Shown piece by piece: positions 1-47,993 of a stretch of 47,993 bases of DNA. Both the position numbers and the translations under genes were made by a program. The stretch spans positions 1 to 47,993 of the forward strand of contig JAIKZX010000016.1 of NCBI GenBank assembly GCA_024681935.1, read 5' to 3'. Below the pieces are notes generated by a model that did no database searches, was not told the DNA's origin, and was given only the letters and a program-made list of their open reading frames with translations. Position 1 is the first letter of the stretch, and each line of letters starts with the position of its first letter. Source of the stretch: Fretibacterium sp. (GTDB lineage: Bacteria; Synergistota; Synergistia; Synergistales; Aminobacteriaceae).

Positions 1-141
1 CAGCTTCTCATGTTGTACTCACCCGTCCGCTGCTCCGCTCATCCCTTCCATGTCTCCACTTCAGAAATGTCGTCGCTCAACTTGCATGTGTTACGCACGC
101 CGCCAGCGTTTATCCTGAGCCAGGATCAAACTCTCAGTTAA
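1..141 (-). rRNA. rrs: 16S ribosomal RNA, 5' end (truncated by window edge)
   Basis: Reverse complement contains AGAGTTTGATCCTGGCTCAG...AACGCTGGCGGCGTGC..AACACATGCAAGT...GCGGACGGGTGAGTA, the universal 16S 5' region. Exact mature 5' end is estimated. Confidence 0.97.
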
Positions 142-162
142 AATCTGACGTTAGCATTGCAT

Positions 163-191
163 GATATCTATACGCTGTATTCTTTTGTCAA
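163..191 (-). promoter_or_regulatory. Candidate rRNA P2 promoter
   Basis: Minus strand TTGACA (186-191), 17-nt spacer, GATATC (163-168). The -35 is perfect, the -10 is weak. Confidence 0.4.
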
Positions 192-240
192 GTTACCGAC
201 GATTTTTCATCGCCTGCCGCTCCGCTGAGCAACAGAAGGA

Positions 241-269
241 AGTATAACAGGGTCTCCCCAAAAATGCAA
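241..269 (-). promoter_or_regulatory. Candidate rRNA P1 promoter
   Basis: Minus strand TTGCAT (264-269), 17-nt spacer, TATACT (241-246), upstream of the 16S gene. Confidence 0.55.
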
Positions 270-351
270 GAGGGAATTTAATCTTGATAATCCTAATAGG
301 GTATGTTATCCTTTACTGGTCTTCAGCAAGGCTGACGAAGGGGGATAGTAA

Positions 352-861
352 ATGAAACTGTCAACTACCACCCGTTACGGGTTAAGAGCACTCTCTGATC
401 TTTGCTCTCAGGAAAGGGGTCCTGTCTCCGTCAGCGACATTGCCAAGCGTCAGGACATTCCGCTCAATTATTTAGAACAGCTCTTCGCCAAACTCCGCCG
501 GGGCGGGGTTCTCAAGAGCATCCGTGGAGCGCAGGGAGGATACCTTCTTGCCCGTTCCGCTGGTGAGATATCCATTGCGGATGTCATTAACGCACTGGGA
601 GAACCTATCACTTTTGGAGACTGCCAGATGGATGAGGGATGTGTCAACGCCCCGACCTGCCCCACGTTCAAACTGTGGCGCAAGGTAAAGGGTTCCATCG
701 ACAATATTCTTGCGGAGACAACACTTGAAGATATTTTAAAAGATAAACTATCTCTTCTTGAGTCGGACGAACCTGACCCAATAAGGGAAGAAGTTAAAGA
801 ACGGGCGCTCAGGCGTCAGCCGGCGCCCGCTGGGGGAGTAAACAAGGGGAGGTCCTTTTAA
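352..861 (+). CDS. iscR: Rrf2-family Fe-S cluster regulator (IscR-like)
   Basis: MKLSTTTRYGLRALSDL.. Rrf2 winged helix; C-x5-C-x5-C cluster ligand motif (CQMDEGCVNAPTC); immediately followed by iscS and iscU. Confidence 0.92.
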   Translation: MKLSTTTRYGLRALSDLCSQERGPVSVSDIAKRQDIPLNYLEQLFAKLRRGGVLKSIRGAQGGYLLARSAGEISIADVINALGEPITFGDCQMDEGCVNAPTCPTFKLWRKVKGSIDNILAETTLEDILKDKLSLLESDEPDPIREEVKERALRRQPAPAGGVNKGRSF

Positions 862-2060
862 TGGAGAATGTTTATATGGACTACACAGCCACGACGCCGG
901 TAAGCCCGGAAGTCCTGAAGGCTATGACACCTTATTTTACGGAGCTGTTCGGCAACCCGTCGTCCGTCTATTCTTTCTCTCGGAAGAGCCGCGAGGCTAT
1001 TGAGAAAGCGCGCAGGCAAGTTGCCGCGGCACTGAACGCTGAGCCTGGCGAAATATTTTTCACCAGCAGCGGTACTGAGGCCGATAACTGGGCTCTGAAG
1101 GGGACTCTGGAGAAAGCGCGCAGAACAGGGAAGGATCACCTCATCACGACGCAGATTGAACATCACGCCATCCTTCACACGTCCGCATATCTGGAGAAAA
1201 TCCACGGCTTCCACGTCACCTACCTGCCTGTAGACTCTGAGGGACGTATTCGCATAAAAGATCTCAAGGCCGCCATAACGGACAAGACGGCGCTGATATC
1301 CGTCATGTTTGCCAATAACGAAGTGGGGACCATTGAACCTGTAAAGGAAATCGGGGCACTCTGCCGCGAGCGCGGAATCCTTTTCCACACGGACGCAGTT
1401 CAGGCTACGGCACAGCTCGATATTGACGTCAAGGCGATGAACATCGACATGCTTTCCCTGTCGGCTCATAAGATGTATGGCCCGAAGGGAACGGGGGCCC
1501 TCTATCTGCGGAAGGGCATTCGGCCGGAGAATTTCATGCACGGCGGAGCGCAGGAGCGGGGGCAGCGCGCCAGTACGGAGAACGTCGCCGGTATCGTAGG
1601 GCTGGGCGCAGCCATTGAAATTATGAAGAACCGTCTGAGCCAGGACAAACCACGCATATCTGCCCTGCGCGATAAACTCATCGACGGCATTCTGGCGCGT
1701 ATCCCACACGCAAAACTGAACGGACCCCGCGGCGAAGAGCGTCTGCCCAACAATGTGAACTTCAGCTTCATCGGCGTCGAGGGTGAAACGCTGCTTCTGG
1801 ATCTGGATGCAAAGGGCATTTCTGGCTCAACGGGGAGCGCCTGTTCATCTGAGTCACTGGATCCGTCGCATGTCCTGTTGGCTCTCGGGCTGTCTCACGA
1901 GCTGGCACATGGTTCGCTGCGGCTGACGCTGGGGCGCATGACAACAGAGGAACAGGTCGATTACGTTCTGGAGGTGCTTCCAGAGATTGTGGCCCGGCGG
2001 CGAGCGATGTCCCCCCTGTGGGAGGACTACCTGAAGCAGCAGCCTGCACCTCGTGGGTAG
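861..2060 (+). CDS. iscS: Cysteine desulfurase
   Basis: YMDYTATTPVSPEVL, HAILHT, SLSAHKMYGPKGTGALY (PLP lysine), GSACSS active-site cysteine loop. Start overlaps the iscR stop. Confidence 0.95.
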   Translation: MENVYMDYTATTPVSPEVLKAMTPYFTELFGNPSSVYSFSRKSREAIEKARRQVAAALNAEPGEIFFTSSGTEADNWALKGTLEKARRTGKDHLITTQIEHHAILHTSAYLEKIHGFHVTYLPVDSEGRIRIKDLKAAITDKTALISVMFANNEVGTIEPVKEIGALCRERGILFHTDAVQATAQLDIDVKAMNIDMLSLSAHKMYGPKGTGALYLRKGIRPENFMHGGAQERGQRASTENVAGIVGLGAAIEIMKNRLSQDKPRISALRDKLIDGILARIPHAKLNGPRGEERLPNNVNFSFIGVEGETLLLDLDAKGISGSTGSACSSESLDPSHVLLALGLSHELAHGSLRLTLGRMTTEEQVDYVLEVLPEIVARRRAMSPLWEDYLKQQPAPRG

Positions 2061-2102
2061 GAGAGAACTGTTTTTCGGACTTCTTTGGGGAGGGAATGAA
2101 TC

Positions 2103-2516
2103 ATGGCACTAGATTACAGTCAAAAAGTAATGGACCACTTCATCAACCCGCGCAATGTCGGGGAGATTGCGGATGCAAACGGGGTCGGCGAGGCGGGGAA
2201 CCCTAAATGCGGGGATATCATGAAAATCTACCTGAAGGTCAACGACGCGGGCGTTATTGAGGACGTAAAGTTCAAGACCTTCGGCTGTGCTTCAGCCATT
2301 GCCTCGTCAAGCATGGCGACAGAGCTCATCAAGGGCAAGACCGTGGACGAGGCCTGGGACCTGACAAACAGGGCCGTCGCTGAGGCGCTTGACGGACTTC
2401 CCCCTATCAAGATGCACTGTTCTGTCCTGGCGGAGGAAGCTATCCATGCCGCGTTGAACGATTACCGCGCCAAGCACGGTCTGTCTGTCATCCCGACGGA
2501 GAAGCATGAAGAATAA
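2103..2516 (+). CDS. iscU: Fe-S cluster assembly scaffold IscU/NifU N-terminal type
   Basis: NPKCGD, FKTFGCASAIASSS and KMHCSVLAE supply the three conserved cysteines of IscU. Confidence 0.95.
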   Translation: MALDYSQKVMDHFINPRNVGEIADANGVGEAGNPKCGDIMKIYLKVNDAGVIEDVKFKTFGCASAIASSSMATELIKGKTVDEAWDLTNRAVAEALDGLPPIKMHCSVLAEEAIHAALNDYRAKHGLSVIPTEKHEE

Positions 2517-2568
2517 GTCTCTATCTTAAAATAAAAGAGAGGGCCTCCCTCTCCCTGTAAAAGCAGTA

Positions 2569-2597
2569 AAAAACGGGGCGACTTCGCCCCGTTTTTC
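2569..2597. terminator. Bidirectional intrinsic terminator between iscU and the M20 peptidase gene
   Basis: AAAAACGGGGCGACTTCGCCCCGTTTTT: strong GC stem flanked by A- and T-tracts, between convergent genes. Confidence 0.9.
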
Positions 2598-2612
2598 TCT
2601 CTTTTTACATCC

Positions 2613-3785
2613 TTATTTCTCCTGTAAAAAATCAACGGCAAACTGGGCCATTACGGCCGAGCCGCGTTTCAGCACACTCTCATCCACATCGTAGTGCTCG
2701 TTGTGGTTTGTGTAAGTGAGGCCCTTGGCCTCATTCCTGCTTCCGATAAAGGCAAAGAAGTACGGAGTTTTATCCCCAAACCAACTGAAATCTTCGCTGG
2801 CCATCATGGTGGGCAGGTGCCCCACGCTTTCCTCACCGTAAAGTTTCACCACCGCGTTATGCGCAAGGCGGTTGAGCTGCTCGTTCTCGTTGAGCACCGG
2901 CGGCGTAAGACGCTTGTAATTCAGCGTCGCCCTGGCATTGAAGGCCGCGGCCGTATCCTCGACGACTTTTTTCATCACCTTTGCGGTGTTGAGCTCCTTC
3001 TCAAAGGTGCGGACAGTTCCCTCCATTGTGACGCTGCCAGGGATGGAATTCCAGCGAGAGCCGCCGTGAATGGTCCCCACGGTCAGGACCAGAGGATTCA
3101 GAGGATCATTCATGCGTGAGACACATTGCTGCAGGTTGTTGATAATGGCCGCGGAGATTGTAATCGCATCCAAACCAAGGTGCGGCGCGGAACCGTGGGC
3201 CGTCGCCCCCTCCACCTCAATGGAAAACTTGTCGCAGCAGGCCATGCGGCTGCCGGGCGTTACGTCAACGAGCGGCGCGTTAAGTGTCCCCCAGATGTGC
3301 GCGCCATAGATGGCGTCGACCCCGTCCAAGGCCTTCTCTTTCAACATATCCAGCGCACCCGTGGCAATCTCCTCCGCAGGCTGGACGACCAGACGCACAT
3401 TGCCGCACAGTTCCGCTTTAACCTCGTTCAGTATCTTTGCCGCTCCCAGCAACATCGCGATATGGTTGTCGTGTCCACAAGCGTGCATGAGGCCTTCATG
3501 GGTGGAAGCAAAGGGCAGACCGGTCTTCTCCGCAATCTCCAAGCAGTCGATGTCCGTGCGCAGGGCTACTGTCTTGCCCGGTTTGCTGCCGTGGATATCC
3601 GCCACCAAGCCGTAACAATTTTTCATCTCACGAATATCCGCAATGCCCAGAGCCTCAAGATCTTTCTTAATCTGTGCCCGCGTCTCCTTCTCCTGACTGG
3701 ATGGCTCAGGGCAGGTATGATAGTAGCGGCGGCGCTCAATAATGTAAGGCTCATACTTTTCTGCAAGTGTCTTAATATCCATCAA
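2613..3785 (-). CDS. M20 family amidohydrolase (N-acyl-L-amino acid amidohydrolase-like)
   Basis: ALRTDIDCLEIAEKTGLPFAS, MHACGHDNHIAMLLGAA, PAEEIATGA, GAHIWGTL: M20D motifs. Confidence 0.93.
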   Translation of the reverse strand: MMDIKTLAEKYEPYIIERRRYYHTCPEPSSQEKETRAQIKKDLEALGIADIREMKNCYGLVADIHGSKPGKTVALRTDIDCLEIAEKTGLPFASTHEGLMHACGHDNHIAMLLGAAKILNEVKAELCGNVRLVVQPAEEIATGALDMLKEKALDGVDAIYGAHIWGTLNAPLVDVTPGSRMACCDKFSIEVEGATAHGSAPHLGLDAITISAAIINNLQQCVSRMNDPLNPLVLTVGTIHGGSRWNSIPGSVTMEGTVRTFEKELNTAKVMKKVVEDTAAAFNARATLNYKRLTPPVLNENEQLNRLAHNAVVKLYGEESVGHLPTMMASEDFSWFGDKTPYFFAFIGSRNEAKGLTYTNHNEHYDVDESVLKRGSAVMAQFAVDFLQEK

Positions 3786-3979
3786 AAACTCTCCTTTCAG
3801 AGGTCAGCTCCCGGCGGGAACATACTTTCCAAAGCAGTATAGCACATTGAGATATCCTGGAACGTTTCAGGGCAGCTGGGACATGACAATCAAATTTAAG
3901 ATGATTTTTAGGGAAAAATGCACTATAATAGAATATAAAGAATCGCAGCATCAAATTCATCAATTAGTACTATTGTTAA

Positions 3980-4861
3980 ATGGAGAGATGGTTCATGGAC
4001 GTTCGCAGTTTGGAGAAACAGATTCACGAAAGAATGGCGACCTTTCCTACCAAGACCCGCCGCGTGGCCGAGTACATTCTGGCGAATTCATCCGAGGTGG
4101 CGTTCCGGTCCATCAGTGAGGTCGCAGACACGTTGTCGGTATCCAAGGCACAACTGGTCCGCGTCGCGCGGATGCTCGGCTTTGACGGGTATGCCGGGCT
4201 CAAGAGCATCTTAAAAAAAGATCTCCTGGAACAGGTCGCTCCCTCCGCCTCTATTATGGGGAAGATTGGAGAGGACACCCACATTCCCCAGGAACTCTGC
4301 CGGCTGGAACAGGCCAATATTGAGGAGACGTTCAAAGGACTTTCTTCAGATTCTATCGTCTCTTTCTGCGAAGCGTCAAAAGAAGCAAAGGCTATCTACT
4401 GCATGGGGTGGGGAATCTCCTCCCTTGTGGCGGAGTGGTTCTACACACGCTTCACAGAGTTAGGCCTGAAGTCCGTCCTGATGCGAAGAGGCTCTCTTTC
4501 CCTTTTGGAACAGTCACGGGGAATCGGTGCAGAGGATATGTTGATTGTCTGCGAGCTTCCAAGCTACGTCATCGAGGTGACAGAGGCCGTCAAGAATATC
4601 GCCGAAAGCGGAGCCCGCATCATCACCTTGACGGACAGTCCTGCCGCTCCCATCTGCGCTCACGCCAGCCTGCGATTCTACGCAAGCGACCACTCCCCCA
4701 CCTTTGGCAGCAGCCTTCTGGGCCCCATGTTCGTTGTCCACATCCTCACTTCCGTGCTTGCCTACAACATGGGTGAGGCTGGACAGCGCGCGCTCGCAGC
4801 TCAGAAGGAAGGGCTAAGCGACCAACGGGTCTATTATCCTGCCTATGGGCTGAGGTACTGA
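3980..4861 (+). CDS. MurR/RpiR family transcriptional regulator
   Basis: N-terminal HTH (ILANSSEVAFRSISEVADTLSVSKAQLVRVARMLGFDGYAGLKSIL) and C-terminal SIS-like domain. Start could be the in-frame ATG at 3995. Confidence 0.9.
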   Translation: MERWFMDVRSLEKQIHERMATFPTKTRRVAEYILANSSEVAFRSISEVADTLSVSKAQLVRVARMLGFDGYAGLKSILKKDLLEQVAPSASIMGKIGEDTHIPQELCRLEQANIEETFKGLSSDSIVSFCEASKEAKAIYCMGWGISSLVAEWFYTRFTELGLKSVLMRRGSLSLLEQSRGIGAEDMLIVCELPSYVIEVTEAVKNIAESGARIITLTDSPAAPICAHASLRFYASDHSPTFGSSLLGPMFVVHILTSVLAYNMGEAGQRALAAQKEGLSDQRVYYPAYGLRY

Positions 4862-4878
4862 ACAAACTCAGGAGCGCC

Positions 4879-5775
4879 TCACTCCTCCTGGCCGGATCGG
4901 GTGAGGCGCATTCCCCCCAGCGACAGAACAAAAAACGCGGCGGACAGAATGACAGCACTACCCCGCGGGCTGATTCCCTGCCGACGGAACTCCCGGTCCA
5001 TCTCAGCCACGGCCTCACGGCCGACAGGTGTGAGCATTCCCCCGGCAGCGAGAACATCCTGTGCTGTTCCCTGCACTTTAAGCAGTTCATCAATCCCGCC
5101 CCTCGCGGCCAAGGATGCGTCTGCGTTCTCACTCATGATATGGATCAGAACGTGCGCCGCTCTCTCCCTCAAAGAAAGATGTCCATGCGTATCCTTAAGA
5201 TTCTGCAGCAGGTTGGCTGCACGCAACGTCAGGGGAAATCCGCGCTCCGCTTCCCCGCGGCACCCATCTATTCCGTAAAGGACGTAAGCTCTCTCCCCGG
5301 CCGTTTTGTCTTCATCTTCTCCTTTACCCTCCAGCGGCCATAGCTCCCTCTCCGAGATCCCCCGCACAAAAGCAGCCCCCGTCAATCCAAGGGCCATAGG
5401 AGTCAGGTTCCGCCTCTGAGCAATCAGGCGTCCCGTGGCGGCAGCAAGCAGCCCAATCAGGAAGAGAGTCCCCTTGAACGCCAGGCGTCCCCGCGTAGCC
5501 TGCAGGACCTCCCGCTCCCCCTGCTCTCCAACCGGACATAGCAGGGTCATAGCGTCTTCCGGCTTCATCTCCTCCGTCTCATATCCCACAGAGGTGCAGT
5601 TGACAAGGCAGGGAAACATTCCCATCGCGCCATCGAGAAACGTTGGGAACTCCGTCCCGTCCAGAGCATCCTTCTCTAAAGGAGTTACAAGACCAGGTCT
5701 GGGATGAATCGAGACCGCGTTCAGAACAGAGCTGACAGCACGTCGGGCAACATTAAAGATAAAGATATTGTCCAT
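4879..5775 (-). CDS. CitG-type triphosphoribosyl-dephospho-CoA synthase-like protein
   Basis: VSIHPRPGLVTPLEKDALDGTEFPTFLDGAMGMFPCL resembles the CitG/MdcB family N-terminal motif; Gly-rich helical remainder. Confidence 0.7.
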   Translation of the reverse strand: MDNIFIFNVARRAVSSVLNAVSIHPRPGLVTPLEKDALDGTEFPTFLDGAMGMFPCLVNCTSVGYETEEMKPEDAMTLLCPVGEQGEREVLQATRGRLAFKGTLFLIGLLAAATGRLIAQRRNLTPMALGLTGAAFVRGISERELWPLEGKGEDEDKTAGERAYVLYGIDGCRGEAERGFPLTLRAANLLQNLKDTHGHLSLRERAAHVLIHIMSENADASLAARGGIDELLKVQGTAQDVLAAGGMLTPVGREAVAEMDREFRRQGISPRGSAVILSAAFFVLSLGGMRLTRSGQEE

Positions 5776-5811
5776 GTTACCTCTTTTCCCAAAGGCAGAG
5801 CGAAGGTTTCC

Positions 5812-6363
5812 TCATGCCTTCCTCCCAAATTGGATTACCCTGTCATAACCCTCAGAAAGGTACTTATAGGTGAGGATATAAAGTGCGCTGCTGAGACGAT
5901 TGAGGACCTTGATGAAGTCCGGACGCGTTACGCCGTCTACTTCATCGGAACTGGCAAAAGCCCGACACGCACAGAGCTCCACCTTGCGCACAAGTGTACG
6001 CAGCAGATTGAGTTCAGCAGCCCATCGTCCCATGTCCGCGTGAGGTAAGATGTGGCCCAGACCGTAATAGCGTTCGGGGTGATGCGACCGCTGGTGAATT
6101 TCCTCCTCCGAAAGGCCCCACAGGCAGAGCTCTCCGCACGGCATATCACGCACCTCGCAGGCCATGAGATCTCGCACCTTTTCCCGCAGTTCCTCCAAGT
6201 CCGCCTCCAGAGAGTTTTGCCCCACCTCTCTGGCCTGGGTCTGCAGCAGGATGATACGGGCGTTGAGTTCGTCCAGCTGTCCCCTCAACTCAATACGCGG
6301 GTGCGCCTTGCTTACAATCGCCGCGCCCAGGAGGTTTGTCGTGTGCTCCTGTTTCTCCGCCAT
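5812..6363 (-). CDS. ATP:cob(I)alamin adenosyltransferase, PduO/EutT-related
   Basis: GQLDELNA, AAELNLLRTLVRKVEL, VTRPDFIKVLNRLSSALYIL: cobalamin adenosyltransferase core. Confidence 0.82.
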   Translation of the reverse strand: MAEKQEHTTNLLGAAIVSKAHPRIELRGQLDELNARIILLQTQAREVGQNSLEADLEELREKVRDLMACEVRDMPCGELCLWGLSEEEIHQRSHHPERYYGLGHILPHADMGRWAAELNLLRTLVRKVELCACRAFASSDEVDGVTRPDFIKVLNRLSSALYILTYKYLSEGYDRVIQFGRKA

Positions 6364-6379
6364 TATTCACATCTCCGGC

Positions 6380-6565
6380 TCAGTGGCAGTGACCGCAGGA
6401 ACACCCGCCGCCACAGTTCCCACTGCACCCTTTTGCCCCCTTCAGTGACGGTCCCTCCATCAGAATGAGGGTCTTACCCCAGCACTCCGGGCAGCGCATA
6501 CTTCCTCCCTCCTGCTCAAACACGTGTGAGCAGGACGCACATTTGAAAACACGTTTCTGTTCCAT
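6380..6565 (-). CDS. Small zinc-ribbon protein with Cys/Gly/His-rich tail
   Basis: 61 aa: CASC...CPEC ribbon followed by CSGNCGGGCSCGHCH. Tightly packed between the adenosyltransferase and argF. Confidence 0.75.
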   Translation of the reverse strand: MEQKRVFKCASCSHVFEQEGGSMRCPECWGKTLILMEGPSLKGAKGCSGNCGGGCSCGHCH

Positions 6566-6583
6566 TATATCTGTATCCTCCGT

Positions 6584-7528
6584 CTAAGCTCCAATCGTTG
6601 CGACCATGACCGCCTTGATTGTGTGCATCCTGTTTTCCGCTTCGTCGAAGACCTTGGAATATGGTGATTCAAAGACCTCCTCTGTGACCTCGGCACCCTT
6701 CACCGCAGGAAGGCAGTGGAGGAAAATGACGCCGTTATTGTTCGCCGCTTCCATAAGCCCGGCGTTGACCTGCCAGGGGGTCAGAAGCTTATAACGCTCC
6801 TCTTTCTTATCTTCCTCCCCCATGGAGACCCAAACGTCCGTGTAGACAGCATCCGCCCCACGGACAGCCGCTTTGGGATCATCCGTCACTGTTATCTTCG
6901 CACCGCTGACCTGAGCGACCTTCTTGCACTTCTCAAGCAGGTCGGAGGCCGGGAATAGCTCTCTGGGAGAACCAACAGTGTAGTTGACCCCCATCTTGGC
7001 GCAGCCAATCATCAACGCATTGGACATGTTGTTCCGACCATCTCCAACATAGGTCAGGTTCAGGCCCTTAAGATGTCCAAAATTTTCCCTGAGCGTCAGG
7101 AAGTCCGCTAACACCTGAGTCGGATGGTCTGCGTCCGTCAGGCCGTTCCATACAGGCACCCCTGCCCACTCCGCCAGTTCCTCCACCATGCTCTGCTTAA
7201 AGCCGCGGAACTCAATGCCGTCAAACATCCGCCCAAGTACGCGCGCTGTATCCTTCACGTCCTCCTTGCCCCCAAGGTGAATGTCATTCCTCCCCAGAAA
7301 CTCAGGATGAGCCCCCTCGTCGATGCAGGCCACGGTGAAGGCGCAGCGGGTACGCGTGGACGCTTTCTCAAACAGCAGCGCGACGTTCTTCCCGGCCAGC
7401 GCGCAGCCGCGTATCCCGGCACGCTTCTTTTCCTTCAGGTCTGCCGCAAGATTCAGAAGGTAGTCAATCTCCGCAGGTGTAAAGTCCATCAGAGTTAAAA
7501 AACTTCTTCCCTTTAAATTTACAGGCAT
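6584..7528 (-). CDS. argF: Ornithine carbamoyltransferase
   Basis: [12 protein letters not shown] (carbamoyl-phosphate binding), [18 protein letters not shown]. Start taken at [11 protein letters not shown]; the ORF extends to 7564. Confidence 0.95.
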
Positions 7529-7577
7529 TATCCAACCACTCCTTACCCAATATTTGTCTATCATACCTCATTTTTAT

Positions 7578-8984
7578 CTAAAAAAGCCAAAAGGAGGCCA
7601 TAGTGCCCGCCAACGTTAATAAGACTGTGCGTCCCGCGGAGAACCTAAGATAACGGCAAATCAGCAAAAACAGGGTGCCCGCTCCTGTCCAGGCAATGAA
7701 AGGAATCCAGGGAATTGTCCATGGGAGAAGAGAACGCAGCCACTCCGCCAGCCATCCCCACAGGACAAAGCCCCCTTCCACACAGGACAAAAGCCAGGGC
7801 ATGAATGGACATTCTAAAAAGCGGAGAAGTGCAAAAAGTGAGGCAACCGTGAGGGCAGCGGAGAAGACAACCGTCGCCAAAAGATTGAGCAGAAGCCCAA
7901 CCACTGGATACTCCCCAAAGGTATAAGACACCTGAGGAAACGTGACAAGGGCAATGGCAGGGCTGATTAACAGCCATTTCCAGGAACTCCTTTTCTCATC
8001 AGCATAAAGTATCGTTATGGTCAGGGTTGCGAGAACCGAGAGCCGCCAGCCCACATCCCAAAACAGGAAAGGCGAGTGGAATAAAAGCAGAACCGCGGCG
8101 AGGCAGACATTATTCACAGGACTGGAAGGACGGCCCAGAATCCTTCCCAAAAGCGCAGACTGGACCATCAACCCGGCACGCAAAGCACTTGGGGCCGCGC
8201 CGGTCAGAAGGATGTAAGCCCACAGCAGGACGGAGAGCATCAAGGCCCCCCTTCGCCCAAGAAAAAAAGAGAGGAAAAGAAGGATTATCCCCACATGAAA
8301 ACCCGACACGGCAAGAAGATGACTGGTTCCCCAGGCTTGATGGGCCCTGTAAAGCTGTTCGTCCCGCTGCCCCGTCCAGGCAGCACGAAGGTAGGCTCCT
8401 GTCAGAAGCGGCATATAGATGACCAGCCTTCGATAGAGATCATAGCGAATTTTGGGAAGACTCCACTCAGGGGGAAGGGGCTCTACATATGATGGCAGGA
8501 GCCACGAACGAACACCGCGGGCCTTCCAGTAGCGCTCTTCATCAAAGCCTCCGGCTCGTCCTGCAGATTTCAAAGGCCTCGTGATTCCCTCCACCTTCAG
8601 CCGCATCCCCTCTGTAAGCGTAGCAAAACGAAGTTTCATCAAAAAACTTCCTGACGGGGTGTCCAGTACCGCAACATAGTTTCGTTTGCCCCAGGGCCTG
8701 ACCAGGAAGACCGTTCCCTGCACCTGAAGATTTTGTGGGTTTTCCGCCGGGGCTGTCAGGACACAGAACATCCTCAGGGAAAATATGAAAGCAAAAGTCA
8801 GGACGACGGCAAGGACAGACCATTGTCCTCTGACTTCCTCTTTATAAGAAAGGAAACAAAAGCCAAGGACAAAGACAGGAGCAAGGAACAGGGTCCCAGG
8901 AAAACCTGTTCGGTCAAAGAGGGCAAGAGAGGCTGTGAACGCGCCCAGGACCGTGAGCACAGGAGCGTGAATGAGGACAGACAT
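7578..8984 (-). CDS. comEC: ComEC/Rec2-family membrane channel protein, short form
   Basis: DUF4131-like N-terminus and Competence domain (HLLAVSGFHVGIILLF, GAAPSALRAGLM). No C-terminal metallo-beta-lactamase domain. Confidence 0.88.
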   Translation of the reverse strand: MSVLIHAPVLTVLGAFTASLALFDRTGFPGTLFLAPVFVLGFCFLSYKEEVRGQWSVLAVVLTFAFIFSLRMFCVLTAPAENPQNLQVQGTVFLVRPWGKRNYVAVLDTPSGSFLMKLRFATLTEGMRLKVEGITRPLKSAGRAGGFDEERYWKARGVRSWLLPSYVEPLPPEWSLPKIRYDLYRRLVIYMPLLTGAYLRAAWTGQRDEQLYRAHQAWGTSHLLAVSGFHVGIILLFLSFFLGRRGALMLSVLLWAYILLTGAAPSALRAGLMVQSALLGRILGRPSSPVNNVCLAAVLLLFHSPFLFWDVGWRLSVLATLTITILYADEKRSSWKWLLISPAIALVTFPQVSYTFGEYPVVGLLLNLLATVVFSAALTVASLFALLRFLECPFMPWLLSCVEGGFVLWGWLAEWLRSLLPWTIPWIPFIAWTGAGTLFLLICRYLRFSAGRTVLLTLAGTMASFWLF

Positions 8985-8990
8985 AAGAAA

Positions 8991-9758
8991 CTACGGATTT
9001 ACCGCCGCCTGTCCACGCAGCCCATTAATCTTTGCAGCCCCAATCCCCCGCACCTGGATAAGTTCCTCCACACTTCGAAAGGGACCATGCTGCTGGCGAT
9101 ATTCCACAATACGCCGCGCCAGAGTGGGACCAATTCCCCGAAGATGCACAAGATCACTTTCCGGCGCATGGTTGATATCAATCCGAACGCGGGAGTGAGG
9201 ACTTCCCGATGCCTGCCCCCCCCAGTTTGAAGGGGCCATCCCCTGAGTGATAATTACAGTTTCCCGACTTTGAGCACCCAATCCCACGGATGTGTCAGCA
9301 GCGCGGTGCTCCCTTTTATTGGGAACATGAACATGTTGTCCATCTTTCAGCGGCTCCGCCAGATTCACCGCAACACGGTCTGCAAAACCATCAAAGCCTC
9401 CGGCGGCATCAACAAGCTGAAAAAGTCTCGAGTTCGGCGGCAGTTGATAAACGCCTGGGTTACGGACACATCCCGTTATATAAAGATACCAATCTGCTTT
9501 GGGTTCCGGCTGGGGAACAGGGTCTGGGAGGACACGAGAGAGACTATCGCTCGTCTGTTTTTTTTCGCCGCCGGATAACGGTACATTCTCCTTGCGGGTC
9601 AAGGCCAGGTCCATCTTGTTCCAGGACTGTGGGTCCCCTTGTCCGGCGCTGCGCACGGATGAGTAAAAAGACACCGCCATCCCCGAAACTAAGAAGAGGA
9701 TTGCCCCTGCTACAGCATAAATCCCGGACCGGTGTTCCTCCCAAAGCCATTTCCACAT
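8991..9758 (-). CDS. comEA: ComEA-family DNA-binding protein
   Basis: N-terminal TM segment, SLBB-like YITGCVRNPGVYQLPPNSRLFQLVDAAGG, C-terminal double HhH (INHAPESDLVHLRGIGPTLARRIVEYRQQHGPFRSVEELIQVRGIGAAKI). Confidence 0.93.
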   Translation of the reverse strand: MWKWLWEEHRSGIYAVAGAILFLVSGMAVSFYSSVRSAGQGDPQSWNKMDLALTRKENVPLSGGEKKQTSDSLSRVLPDPVPQPEPKADWYLYITGCVRNPGVYQLPPNSRLFQLVDAAGGFDGFADRVAVNLAEPLKDGQHVHVPNKREHRAADTSVGLGAQSRETVIITQGMAPSNWGGQASGSPHSRVRIDINHAPESDLVHLRGIGPTLARRIVEYRQQHGPFRSVEELIQVRGIGAAKINGLRGQAAVNP

Positions 9759-9791
9759 TCCTTCCCGCCTCCTTAAAGATCAAATATCCGC

Positions 9792-11504
9792 TTAAAGACG
9801 CAGCAGTGACAGTTCCGATTGGACAAACCAGTAAAAAGCCTTCAGGTATTTTTCAGAGGATGTATCATAAAGGAAGTACAGGCGGGTCAGACGCCGGCAA
9901 GCCTGAGCGCTGTCTGCTTCAGCAGCCTTCTCATACCATTGAATTGACCTCCTGGGATCCTTATCCACCCCCACCATTCCAGCAAAAAAGGGATCATACA
10001 TCTCCCCCATTAAAAACTGCATCACCACATCCCCATGTTCCGCATAATCCTCAAGGAGCTCCTCCGAATCCCCACCGTGTATCCGCGCCAAAGCCACGGG
10101 GTCCTCACACAGCGGCCGCGGCAGAACGAAGACATTTTTTACATTATAATAGTGCGCAAAACTGTCATTTACCCAATATGAAGGCCACGGGCGGAGGTCG
10201 TTGAAAAACAACAGTTTTGGACGCGTCTCAAATCCAGGAAGAAAGATAATGTGTCTCCCGGCATCTCTCTGCTGTATTGTTAATCTATCCCGTGCTCTGC
10301 TTTCCGCAGCAAAACGGGGTGCCTCTTTTAAATCTCCGATGAGGTCAATAAGGTTAAAACTGACTGTAAGCGAGAGAATCAAAAGCCCCCATCGCCAGGC
10401 AAAGAGCCGCGATGAACGAATTTTATCAAGCATCTGTCCCTGACGGTATCCAAAAGCCCAAAGGGACATCCACACGGCTCCCATCATCCAGACAATTAAA
10501 GTCTCTCCCCTCAGTTCCAAACCTGACCCCTGAGCCCAGCCCCCTATAGCCTGCATCAGGGGAGCGATCAGTATCGTAAGCAGCACGATATGCCAGGCTC
10601 GAACCCGCGATGTGAGCCCTTTGTCAAAAACAGGCCAGTTTTCCGCCATGACGGGGAGAAAAAGCAGCAGGACCCACACAACCGGCTTAATAAAAAACTT
10701 AATGACCGTGAAGAATCCAAAGGCAGAGGCCACCACAGCCGTGCGCAATAGATGAGGCAACAGAGGCATTTGAGCAAGTTTCCCCATCCGAACCGCCGTA
10801 CCGGGGGCCAGATACATTGCAAAAAAAGCCATGACAGATGCAAGCCAAAACCCCGCGGACATTGCCGCCTTGCTTCGTTCCCCGCGCCAAAGAAAATAAA
10901 GAGCGGCAATAAAGGCAACGATGCCCTGAAAGACGCATGGCAGTTCTAAAATTGTTCCGTTCAGAAAAACCAGGAAGAGGCAAAGCCAAAAGGCAATGCT
11001 CCCTCCCCGAAAGGCCCTGATGGCCAGAGAGGCAATCAAAACCAGCAAAGCGGTTGTCCAGAAATAAGGCATACCCGCCCGCCAATACAAAGTCTCATTG
11101 AGGTGCGGCAGGACAGCAAGCGTACAGGACGCCCCGATAAAGCTCCGAAAGATCATTTCTTTAGCCGTTATTTCAGGGAAAAGCGTGCGCAGAAAAAAAC
11201 AGAGAGAAATAATATAGGAGACAATAGTTATTATTGGGAAAACCCAATATAGAGACTGCAAGGGCAAGAGGGAGGCAAAAGCGATCAGAAAAGCGTTAAA
11301 TAAACGCCCGTTTAATTGATTATAGCTTCTGATTTGAAATGTCCAGAACCCCTGTTCCGAAACGGATCCGGCATAACTATAATCATCGGCAGCTGGACAA
11401 GCATAGATTCCAAGCCAACAGAATAAAAAGATATAAATTGTACAGAAGATAAACAATATGATTTTAAAGTCAAAAATTTTTTTCTCAAATGCCGGCATTC
11501 TCAT
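9792..11504 (-). CDS. Polytopic membrane protein (DUF6056-like) with C-terminal Sel1-like repeats
   Basis: Many TM helices; PAADDYSYAGSV near the N-terminus; C-terminal AEHGDVVMQFLMGEMY...DPRRSIQWYEKAAEADSAQACRRLTRLY. Confidence 0.7.
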   Translation of the reverse strand: MRMPAFEKKIFDFKIILFIFCTIYIFLFCWLGIYACPAADDYSYAGSVSEQGFWTFQIRSYNQLNGRLFNAFLIAFASLLPLQSLYWVFPIITIVSYIISLCFFLRTLFPEITAKEMIFRSFIGASCTLAVLPHLNETLYWRAGMPYFWTTALLVLIASLAIRAFRGGSIAFWLCLFLVFLNGTILELPCVFQGIVAFIAALYFLWRGERSKAAMSAGFWLASVMAFFAMYLAPGTAVRMGKLAQMPLLPHLLRTAVVASAFGFFTVIKFFIKPVVWVLLLFLPVMAENWPVFDKGLTSRVRAWHIVLLTILIAPLMQAIGGWAQGSGLELRGETLIVWMMGAVWMSLWAFGYRQGQMLDKIRSSRLFAWRWGLLILSLTVSFNLIDLIGDLKEAPRFAAESRARDRLTIQQRDAGRHIIFLPGFETRPKLLFFNDLRPWPSYWVNDSFAHYYNVKNVFVLPRPLCEDPVALARIHGGDSEELLEDYAEHGDVVMQFLMGEMYDPFFAGMVGVDKDPRRSIQWYEKAAEADSAQACRRLTRLYFLYDTSSEKYLKAFYWFVQSELSLLRL

Positions 11505-12430
11505 TTTTCCTCTTTTTCATACAATTCCCGTACCACATAGATTGGACGGTGTTTGCTTTCTATGTAGGTCCGGCCAAGATATTCCCCAAGAATGCCAATA
11601 CCCAAAAGCTGCAAACCGCCCAGAAATAGAATCAGACATATTTGTGAAGCATATCCTGGCAAATCTACGCCAAAGATTAAAGTTCTGAGAAAGATGAAAA
11701 GGCCATAGAGGAAAGCTCCCAGGGCTGTAAAAGTCCCCACATAAGACCAGATGCTCAGAGGGAGAGTGCTGAATGACGTTATCCCTTCAAGAGCGAGATC
11801 CCAAAGTTTAATAATGTTAAATTTTGTTTTTCCTGCGCTTCGTTTCTCACACTCATAATCCACTGTACAAGTTTTAAAACCCACCCATGCAAAAAGGCCC
11901 TTCATGAAACGATGAGATTCTTTCAGACAGCCCAGCGCATTGACAACACGACGATCCATTAAACGAAAATCGCCCACATTTTCCGGGATTTGAATCCGGG
12001 AAATTGAATTATGAAAACGATAAAAAAGTATTGCCGTTATTTTCTTTAGCCACGCTTCAGAATCGCGATTCTTTCGCTGTGCCAGCACGACTTCATACCC
12101 CTCCCGCCACCTCTCCCACAATGTTGGAATCAGTTCTGGAGGATTCTGCAAATCCGCGTCCATGGGAATCACGGCATCCCCTTTTGAATAATCCAATGCG
12201 GCGGTCAGCGCAGCTTCTTTCCCAAAATTTCTGGAAAGGTCTATAACTTTAATCCGGCCGTCTGATCTGGCAAATGTCTTCAAAACCTCAAGAGATCTGT
12301 CCTGACTGCCGTCATTAACGCAGACAATCTCAAAGGGTTCTCTCATTTTCTCCATAACCGTTAAAACACGCTCAAAGAAAAGGGGAAGTGCAGTTTCTTC
12401 ATTATAACAGGGGCATAAAATCGAAATCAT
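11501..12430 (-). CDS. GtrB/DPM-type polyprenyl-phosphate glycosyltransferase (GT2)
   Basis: ILCPCYNEETALPLFFERV, CVNDGSQDRSLEVL, IPMDADLQNPPELIP, two C-terminal TM helices. Overlaps the next gene by 4 nt. Confidence 0.93.
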   Translation of the reverse strand: MISILCPCYNEETALPLFFERVLTVMEKMREPFEIVCVNDGSQDRSLEVLKTFARSDGRIKVIDLSRNFGKEAALTAALDYSKGDAVIPMDADLQNPPELIPTLWERWREGYEVVLAQRKNRDSEAWLKKITAILFYRFHNSISRIQIPENVGDFRLMDRRVVNALGCLKESHRFMKGLFAWVGFKTCTVDYECEKRSAGKTKFNIIKLWDLALEGITSFSTLPLSIWSYVGTFTALGAFLYGLFIFLRTLIFGVDLPGYASQICLILFLGGLQLLGIGILGEYLGRTYIESKHRPIYVVRELYEKEEK

Positions 12431-12467
12431 TATATATCCCTCACAGCGTTTATATGATACCTTTTTA

Positions 12468-13034
12468 TTATAGCAAACCCAGACTCATTATCCCGGCCTC
12501 TCCCTTTGCACACCGTGCAAGACCGGCTATGCACTCAACCGCCGCGTCCGCGGCCCCGGCAAGGCGAACATGGAGCCTTCCCAAAAGACGACGGTAGTTC
12601 TCCGTCACTTCATCATAGGCAACACCGTCAGAGAAGATGTCGTCAGAGACAATCAGCAGATGACGGCAGCGTTCCTTCAGCGCCAGCGCCGTTCGAAAGA
12701 TTTCCTCTTCCAGCCTCACAGCTCCGATTATACTTCCATCCTCGGGAAACATCTCGTTGGCCAGCCAGTTAGGCAGGCACTCCAGCAAAACCGCCGCGTT
12801 CGCCGGAATGGCGTGAAAAATACCCCACAAATCCCGGGGACGCTCCAATGTCAGAAATCCCCGTCCACTGCGGGCTTTTTGATGCCGGGCCACACGGCAG
12901 CGCATATCCTCATCAGCAATCCGGGCAGTAGCAAGATAAATCCGCGGGTTGTCGCGGGACAGGATCAGAGCCGCTTGCTCGGCCCACTCGCTCTTGCCGC
13001 TGCGGACTCCCCCCGACACAAAGATAAACATCAC
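12468..13034 (-). CDS. cobU: Adenosylcobinamide kinase/guanylyltransferase-like protein
   Basis: P-loop SGGVRSGKSEWAE, YLATARIADEDMRCRVARHQKAR, LLECLPNWLANEM. The C-terminal SNEVGxGIVP motif is diverged (SDDIFSDGVAYDEV). Confidence 0.88.
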   Translation of the reverse strand: MMFIFVSGGVRSGKSEWAEQAALILSRDNPRIYLATARIADEDMRCRVARHQKARSGRGFLTLERPRDLWGIFHAIPANAAVLLECLPNWLANEMFPEDGSIIGAVRLEEEIFRTALALKERCRHLLIVSDDIFSDGVAYDEVTENYRRLLGRLHVRLAGAADAAVECIAGLARCAKGEAGIMSLGLL

Positions 13035-13085
13035 AGGCCCCTTTTCATGTAGAATAAGGGGGATTTCAGCATTACAAACAAGGGG

Positions 13086-13847
13086 GTGTGTACCATCGAT
13101 ATCATCCGTTCTTTTTTAATTGCCTGTTCCTTCCTTACAATTTTACCCGTTCCAGGGGTGGAGTGGAAGGAGCAGAACATCCGTTTCTTCTGCCTCGCGA
13201 TTCCCGTTGTAGGGTGTCTCCTGGGAGTGCTTTGGGCGCTGGGCTTCGCTTTGCTCCTTTGCTGGGATGCCTCACCACTCCTTCGGGGCGTGGTTATGAC
13301 GTTTGGAACCCTGACGCTGACGGGGGGACTGCACATGGATGGGCTCATGGACACCTGTGACGCTATCCTCTCCCGTCGGGACAGCGAAACGCGGCTGAAA
13401 ATTTTATCCGACACGCACGTTGGCGCGTTCGCCGTCATGGGGTGTGTCATGACATTAATCCTAAAGAGTACAATTTTTGCGGAGTTTTTCACAATCTCAT
13501 CCTCCAGACTTCCACTATTATTGCCCCTCATCCCCATCTGGTCGCGGCTGGGCATGGCGCTGCTGTTGAACATTCTGCCCTTCGCCCGCCAGGACGGTCT
13601 GGCCCGAACGCTTGGCGCATCCCGAACACCGCACCATTCCGCCCTCCTCATCATTGGGGCGTTGGTCCTTGCAGCGGTGAACCTGTGGACAGCTGCGGCC
13701 TGGGTCCCCATCGTCTGTGGCGTCTTGTTTCTCCTTTGGCGACGATGTTGCCTCTCCCTCTTCGGAGGGATCACGGGAGACCTCCTCGGGGCCTTTGCTG
13801 AGCTCTCTGAGACGGCGCTGCTCCTTACATTAAGGGAGGCCCTGTGA
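13086..13847 (+). CDS. cobS: Adenosylcobinamide-GDP ribazoletransferase
   Basis: FLTILPVPGV, LTGGLHMDGLMDTCDAILSRRDSETRLKILSDTHVGAFAV: CobS signature. GTG start. Confidence 0.94.
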   Translation: MCTIDIIRSFLIACSFLTILPVPGVEWKEQNIRFFCLAIPVVGCLLGVLWALGFALLLCWDASPLLRGVVMTFGTLTLTGGLHMDGLMDTCDAILSRRDSETRLKILSDTHVGAFAVMGCVMTLILKSTIFAEFFTISSSRLPLLLPLIPIWSRLGMALLLNILPFARQDGLARTLGASRTPHHSALLIIGALVLAAVNLWTAAAWVPIVCGVLFLLWRRCCLSLFGGITGDLLGAFAELSETALLLTLREAL

Positions 13848-14227
13848 TGCACCTGATCCTCGGCGGACGGTACATGGGCAAGCTCGCCTGGGCGGAATCC
13901 CTTTATGGGCCCTTCAGAACTATTTGCGACCTCGCGTGCGAAGCCCCGGAGGGCATCGAGGGAGCCATGGCTGTTCTCAACCTCCAGGCCGGAGTCCGGA
14001 CGCTGCTCTCACGGGATGAGGATGTGCAGAAGTTCTTCGACACGCGTTTATCCTCGCTTCGTGATTCCGTTCTGATTGGCGACGAGGTGGGAGAAGGAAT
14101 CGTTCCTCTGGATACTTTTGAGCGGCGCTGGCGGGATGAGGTGGGGCTTCTCTATCAAATGCTGGCGCGTGAGGCCGACATGGTAGATCGTGTCTGGGCG
14201 GGGCTTGCTATTCGGCTGAAAGGTTAG
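13844..14227 (+). CDS. Short CobU-related protein
   Basis: HLILGGRYMGKLAWAE (degenerate P-loop) and a canonical CobU-like C-terminus GDEVGEGIVPLDTFERRWRDEVGLLYQMLAREADMVDRVWAGLAIRLKG. Start overlaps the cobS stop. Confidence 0.8.
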   Translation: MMHLILGGRYMGKLAWAESLYGPFRTICDLACEAPEGIEGAMAVLNLQAGVRTLLSRDEDVQKFFDTRLSSLRDSVLIGDEVGEGIVPLDTFERRWRDEVGLLYQMLAREADMVDRVWAGLAIRLKG

Positions 14228-14241
14228 TACAGGTTCATACT

Positions 14242-15024
14242 ATGGAACATAAATATATCTTCTTTGACATTGACCATACGTTGGTCAGTCACGTAGGCAA
14301 AAGTCACATCCCACCGGAAACGCGGGAGGCCGTACGCCTCCTTCGTGACTGCGGGCACATCCCTGCCATCGCCACGGGACGCGGGGCGTTCCTCGCCCAA
14401 AAGGTTGCGGACGAACTGGGAATAGGCCTTTTAGTTTGTGCCAATGGAGCACAAATACTGAATGGAGGGAAAACACTGTACTCGGTTCCGTTTCCTGTCC
14501 GCCTCCTCGAATCCTTCCGTGAGGTGGCGGGACGTTTCCCTGAGTCAGCGGCTGCACTGGATGAGCGCTTTCTCTATACGTCCAGTAAAAACCAGGAATT
14601 AAGAGAATACTTCAACACGCAGGCGGGCTACCCCTGTGTCCGTCCTCTTGAGGATATGACCGGCGCTCTGCTTTGTTATCTGATGCTGCCCCCTCCCCTG
14701 CCTGAAGGCTGCGGTCTCTTCTCAAGCCCGCCAGGCAGCGTTCTGCTGGAACCCATGAGCCACTTTGTCGAAGCCCGTGCTGCGGGGACTTCAAAATGGC
14801 TGGGGATAGAGCGCGTCCTCGAACACTTAGAGGCAAGCATTCAGGACGTGGTTACTTTTGGCGACGGGCCTAACGACGTGGAGATGCTGCGCAGTGCTCC
14901 TGTGAGCGTAGCTGTCGGCAGGGCACAAGATCAGGCAAAGAAAGCCGCGAAGTTCCTTGCTGAGGATATCGACGAGGGCGGCATCCTGAAGGCTTGTCAG
15001 GATATTGGGCTCATCCCGGCATAA
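14242..15024 (+). CDS. HAD superfamily (Cof-like) hydrolase
   Basis: IFFDIDHTLV, IPAIATGRG, DVVTFGDGPNDVEMLRSAPVSVAVG. Confidence 0.92.
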   Translation: MEHKYIFFDIDHTLVSHVGKSHIPPETREAVRLLRDCGHIPAIATGRGAFLAQKVADELGIGLLVCANGAQILNGGKTLYSVPFPVRLLESFREVAGRFPESAAALDERFLYTSSKNQELREYFNTQAGYPCVRPLEDMTGALLCYLMLPPPLPEGCGLFSSPPGSVLLEPMSHFVEARAAGTSKWLGIERVLEHLEASIQDVVTFGDGPNDVEMLRSAPVSVAVGRAQDQAKKAAKFLAEDIDEGGILKACQDIGLIPA

Positions 15025-15088
15025 AATGGCAGCATGCACTATAATGGAGAAGTGGAACAGGCTCATAAGTTTGGAGGAGGCAAGATCA

Positions 15089-17065
15089 ATGAAACGCACT
15101 GTTGAATACAGGGACCTTCTGGATTTTCACTTTCTGGCAGCCACAGCGTTCTCGCCGGACGGCGGCAGGATTGCCTATAAGGTCAGCCGTGCAAATGTGG
15201 AGACAAACGGATACAACACGGACATCTGGCTTTATGATCTGGCCGGAAACGAGAACCGCCGTCTCACCTCAGGGGGGGATGTGGACTTCTTCTGTTGGGG
15301 GCACGATGGACAGAAAATTGTCTTTGCTTCAAAACCGGAGGGTCCAAAGTGCAGCCACGCACAAAATCCCTGTGTCACACGCTTCTACACTCTCACCGCC
15401 GCCGACGGCGAACCTGAGCTTTTGTTCGAAATCCCCCACAAGGCCACAGCTATTCAGGCACTGGATGCGGACCGTTACCTCATTACGACGGTTTTCGAGG
15501 CCATTCCTCCAAAGAATCCGGAAGGCGCGAACTTCATGGTCTTTGATCAAATTCCCTTCATGGCCAACGGAAAAGGCTACGTGGGACAGAACCGCACCGG
15601 TTTAGGCCTCTTCGACGCAGCAAAAAAGGAATTTAAGCGTCTGACCTCCCCCACTCTGGATGTCTCATGTGTTACGCTGAACAAGGAGAGGAACGCGGCG
15701 TTGCTCGTCGCGGCTGACTATACAGATGTAAAGCCACTGAACAACGGTGTTTACCGGCTGGATCTCGCATCAGGAAAGTGCGTGCCGCTGTCGTCGGGCC
15801 TGGACGTCACATTCAGCTGCGCCATCTGGGACGAGGCTCAGGAGCCTCTTCCAGAGGAGGAGGACATCCTTGTTACGGCGACGGACAACCAGACTCAGGG
15901 AGTCAACGAGAATCCGGCTGTCTATCTCTTGGAGAACGGAGAACTGATTTGTCTGACGGCTCCCGACGTATCCCTGGGACACGCCATCGTCGCGGACACA
16001 AGCTACGGCTGCACCGACCGCGAAGGGGCTATCACCTCCAGCCCGCTGGGGCCAGTTTGCTGCGCCACTCAGGGTTTCAAAACACGACTCTGTGCTATCA
16101 GGAGGGATGGAACCCTTGGAGTTTTGACCTCAGCTATCTCCTCGGTCATCGACTACGCAGTTCATGGGGAGCGTATCGCCTTCGTCGCTTATCAGGACCT
16201 GCACCTTCCTGAGCTCTTTCTTTTTGAGAAGGGGACGGAACACCGGCTCACCGCCTTCAACGACTCCTTCCATGAAGAGCACTCTCTCTCACAGCCCATC
16301 CACATCACCTTCAGGGCAAGCGGCGGTCTGACCCTGGACGGCTGGTACATGCGTCCCGTGGGCTACCGGGAGGGCGACCGCTGCCCCACAATCCTCAACA
16401 TTCATGGAGGACCCAAGGCATCATTCGGTGATATCTACCACCACGAGATGCAGTGCTGGGCCGCGAAGGGGTATGCCGTTGTTTACTGCAACCCCAGGGG
16501 AAGCGACGGACGCGGGGGAGAGTTCGCTGATATCCGTGGGGTCTACGGAGAAACGGACTATCGCGACATCATGGACTTCACGGACTGGTGCGTGCAAAAC
16601 CTGAACTTCATCGATGCTTCGCGCCTTGGCGTGACTGGAGGCTCTTACGGCGGGTTCATGACGAACTGGATTATTACGCACACCAACCGCTTCCGCGCAG
16701 CCGTCTCTCAGCGCGGCATCGCCAACTGGATCTCAAAATATGGCAGCTGCGACATTGGTTACTATTATGTGGAGGACCAGCACCTGGGCACTCCATGGAA
16801 GAATCCTGACAGGCCCTGGCGCGATTCGCCGGTGGCCTACGCGAACAGCGCCAGCACTCCGACGCTCTTCGTCCACTCTGCGGAGGACTACCGCTGTGAG
16901 CTGGATCAGGGTTTCCAGATGTTTACCGCTCTCAGGGTGAACGGCGTCGAGGCAAGTATGTGCGTGTTCCGCGGGGAGAATCACGAGCTCAGCCGCTCCG
17001 GCAAGCCCAGGAATCGTCTTGCACGCCTGCGCGTAATCGCGGAATGGTTTGACAGCAAATTATAA
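15089..17065 (+). CDS. S9 family prolyl oligopeptidase / acylaminoacyl-peptidase
   Basis: Beta-propeller then alpha/beta hydrolase: ILNIHGGPKASFG, LGVTGGSYGGFMTNWI, HSAEDYRCELDQG, ENHELSRSGKPRNR. Start at 15089 has RBS GGAGGA; the ORF extends to 15005. Confidence 0.95.
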   Translation: MKRTVEYRDLLDFHFLAATAFSPDGGRIAYKVSRANVETNGYNTDIWLYDLAGNENRRLTSGGDVDFFCWGHDGQKIVFASKPEGPKCSHAQNPCVTRFYTLTAADGEPELLFEIPHKATAIQALDADRYLITTVFEAIPPKNPEGANFMVFDQIPFMANGKGYVGQNRTGLGLFDAAKKEFKRLTSPTLDVSCVTLNKERNAALLVAADYTDVKPLNNGVYRLDLASGKCVPLSSGLDVTFSCAIWDEAQEPLPEEEDILVTATDNQTQGVNENPAVYLLENGELICLTAPDVSLGHAIVADTSYGCTDREGAITSSPLGPVCCATQGFKTRLCAIRRDGTLGVLTSAISSVIDYAVHGERIAFVAYQDLHLPELFLFEKGTEHRLTAFNDSFHEEHSLSQPIHITFRASGGLTLDGWYMRPVGYREGDRCPTILNIHGGPKASFGDIYHHEMQCWAAKGYAVVYCNPRGSDGRGGEFADIRGVYGETDYRDIMDFTDWCVQNLNFIDASRLGVTGGSYGGFMTNWIITHTNRFRAAVSQRGIANWISKYGSCDIGYYYVEDQHLGTPWKNPDRPWRDSPVAYANSASTPTLFVHSAEDYRCELDQGFQMFTALRVNGVEASMCVFRGENHELSRSGKPRNRLARLRVIAEWFDSKL

Positions 17066-17069
17066 TGTG

Positions 17070-17756
17070 ATGATGAATACGATGGACAATCGCACAACTA
17101 TCACTGCCCGTATTGAGGACTACCTTGAGGAGCTTTTCCTGCTGGAGAGCACAGGATGCAGCGTGACGGTGACAGATCTGGCCGACCGCCTGAAAATCAC
17201 AAAAGGCACGGTGACGGCTACCGTCCAAAAGCTCGTGGAGCTGGAAATGGTGCAACATGAACGTTACGGTGCGCTGCACCTGACACCGGAGGGCCGCCGC
17301 AAGGGTATGGGCGTGTTCCGGCGGCATGAGGGATTCCGGGCCTTCTTCCACGAGATGCTGGGCCTAGACCGCGAACACTCTTCTGAGATGGCATGTTGCA
17401 TGGAACACTACGTCGACTCTGTGACGGAGGAGCGCCTCTACGCTCTGCTGGAGTATTTCCGTCGCGCCCGGGCTGACCACGAGCCCTGGGTGGATGAGGC
17501 CCTGCTCGCTATTGAGAAACCCATTACTCTGATTCCCCTTCCACTCACTCTCTGCCAGGAGGGGGACCGAGGCTCTGTTCTGCGCATGACCGCCGGAGAG
17601 CCGCTGCGTAAAGAGCTGCTGGACCGCGGATTCAGTACGGGAGCGAGCCTCGTCCTTCAGAAAATTGACGATTCGGTCTACACCGTGCAGTTGGGACAGA
17701 AGACTCTGGAGCTGCCACTGAACGAGGCCGCAACAATCTGGATACAACCGAAGTAA
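17070..17756 (+). CDS. DtxR/MntR-type metal-dependent regulator with C-terminal FeoA-like domain
   Basis: EDYLEELFLLESTGCSVTVTDLADRLKITKGTVTATVQKL plus FeoA-like RMTAGEPLRKELLDRGFSTGASLVLQK. Confidence 0.88.
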   Translation: MMNTMDNRTTITARIEDYLEELFLLESTGCSVTVTDLADRLKITKGTVTATVQKLVELEMVQHERYGALHLTPEGRRKGMGVFRRHEGFRAFFHEMLGLDREHSSEMACCMEHYVDSVTEERLYALLEYFRRARADHEPWVDEALLAIEKPITLIPLPLTLCQEGDRGSVLRMTAGEPLRKELLDRGFSTGASLVLQKIDDSVYTVQLGQKTLELPLNEAATIWIQPK

Positions 17757-17778
17757 TCTCGAAGGGAGAAAATACATC

Positions 17779-18993
17779 ATGTACAAAGCGCTCCTGGTCA
17801 ACAAGGATACCTGGTGGGTCGGGGTCAACGATCTGGAAACGGACATGTTTGAGTCCCTGTGGACGCTGCCTCAGGGAGTCGCCTACAACGCCTATGTCGT
17901 GAAGGGGACATCCGCAACAGCCGCCATTGACACGGTGAAAGGCCCATGGGTCGATGAGTATTTCCGCAAGGTGGAGGAGGCCCTGGAGGGCCGCAGGCTG
18001 GATTACCTCGTGGTCAATCACATGGAGCCTGACCACGCCGGGCTTATCTCTCAGCTCAGGAGCCGGTGGCCTGGATTGAAGGTTGTGGGCAACCCCAAGA
18101 CCATGCCCCTGCTGAAAGGCTATCACGGTGTTGAACAGGATACCGTGACGGTGAAGGACGGAGACACGCTGGACCTCGGCGGACATGTCCTGCAATTCTT
18201 CACCGTCCCCATGCTGCATTGGCCGGAGAGCATGGCCACCTTTGACACGTCCACGGGCGTGCTGTTCTCCAACGACGCTTTCGGCGGATTCGGAGTTCAC
18301 GAGGGAGGGCTCTTTGACGACCAGAAGAACCGCGCGCGCTGGGAGGACGAGATGCTGCGCTACTACGCGGCCATCGTCGCGCGTTACTCCAACATCGTCC
18401 AGGTGGCACTCAAAAAGCTCGGCGGGCTGGACATCAAAAATATCTTCCCCTCACATGGTACGCTGTTCCGGACGGACGTCAAACAGGTTATCGGTCTTTA
18501 CGACCGCTGGAGCCGTTACGAGGCTGAACGGGGAGCTGTAGTCGCCTACGGCTCCATGTATGGCAACACACGCCGCATGGCCGAGGGCGTGTGCGCCGGG
18601 CTGGCGGAGGCGGGGATTGAGGATATTCACCTCTTCGACACCGCGCGGCAGGACCTCTCCTTTATCCTGCGCGACATCTGGCGTTACAAGGGTTTTGCTC
18701 TCCTGGCCTGCACTTACAACACCCAGCTCTTCCCCGCGATGGAGAGCCTGTGTTCTAAACTGCTAAACCGGATGCCAAAGAAACGCGTTCTGGGTATTGC
18801 TGGAAGCTACAGCTGGAGCAAGGGGGCTCTTACCGCGCTTCAGGAGTTCGCTGAGAAGGTCAAACTGGAAAAGGTGGGACCGGAGGTGGAAGTCTATACT
18901 TCCCCCACGCCGGAGGACCTTGCCCGCTGCGCTGAGATGGGGCGAAATCTTGGCGCGGCTATCCTGGCCGGGACCGTGGAGTCCCCGAACTGA
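17779..18993 (+). CDS. A-type flavoprotein (flavodiiron; FprA/rubredoxin:oxygen oxidoreductase)
   Basis: NHMEPDHAGLI diiron ligands; flavodoxin domain AYGSMYGNTRRMAEGV. Confidence 0.94.
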   Translation: MYKALLVNKDTWWVGVNDLETDMFESLWTLPQGVAYNAYVVKGTSATAAIDTVKGPWVDEYFRKVEEALEGRRLDYLVVNHMEPDHAGLISQLRSRWPGLKVVGNPKTMPLLKGYHGVEQDTVTVKDGDTLDLGGHVLQFFTVPMLHWPESMATFDTSTGVLFSNDAFGGFGVHEGGLFDDQKNRARWEDEMLRYYAAIVARYSNIVQVALKKLGGLDIKNIFPSHGTLFRTDVKQVIGLYDRWSRYEAERGAVVAYGSMYGNTRRMAEGVCAGLAEAGIEDIHLFDTARQDLSFILRDIWRYKGFALLACTYNTQLFPAMESLCSKLLNRMPKKRVLGIAGSYSWSKGALTALQEFAEKVKLEKVGPEVEVYTSPTPEDLARCAEMGRNLGAAILAGTVESPN

Positions 18994-19015
18994 GACATAC
19001 CACTCTCCGTTGAAG

Positions 19016-19972
19016 ATGAAAAAATACTTGGGGGGGTTCCTGCGTTGGGGAATATCTTTGCTGTGCCTGGTCTACGTTTTTCACGGCGTACCCCTGAGCG
19101 ATCTGTGGGAGGCCATGCGTCGCTTCCCTGTGATACCGATGCTGGCAACCGTCCTCACAGGTTTTGTGGCCTATGCCGTCATGGGCGTACGACTCATGTT
19201 CATGAACCCGGAAGGGCACCCGCACCTGGCCTTCCGCTCAACCTTCTGCGCCTCTCTGGTGGGGCTGGCGCTGAACAACGTCCTGCCCGCAAAGGCAGGT
19301 GAGATTGCCAAAGCGGTGTGGGTTGGCCGGGACCATGGACTCTCGCTGAATACCTCTCTGGGAATCGTCTTCATGGAGCGCTTCTTTGACGTTAATGTTC
19401 TGGCTCTGCTGAGCCTCTGGTTTCTGTGGGAACAGGGGCAGGTCAAGGTTATGTCCCTGTTCCTCCTCTGTCTGGCGGGTGGGTGGGGCCTCCTGTTCCT
19501 GTTCCGTGCCCGGCCGGAATGGGCTCATTTCTGGGAGAGGTTACCTCTGCCCTCGAAAATTACGAACTTTCTGACGCGTTTTACCCTCTCCCTTGTGGAA
19601 CAGATGTCACCGCGCCGCATTGCGTGGATGACGGTCAGTTCCCTTTTTCTGTGGTTATTCTACGCCCTGCAGACAGGGGTGTGCCTCAACTGGGCCGCAG
19701 GTTTGGGGTTTAGCTGGACGGAGACGGTGGCCGTGTTCGCCCTCAGCAGCCTGGGAATGCTCCTCCCCTCCTCGCCGGGGGCGGTTGGAGTTTACGAGGC
19801 CGTCATGCTCACGGCGCTGACGGCCTATAACGTTCCCCGCGACCTGGCTTTAGCCGTAGCGCTGTTCGCTCACATGGCGCAATTTATCCCCGTTACAGTA
19901 ACAGGGGGGCTTGTCTTTCTGTTAAGCCCCCGCAATAAGATTCCTCAATTGTCCCCTGCGGCTGTGGACTAA
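19016..19972 (+). CDS. UPF0104/AglD-like flippase-like membrane protein (LPG synthase TM family)
   Basis: NNVLPAKAGEIAKAVWVGRDHGLSLNTSLGIVFMERFFDV; LLPSSPGAVGVYEAV. Start taken at MKKYLGGFLRWG. Confidence 0.87.
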   Translation: MKKYLGGFLRWGISLLCLVYVFHGVPLSDLWEAMRRFPVIPMLATVLTGFVAYAVMGVRLMFMNPEGHPHLAFRSTFCASLVGLALNNVLPAKAGEIAKAVWVGRDHGLSLNTSLGIVFMERFFDVNVLALLSLWFLWEQGQVKVMSLFLLCLAGGWGLLFLFRARPEWAHFWERLPLPSKITNFLTRFTLSLVEQMSPRRIAWMTVSSLFLWLFYALQTGVCLNWAAGLGFSWTETVAVFALSSLGMLLPSSPGAVGVYEAVMLTALTAYNVPRDLALAVALFAHMAQFIPVTVTGGLVFLLSPRNKIPQLSPAAVD

Positions 19973-19974
19973 AT

Positions 19975-21651
19975 CTAAAACAGTCCGGAGATTTTTCCGT
20001 TCTCGTCCACGTCGATGGAAAGGGCAGCAGGCTTCTTCGGCAGACCGGGCATCGTCATGATAGCCCCTGTAATTGCCACGAGGAAACCCGCGCCCGCAGA
20101 TATCCGAACCTCCCGCACCGTGATACGGAAGCCCGAAGGACGCCCCAGCTTTGCCGTGTCATCCGAAAGCGAATACTGCGTCTTTGCCATACAGACCAGC
20201 AGGTTATCCAACCCCAGCGTGTGGACAAGCTCCAGGTCTTTCTCCGCCTGAGCCGTGAAATCCACCCCGTCCGCGCCGTAAATCTCCCGGGCGATAGCAT
20301 TCATCTTCTCTTTCGGGCTCATCGCAGCATCGTAGATAAACTTAAAACTGGACGACTTTTCACAGGCCTCGACGACCTTCTCCGCCAGGGCCATGCCGCC
20401 CTCACCGCCCTTTTCCCACACCTCAGAGAGCGCGAAGGAAGCTCCAAGCTCCCGGCACTTCTCTTCCACAAGAGCCAGCTCCGCTTCAGTGTCCAACGGG
20501 AAGCGATTGATGGCCACCACCACAGGCAGGCCATATTTCTGGATGTTCTCGATATGCTTCTGAAGGTTCGGGATTCCGGCAGCAAGGGCCCTCAAATCCT
20601 CGCGTCCAAGCTCCGTCTTAGCCAGACCTCCATGCATCTTCAACGCACGGACCGTCGCCACCACCACAACCGCCGACGGACATAACCCCGCCATACGGCA
20701 TTTGATGTCCAAAAACTTCTCCGCCCCAAGATCCGCGCCGAACCCAGCCTCCGTAACGAGGAAATCCGCTGTCTTGAGGCCCAGGCGCGTAGCCTGGACG
20801 CTGTTGCACCCGTGGGCAATATTGGCAAAAGGTCCGCCGTGAATAAAGGCCGGAGACCCCTCCAGCGTCTGCACAAGATTAGGCTTGATCGCGTCCTTCA
20901 TCAGTGCCGTCATCGCCCCTGCCGCGCCGATATCCGCCGCAGTGATGGGTTTTCCCTCGTAAGTGTAGGCCAGCACCATCCGTGAGAACCGGGCCTTCAG
21001 GTCCATTAAGTCGCTTGCCAGGCAGAGAATCGCCATGACCTCCGAGGCCACGGTGATATCAAAGCCGCTCTCACGCGGCACACCGTTCATCCGCCCCCCC
21101 AGGCCGATGATGACATTGCGCAGTGCGCGCTCGTTCAGGTCCATCACGCGGCGGAACACCACACGGCGCGGGTCAATGCCCAGCTCGTTGCCCTGTTGAA
21201 GATGGTTATCCAGCATTGCGGCACAGAGGTTGTGGGCCGTGGTGATGGCATGAAGGTCACCCGTGAAGTGCAGATTGATATCCTCCATGGGGATGACCTG
21301 GGCGTAACCACCTCCCGCCGCCCCCCCCTTGATGCCAAAGCTGGGGCCAAGAGACGGCTCTCTCAGGGCCACGCAGGCCCTCTTGCCGATTTTATTCAGC
21401 CCGTCGGTGAGCCCCACGCTGGTGGTGGTCTTACCCTCGCCCGCCGGGGTCGGCGTGATGGCCGTCACCAGGATGAGCTTGCCGTCCGGCTTATCCGCCA
21501 GTCGTTTTTGAACCCCCGGTGCCACCTTGGCTTTGTATTTTCCATAAAGCTCCAGCTCGTCCTCTGAAATGCCCAGCTTTGCCGCTATCTCTACAATAGC
21601 TTTCGGCTTTGCCGCCTGAGCGATTTCAATATCACTGGGTACATTTCTCAT
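19975..21651 (-). CDS. fhs: Formate--tetrahydrofolate ligase
   Basis: [59 protein letters not shown]. Confidence 0.97.
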
Positions 21652-21666
21652 GTTTCCCCTCCTCAG

Positions 21667-22563
21667 CTATTCCACCAGGCTGTGATGCGCAGCCAGTGTT
21701 TCGATAATCGCCGCGTCGTCGCTTTCCTTTATTATCTCGGTCATCGCGTCGTACTCCGCCCGCCCCCCAAGGGAGGTCAGGATCTCCAGCATACTGTTCT
21801 GTTCTTCTCCAAATCGGCCGGAGAGCAGGCCAAACAGGATGACTCCCCGGGAGAACCAGTTAATCAGATCATGGGAAACGTTCCAGACATCCGCGTAGAG
21901 CGTCGCAAAGTTGAAATCCTCCTCCTCGACCTCTGAACTCTCCTCCGGCTCAGGGAAATACCCCAGCATGTAGAAGGGCACATTGGGGGACATAATCAGC
22001 GCGTCCCAGAACATCCGGGCAGCAGCCTGGCGCTCCTTTAGCATAAAGGCCGCGGCAAGACGGGAGTAGGCCCAACCCAGCTGATGATCACCGTCCCGCT
22101 CCGTCTCGTCCAGGATGCGCTGCCACTCGCCCTTTTCCACCAGAATCCGGTAGTAGAGGTTACGCGACGCACCGTTGTCCTCCAGTTCGTAGTGCAGCAG
22201 TTCCTCCGCCGCGTGAAGGGCTTCATCGTCCTCCCCCACGGAAAACAAGGTAAAGGCCGCCCGCTGGAGCAGCGCAAGGTAAACAAGACCCAGCTCATCC
22301 TCCGCGAACGCTTCCGGTTCAACCTCCATATCCTTAAGGACCACGCGCACGGCTTCCAGCGCGCCCCTGAGAATCGACAGACGCTCATCATCATCGTCTG
22401 TCAGGTCCGCGCGGAGCAGAAGCGCCTCAGGGTTATCAGGCTCCAGCTCCAGGGCCCTGTCTACCAGTGCCTCCACCTCAGCCTCGTCCTCGGACTCGTA
22501 GGCACGGTCCAGAAGTTCATCGGCGTCTCCCTCAAGATCAAATTTTCTGGAATGATTTTTCAT
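21667..22563 (-). CDS. Acidic TPR-like protein
   Basis: Helical repeats with ALELEPDNPEALLLRA; strongly acidic. Confidence 0.7.
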   Translation of the reverse strand: MKNHSRKFDLEGDADELLDRAYESEDEAEVEALVDRALELEPDNPEALLLRADLTDDDDERLSILRGALEAVRVVLKDMEVEPEAFAEDELGLVYLALLQRAAFTLFSVGEDDEALHAAEELLHYELEDNGASRNLYYRILVEKGEWQRILDETERDGDHQLGWAYSRLAAAFMLKERQAAARMFWDALIMSPNVPFYMLGYFPEPEESSEVEEEDFNFATLYADVWNVSHDLINWFSRGVILFGLLSGRFGEEQNSMLEILTSLGGRAEYDAMTEIIKESDDAAIIETLAAHHSLVE

Positions 22564-22580
22564 TAGACTGTCTCCCGTCG

Positions 22581-23444
22581 TTAATCTTCCCCAACGTCCC
22601 AGTCACCACGGTTGTTGTTGCCATTGTCCGAAGGAGATTCAGAGGACGGGGTGCTGGACGTGGCTGTTGTCCTTTCAGAGCCATTGCCGTCTTCTCCGCT
22701 GTCCGGGCGATAGATGTTCAGCGTGTTCATGCCCAGGGAGCCTCCCCACAGCATTCCCCACTGGCGCGCCAGATCCGCCAGCTCGTCAGATTCCCCTCCG
22801 AACCACCATATCTTATTTCTGCGAAGCTCATCAGCAATCCACGCGCGGTGGCGTTTCAGCGCCTGCCAGGCGTACTCGCCAGAGTTGGGAGTGATTCTCT
22901 TCCAGCGGTCTCCCAGCCACACCCACAAATCGGGTTTCATTGTGCTCCAGGCAACGGCCGTCCTAATAAACGGATCGTTCAGGATACCCATGCGGTCGCA
23001 GCGATAATCCAATATCTTTCGAAACGCCGGGCTATCCAGAATCATTCTTCCCTTCCACGAGGCGGCAACGCGGACAAGCCCCGGAACATCCGACGGAACC
23101 ACAGACCCCACCAGCACATCCGTCGGGACAAGGGCCCCATCCATTCCCACCTGCCCGTACACCCAACAGTTCTCCCTCACCTGCGCTACGGGGAAACCGT
23201 CGAAGGTGGCGTACCACCCAGCGGGGAGCCCCTCCGGTTTCCATATCTCAAAGTTCATGGCGTAGGGCCTTTGGTAGGCTGCCATGACGGCAGCATCATA
23301 CATCAGGCCGTAGCCCGGCTGAAGCAAAATCTCCGGCTGAGCCGCCCCGGCCCCCCCTCCCGCCAGGAGTAAACAGACAAGGACTAAAACCGACCTCCCA
23401 ATGAGAGCCGCGCCCCTTCCGAACCACCCTATCATTAATATCAC
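22581..23444 (-). CDS. Secreted protein of unknown function with Ser/Asn/Gly-rich tail
   Basis: Signal peptide (LVLVCLLLAGGGAGAA) and a long ORF; tail ERTTATSSTPSSESPSDNGNNNRGDWDVGED. Confidence 0.65.
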   Translation of the reverse strand: MILMIGWFGRGAALIGRSVLVLVCLLLAGGGAGAAQPEILLQPGYGLMYDAAVMAAYQRPYAMNFEIWKPEGLPAGWYATFDGFPVAQVRENCWVYGQVGMDGALVPTDVLVGSVVPSDVPGLVRVAASWKGRMILDSPAFRKILDYRCDRMGILNDPFIRTAVAWSTMKPDLWVWLGDRWKRITPNSGEYAWQALKRHRAWIADELRRNKIWWFGGESDELADLARQWGMLWGGSLGMNTLNIYRPDSGEDGNGSERTTATSSTPSSESPSDNGNNNRGDWDVGED

Positions 23445-23562
23445 CCTCCACGCTTGGCCTCTGCCCCCAATGGGGCGTAACGGTCTTTAGTCAGATCCTC
23501 AGTAAATCCTTCATAATTTATGGACAATACCGGACAGGATATATCCGCACTGCCACAGGCAG

Positions 23563-25428
23563 TTAATCCTGACAGGTTCCATAAACGCGGGCCTCCAAAG
23601 GATGCAGTACGGCACCAGCTTCCTCGCCATGGCTGCTCAAAAGAATCGCTCTGCCCCTGGTAATCTCCTCCGGCAGCTTCACCTCATTGAGAGAAAAGTT
23701 CACCACGGTGATCAGCCGGGAGTGCCCCAGCGTGCGAGCAAAGGCATAGACCTCCTCGCTCTCCGGCATCAGTTCCTCATAGTCCCCGGCGGTCAGTTCC
23801 TGATGTTCACGACGGAATTGCACGAGTTTATGGTACCAGGACAGCACGGAATCCGGGTCCCTCGCCTCCACCTCCGCGTTAACAACAGCGTAATCGTCGT
23901 GGACGGGCAGCCACGGTTTTGCTTTTCCGGACGTGAACCCCGCATTGACAGTAGCGTCCCACTGCATCGGAGTCCTCGCGTTGTCCCGGCTGAAGAGATG
24001 AACAAAGCCCATCGCCTGCTCCGGCGTAAAGCCCTCTTTCAGTGCGAACTCATATTGCCCGTGTGAAGAGATATCATTATATTCTTCGATGGATGGCCAT
24101 CCCACATTGGCAAAGCCCAGCTCCTGCCCTTGGAATATAAACGGCGTCCCCCTAAGCGTCAGCAACACTGTCGCCATTGCCTTGGCCGCCTTCTTTGTGT
24201 CCGCGCCCTTTGGAAAGAAATGATTGACGCTCCGCGGCTGGTCATGGTTTTCAAAGAAGATGGGATACCAGCCGTTATCCCGCGTCGCAGCCTGGCTGGC
24301 TGAGAGCGCCCTTTTCAGCTCCGTCAGTTTCCAGCCATCCGATGGTGTCCACCCCTCCAGGGGCTTTCCTGCCAGAGGCTCGCGGGGATAACACCAGACC
24401 TCCCCCTCCTGGAAGGACAGCAGCATATGGCTGAACTCAAAAAGCATATCAAAGACGCCCCGCTCTCCAACCCAATCCTTCAGCTCATCCGGCGCAACGC
24501 CGTTCGCCTCCCCCACCGAGAAGAGATCGTGCCCCTTAAACACCTCGCGGCGGAATTCTCTCAGGAAGTCCAAAATGCCCGGTGTGTTGGCTGTCATGAA
24601 GTGGACGCCAGCCATGCCGTCCTTGCCATCCGGCTTCCCGTCCTTAAATTCCATGGGTTTCTTGATGTAGGTGATGGCATCGATGCGAAAACCGTACACG
24701 CCCTTATCGAGCCAAAAACGCGCCGCATCATATAGGGCCCTGCGGACCTCCGGGTTCTCCCAGTTCAGGTCGGGCTGCTGGGGCGCAAAGGTGTGGAGGT
24801 AATACTGCCCCCGCTCCTCACACCACGTCCACGCCGAACCACCAAAGATGCTCCTCCAGTTTGTCGGCGCACTGCCATTTGGCTTCGCATCCCGCCAGAT
24901 GTACCAATCCGCCCTGGGGTTCGTCCGGTCCTTCTTCGATTCCAGGAACCAGGCGTGATGGTCGGAACTGTGATTGAACACAAGGTCCATCACGATGCGG
25001 ATGCCGCGCTTTTTCGCCTCGGTCACCAGACGGTCGAAGTCCTCCATCGTGCCATAGGACGGGTCAATGCCCGTATAATCCGCGATGTCATAGCCGTTGT
25101 CCACCATAGGCGATGGGTAGACAGGCGTCAGCCAAACCGCTCCAACGCCCAGATCCCTGAGGTAATCAAGCTTGCTTGTGATACCGGGCAAATCCCCAGT
25201 GCCGCTCCCCGTAGTATCCATGAAGCTTTTGGGGTATATTTGATAGATGATGCCCTTTTGCCACCATTTTTGTTTTTCCAACACAGTTGTATCCTTCCTC
25301 GATGTCTCCAGTTCTCCAGCTCGCGCAGCCTCAATTTTTGGCAATCCAACAAATCCGCATGAAATAAACGCCAGACTCACTAAGAGTGAACATAATAATT
25401 TTTTCAACATGGAAAAACGACCCTTCAT
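23563..25428 (-). CDS. Exported GH13 alpha-glucosidase / oligo-1,6-glucosidase-like enzyme
   Basis: GIIYQIYPKSFMDT, DLVFNHSSDHHAWF, GFRIDAITYI, NHDQPRS, GTPFIFQGQELGF; N-terminal signal-like segment LLCSLLVSLAFISCGF. Confidence 0.93.
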   Translation of the reverse strand: MKGRFSMLKKLLCSLLVSLAFISCGFVGLPKIEAARAGELETSRKDTTVLEKQKWWQKGIIYQIYPKSFMDTTGSGTGDLPGITSKLDYLRDLGVGAVWLTPVYPSPMVDNGYDIADYTGIDPSYGTMEDFDRLVTEAKKRGIRIVMDLVFNHSSDHHAWFLESKKDRTNPRADWYIWRDAKPNGSAPTNWRSIFGGSAWTWCEERGQYYLHTFAPQQPDLNWENPEVRRALYDAARFWLDKGVYGFRIDAITYIKKPMEFKDGKPDGKDGMAGVHFMTANTPGILDFLREFRREVFKGHDLFSVGEANGVAPDELKDWVGERGVFDMLFEFSHMLLSFQEGEVWCYPREPLAGKPLEGWTPSDGWKLTELKRALSASQAATRDNGWYPIFFENHDQPRSVNHFFPKGADTKKAAKAMATVLLTLRGTPFIFQGQELGFANVGWPSIEEYNDISSHGQYEFALKEGFTPEQAMGFVHLFSRDNARTPMQWDATVNAGFTSGKAKPWLPVHDDYAVVNAEVEARDPDSVLSWYHKLVQFRREHQELTAGDYEELMPESEEVYAFARTLGHSRLITVVNFSLNEVKLPEEITRGRAILLSSHGEEAGAVLHPLEARVYGTCQD

Positions 25429-25445
25429 CCTTCTTCTTTCCCGGC

Positions 25446-26162
25446 CTACTGCGCCTTCTTAATGAAGTCGTCCAACGCTTTCGTGAGGGGCAGAATGCGT
25501 TTATCTGACGCCTGCACCGTCAGCGCCTCCTTCGCAGAGACCTTGCCGTCCCCGTCTTTATCCGTTTTTTTGGCACCCTTCCAGAACTCCTCGTTGCGCT
25601 TCACGCTGATACTGATGACGGAACCATCCAGCGAAACGCCGGCAAACAGCCCCCGCGTCATAGAGTAACTGTAAATGGACGCCTTCATCTGCGCATCCGT
25701 CGCGGCCTCAGCCGATCGGCCCATGGGACCGGCGGCCACAGAAAAATCTCCGCCCAGCTTCGTCTTACTGCTCAGGAACGCGTCCACTCCCCGCTTATTG
25801 ATGACCACAAGGAACAGCGACGTGTCCTGCACGCCAATCTGGAGCCCCACGGAGCCACCGCCAAGGTTGTAGAAGCTGGGGCCATACCACTTCCCATTCT
25901 CCCTTTTGAGAATCAGCCCCTCGCCATATGAGCCACCCAAGACAAACCCCGCCTTGATGAACGATGGGACGATGGCCACCGCGTACGCGCCTTTCAGCGT
26001 TTTTGCCATGCTCTGTGCGTCCTTCTCGGAGGACATCTTTGTCAGCGCGTTCAAAGCCTCCCGAATTATTCCCTCCGCCGTCTCAGCACAAGAGATCCCT
26101 GAGCTCAAAACCAGAATACTAAGCACCAATGTCAGGGACAACACACGACAAAACATCTTCAA
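25446..26162 (-). CDS. SYLF/Ysc84-domain lipid-binding protein, exported
   Basis: Signal peptide; AKTLKGAYAVAIVPSFIKAGFVLGGSYGEGLIL, FYNLGGGSVGLQIG, SLFLVVINKRGVDAFL. Confidence 0.88.
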   Translation of the reverse strand: MKMFCRVLSLTLVLSILVLSSGISCAETAEGIIREALNALTKMSSEKDAQSMAKTLKGAYAVAIVPSFIKAGFVLGGSYGEGLILKRENGKWYGPSFYNLGGGSVGLQIGVQDTSLFLVVINKRGVDAFLSSKTKLGGDFSVAAGPMGRSAEAATDAQMKASIYSYSMTRGLFAGVSLDGSVISISVKRNEEFWKGAKKTDKDGDGKVSAKEALTVQASDKRILPLTKALDDFIKKAQ

Positions 26163-26314
26163 GAAAAAAACCTCCTCAAATTGAATTTTTCCTGTTTTAA
26201 GCTCCGGACAGGCAGATGCTGCCGGTCAAAAGCCCGTGCATCCTGAATATTCTATGTTATTATATCAATAAGTAAGATTATTTACATCGAACGCTTGAAC
26301 AGGAGGTCTTTATA

Positions 26315-27487
26315 TTGAAAAAAGCAGCCGTTGCCTTCCTTGTCCTGCTGCTTATTCTCAGCGCGTCCCAGCCTGCTCGCGCAGTGCGGGCCCGCGTGCT
26401 CTTTATTGGGGATATCATGACCCACATACAGCAGCTGAATGCCGCAGAACACAAGGGGAAAGAAGGACGTACGTGGGACTTTACGCCCCAGTTTCATCGG
26501 GTAAAGCCCCTTCTGGCAAATGCGTTCACCATTGGCAATCTTGAGACGACCTTTTCCGGTGAAAAGCGCGGTTATACGGGATATCCCGCATTCAACACAC
26601 CAGACTCCCTGACCGCGGCGCTCCGATACCTGGGCATCGATCTTCTGACTCTGGCGAACAATCATATTTTTGACCGGGGGGCTGCCGGAGCGCGCCGGAC
26701 GGCGGAGGTCCTGACCCGTGAGGGTTTTCCCTGGGTGGGGCTTGGTTTCGACGATATCCCCGTCAATAACACCGTTCTGCTGGAGGCAGAGGGACTGCGC
26801 TGGGCCTTTGTCAATCATACCTACGGCAGCAACATCATGCCCCAAAAAAGCGACGTCCACCTCAACATCATCTCCGAGACCGCCATCTCAGAGAGCCTGA
26901 AGCGCGCCAAAGCCCTGGACCCGGACGTCATCGTCGCGTGCTTCCACTGGGGAAATGAATATCATTACAAACCCAGCGTACACCAGAAACGGGCCGCGGA
27001 CCAGGCTCTGGCACATGGAGCAGACCTTGTGATTGGAACCCATCCCCACGTCCTCCAGCCTGTTGAGGTGCGCATCGGGAAGAATGGGGCCCCAAGGGCG
27101 ATTGCCTGGTCTCTGGGGAATTTCGTCTCCTTCCAGCGCACCCAGCCACGGGAAAGGACCTGTATCCTCTCTGCCGAATTCGAGAAAGACGAGGCGGGAC
27201 AGACACGTCTGGTGAGGCTCGCGGCAGCGCCGCTCCAGGTTATCCTCATGCCGGGGCATCGTCCTAAGCCGCGCCGGACGGAGCCCGTATACGCAGGAAC
27301 GGGAGGCAACTTCAACCACTTCGGCCTGTCAAAGTCCCAATTGCGCTCGATACATCAGACGGGGAAAGCCGTGCTGGATTTCCTCGGAGCGCAGGACGAG
27401 ATAGACGAATACGGCTTTTATACTCTCTGGTCCTCCGCATCACCGGATATTCTTCCCCGCCCCAGGCGCAAAGCTCCTCTGAACTGA
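26315..27487 (+). CDS. CapA-family (PGA synthesis-like) metallophosphoesterase-fold protein, exported
   Basis: VLFIGDIMTHIQQL, GNLETTFSG, LTLANNHIFDRGAAG, VACFHWGNEY, LVIGTHPHVLQPVE. TTG start with RBS AGGAGG. Confidence 0.92.
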   Translation: MKKAAVAFLVLLLILSASQPARAVRARVLFIGDIMTHIQQLNAAEHKGKEGRTWDFTPQFHRVKPLLANAFTIGNLETTFSGEKRGYTGYPAFNTPDSLTAALRYLGIDLLTLANNHIFDRGAAGARRTAEVLTREGFPWVGLGFDDIPVNNTVLLEAEGLRWAFVNHTYGSNIMPQKSDVHLNIISETAISESLKRAKALDPDVIVACFHWGNEYHYKPSVHQKRAADQALAHGADLVIGTHPHVLQPVEVRIGKNGAPRAIAWSLGNFVSFQRTQPRERTCILSAEFEKDEAGQTRLVRLAAAPLQVILMPGHRPKPRRTEPVYAGTGGNFNHFGLSKSQLRSIHQTGKAVLDFLGAQDEIDEYGFYTLWSSASPDILPRPRRKAPLN

Positions 27488-29043
27488 TGCGCGGGACAGG
27501 ACGGTGTGGGAACGCTTTCCTCCTGTTTTTCCTCTGCATTCTGACCTCCTCCGCGGAGGCCGCCCGCATCGATTGGTTTTTACAACCCGTCTGGGAACAA
27601 GCCTCCCGATTCAGCGAGGAACGGGCTGCTGTGCGCTCCGGCGGCCTGTGGGGTTTCATCAAACCCACAGGTCAATGGCTTATTGAGCCGCGCTATGCTG
27701 ACGCCTCCCCTTTCCATGAAGGCCTGGCCGCTGTCGCCGTTGGGGAGGATTCATCGCTTTGGGGATTCGTCGACGGTCAGGGGCAGTTTATCATCCCTCC
27801 TCAGTTCGATTATACGCAGCGCTTCAGCGAGGGGTTGGCCGCTGTCCTGTCCGGCGACCGGTGGGGATACATCAACAAACAGGGTAAACTCGTCATATCC
27901 CCGGAGTATAGCCTGGCCGGGGAGTTTTACGAGGGGCGGGCCGTTGTCGCGCTGGGGGGTGTCAGTTCGTTTATCGACAAGACAGGCCGGAGGGTCTTTG
28001 ATGTCTTTTTCGACCAGGCCAGCCCCCTCATCGAGGACCGCGCAGCGGTCACGCTGGGCGGAAAGATGGGCTTCATTGACGGGGAAGGGCGTATGGTCAT
28101 CGCTCCAAGATTTCAGCCGCTCCCAGGGGGCAAGGTCTTCAACGAGGGCCTTGCCGGGGTCTCCCTCCGGGGGTTGTGGGGCTTCATCAAACTGGATGGG
28201 AGGTGGTTCATCGAACCGGCCTGTGAAGCGGTCAAGGATTTTTCCGAAGGACTGGGGGCAGTACGCCGTGGGGGTTTATGGGGCTTTATCTCCCTTACGG
28301 GCGAGCTGGTCATTCCCTGCGTCTTTGAGGACGTGATGCCCTTCTCCGAGGGAACGGCTTGCGCGAAGAGCGAGGGGCGATGGGGTTACATTGACCGTCA
28401 GGGAGCCTGGATGTCTGATCCCTCTTTTCTGGAGGCGTGGCCCTTCCACGAGGGATTGGCTCCAGCTCGCAACGCCTCAGGGCAATGGGGCTACGTTGGA
28501 CGCAACATCGCCCCCCTCTTCGAAGGACGTGCCTTTGATCATGCCGGGTCTTTTTCTGACGGTTTTGCCCTCGTGGAACAGGGAGGGAGAAAGTTCTTTA
28601 TCAACGCTTCCGGACAGGAGGCTTTTGCCGCTCCTAAGGCGGTGTTTGAGGACGCCCAGAGCTTCAGCGAGGGGTTGGCCGCCGTCAAAGCACACGACAA
28701 ATGGGGCTACATCGACCGTACCGGTAATTGGGCACTCTCCAACCGCTTTGATAAAGCCGGTCCCTTCCGCGGAGGACAGGCGGAGGTCCAAACAGGGGAA
28801 AAAAAGTTTTACATCGACAAAACAGGGACTCGCGTCCACCGTGCTCCCCCTCCCGTCTCAAATGTCAGCGATATGTCCGTTATTCCCTTTCAATCCGCTT
28901 CCGGGCTCTGGGGGTATAAACGGCGACAGAACAATATCACCCTTATTCCGCCCTTCCTGGAACATGCGGAACCCTTTCATGAGGGACGAGCCGCCGTCTC
29001 TCTGGCCGGAAAGTGGTGGTACATTCCTCTGCCGATGGATTGA
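27487..29043 (+). CDS. Exported WG-repeat protein
   Basis: Signal peptide plus about 13 repeats of type LWGFI..G..xIxPxFxxAxxFxEGLAAV. Start shares one base with the capA-like stop (TGATG). Confidence 0.93.
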   Translation: MRGTGRCGNAFLLFFLCILTSSAEAARIDWFLQPVWEQASRFSEERAAVRSGGLWGFIKPTGQWLIEPRYADASPFHEGLAAVAVGEDSSLWGFVDGQGQFIIPPQFDYTQRFSEGLAAVLSGDRWGYINKQGKLVISPEYSLAGEFYEGRAVVALGGVSSFIDKTGRRVFDVFFDQASPLIEDRAAVTLGGKMGFIDGEGRMVIAPRFQPLPGGKVFNEGLAGVSLRGLWGFIKLDGRWFIEPACEAVKDFSEGLGAVRRGGLWGFISLTGELVIPCVFEDVMPFSEGTACAKSEGRWGYIDRQGAWMSDPSFLEAWPFHEGLAPARNASGQWGYVGRNIAPLFEGRAFDHAGSFSDGFALVEQGGRKFFINASGQEAFAAPKAVFEDAQSFSEGLAAVKAHDKWGYIDRTGNWALSNRFDKAGPFRGGQAEVQTGEKKFYIDKTGTRVHRAPPPVSNVSDMSVIPFQSASGLWGYKRRQNNITLIPPFLEHAEPFHEGRAAVSLAGKWWYIPLPMD

Positions 29044-29114
29044 TAACCTCTTGCGTCAAGTTTAAGCAGGGTCCCAAAGGAGAGCGGCCGTAAGTGAAAA
29101 AAGCCACATTCCTC

Positions 29115-29204
29115 CTATTTCTGTTCCAGGCTGGCCATAACCCCCGTAAAGAACGTCAGAAAAGCAATGTACATACAACCAATGGGCACCTCATTCAGTG
29201 CCTC
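29115..29204 (-). pseudogene. Possible C-terminal remnant of a membrane protein
   Basis: Minus strand reads EALNEVPIGCMYIAFLTFFTGVMASLEQK*, hydrophobic and protein-like, with a stop codon directly upstream. Confidence 0.3.
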
Positions 29205-29353
29205 TCAAATAATATAAACGCACGTTTAACGCATCGTCTCCTGCCATTCCGAACCTTCGACAGTCTTGACACCACCCCAAGCGAGTCAATCAATGAGATA
29301 AGCTCTCCATTGTTTTAATTCAAACTCTGAATCTCATGGGATTGGTTAAGCAG

Positions 29354-29444
29354 AAAAAAAGGCGCTCGCCCATATCCTACGCTTTAGGACGACCACAGTA
29401 GGCCGTGCTTCTTTTCAAACTATGCTACCTGCATTTCTGTTTGA
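29354..29444 (-). ncRNA. Candidate structured RNA: four tandem hairpins ending in U7
   Basis: Stems (forward coordinates) 29415-29420/29439-29444 enclosing 29422-29425/29431-29434; 29389-29394/29401-29406; 29376-29379/29385-29388; 29361-29370; then A7 (U7 on minus) 29354-29360. Confidence 0.35.
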
Positions 29445-29593
29445 GAAACACAATATTCGCCGGTAATCAAACCCTGAGATTTCACACAATGATTTTTTTA
29501 CAACAAAATATATAACATTCACAATACAGGAAGCATCAGGACATGAGAATTTATTTTGTCGATACATCAAAGAGACAGACCCTATCCCCGCTC

Positions 29594-31036
29594 TTAACGA
29601 ACAATGGGATGAATCCCACTGGCCAGCGGAAGAATAACGGAGAAACAACTTCCCCGGCTGTGCTGGTCTGCAGCCGCCATTCTGCCGGGGCTTGTGACAG
29701 AGATAGTTCCCCCGTGGGCTTCCACTGTAGCCCTTACAATGGCAAGCCCCACGCCCCGGCCCCCCGTCACCCGTGCGCGGGACTCGTCCGCACGGTAGAA
29801 GCGTTCAAAGACATGGGGCAAATCCTTTTCTGAGATTCCTATCCCTGTGTCCTCCACTTCGATAACCACGTCCCCATCGCGTGCAAGAAGCCGACACTCC
29901 ACATTTCCGCCAGCGGGAGTGTAGCGCAGCGCATTTGAAAGAAGATTATCTATCACGTGACGGAATCGGTCGGGGTCGATGGAAACAACGAGCCCACCTT
30001 GAAGCTTCCGGCGAAGTGTAATGCCTGCCCTCTCAAAAAGCGGGGCGAATGCGTCCAACACAGCAGCAAGGAACGCCGCCATGTCCAACTCCTCCGGATG
30101 AAGCGCAAGGGTGTCGCCCTCAAGCCGCGTCAGGGACTCCACGTCCTCAATTAATCCGCTGAGGTGTTCCATCTCCGTGACACAAGAAGCCAAACGCTCG
30201 GGGCTGGCTTCCCAAACGCCGTCCGCAATAGCCTCAATCTGCGTCCGCACAACGGTGAGCGGCGTCCGCAGCTCGTGAGCAATGTCCACCATCAGCCGCC
30301 GACGCAGCTTTTCCTGTCCAGCAAGGGACCTGCCAAGCTCCTCAACCCCACGGGAGAGTGCGTCCATCTCGCGGATACCTGTCGGGTTCATGGGCTCCAG
30401 CTCGTACTCCCCCCGACTGATGCGACGCGTCCTCTCCACCGCCTTGACGACAGGCCGGCTCAGCCCTCCCGCGACGAGAAAGCCCAGCCCGCACGCCACG
30501 GCAATCATCACAGCCGCCCCCGCAAGGGTATAACGCATAAGATAAGAAAGGAAATCTCTCTCAAAGCGCGTTGAAGGAGTTTTGTAATCCACCTGCAGAC
30601 TTCCCAGGCTTTTCTCTCCGGAGGACAGTTCAATGTCCAGATGATGGGTGAGTTCACGCACGTCACCTTGGGAGAAGTGCATCATCATCCCATGCCCGTG
30701 CCTTCTGTTTGCCGCTTCTCCCATCTGGAGGGGCCCCATGGTGAACACCACGTTCCCCTCTACGTCGCACAGAATGATGCGCATTCCCATCCACTGGGGG
30801 GCAGGGTGAAGAATATCCATCACCCGCCGTCGGGTCCAGCCTCCGTCCTCCTCGTAAAGCGCCGTCAAGGAATCCCCCAGAGCCTCCAGGTCAGCCTGCC
30901 TTCTCTCAACCTGATACTTTTGAAAGGCCGTGAGGCTCAGCCGGATACTCAGCGCCGGCACGACAATTCCACTGAGAACCGCCAGCAGGACGTAGAGCAG
31001 AAGCAGATGTACACGGAGCGAGCGACGCTTTATCAT
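29594..31036 (-). CDS. Sensor histidine kinase (HAMP, HisKA, HATPase)
   Basis: DIAHELRTPLTVVRTQIEAI (H-box), HVIDNLLSNALRYTPAGG (N-box), VIEVEDTGIGISEKDLPHVFERFYR. Confidence 0.95.
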   Translation of the reverse strand: MIKRRSLRVHLLLLYVLLAVLSGIVVPALSIRLSLTAFQKYQVERRQADLEALGDSLTALYEEDGGWTRRRVMDILHPAPQWMGMRIILCDVEGNVVFTMGPLQMGEAANRRHGHGMMMHFSQGDVRELTHHLDIELSSGEKSLGSLQVDYKTPSTRFERDFLSYLMRYTLAGAAVMIAVACGLGFLVAGGLSRPVVKAVERTRRISRGEYELEPMNPTGIREMDALSRGVEELGRSLAGQEKLRRRLMVDIAHELRTPLTVVRTQIEAIADGVWEASPERLASCVTEMEHLSGLIEDVESLTRLEGDTLALHPEELDMAAFLAAVLDAFAPLFERAGITLRRKLQGGLVVSIDPDRFRHVIDNLLSNALRYTPAGGNVECRLLARDGDVVIEVEDTGIGISEKDLPHVFERFYRADESRARVTGGRGVGLAIVRATVEAHGGTISVTSPGRMAAADQHSRGSCFSVILPLASGIHPIVR

Positions 31037-31740
31037 GTCTGCGCTTCCGTGTCGTCAAGCCGGTAGCCGAATCCGTAGACCGTACGGATCCAGCCATTCT
31101 CGTGCCCCTGTTCCGCCAGTTTCTTCCGGAGGTTTTTGATGTAGGTATCCACTGTGCGATCGAAGCCCTCGTAGTCATCCCCCAGCGCGGAACGAATAAT
31201 CTCCTCCCGCGACCAGGTGCGGATAGGACGAGAGGCCAGGGTCGAAAAGATAAGAAACTCGCTTTTCGTCACAGGGATAGGCGTGCCATCCTTACGGAGC
31301 TCAACTCGCTCCGCGTCGACCTCAATGCGTCCTCCGGCGCACAGGAGCGGCGCGCCTCCCCCCTTCACCTTGGGGTGGTCCTCACGCACAGGGCGAAGCT
31401 GGGCCCGGATTCGAGCCATCAGGACGCGGGGACTGAAAGGCTTGGACACATAATCATTGGCTCCCTCATCCAGCCCAGCAACCACGTCGGACTCCGACCC
31501 CCTGGCTGTCAGCATAATAATGGGGACCTGCGACTGAGCGCGGATGCGGCGGCATACTTCCTCACCGTTCAGTTTGGGCAGCATCAGGTCCAACACCACG
31601 AGGTCTGCGCCATCCTTCTCCCAAAGCCCCATCGCCGTCTCACCGTCCGGAGCCCAGGAAGTCTCATAGCCCTCGCGCCTGGCGTAGGCTGCTACGACCT
31701 CCGCAATAGAGGGTTCGTCCTCTATAATCAATATCTTCAC
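31033..31740 (-). CDS. OmpR/PhoB-family response regulator
   Basis: VKILIIEDEPSIAEVV.. receiver, VVLDLMLPKLNG, Trans_reg_C domain. GTG start at 31740; the ORF extends to 31899. 4-nt overlap with the kinase gene. Confidence 0.95.
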   Translation of the reverse strand: MKILIIEDEPSIAEVVAAYARREGYETSWAPDGETAMGLWEKDGADLVVLDLMLPKLNGEEVCRRIRAQSQVPIIMLTARGSESDVVAGLDEGANDYVSKPFSPRVLMARIRAQLRPVREDHPKVKGGGAPLLCAGGRIEVDAERVELRKDGTPIPVTKSEFLIFSTLASRPIRTWSREEIIRSALGDDYEGFDRTVDTYIKNLRKKLAEQGHENGWIRTVYGFGYRLDDTEAQT

Positions 31741-31802
31741 AATACCACCTCTATCGGGGACCGACCAGCAGAGATTGCCAACAGCTATCAGTCCTTGAAA
31801 TA

Positions 31803-32399
31803 CTATCTGTGTTTCAGCGTCAACGCCGCTAACAGCGCCAGGCTCAGGAGCGCGTAAGCGCTGAAGACCCGTTTGCATCCGCAGGAGTTTTTGCTGCATA
31901 CAGGGCTGGACGTGCCGACGGGTTTCACACTGGATATCCCAAGCTTAGCCTCCTCCTCACTTCGAAACGCGATGCCATAAGTTTCCACTGCAATGGATTC
32001 CAGCGTAAATCCCCTGCCGGCCATTCCCACGCGGAGCTTCTCCATATTGTTCAGCGACGCACCCTTCACGTCCTTCCTCATCCTCAGTTCCACCCATAGC
32101 GCTCCCTCGCTCCTCCCGTCCCTGTGGAGCAGGGACGGTGATAAGGCAGCCTGAAATGAAAAGGACCTCACAGATGGTAAACAAACATCTTCGGGTCCAG
32201 TAATTCAGCCACAGAGTTGACGTAGCGGCATGGGCGACCGGTGCCTGAGTGCCGTTTCCGCGGAAAAGTGTCTCTGCTGTCACGGGCACAACAGAGAGTT
32301 GGGTTTTAAACCGCGATAACATCCCCACGCAGTTTGAGCCGCCACTGCCTCACACGACGTCAGAACCGTCAGGAACAGCGTGAGGGAAACTCCCTTCAT
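31803..32399 (-). pseudogene. Frameshifted exported protein with Synergist-CTERM-like C-terminal sorting segment
   Basis: Signal peptide MKGVSLTLFLTVLTSCEAVAAQ at 32399 in one frame; plausible coding runs in the other two frames; then EGALWVELRMRKDVKGASLNNMEKLRVGMAGRGFTLESIAVETYG...CSKNSCGCKRVFSAYALLSLALLAALTLKHR back in the first frame. Confidence 0.55.
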
Positions 32400-32516
32400 C
32401 ATAAATAAACGCTTTTCAGCATTATTTTATGCCATTATAACATTGCCTAGTTTTTTTCGCCGGAAAACCATAGGCCATCTCCATAACGGCAGAGTAATAG
32501 TTGCTCATAAAACAAT

Positions 32517-33851
32517 TTACACCCTCATAATCATCCGGGCAATGAGAAAGTAGACCGTAAGGCTCCCGGCGTCCACAATGGTGGTAACAATGGGCGCAGC
32601 CATGAGCGCAGGGTCAAACTTCAGGGCCTTGGCCAGGAGAGGCAGCATCCCGCCGACTGTCTGGGCAAAGATGACCGTGGCGAAGAGGCTGGCCCCCACC
32701 GTCAGCGACAGAGCAACGTTTCCGCTCAGAGCATACTTGTACGCAGCATTGAAAATCGCCAGAGCCCCGCCCACAAGAAGACTTACGCGCAACTCCTTGA
32801 ACAGCACCCTGAAGGCGTCCCCCAGCCTCAGTTCCCCAACCGCCATGCCGCGGATAACGAGCGTGGAGGATTGGGAGCCGGCGTTTCCCCCCGTATCCAT
32901 CAGCATGGGAATGGCCGCGATGAGGGTGGGGACAGCGGCGAAAACAGCTTGATAATGCATGATAATCTCCCCGGACAGCGTGGCCGACACCATCAGCACC
33001 ATCAGCCACAGAATACGCTTCCTCGCAAGCTCCAGCACGCCAGTATCCAGATAAGGTTCGTCAAAGGGGACCATGGCCGCCATCTTATGAAAGTCCTCCG
33101 TGCTCTCCTCCTCGAGGACCTCCATCGCGTCGTCAACCGTCACGATACCGACCAGGTGGCGCTCGGAGTCCACGACGGGCAGCGCAATAAAGTCGTACTT
33201 CTGGAAAAGCTCCGTCACCTTTTCCCTGTCGTCGCTCGTGGTGACGCAAATCAGGTTCGTGTCACTCATGATATCTCCGATACGGTCCCCATACTGCGAG
33301 AGAAGCAGAGTCCGCACCGTCACAACCCCAATGAGGACACGGTGGACATCCACAACATAACAGGTGTAGATAGTCTCCTTATCCATCCCCACCTCGCGGA
33401 TGTGATGAAAAGCCTCTTCGACGGTCATGTTTGCCTTTAGGTCAATATACTCCGTGGTCATAATACTGCCCGCGGAGTCCTCATGGTACTGAAGGAGCTG
33501 ATTGATCCCCCGCCGCGTCTCGTCGCTGGCGTTTTTCAGGATACGCTTCACCACATTGGCCGGCAAATCCTCAACAAGATCCGCCGCATCGTCCAGAAAA
33601 AGCTCATCCACAATGCGTCCCAACTCCGGGTCCGACAACAGAGCAACAAGCTCCTCCTTCGTATCAGGGGACAGGTATGAGAAGACCTCGGCCGCCAGAT
33701 CCTGGGACAGGGCGCGGAACAACGCAACACGCTCCTCCGGGGCGAGGGCATCCATCACATCCGCCAGGTCCGCTGCGTTGATTTCTCCCGCAAACTCCCT
33801 GAGCTCCTTGATCCGTTTTCCCTCGATAAGATTCATGATCTGATCGAACAT
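32517..33851 (-). CDS. mgtE: Magnesium transporter MgtE
   Basis: MgtE N domain, CBS pair (VGIVTVDDAMEVLEEE), TM domain PMLMDTGGNAGSQSSTLVIRGMAVGE. Confidence 0.96.
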   Translation of the reverse strand: MFDQIMNLIEGKRIKELREFAGEINAADLADVMDALAPEERVALFRALSQDLAAEVFSYLSPDTKEELVALLSDPELGRIVDELFLDDAADLVEDLPANVVKRILKNASDETRRGINQLLQYHEDSAGSIMTTEYIDLKANMTVEEAFHHIREVGMDKETIYTCYVVDVHRVLIGVVTVRTLLLSQYGDRIGDIMSDTNLICVTTSDDREKVTELFQKYDFIALPVVDSERHLVGIVTVDDAMEVLEEESTEDFHKMAAMVPFDEPYLDTGVLELARKRILWLMVLMVSATLSGEIIMHYQAVFAAVPTLIAAIPMLMDTGGNAGSQSSTLVIRGMAVGELRLGDAFRVLFKELRVSLLVGGALAIFNAAYKYALSGNVALSLTVGASLFATVIFAQTVGGMLPLLAKALKFDPALMAAPIVTTIVDAGSLTVYFLIARMIMRV

Positions 33852-33865
33852 GGACTATTATCCCC

Positions 33866-34744
33866 CTATTTTCCGTAGAGCACCTTCGTAAGGGGGGAAT
33901 CTTTGTCAAGGATTACCGTCTTGTTTTCTCCGGACAGAGATCTCTTCAGCGCATCGAGAGAGCGTATATAATTGTAAAACTCTGCCTTCTCCGGAGTGTC
34001 ATAGGCGCTCTTCAAAATTCTCATATATTCCGCCTCGCCCTCCGCAATCAGGATATCCGCATTCCTCCTGGCATTGGCAACTTTAATGGCGACCTCTTTA
34101 TCCGTTGCATTTTGTATCTTCTGCGCCTCAGACTTCCCCTCAGCCGCGTAAGAGGCTGCGATATTCTGCCGCTCGGAAATCATGCGCTCATAAACGGCAG
34201 CCTTGTTATCGTTGGGCAGATCAAGGGCCTTGATTTGCGTTTGAAGTATAACAATTCCATAACCACCGATGTCGCTGTTAGACTCCTCAGTGATTGTCCT
34301 GGAGAGGCGTTCACCCCTTGCCTCAATGACCTCATCCTGACTCATGGAGGAGATGGCGTTCTTCACGGCGTTATACACCGCTGCCTCAATCCGTTCCTGG
34401 GCTCTTGGCTCGACAGCGTTCAGCGTCTGAACGTACTTCACCGGGTCTGAGACGCGCCACATCACAAAGTTGTCCGCAATCATCGATTTCTTATCCCGCG
34501 TGATGACGCCAGAAGCAGGCATATCATAGAGGTGGATTTTCTTTGAGATATTCTGCGTGCTCTGAATGACGGGCAGTTTGAACTTGATACCAGGCGTATC
34601 CGTTACATGAACAATCCGGCCAAACTGAAACACAACCACATACTCGTTTTGCTGGACAACGTAAAACGAAAGCGGCAGAGATAATAAAACAATAATACCG
34701 ACAAATCCCAAAGCAACCTTCAGAACAAAACCACGCATTATCAA
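33866..34744 (-). CDS. hflC: Membrane protease modulator HflC
   Basis: SPFH/Band 7: YVVVFQFGRIVHVTDTPGIKFKLPVIQ, IVLQTQIKALDLPNDN, VYERMISERQNIAASYAAEGKSEAQKI. Confidence 0.93.
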   Translation of the reverse strand: MIMRGFVLKVALGFVGIIVLLSLPLSFYVVQQNEYVVVFQFGRIVHVTDTPGIKFKLPVIQSTQNISKKIHLYDMPASGVITRDKKSMIADNFVMWRVSDPVKYVQTLNAVEPRAQERIEAAVYNAVKNAISSMSQDEVIEARGERLSRTITEESNSDIGGYGIVILQTQIKALDLPNDNKAAVYERMISERQNIAASYAAEGKSEAQKIQNATDKEVAIKVANARRNADILIAEGEAEYMRILKSAYDTPEKAEFYNYIRSLDALKRSLSGENKTVILDKDSPLTKVLYGK

Positions 34745-34756
34745 ATTCCTCCTCCC

Positions 34757-35695
34757 TTAGAATTTCTCCAGCGGTATGAGCTGCTGTGTCCTGCCATCCG
34801 TGATGATGACCTTCAGATCAGGCAGCGTCTCCTCCATCGCCTCATAAAGGAGCCTTTGACGTGTGATGAGAGGGTAGGCCTGATATTCTTTGTACATATT
34901 GTTAAAACGTGCGGCCTGCCCCTGCGCTTCCGAAATACGAGCCTGCTTCACCGCTTCCGCCTCCTGCAATATCTGGTCGGCCTGAGCCTCGGCCAGAGGA
35001 AGCTGTTCAGACTGGTACTTCTTAGCCACGTTAATGGTCGTTTCCTTTCCCTGCTTCGCCGTTTCAACTTCCTTAAACGCCTGAACGATTTCTGCCGTAG
35101 GCGGGGCAGCGTCCTGTACGGTGAGATTGACGCACTGGAGACCAACATGATACTCCCGAAGCATGCTTGTCAGAGCGTCCTTCACCTCCGCCTGGATACG
35201 ACTCTTCCCCGTAGTAATCACATCATCCACTGTATAGTTCACCACCGTACTGCGTATGCAGGCAAGGACCATGTTACGCAGAATATCTTCCGGCGCGCTC
35301 GTCTGATAAAGGTACTCAATAGGATCGGATACCTTATACTCAAGGTAGAAATCCACGTTGACGAGATTGAAATCTGATGTAATCATAATTCCCTCGTCGT
35401 CAATGGTGATGTTTTGGCCATTTCCGGCTACGGTATACCCTATCCCCGTCCCATGTGTTGTCATATCAACAATTTTACATTTCTGGAGATAGGGAATCTT
35501 GAAATACAGTCCGGCTGTGTCCGTTCGAACAATATCTCCGAACATCGTGATAACGGCCTGTTCCTGTTCTCCAACAATATAAAACCCATCTAAAATTGTA
35601 GCTACAACAGCAAGAACAACTACTGCAAAGATGATAAAATACCGATTACCCCTGTCACGTAAGAATGAAAACATTCCTGGTTTCGCTCCTTTCAA
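34757..35695 (-). CDS. hflK: Membrane protease modulator HflK
   Basis: SPFH/Band 7: GEQEQAVITMFGDIVRTDTAGLYFKIPYLQ, VGLQCVNLTVQDAAPPTAEIVQAFKEVETAKQGKE. Confidence 0.92.
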   Translation of the reverse strand: MKGAKPGMFSFLRDRGNRYFIIFAVVVLAVVATILDGFYIVGEQEQAVITMFGDIVRTDTAGLYFKIPYLQKCKIVDMTTHGTGIGYTVAGNGQNITIDDEGIMITSDFNLVNVDFYLEYKVSDPIEYLYQTSAPEDILRNMVLACIRSTVVNYTVDDVITTGKSRIQAEVKDALTSMLREYHVGLQCVNLTVQDAAPPTAEIVQAFKEVETAKQGKETTINVAKKYQSEQLPLAEAQADQILQEAEAVKQARISEAQGQAARFNNMYKEYQAYPLITRQRLLYEAMEETLPDLKVIITDGRTQQLIPLEKF

Positions 35696-35709
35696 ACTTA
35701 TTCTATTGA

Positions 35710-36801
35710 TTACAAAATATCAATTTTCTCAAAGCAGGCAAGAAACTTGCGGCTTGGCGCTGGCAGCGAAACATCATCCAGTTCACGTAAAGAAAAGAAA
35801 CGCCATGTCTCATCTGGTAACGTACCCTCCACGCTGCAGGTCACGACCTGAGCCCGGACATGGTGCGTAGTAAAAGAAAAACTTGTATATCCAACTTCTT
35901 TTGGAGAATTCCTGTCAGGAGAGAGGTTCAGGCCACAGGATACACACCAGGCATCGAAGTCCTCCCAGAAATTCCCGCTTCTCAAAAACCATGGGATTTC
36001 CCACATAGCTGCCCAAAGTCCCTTATTGGGACGGCGATGAAGCAAAATCCCCTTATGAATCGAAGAAACAGCCAAGACCCCCCAGGCCTCATCTCTGGAG
36101 ATAGGAGCACGTTGCCGTGGCAGGGGAAGCTCCGCCTCTCGTCCTGTTTTACGGGCAAGACAATAGTTTTCCCACGGGCATTCTCCGCAGAAGGGAACAC
36201 CTCCCCGCGAGGGCGTGCAGACCATTGCCCCAAGATCCATGAGCGCCTGATTGAATTCACGGGGGCTTATCCTCTTTCTGCTGCGGTTGTTTCTGTCATT
36301 CAGCATAGAGGAGACGGCCTCCGTGACCCTATGCCGGAGCGCTGCCGACCCTGACGGTTCCTCTATACCCAACAGCCGGGAAATAACGCGTTCCACATTT
36401 CCATCAACTGCCGGCACAGGAAGATTATAGCCAATGCTGGCGATGGCTCCAGCCGTGTACGCTCCTATCCCTGGGAAGGTGCGCAGCTCCTCCGCCGGCG
36501 CAGGGGGAGAAGTATATCCGGCTTCCGCCATGGCACGCGCGGCCTTTAACAAATTTCGGCAGCGGGAGTAATATCCCAGCCCCTCCCACAGTTTCAGTGC
36601 TTCTGTTTCGTCCGCAGCAGCCAAAGATCTTAAATCCGGCCAACGGATTATCCAGCGTTCAAAGTAGGGAATGACTGTTCCCACCTGTGTCTGCTGCAGC
36701 ATGAATTCCGAGACGAGGATTTTGTAAGGATCATACCCATCACGCCAGGGGAGCGCCCGCGCGTGTGCCCGGAACCACTCCACGAGGAGCCAGGGAATCA
36801 T
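35710..36801 (-). CDS. mutY: A/G-specific adenine glycosylase
   Basis: LPWRDGYDPYKILVSEFMLQQTQVGTVIPYFERW, LRTFPGIGAYTAGAIASI, Cys cluster VCTPSRGGVPFCGECPWENYC, NUDIX-like C-terminus. Confidence 0.95.
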   Translation of the reverse strand: MIPWLLVEWFRAHARALPWRDGYDPYKILVSEFMLQQTQVGTVIPYFERWIIRWPDLRSLAAADETEALKLWEGLGYYSRCRNLLKAARAMAEAGYTSPPAPAEELRTFPGIGAYTAGAIASIGYNLPVPAVDGNVERVISRLLGIEEPSGSAALRHRVTEAVSSMLNDRNNRSRKRISPREFNQALMDLGAMVCTPSRGGVPFCGECPWENYCLARKTGREAELPLPRQRAPISRDEAWGVLAVSSIHKGILLHRRPNKGLWAAMWEIPWFLRSGNFWEDFDAWCVSCGLNLSPDRNSPKEVGYTSFSFTTHHVRAQVVTCSVEGTLPDETWRFFSLRELDDVSLPAPSRKFLACFEKIDIL

Positions 36802-37943
36802 CAGCCCTTCTCCGTCTCCCAGACGACCGTTCGGGAAATCGGAAAGCCGTTGAACTGTGTCGCGCTTGCCGTCGAGTATGCGCCAATATCTGTGATAAGC
36901 AAGGGGTCCCCCACCTCAAGGCGAGGCAGGGGAATGTCGCGATAGAGCACATCGATCCCATCACAACTTGGTCCCGCCACGATAGAGGGGATTGTCTCCC
37001 CCGAGGCAAAGCAGGTCAGAGGGTAAGTCCAATGATCAAAAAGGATGCCCGAAAAGGCGCCGTAGATGCCCTCATTTAAAATGTACCATGGCTTGCCGCC
37101 GCGATTTTTTATCCCAATAACGGAGGCGACGAGGTTCACTGCCGTTCCGCAGATGAATCGGCCGGGTTCGCACCAAACCGAAGTGTCCGGGAAAAGACGG
37201 TCCAGCTGCCCGTTAATTGTTTCCAGCATTTGTGTGATATCGGGAGCCACCCCGTTCGCTGGGGAAATGGGAAACCCACCGCCAATATCAAGATTCGTCA
37301 GGTGTATTCCACTGTCCTCCGCAGCGTCGAAGAGTTCGCGGCATACCCCCAGCGCCTCCTCATAGGCCTGAGAGGTCATCGACTGGCTGCCCACATGAAA
37401 ACAAATCCCCGCTGGGTTCAATCCTGCCTGGGCCGCAGTCTTCAGGAGGTTCAGAGCCTCCTCTGGCTCTGTCCCAAATTTTGAGTTTAAATCCACTAAT
37501 GCTCCGCTGTTGTGAACACTGATGCGCACGAGGACATCGGCACCAGGCACGTACTGCGCCATCTTGGGGACCTCGCTGACGTCATCGAAAGTGAAGCGCC
37601 GCACATGTAAATGCTGCGCTGTCCCCAACCCATCAAAATCCTTGACAGGGTTCGCGTAAATCATCCGGGAGGCCACTATGCCCAGCTCATGAAGCTGACG
37701 CATCTCACCCCCTGAGGCCACATCGAAGTTCGAGCCCAGTGAAGCCAAACGCCGGAGAATCGCCGTGGTTGAGTTTGATTTCATGGCATAACAAATCTGT
37801 GCCCTCGGAAGGTGTTGACGGAGAAAACGATAGTTCTCCTCGACCTTCTCAAGTGAAACCACCAGAAAGGGCGTCCTGAAGCGGGAAATCAGAAATTGTA
37901 CTTCCTGTTCCGAGAGCTTGAAATTATCCATAACCGTCTCCAT
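36801..37943 (-). CDS. Ornithine/lysine-type PLP decarboxylase (fold III, group IV)
   Basis: ICYAMKSNSTTAILRRL (PLP lysine), CFHVGSQ, LDIGGGFPI, WCEPGRFIC, GPSCDGIDVL. Confidence 0.92.
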   Translation of the reverse strand: METVMDNFKLSEQEVQFLISRFRTPFLVVSLEKVEENYRFLRQHLPRAQICYAMKSNSTTAILRRLASLGSNFDVASGGEMRQLHELGIVASRMIYANPVKDFDGLGTAQHLHVRRFTFDDVSEVPKMAQYVPGADVLVRISVHNSGALVDLNSKFGTEPEEALNLLKTAAQAGLNPAGICFHVGSQSMTSQAYEEALGVCRELFDAAEDSGIHLTNLDIGGGFPISPANGVAPDITQMLETINGQLDRLFPDTSVWCEPGRFICGTAVNLVASVIGIKNRGGKPWYILNEGIYGAFSGILFDHWTYPLTCFASGETIPSIVAGPSCDGIDVLYRDIPLPRLEVGDPLLITDIGAYSTASATQFNGFPISRTVVWETEKG

Positions 37944-38064
37944 CCTTTGCAGCCATAATCAAGCTCGGTCCTCCTCCGTACTACCCATGGGACAGAGCTT
38001 AAGCGCCGGTAATATAGATTGAATCCGCGTCGCTGTCAAGGACCCCGGCTTGTTTATTTTGCTG

Positions 38065-39552
38065 CTATGATGACGTCTCAGCCGGCAATGGCAGGGCGGC
38101 GAGAATGTGCGTTCCCTTGCCGGGTTCAGAAGTTATGGTGAGGGTTCCCCCCATGAGCGACATCCGCTCCGTCATGTTCGCCAGACCGCGGTGTCCCTGA
38201 AGACGAAGGGCCTCATGGCTGATGTTCGCGTCAAACCCCTTACCGTTGTCCCAGATATCAAGGTGAAGGCTTTCTCCCTCTCCTTTCGATCCCTCGTTCA
38301 AGGAGAGGGCTGTGCGGACCTCCGTCGCCTCCCCATGCCGAACGGCGTTCGAGACAGCTTCCTGAAGAATGCGTAAAAAGGAGAGCGTCGTCTCCGAACT
38401 CACATCAAGATTACGCACATCTCGTTGTCTGCTCCCGTCAGCAGGCTCTTCAATATCTAAGATTACGGGGATATCGTAATTCTGCGAAAGGCGCTCCACC
38501 AGTTCCGTAAGCGTCTCCGTCAGTCCCAAATCAACCCACGGCGGCGCCAGCTCATCGCAGAGGGAGCGCAGCTCGCGCACGACCGTCTTGGCAAGCCCCT
38601 CCACTCGCTTGATACGAGGCAGAGGAGAGGGCTGGTCCGAAGGCCCCCTGTTTTGGTTTTGCTGCTCCGTCTCATCCAATGTCATATGGATTTGCTGAAG
38701 AAGCGCTGTGATATCCTGAAGCGGCCCGTCATGGATTTCCCGCGCCATATCCACCCGCTCCTTCTCCTGGACCCGCACTATGTCCTGGACATAGCGGTTG
38801 CGAAGAGTGTCCCGCTCCACTGCTGCCTTGGCAAAGCGCATCAGGGCATCCTGGACGCTTTCGATCTCTTTCACTGCCCCGCGGTCCACCTCGCCCGGAA
38901 CATCCTTGCCAACACGAAGGTTATTGATTTCGGCCACAATGGACTTCAACGGCAGGACAAGGCGGCTCCAGAGAAGGCGTATCGCCCAGAAGCTGCCGAG
39001 CGTCATGAGAACGATGAGCGCGGGCCACATGCGAGCCACCTTGACGAGTCCCCCAAGAAGCTGGTCCCAGGAGACGGCCGCAACAACGTACCCGTCCCCT
39101 CGCGTGAGGGGATAGATTGCGAGAGTGTACTGCGCGCCCTGCTTGTCCTCAACACGGACCGCTTTGCCAATAGGCAAATCCTTGCGCCAGATAGCAGCGA
39201 TGTTCATTGCCCCAGGCGAGGCCATAATGACCCGGCCTTCCAGGCTGATGAGTGCCACCCATCCGGGAATGGACGGCCCCCAGGAGAAGAAGGGATAACC
39301 CGTCATATCGCTGAGGAAAGGCAGGGCTCCAAGGGGGGTGTTGGAGCTCATATGATAAGCCATGCTCTCCGCAAGGTCCTGAACGTAGGAACTTACGGCA
39401 GCCTCCATCGCGCGTTCCTGAGTGACCATGCCCGCCACCGCCACCAAAACGACGGCGACGGAAGGCAGGATCAGGGCGCAGAGGAGAAAGGCCAAAAAAT
39501 GGTGCCTAGGTCGGAATGAGCCGTGGAGAGCACCCTTTATCCTCGACAGCAT
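38065..39552 (-). CDS. NarX/DegS-type sensor histidine kinase
   Basis: EREIHDGPLQD-like HisKA_3 motif (MAREIHDGPLQDITALLQQIH), ATPase ILQEAVSNAVRHGEATEV, WDNGKGFD, GHRGLANMTERMSLMGG. Confidence 0.94.
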   Translation of the reverse strand: MLSRIKGALHGSFRPRHHFLAFLLCALILPSVAVVLVAVAGMVTQERAMEAAVSSYVQDLAESMAYHMSSNTPLGALPFLSDMTGYPFFSWGPSIPGWVALISLEGRVIMASPGAMNIAAIWRKDLPIGKAVRVEDKQGAQYTLAIYPLTRGDGYVVAAVSWDQLLGGLVKVARMWPALIVLMTLGSFWAIRLLWSRLVLPLKSIVAEINNLRVGKDVPGEVDRGAVKEIESVQDALMRFAKAAVERDTLRNRYVQDIVRVQEKERVDMAREIHDGPLQDITALLQQIHMTLDETEQQNQNRGPSDQPSPLPRIKRVEGLAKTVVRELRSLCDELAPPWVDLGLTETLTELVERLSQNYDIPVILDIEEPADGSRQRDVRNLDVSSETTLSFLRILQEAVSNAVRHGEATEVRTALSLNEGSKGEGESLHLDIWDNGKGFDANISHEALRLQGHRGLANMTERMSLMGGTLTITSEPGKGTHILAALPLPAETSS

Positions 39553-39560
39553 GGGACGTC

Positions 39561-40211
39561 TTACTCCTCGTCCTCCAGAATCTCCTCAAGGGTGACAACC
39601 CCATATTTGAGGGCCAACAGAAGGGCCTCGGTCTTGTTTTTCGAGCCCAACTTGTCGTAAATAGAGGCCAGATGAGTCTGGACCGTACGCTCGCTGATGA
39701 ACAGACGTTTGGCCACCTCTTTGCTGGAGAGCCCTCTGGCAGCTAACAGCAGGACCTCCCTTTCCCGCGCGGACAGCTGTTCGGGGATAAAATCGCTCTC
39801 CCCCATCACGGAGGCAACCTCCGGATCAAGGTAGAGCCCTCCCTTGGCGACAGTGTTAATAGCGGACGTCAGTTCACGCGGACTCACCGTCTTGAGAACA
39901 AAGCCCCTTGCCCCCGCGCGAAGCGAGGCCATAACATACTGCTGAGCGTCATAGGAGGTCAGCATGACCGTTGCGGTGGAAAGCCCTTCGTTCTTCACCT
40001 TCTGGGCGACAGCAACACCGTCCAGGCCCGGCATACGGATATCCAGCAGGGCCACGTCAGGCTTTATCTCCTGTATCTGTTCCCACGCCCTGATGCCGTC
40101 CTCCGCCTCCGCCACAAGTTCAAAAGAGCTCTCGCGGCGAAGAAATTCCGCGATGCCCGCCCGGGTCAGCGGGTGGTCATCTGCCAAAAGGATTTTGATT
40201 TTTGTGCTCAT
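39561..40211 (-). CDS. NarL/LuxR-family response regulator
   Basis: ILLADDHPLTRAGIAEFL, DVALLDIRMPGLDG, LuxR HTH LSAREREVLLLAARGLSSKEVAKRLFISERTVQTHLASIYDKLG. Confidence 0.96.
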   Translation of the reverse strand: MSTKIKILLADDHPLTRAGIAEFLRRESSFELVAEAEDGIRAWEQIQEIKPDVALLDIRMPGLDGVAVAQKVKNEGLSTATVMLTSYDAQQYVMASLRAGARGFVLKTVSPRELTSAINTVAKGGLYLDPEVASVMGESDFIPEQLSAREREVLLLAARGLSSKEVAKRLFISERTVQTHLASIYDKLGSKNKTEALLLALKYGVVTLEEILEDEE

Positions 40212-40225
40212 CTTTCTGTCCTCTC

Positions 40226-40819
40226 CTACATTCCAATCTGTTTTTCAATGGGGCGCAGAGCTTTAATGGTCTCGTCGATCACCGTGTCCAGCGGCATCCC
40301 CATCTTCTCGGCCCCTTCTTTGATAATCTCGCGATTCACCCCGCGAGCAAAGGCCTTATCCTTCCACTTCTTCTTGACGGATTTCAGTTCCAGATCTGCC
40401 AGTGATTTCGAAGGTCGTACCAGTCCCGCTGTGATAACCAGCCCCGTCAGTTCGTCGATGGTGAAGAGCGTGCGTTCCATGGCGTTGGACGGTTCGACAT
40501 CAGAGCATATCCCATAGCCGTGTGACACTACGGCGTGAATGATGTCCTCATCCACCCCCGCCTCGTGCAACATTTCCGGTGCGACGTGGCAGTGCCGCTC
40601 CGGCGTGTTCGTTGTCTGCTCCCAGTCAATGTCGTGCAGCAGACCCACAATGCCCCACAGGTCCTCGTCCTCCCCGGTGAGCTTCGCAAAATGCCGCATG
40701 GTGCCTTCCACGGCCAGAGCATGGTGGATGTGGGACTCTTCCTTATTATACTTTCTCAATATTTCAAGTGCCTGATTCCGGCTAGGTCTCACGGAACCTC
40801 TCCTCCTCATAAAGAACAA
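40226..40819 (-). CDS. HD-domain hydrolase
   Basis: HHALAVEGTMRHFAKL, VGLLHDIDWEQ, HAVVSHG: HDIG-type motifs. Confidence 0.9.
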   Translation of the reverse strand: MFFMRRRGSVRPSRNQALEILRKYNKEESHIHHALAVEGTMRHFAKLTGEDEDLWGIVGLLHDIDWEQTTNTPERHCHVAPEMLHEAGVDEDIIHAVVSHGYGICSDVEPSNAMERTLFTIDELTGLVITAGLVRPSKSLADLELKSVKKKWKDKAFARGVNREIIKEGAEKMGMPLDTVIDETIKALRPIEKQIGM

Positions 40820-40901
40820 TTTGTATTATTATATCTTCTAATTCTGGAACTTCCCTCTCATAGAAGGCTGATATTTGAGGGGAGAACTTTACGGTAAAGG
40901 A

Positions 40902-41594
40902 ATGATGGCGTTGTTATACAGAAGGTTCATGACCGCCGTCCTCGCCCTGTTTCTCTGCATTGAGTGGGGACCGCTCAGCGAGGAACGGGGCCGTTGGGGT
41001 ATTGCCTTTGGGAACCCTTTTCTGAAGGAGGTGGCGCTGACCTTCGACGACGGGCCTCGGGAACACGGGATGCAGGAGCTGATGGCCGTCCTTGGAGAGC
41101 AGGACGTTCACGCAACATTCTTCCTGGTGGGGAAGTTCGGCGAGCGTTACGCTCCAATCACCCTCTCCCTGGCCGCAGCGGGACACGAGATTGCCAACCA
41201 CACCTACACACACCCCAAGCTCTATCAGCTCTGGGTGGAGAAGATCATGAGGGAGGCGGAGCGGTGCGATGAGGTCGTCGAGGCCCTTGGCCTGAGAAAG
41301 ACACGCTTTTTGAGGCCACCCGGAGGAAGCTTTAATCTGAAGATTTTTAACGCTATGCGGCGTATGGGTCTGAGGCTGGGACTCTGGACCCTGAACAGCG
41401 CAGATTACACGGGTCGCCCTGCGGAGGAGATTATTCACCTCGTCATCCACAACGTCACCCCTGGGACAGTGGTACTGATGCACTCCGGCGTGCCCAACAC
41501 AGTGACTGCCCTGCCGCAGATTATTCATGAGCTCTGTGCGAGGGGCTACCGCTTTGTCCGGCTGGAGGACTTGTGGAACGGTGGAAGAACATAG
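40902..41594 (+). CDS. Polysaccharide deacetylase (NodB/CE4)
   Basis: VALTFDDGPREHGMQELM, HEIANHTYTHPKL, RFLRPPGGSFN; N-terminal TM segment. Start chosen at 40902; the ORF extends to 40875. Confidence 0.93.
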   Translation: MMALLYRRFMTAVLALFLCIEWGPLSEERGRWGIAFGNPFLKEVALTFDDGPREHGMQELMAVLGEQDVHATFFLVGKFGERYAPITLSLAAAGHEIANHTYTHPKLYQLWVEKIMREAERCDEVVEALGLRKTRFLRPPGGSFNLKIFNAMRRMGLRLGLWTLNSADYTGRPAEEIIHLVIHNVTPGTVVLMHSGVPNTVTALPQIIHELCARGYRFVRLEDLWNGGRT

Positions 41595-41669
41595 TAAAGC
41601 AGAAAAAGAGAAAAATACTTTATGCTAGAATAAGGCGGTTTGAATTCAGACAAGGCAGAAGGGACATCA

Positions 41670-43769
41670 ATGCAGAAAATCTTGAAGGTTCAGGAGGCCT
41701 ACCCTGGCGACGCACTGAAGGGAATCGTGCGGCTTCACCCTGACGACATGGCGGAACTGGGACTCTCCGAAGGTGAAATCATTGAACTCAAGGGGAAGAC
41801 CACGACAGCGGCCCGGGTCAAAACCGGGGAACCGGAGACCGGCCGGGGCATAATTCAGATGGACGGATTGCTCCGGGAAAATGCTTCAGTTTCACTTGAC
41901 GACAACATCAACGTCGAGGGGGCCGAGGCATACCACTTTGCAGGGAGTGCCACGCTCCAGCCTCTGACGAACACCAACCTCTCCGAAAAGGAAAAAGACG
42001 AGGCCTACATCCTGTCACTCCTCGTGGGACAGGTCGTGCGGGCCGGAGACCGCGTGCGCCTCAACCTCTTTGGGACGCGTGTCTGCGACTTTCGCGTCAC
42101 GGCAACAACACCGGAGGGAACAGCGGTCATCAATCCGTCCACCTACCTCAACCTGCTCAAGCCTGCGGAGGTGACGCAGCAGCACAAGGTCTCTTATGAG
42201 GACATTGGCGGCCTGGGCTCACAGATACGTAAAGTGCGCGAGATGATTGAACTTCCGCTGCGCTTCCCACAGATTTTTGAGCGGCTCGGTATCCAGCCGC
42301 CGAAGGGCGTTTTGCTCTATGGACCTCCAGGCACGGGCAAAACGGTGATTGCACGGGCTGTGGCCAACGAAACCGACGCATGGTTCACGCACATCTCCGG
42401 ACCGGAGGTCATCGGGAAGTTCTATGGGGAGAGCGAAGAGCGGATACGCAGCATCTTCGAGGAAGCTCAGGAACGTGCCCCATCCATTATTTTCATTGAC
42501 GAGATTGACGCCATTGCCCCCAAACGTGAGGATATGGGTGGCGAGAAGCAGGTGGAGCGACGCGTCGTCGCCCAGCTTCTGGCCCTGATGGACGGGCTGG
42601 AGTCCCGTGGGCAGGTTGTTGTTATCGGGGCAACAAATATCCCCAACGCACTGGACCCTGCGCTTCGTCGACCAGGCCGCTTTGACCGGGAAATCTCCGT
42701 TCCTATCCCCGACCGCAAGGGAAGGTTGGAGATATTACAAATTCATACGCGGGGAATGCCCCTTGCGAAGGATGTCGATCTTAAAAAGGTGGCAGATCTC
42801 TCCCATGGTTTTGTGGGGGCTGATTTGGAGGCGCTGGCCAAGGAGGCGGCCATGGCCTGCGTCCGGGATATCCTTCCTCACGTCAACCTTCAGACCCAGG
42901 AGATTCCTTATGAGAAGGTCGCAGCGCTGGAGGTCAAGATGCGGCACTTCATGACGGCGTTGATGGAAATTGAGCCTTCCGCTGTCCGCGAGGTTTTCGT
43001 CGAGATACCCAATGTCTCCTGGCAAGACGTTGGCGGTCTGGAAGAAGTCAAGGATGAACTCATGCATGCTATAACATGGCCTCAGCAACATTCAGCTCTT
43101 TTTGAGAGTTATGACATCCGCCCGACGCGGGGCATTTTGCTGCATGGCCCATCCGGTACAGGCAAAACACTGTTGGCGCGGGCCCTGGCACGGGAGAGCG
43201 GCGTCAACTTCATATCCGTACAGAGCGCGTCCATCATGTCTCGTTATCTTGGCGAGTCCGAACGGGCTATCCGCGAGGTTTTCCGCGTCGCTCGACAGGC
43301 AGCCCCTTCTATTCTATATTTTGATGAGATTGAGGCGTTATTCCCTACCGGTGACGCTGCCAGTACCACAGAGCAGCGGGTATTAGGCCAGTTTTTATCG
43401 GAGATGAACGGCATTGAGGAACTTCAGGGCGTTACCGTTTTGGCAACAACGAATCGTTTAGAACGACTTGATCCCTCGCTCCTCACAGCAGGGCGATTCG
43501 ACATGGTGTTGGAGCTTTCTCTTCCCAACCGAGAGACACGTGAGCAGATATTCCGCATTGAGCTCCGAAAAAAACCCCTTGCGCCGGATGTGCATCTGGA
43601 CGAACTGGCGGAGCGCACCAAGGGGGCCAGCGGAGCGGACATTGCCCTCGTCTGCCGTCGGGCAGCGATGGAAGCGCTGAAGTCCAGCCTGGCCCACGAA
43701 AAGGAGACTCTGCTTATTGAGGCAGCACACTTCGAGACAGCGCTTCAGGGGAGACACTTCGCCTCTTAA
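41670..43769 (+). CDS. CDC48/VAT-type AAA ATPase, N domain plus two AAA modules
   Basis: N-domain double-psi barrel-like LKGIVRLHPDDMAELGLSEGEIIELKG; D1 GPPGTGKT...IIFIDEIDAIAPKR; D2 GPSGTGKT...ILYFDEIEALFP. Confidence 0.95.
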   Translation: MQKILKVQEAYPGDALKGIVRLHPDDMAELGLSEGEIIELKGKTTTAARVKTGEPETGRGIIQMDGLLRENASVSLDDNINVEGAEAYHFAGSATLQPLTNTNLSEKEKDEAYILSLLVGQVVRAGDRVRLNLFGTRVCDFRVTATTPEGTAVINPSTYLNLLKPAEVTQQHKVSYEDIGGLGSQIRKVREMIELPLRFPQIFERLGIQPPKGVLLYGPPGTGKTVIARAVANETDAWFTHISGPEVIGKFYGESEERIRSIFEEAQERAPSIIFIDEIDAIAPKREDMGGEKQVERRVVAQLLALMDGLESRGQVVVIGATNIPNALDPALRRPGRFDREISVPIPDRKGRLEILQIHTRGMPLAKDVDLKKVADLSHGFVGADLEALAKEAAMACVRDILPHVNLQTQEIPYEKVAALEVKMRHFMTALMEIEPSAVREVFVEIPNVSWQDVGGLEEVKDELMHAITWPQQHSALFESYDIRPTRGILLHGPSGTGKTLLARALARESGVNFISVQSASIMSRYLGESERAIREVFRVARQAAPSILYFDEIEALFPTGDAASTTEQRVLGQFLSEMNGIEELQGVTVLATTNRLERLDPSLLTAGRFDMVLELSLPNRETREQIFRIELRKKPLAPDVHLDELAERTKGASGADIALVCRRAAMEALKSSLAHEKETLLIEAAHFETALQGRHFAS

Positions 43770-43905
43770 ACCCGGCACAAAAAGATCTTTTTTGATGTTC
43801 TTTGTCATTATGGGACTGACAGCACATCCCCAGACAGGAGATAGGATTTTTTCCGAGAAAGTCATGGGACATCGATGTCTGGAAGATTATACAGCTGAAA
43901 CAAAT

Positions 43906-43940
43906 CCCCTGATGTACTTCCTCTGCGTTGTCATCAGGGG
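43906..43940. repeat. Perfect 9-bp inverted repeat
   Basis: CCCCTGATG (43906-43914) / CATCAGGGG (43932-43940), 17-nt loop. Confidence 0.7.
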
Positions 43941-43985
43941 AAAACGACAGGAGCCACACTGAATATAGTGCTCTGAACCAAACAT

Positions 43986-44029
43986 CCGGTGGAACGGCAA
44001 AGTGCCCCTCCACCGGTTAAACTTTTTTT
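43986..44029 (+). terminator. Intrinsic terminator downstream of the CDC48-type gene
   Basis: CCGGTGGA-AC-GGCA-AAG-TGCC-CC-TCCACCGG hairpin followed by TTAAACTTTTTTT. Confidence 0.8.
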
Positions 44030-44159
44030 CTGTCAAACCTGATCAGGACTTTCAGCATACGTTCCAGGACGAATCCTATTGTGCGTCCATCCCTGAACCT
44101 GCCGTTTCTGAAGACTAAAACGACCTTACTGTTCCCCAGTTCCAGGATTTTTCACTCAT
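44017..44159 (-). pseudogene. Short ORF disrupted by an apparent 1-nt deletion in an A-tract
   Basis: ATGAGTGAAAAATCC... then KILELGNSKVVLVFRNGRFRDGRTIGFVLERMLKVLIRFDRKKV* in the next frame. GGAG lies upstream of the ATG. Confidence 0.4.
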
Positions 44160-44223
44160 TAGTCCCGGCTCCGGAGAATACGGATAAAACACTGGCAGAA
44201 CGTCTTTTCCTGAGGCCTCACTG

Positions 44224-44610
44224 CTATGCTTTTACGTCCAGCCGTTCGCTCAGTACTTTATGAATCTGTTCAACCAGCTTCACGATATCATCGCCCGGAA
44301 TCTTCCGCACAATGCTGCCGTCGTCCGTATTGACAACCTGGACCTGAACTATATCCGCTTCCTCGATGACCTCATACTCCAGGTGTCGGTGCGGCGTCAG
44401 GAGATCTACCACCTCTAAAGTCTTGTCCAGAACGTCCTTTAGTGCCTCACGGCTCAAGGTGTCCTTCTCCTGATCCGGGTCCCTCTCTCCAGCTGGGGTC
44501 TGTGTCGTATCGGGTCTCAGTTTCACCAACCCAAACTCAACCTGCTTAATCCGCTCAGGGCTGAGCGTCTGTGGCGTCCCCTCCGGCGGATATATCGTTC
44601 CCATCTTCAC
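44224..44610 (-). CDS. flaG: FlaG-family flagellar protein
   Basis: LTPHRHLEYEVIEEADIVQVQVVNTDDGSIVRKIPGDDIVKLVEQI resembles the FlaG core (VxVxDxxTGEVIRxIPxEE). Confidence 0.8.
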   Translation of the reverse strand: MKMGTIYPPEGTPQTLSPERIKQVEFGLVKLRPDTTQTPAGERDPDQEKDTLSREALKDVLDKTLEVVDLLTPHRHLEYEVIEEADIVQVQVVNTDDGSIVRKIPGDDIVKLVEQIHKVLSERLDVKA

Positions 44611-44867
44611 TTACCTCACCTGCTTCCATGCGATTGAACGGCACCCTTCCTCATAAGAAAGAATGCCACAAAGACATCCTCCATCTCTTGTCTCATTATA
44701 AATTAATTATCGGCACACTGCAAACGAAAAACAAGGGGTAAAAGGGAGGTTATCCTCCTCTCACTCATACTCATTTCTTATATTAAATAATGACCTCCGC
44801 GGATTATCAAACGCTGTGCTCGCGTCACGGCACAGGAGAGACGCGTGAACATTGTTACAGAAATGGA

Positions 44868-44896
44868 TTTTCAATTCGCCAAATTTCTAATAAAAT
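44868..44896 (+). promoter_or_regulatory. Candidate dapA promoter
   Basis: TTTTCA (44868-44873), 17-nt spacer, TAAAAT (44891-44896). Confidence 0.45.
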
Positions 44897-44969
44897 ATTA
44901 AGGGTATCTAATCAGGGGCACTTTTGCGCTCCTGTCCATGAAACATGGTTTAGTGAAGGAGAGATTACA

Positions 44970-45860
44970 ATGAGAAACAAACCAGTATTCCGTGGTGTGG
45001 CCACAGCCCTGATTACTCCGATGACCGAGGATGGGATTGACTTTGACGCCTTTGGCCGGATTATCGACTGGCAGATCGAGCAGGGCATCAATGCGCTGGT
45101 CATCGCAGGGACCACGGGTGAGGGATCCACGCTCACCGACGAGGAGCATAAGGAAGCCATCCGTTTCTCCGTAAAGCGCATAGCGGGCAGGGTCCCTGTC
45201 ATTGCGGCAACGGGTTCCAATGATACTCAGTACGCCCTCGAACTTTCGAAGTGTGCCTGCGAGGACGGTGCAGACGCATTACTTGTCGTGACGCCGTACT
45301 ACAACAAGGCGACGCAGAAGGGGCTCATCAAAATGTACACCACTATTGCTGACGCCTCCACAAAACCGCTCATTCTGTACAACGTCCCCTCCCGGACCGG
45401 CATAAACATTGAACCCTCAACCTACGCAGCCTTGGCGGAGCATCCCAATATCGCAGGCATCAAGGAGGCAAACAGCAACATCTCCAAAATTGTGGAGACG
45501 GCTGCCCTGGTAAACGGCAGGATGGACATCTACTCAGGGAACGACGATCAGGTGGTTCCAATCCTATCTATAGGGGGACAGGGCGTTATCTCCGTCCTCT
45601 CCAACATCATGCCCGCCGGGACAGTGGAGATGTGCAACCGTTTCTTCCAGGGCGACGTTGCCGGGAGCGCGGCTCTTCAGCGCGAATTTCTCCCCTTAAT
45701 CAACGCACTTTTCTGTGAGGTCAATCCCATCCCGGTGAATGCCGCCATGGCCGCCATGGGGTGGTGCAAAAACTACGTGCGTCTGCCGCTGACCCCGATG
45801 GAGGAACAGCACTGGCAGCACCTTCGTTCATTAATGAAGGCCCAGGGCCTGTTGGGATAA
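44970..45860 (+). CDS. dapA: 4-hydroxy-tetrahydrodipicolinate synthase
   Basis: FRGVATALITPMTEDGIDFDAF, GTTGEGSTLTDEE, LILYNVPSRTGINIEPSTYAALAEHPNIAGIKEANSN. RBS AAGGAGAG. Confidence 0.97.
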   Translation: MRNKPVFRGVATALITPMTEDGIDFDAFGRIIDWQIEQGINALVIAGTTGEGSTLTDEEHKEAIRFSVKRIAGRVPVIAATGSNDTQYALELSKCACEDGADALLVVTPYYNKATQKGLIKMYTTIADASTKPLILYNVPSRTGINIEPSTYAALAEHPNIAGIKEANSNISKIVETAALVNGRMDIYSGNDDQVVPILSIGGQGVISVLSNIMPAGTVEMCNRFFQGDVAGSAALQREFLPLINALFCEVNPIPVNAAMAAMGWCKNYVRLPLTPMEEQHWQHLRSLMKAQGLLG

Positions 45861-45872
45861 TGGGGGCCGCCT

Positions 45873-46625
45873 ATGGATATCATCATCAGCGGCGCCAACG
45901 GGCGAATGGGCCGTATGCTGGCAGAGGCGGTGAAGGCAGCCCAGGTCAATGGAAACTCTTATCATGTGGCTGCACGGGTGGATATTAGCCTTGAAACAGA
46001 CCCGGCGGCCGGTACTTACGCCGCGCTGGAATCCTTCACAGGACACGCGGATGTCGTCATCGACTTCTCCCACCACACAGCAGCGAAAGGCCTGACAGAA
46101 TACTGCCTTGCTCGTTCATTACCTGTTGTCGTCGCAACAACAGGACAGACCGAGGATGAGATGAACCTGATTCACACGGCATCGACGAAGATACCTGTTT
46201 TTCTGTCGGCGAATATGTCACTTGGCGTCGCCCTGCTGGCCGACCTTGTGAAAAAAGCAATCTCCGTCCTTCCGGATGCCGAGGTTGAGATTCTTGAGCA
46301 TCATCATGATCAGAAACTGGATGTCCCAAGCGGGACCGCTTTATTGCTGGCAAAACGCATTGTTGAAGCACGTCCTGATTCCCAGATTGTTGTGGGACGA
46401 CATCAGAACGGCAAGCGTTCGCCCAGGGAGATCGGTATCCACTCCCTCCGCTATGGCAACGAAGTGGGGACTCACGAGGTCATTCTGTCCATGGGGAATG
46501 AGACGTTGACGCTTAAGCACAAAGCAGAGGATCGCTCTCTATTCGCCCGAGGGGCTCTGGCAGCCGCATCATTTCTTATCGGAAAGATGCCGGGGCTGTA
46601 CGATATGCGGGATATCGTGATGTAA
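45873..46625 (+). CDS. dapB: 4-hydroxy-tetrahydrodipicolinate reductase
   Basis: IIISGANGRMGRMLAEAV, VIDFSHHTAAKGL, EILEHHHDQKLDVPSGTALLLA. Confidence 0.97.
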   Translation: MDIIISGANGRMGRMLAEAVKAAQVNGNSYHVAARVDISLETDPAAGTYAALESFTGHADVVIDFSHHTAAKGLTEYCLARSLPVVVATTGQTEDEMNLIHTASTKIPVFLSANMSLGVALLADLVKKAISVLPDAEVEILEHHHDQKLDVPSGTALLLAKRIVEARPDSQIVVGRHQNGKRSPREIGIHSLRYGNEVGTHEVILSMGNETLTLKHKAEDRSLFARGALAAASFLIGKMPGLYDMRDIVM

Positions 46626-46637
46626 GGAGAACGCCAG

Positions 46638-47330
46638 ATGAACGCACAGGAAATCATTCATTATATCGCCTCGGCTGAGAAAAAGACTCCTGTTAAGCTG
46701 TACGTCAGGGAAAAAGCTGCTATCGACTACGGCGCAGCGAAGGTCTTTGGAATTGGCGATAAGATTGTCTTTGGCAACTGGAGCGAGTTGGGCCCCATTT
46801 TAGAGGCAAACAAAGATCGGATTGAGGACATCGTCATCGAAAACGACCGTCGAAACAGCGCCGTCCCTCTGTTGGACATGAAGGACATCTCTGCACGGAT
46901 TGAGCCGGGAGCAATCATCCGGGAAAAAGTGACCATCGGGAAAAACGCTGTGATAATGATGGGAGCTGTCATCAATATTGGGGCCGCCGTCGGAGATGGA
47001 ACAATGATTGATATGGGGGCTGTGCTGGGCGGCCGGGCCACGGTAGGCCGCAACTGCCACATCGGAGCCGGGGCCGTCCTTGCCGGGGTCATTGAGCCCG
47101 CCTCTGCCGTTCCCGTTATCGTGGAAGATGACGTTCTGATTGGAGCTAACGCCGTCATCATTGAAGGGGTCCACGTGGGACGGGGCGCTGTCGTCGCGGC
47201 AGGGGCAGTCGTAATTGAGGACGTTCCCGATGAGATGGTTGTCGCTGGATGTCCTGCCCGCATCATCAAGCGAAAGGACAGCGGCACATCACAGAAGACG
47301 GCCCTGGAGCAAGCACTCCGCACTCTGTGA
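46638..47330 (+). CDS. dapH: Tetrahydrodipicolinate N-acetyltransferase
   Basis: DapH-like N-terminus and left-handed beta-helix hexapeptides ([52 protein letters not shown]). Confidence 0.94.
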
Positions 47331-47337
47331 TGCCGTT

Positions 47338-47993
47338 ATGATACAGGATAGGCTGAACACAGCAATCTATGGGGCGAAACGAAGCCCCATACGGGAATTT
47401 TCCAAACTTGCGGCCCAGACACCGGACTGCGTGCGCCTCACCCTGGGAGAACCCGATTTCGAGACCCCAGAACCCATCCGTCAGGCAGTCAACGCAGCCC
47501 TTGCCCGTGGGGAGACCCATTATATTGAGAACAACGGCACAGCGGAGCTCAGAGAAAAGATTGCCGCGTTCGAAAAAAAACGTCATGGGCTGGAGTATTC
47601 ACCAAACGAGGTCATTGTTACGGTGGGAGCGACGGAGGCTATTTTCGCAGCGCTGTTTGGCATGCTCAACCCGGGGGACGAGGTCATCGTCCCCATCCCC
47701 GCCTTTGTGTTGTACGAACGAATCATCAGCCTTTGTCGTGCTGTTTTCGTTCCTCTGGACACACGGGAGGACGATTTTCAGATTGATCAAAAAAAGCTGA
47801 CGAATCTCCTTTCTCCCAGAACCAAGGCTATCATTCTGAACTCCCCTAATAATCCAACAGGTTGTATTTTAAACAACAAAAGCCTTAATTCTGTGCGCGA
47901 AGCCGTACAGGGAAAGGATATTTTTGTTCTGTGTGATGATGTTTACAATCAGCTCTGCTATATGGATTCCTATCACAGCTTCGCGGAATTCAA
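47338..47993 (+). CDS. Class I/II PLP aminotransferase (truncated by window end)
   Basis: RLTLGEPDFETPEPIRQAVNAALARGETHY, VTVGATEAIFAALFGMLNPGDEV, NSPNNPTGCIL, CDDVYNQL. Confidence 0.94.
   Translation, partial: MIQDRLNTAIYGAKRSPIREFSKLAAQTPDCVRLTLGEPDFETPEPIRQAVNAALARGETHYIENNGTAELREKIAAFEKKRHGLEYSPNEVIVTVGATEAIFAALFGMLNPGDEVIVPIPAFVLYERIISLCRAVFVPLDTREDDFQIDQKKLTNLLSPRTKAIILNSPNNPTGCILNNKSLNSVREAVQGKDIFVLCDDVYNQLCYMDSYHSFAEF

What the first reader, a model, noticed from the sequence alone, without database searches (positions are those of the whole stretch)
12468..14227. Split or subfunctionalised CobU: two CobU-family genes flank cobS with complementary motifs
The minus-strand gene has a perfect P-loop (GGVRSGKS) and the RxxRH region, but a degenerate C-terminal motif (SDDIFSDGVAYDEV). 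The short plus-strand gene, overlapping cobS, has a degenerate P-loop (GGRYMGKLAWAE, no Ser/Thr after Lys) and no central His region, but a near-consensus C-terminus (GDEVGEGIVPLDTFERRWRDEVG...LAREADMVDRVWAGLAIRLKG). Each conserves what the other lost. They may form a hetero-oligomeric CobU or divide its two activities.
Basis: partly seen in the sequence, partly recalled or inferred. Interest (0 to 1): 0.65.

Follow-up and report, generated by a model that had tools for sequence, protein, structure and literature searches.

The report
Two-subunit split CobU for vitamin B12
A vitamin B12 enzyme that is normally one protein (CobU) is encoded here, and in many other Synergistota and Firmicutes, as two related proteins that each lost the half of the invariant residues the other kept, so they most likely work only together.

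Summary
The long gene (L, 12468-13031, minus) keeps the CobU P-loop and the guanylylated-His region. The short gene (H, 13847-14227, plus, coupled to cobS) lacks the His block and the P-loop Ser but keeps the CobU C-terminal block. In 94 genome-matched L/H pairs from Synergistota, Clostridia and Bacilli, 13 core CobU residues are all present in the pair in 89 cases, in L alone or H alone in none. No genome has H together with a canonical CobU, and nearly every H genome has an L-type gene. Both proteins are under purifying selection and fold confidently as CobU-like domains. In one Synergistota genus without H, an ordinary complete CobU paired with an acquired L-type gene has lost the same N-terminal residues: the same division from a different starting gene. 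Best explanation: an obligate hetero-oligomeric CobU; L supplies nucleotide binding and guanylyl transfer, H the C-terminal half-site in trans. Direct L-H contact is supported only by suggestive covariation; nothing was tested biochemically. 'Kinase on one gene, transferase on the other' is not supported. I found no description in the literature searched; one RefSeq record names both genes as the whole enzyme.

The parts
12468..13031 (-). L subunit: CobU-family protein (187 aa from ATG 13031; GTG 13034 possible), catalytic-type
   Evidence: PF02283 127 bits; AF2 pLDDT 94.7; PDB matches CobU structures, TM 0.7-0.8
12990..13013 (-). intact P-loop GGVRSGKS of L
   Evidence: sequence; K12 94/94 and S/T13 93/94 in L
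12870..12896 (-). RxxxHxxxR block of L (H50 = Salmonella His46, the guanylylated residue)
   Evidence: R42/H46/R50 94/94 in L, 0-2/94 in H
12570..12647 (-). L-specific C-terminal motif SDDIFSDGVAYDEVTENYRRLLGRLH replacing NEVGxGIVP...RxxRDxxGxxNQ
   Evidence: R148 5/94, D152 (D or E) 8/94, G139 9/94 in L
13086..13847 (+). cobS, adenosylcobinamide-GDP ribazoletransferase (uses the product of CobU)
   Evidence: PF02654 162 bits
13847..14227 (+). H subunit: short CobU-family protein (126 aa from ATG; GTG 13844 possible), non-catalytic type
   Evidence: PF02283 43.8 bits over profile 101-168; A2 profile 170 bits over 1-128; AF2 pLDDT 96.3; PDB matches are CobU
13862..13885 (+). P-loop remnant GGRYMGKL of H (Lys kept, Ser/Thr lost)
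   Evidence: S13 replaced in H of all lineages sampled, apart from a few Thr
14075..14158 (+). intact CobU C-terminal block of H: IGDEVGEGIVPLDTFERRWRDEVGLLYQ (P142, R148, R151, D152, G155, Q159)
   Evidence: 93-94/94 in H, Q159 90/94
13832..13849 (+). Shine-Dalgarno AAGGGAGG (13832-13839) and TGATG stop/start overlap coupling H to cobS
   Evidence: sequence; H follows cobS directly in most Synergistota and Clostridia loci

Best explanation
L and H are the two subunits of an obligate hetero-oligomeric CobU (AdoCbi kinase / AdoCbi-P guanylyltransferase). L binds the NTP through its intact P-loop and carries the guanylylated His. H is a catalytically dead paralogue that has lost the nucleotide and His parts and presents the conserved C-terminal block (GxGIVP...RxxRDxxG..Q) that L has lost. 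CobU is a trimer of RecA-like domains, so the simplest geometry is that this block acts across the subunit interface, with H's Arg/Asp completing L's site in trans, as a non-catalytic alpha subunit supplies an arginine to the catalytic beta subunit in F1-ATPase. The product AdoCbi-GDP goes to CobS, to which H is translationally coupled. Shown here: the residue partition, co-occurrence, exclusion, selection, folds and the parallel case. Inferred: physical assembly, trans geometry, activity and stoichiometry.
For: (1) Partition: of 13 residues that are near-invariant in 99 canonical CobU, all 13 are in the pair in 89 of 94 genome-matched pairs, in L alone 0, in H alone 0. L/H counts: H46 94/1, R42 94/2, R50 94/0, R148 5/93, D152 8/94, P142 17/94. 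(2) Two-state genomes. Synergistota: 48 with both, 6 L only, 3 H only, about 80 canonical only, 0 with H plus canonical. Bacilli: 20 of 20 L genomes have H and 0 of 63 canonical ones do; 39 further H genomes all have an L within 5 kb. (3) Parallel case, genus g36: no H. The L-clade copy B (next to cobS-cbiB) lacks R148/R151/D152/G155/Q159. The second copy A is a Synergistota-type complete CobU by phylogeny but has lost K12, R42, H46 and R50 while keeping R148/R151/D152/G155/Q159. (4) NG86 dN/dS about 0.11-0.27 for both L and H; AF2 pLDDT 96.3 and 94.7, and the best PDB matches are CobU. (5) Operons: L, cobS and H together in most loci outside g16, within salvage or nucleotide-loop operons in Bacilli. 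(6) L170/H170 covary: E with R, Q with Y, hydrophobic mostly with hydrophobic; rank 2 of 12,994 cells by MI-APC and first of 52 H columns in tree-based contrasts.
Against: No complex was modelled (no multimer prediction available) and no biochemistry exists. The trans location of the C-terminal block in the CobU trimer was not checked on coordinates. L170-H170 covariation rests on 4 independent contrasts (p 0.25). In genus g16 L is unlinked to H and cobS. A 3-fold ring of L and H would leave only one competent L-to-H interface, so the stoichiometry is unclear. Six genomes have L without H and three H without L; one (G003) is explained by a contig end, the rest are put down to draft assembly without proof. 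Genomes are related, so the Fisher p values overstate independence.
Confidence: 0.77

Rival explanations
1. L alone is a sufficient CobU with a remodelled C-terminus; H is an accessory or regulatory subunit, for example an adaptor that docks L onto the membrane enzyme CobS.
For: H is coupled to cobS rather than to L, directly after cobS in most Synergistota and Clostridia loci, and in g16 L is elsewhere. L's C-terminus has its own strongly conserved motif, so it is functional.
Against: A pure adaptor would not need to keep P142, R148, R151, D152 and G155 at 93-94 of 94 while L loses most of them. The g36 A copy, evolved from a complete CobU, keeps most of the same block. H is tied to having L, not to having cobS.
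Confidence: 0.12
2. The two activities are divided: one gene is the kinase, the other the guanylyltransferase.
For: CobU is bifunctional (O'Toole 1995, reference 138 in PMC7242693), and most Synergistota pair genomes have CbiB, so kinase activity may be dispensable for de novo synthesis.
Against: H has neither the P-loop Ser nor the guanylylated His (0 Ser, 14 Thr of 94; H46 1/94), so it can hardly do either reaction alone; all known residues for both reactions are on L.
Confidence: 0.04
3. H is a decaying duplicate and L a diverged CobU; the apparent complementarity is relaxed selection.
For: H is short and missed by some models; L scores below the NCBI equivalog cut-off.
Against: dN/dS about 0.11-0.27, conservation of a 126-aa domain across Synergistota and two Firmicutes groups, confident fold, strict co-occurrence.
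Confidence: 0.02
4. L plus H has acquired a different substrate or function in cobamide metabolism, for example a different corrinoid or nucleotide, and is not a CobU replacement.
For: L and H both carry new family-specific conserved residues (F137, D139, H158 in L; W150, W172 in H).
Against: H is mutually exclusive with canonical CobU, and these genomes encode CobS, which needs AdoCbi-GDP.
Confidence: 0.05

Closest known systems
CobU / CobP, bifunctional AdoCbi kinase/AdoCbi-P guanylyltransferase (PF02283; Salmonella 1cbu/1c9k)
   Same: Same family, fold, genomic context beside cobS, and the set of near-invariant residues is complete when L and H are taken together.
   Different: Known CobU is one polypeptide forming a homo-oligomer; here the residues are divided over two paralogues, one of which has lost the His block.
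F1-ATPase alpha/beta and other RecA-fold hetero-oligomers with a dead subunit supplying an arginine in trans
   Same: RecA-like P-loop fold; catalytic plus non-catalytic paralogue; conserved Arg kept on the dead subunit (analogy from general knowledge; Foldseek also lists RecA, KaiC and F1 for L).
   Different: Unrelated enzyme and reaction; the trans role of R148/R151 in CobU is inferred.
CobY, archaeal GTP:AdoCbi-P guanylyltransferase
   Same: Also makes AdoCbi-GDP (PMC4626045).
   Different: Described as non-homologous and single-function; neither L nor H matched anything but CobU.

Membership tests
CobU (PF02283), L gene | full-length profile match above gathering score | tested here: met
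   127.3 bits against 27, profile 1-165/168
CobU (PF02283), L gene | P-loop GxxxSGKS and guanylylated His (His46) with R42/R50 | tested here: met
   94/94 L for K12, R42, H46, R50
CobU (PF02283), L gene | C-terminal block G139, P142, R148, D152 conserved in canonical CobU | tested here: not met
   9, 17, 5 and 8 of 94 L; so L is not filed as a canonical CobU
CobU (PF02283), H gene | homology to CobU along its length | tested here: met
   PF02283 43.8 bits, 101-168; profile of H to 1c9k, E 8.7e-15, 1-128 to 1-180; Foldseek best matches all CobU
CobU (PF02283), H gene | P-loop Ser/Thr and guanylylated His | tested here: not met
   S/T13 14/94, H46 1/94
NCBI equivalog PRK05800.1 (bifunctional CobU) | score over curated cut-off 161 | tested here: not met
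   L 106 bits, H 51.9 bits
Hetero-oligomeric enzyme | obligate co-occurrence of the two genes | tested here: met
   Synergistota 48 both, 6 L only, 3 H only; Bacilli 20/20, and 39/39 further H genomes with L
Hetero-oligomeric enzyme | physical complex | not testable with these tools
   only indirect: L170-H170 covariation
Hetero-oligomeric enzyme | AdoCbi kinase/guanylyltransferase activity needing both | not testable with these tools
   needs biochemistry or genetics

The most novel reading that the evidence does not exclude
CobU has been turned from a one-gene homo-oligomer into an obligate two-subunit enzyme with a catalytic and a dead, interface-completing subunit. The dead-subunit role has been filled twice: once by the compact H family shared by Synergistota, Clostridia and Bacilli, and once in a Synergistota genus by a resident complete CobU that lost its own P-loop Lys and catalytic His after an L-type gene arrived.
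Probability: 0.65. Interest if true: 0.72.

Novelty: new variant of a known kind. Interest (0 to 1): 0.62.

Why it matters
It predicts a two-gene requirement for a B12 nucleotide-loop step in many rumen, oral and soil bacteria. Annotation hides it: both genes are named as the whole bifunctional enzyme (Cytobacillus spongiae), so pathway reconstructions would count either as CobU. It also gives a clean natural test of which CobU residues act in cis and which across the subunit interface, and a worked case of complementary loss turning a homomer into an obligate heteromer, with a parallel repeat.

Tried and rejected
Kinase/transferase division: rejected on residues. Pseudogene or chance: rejected. 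Frameshifted or fragmented single cobU: rejected; the genes lie on opposite strands with cobS between them, and each has its own start. Phylogenetic sign test on L170/H170: direction consistent, but too few independent changes (4) to be significant. Plain MI without weighting did not single out 170-170 as clearly. A second phylum search returned the same genomes as the first. Literature searches for a split, paralogous or hetero-oligomeric CobU found nothing, but the 1998-2000 CobU papers are not in the library. No Rfam riboswitch in the window at gathering scores.

Full report
What is there. The window is a 48-kb contig of a Fretibacterium-like Synergistota genome: its L protein is 89% identical to that of L051 (G001:C37), the contig that the named collection lists as L126, a rumen Fretibacterium sp.. 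At 12468-13031 (minus) lies a CobU-family gene, here called L; divergent from it is cobS (13086-13847); and overlapping the cobS stop codon is a short gene, here called H (ATG 13847 to 14227). H has a good Shine-Dalgarno sequence (AAGGGAGG, 13832-13839) and a TGATG overlap with cobS, so it is very probably translated and coupled. Downstream is a Cof-type HAD phosphatase, not part of the system as far as I can see.

The complementary pattern is general. In 61 relatives the PF02283 search showed two states: genomes with one high-scoring CobU, or genomes with a low-scoring CobU plus a short C-terminal-only partner. Over 188 Synergistota genomes (tallied) 48 have both L and H, 6 have L only, 3 have H only, about 80 have a canonical CobU only, and none has H together with a canonical CobU. 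G003, one of the L-only cases, has L within 850 bases of a contig end. A scan of named genomes found H in Peptococcaceae, Gracilibacter, Peptostreptococcaceae and Bacillaceae as well, next to an L-type gene in all but one of those loci (the exception, L091, is a 3-kb contig whose genome has an L-type-scoring gene elsewhere). In 141 sampled Bacilli genomes all 20 with an L-type gene have H and none of the 63 with canonical CobU does; 39 further H genomes from a larger Bacilli sample all have L within 5 kb. In 130 genomes of the Clostridia phylum canonical CobU is the rule and pairs are rare (G188, G224).

Residues. Using Salmonella numbering in which His46 is the guanylylated residue (Thomas et al. 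2000, cited in PMC4626045), I aligned 99 canonical CobU, 56 L, 63 H and the g36 copies and then 94 genome-matched pairs. L keeps K12, S13, R42, H46, R50 and the acidic residue at 80 in 93-94 of 94; H keeps K12 but lacks S13 (14 Thr, 0 Ser) and the whole 42-50 block. H keeps G139, P142, R148, R151, D152 and G155 in 93-94 of 94 and Q159 in 90; L has R148 in 5, D152 (or Glu) in 8, G139 in 9 and P142 in 17. All 13 residues are present in the pair in 89 of 94, in one partner alone in none. Among the 99 canonical proteins 75 have all 13. L is not simply degenerate: it has gained F137, D139, H158, E89 and E170 as family residues, and H has gained W150, W172 and R170, although the Bacilli are more variable at several of these.

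A parallel case. Six genomes of one Synergistota genus (g36, G124-G129) have no H. B (six copies) belongs to the L clade (96-starred branch), sits upstream of cobS and cbiB, keeps P-loop, R42, H46 and R50, and lacks R148, R151, D152, G155 and Q159. A (five copies) belongs to the canonical clade on the other side of a 99-starred branch and groups with Synergistota CobU, yet has lost K12 (Ala), R42, H46 (Tyr) and R50 while keeping R148, R151, D152, G155, N158 and Q159 in 5 of 5. So a complete CobU that came to live beside an L-type gene lost just the residues L supplies. A lies away from cob genes (beside a uracil-DNA glycosylase), and P142 is lost in both A and B, so the match is close but not perfect.

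Selection and fold. Pairwise dN/dS (NG86) is about 0.11-0.27 for both genes among close relatives. AlphaFold2 models of the window proteins are confident (H mean pLDDT 96.3, L 94.7), and Foldseek against the PDB returns CobU structures first for both. H is therefore a complete small domain, not a fragment.

Mechanism. CobU phosphorylates AdoCbi and transfers GMP by way of His46. Both kinds of known catalytic residue are on L. H's conserved block follows the core strand after Walker B and includes the CobU-invariant Arg148 (99 of 99) and Asp152. Salmonella CobU is a trimer (own knowledge of the Thompson 1998/1999 papers, not readable here). The simplest reading is that the C-terminal block acts in trans at a subunit interface, so an L-H interface rebuilds a complete site. 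Coevolution points the same way but weakly: residue 170 of L and residue 170 of H change together (E/R, Q/Y, hydrophobic mostly with hydrophobic, and two separate E-to-K changes in L each with loss of Arg in H), rank 2 of 12,994 column pairs with weighting, and best of 52 H columns in tree-aware contrasts, though only 4 independent contrasts exist and the sign test is not significant. Contact between equivalent positions is what a pseudo-symmetric ring would give. Stoichiometry is open: in a 3-ring only one L-to-H interface would be competent.

Division of the two activities is unlikely for the residue reasons above. Because most Synergistota pair genomes also encode CbiB, the data do not say whether the pair has kept the kinase step. 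In Bacilli the pair lies in cobalamin nucleotide-loop operons (aminotransferase, L, CobQ/CbiA-type, cobS, histidine phosphatase, H, adenosyltransferase) and, on a Cytobacillus plasmid, in a corrinoid uptake and salvage operon, where RefSeq names both L and H 'bifunctional adenosylcobinamide kinase/adenosylcobinamide-phosphate guanylyltransferase'.

Novelty. No paper in the searched library describes a two-gene CobU; subscription literature could not be checked. The family is known, so this is a new variant of a known kind, with a clear and cheap decisive test: complementation by L, H and L+H.

Noticed in passing
G258, G394, G408, G419, G441, G452: Large Bacilli genomes (6.5-7.3 Mb) carry a second full-length CobU-like paralogue at 61-64.5 bits beside a canonical CobU of 190 bits or more; function unknown.
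   Followed up: no
L067, L069, L082-L089 and others (genus g16): In the largest genus of the family L is not near cobS or H (neighbours in two loci checked: ABC transporter, ZnuA and FAD-protein genes), while H usually stays behind cobS.
   Followed up: partly
G197:C51, G417:C1, G252:C1: CobU matches broken into two pieces, with a gap, insertion or overlap between profile halves; possible insertions or frameshifts in otherwise canonical CobU.
   Followed up: no
G064 (L042) and G132 (L050): Two near-canonical CobU copies in one Synergistota genome each.
   Followed up: no
window 1-141, minus: 5' end of a 16S rRNA gene at the contig edge (RF00177).
   Followed up: no
window 14242-15024: Cof-type HAD-IIB phosphatase directly after H; whether it takes part in cobamide metabolism (for example as the missing CobC) was not examined.
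   Followed up: no
Novosphingobium plasmids NZ_CP117418.1:22354-22839, NZ_CP117882.1:52041-52526: Weak H-like matches without a gene listed there in PLSDB; probably canonical CobP C-termini.
   Followed up: no
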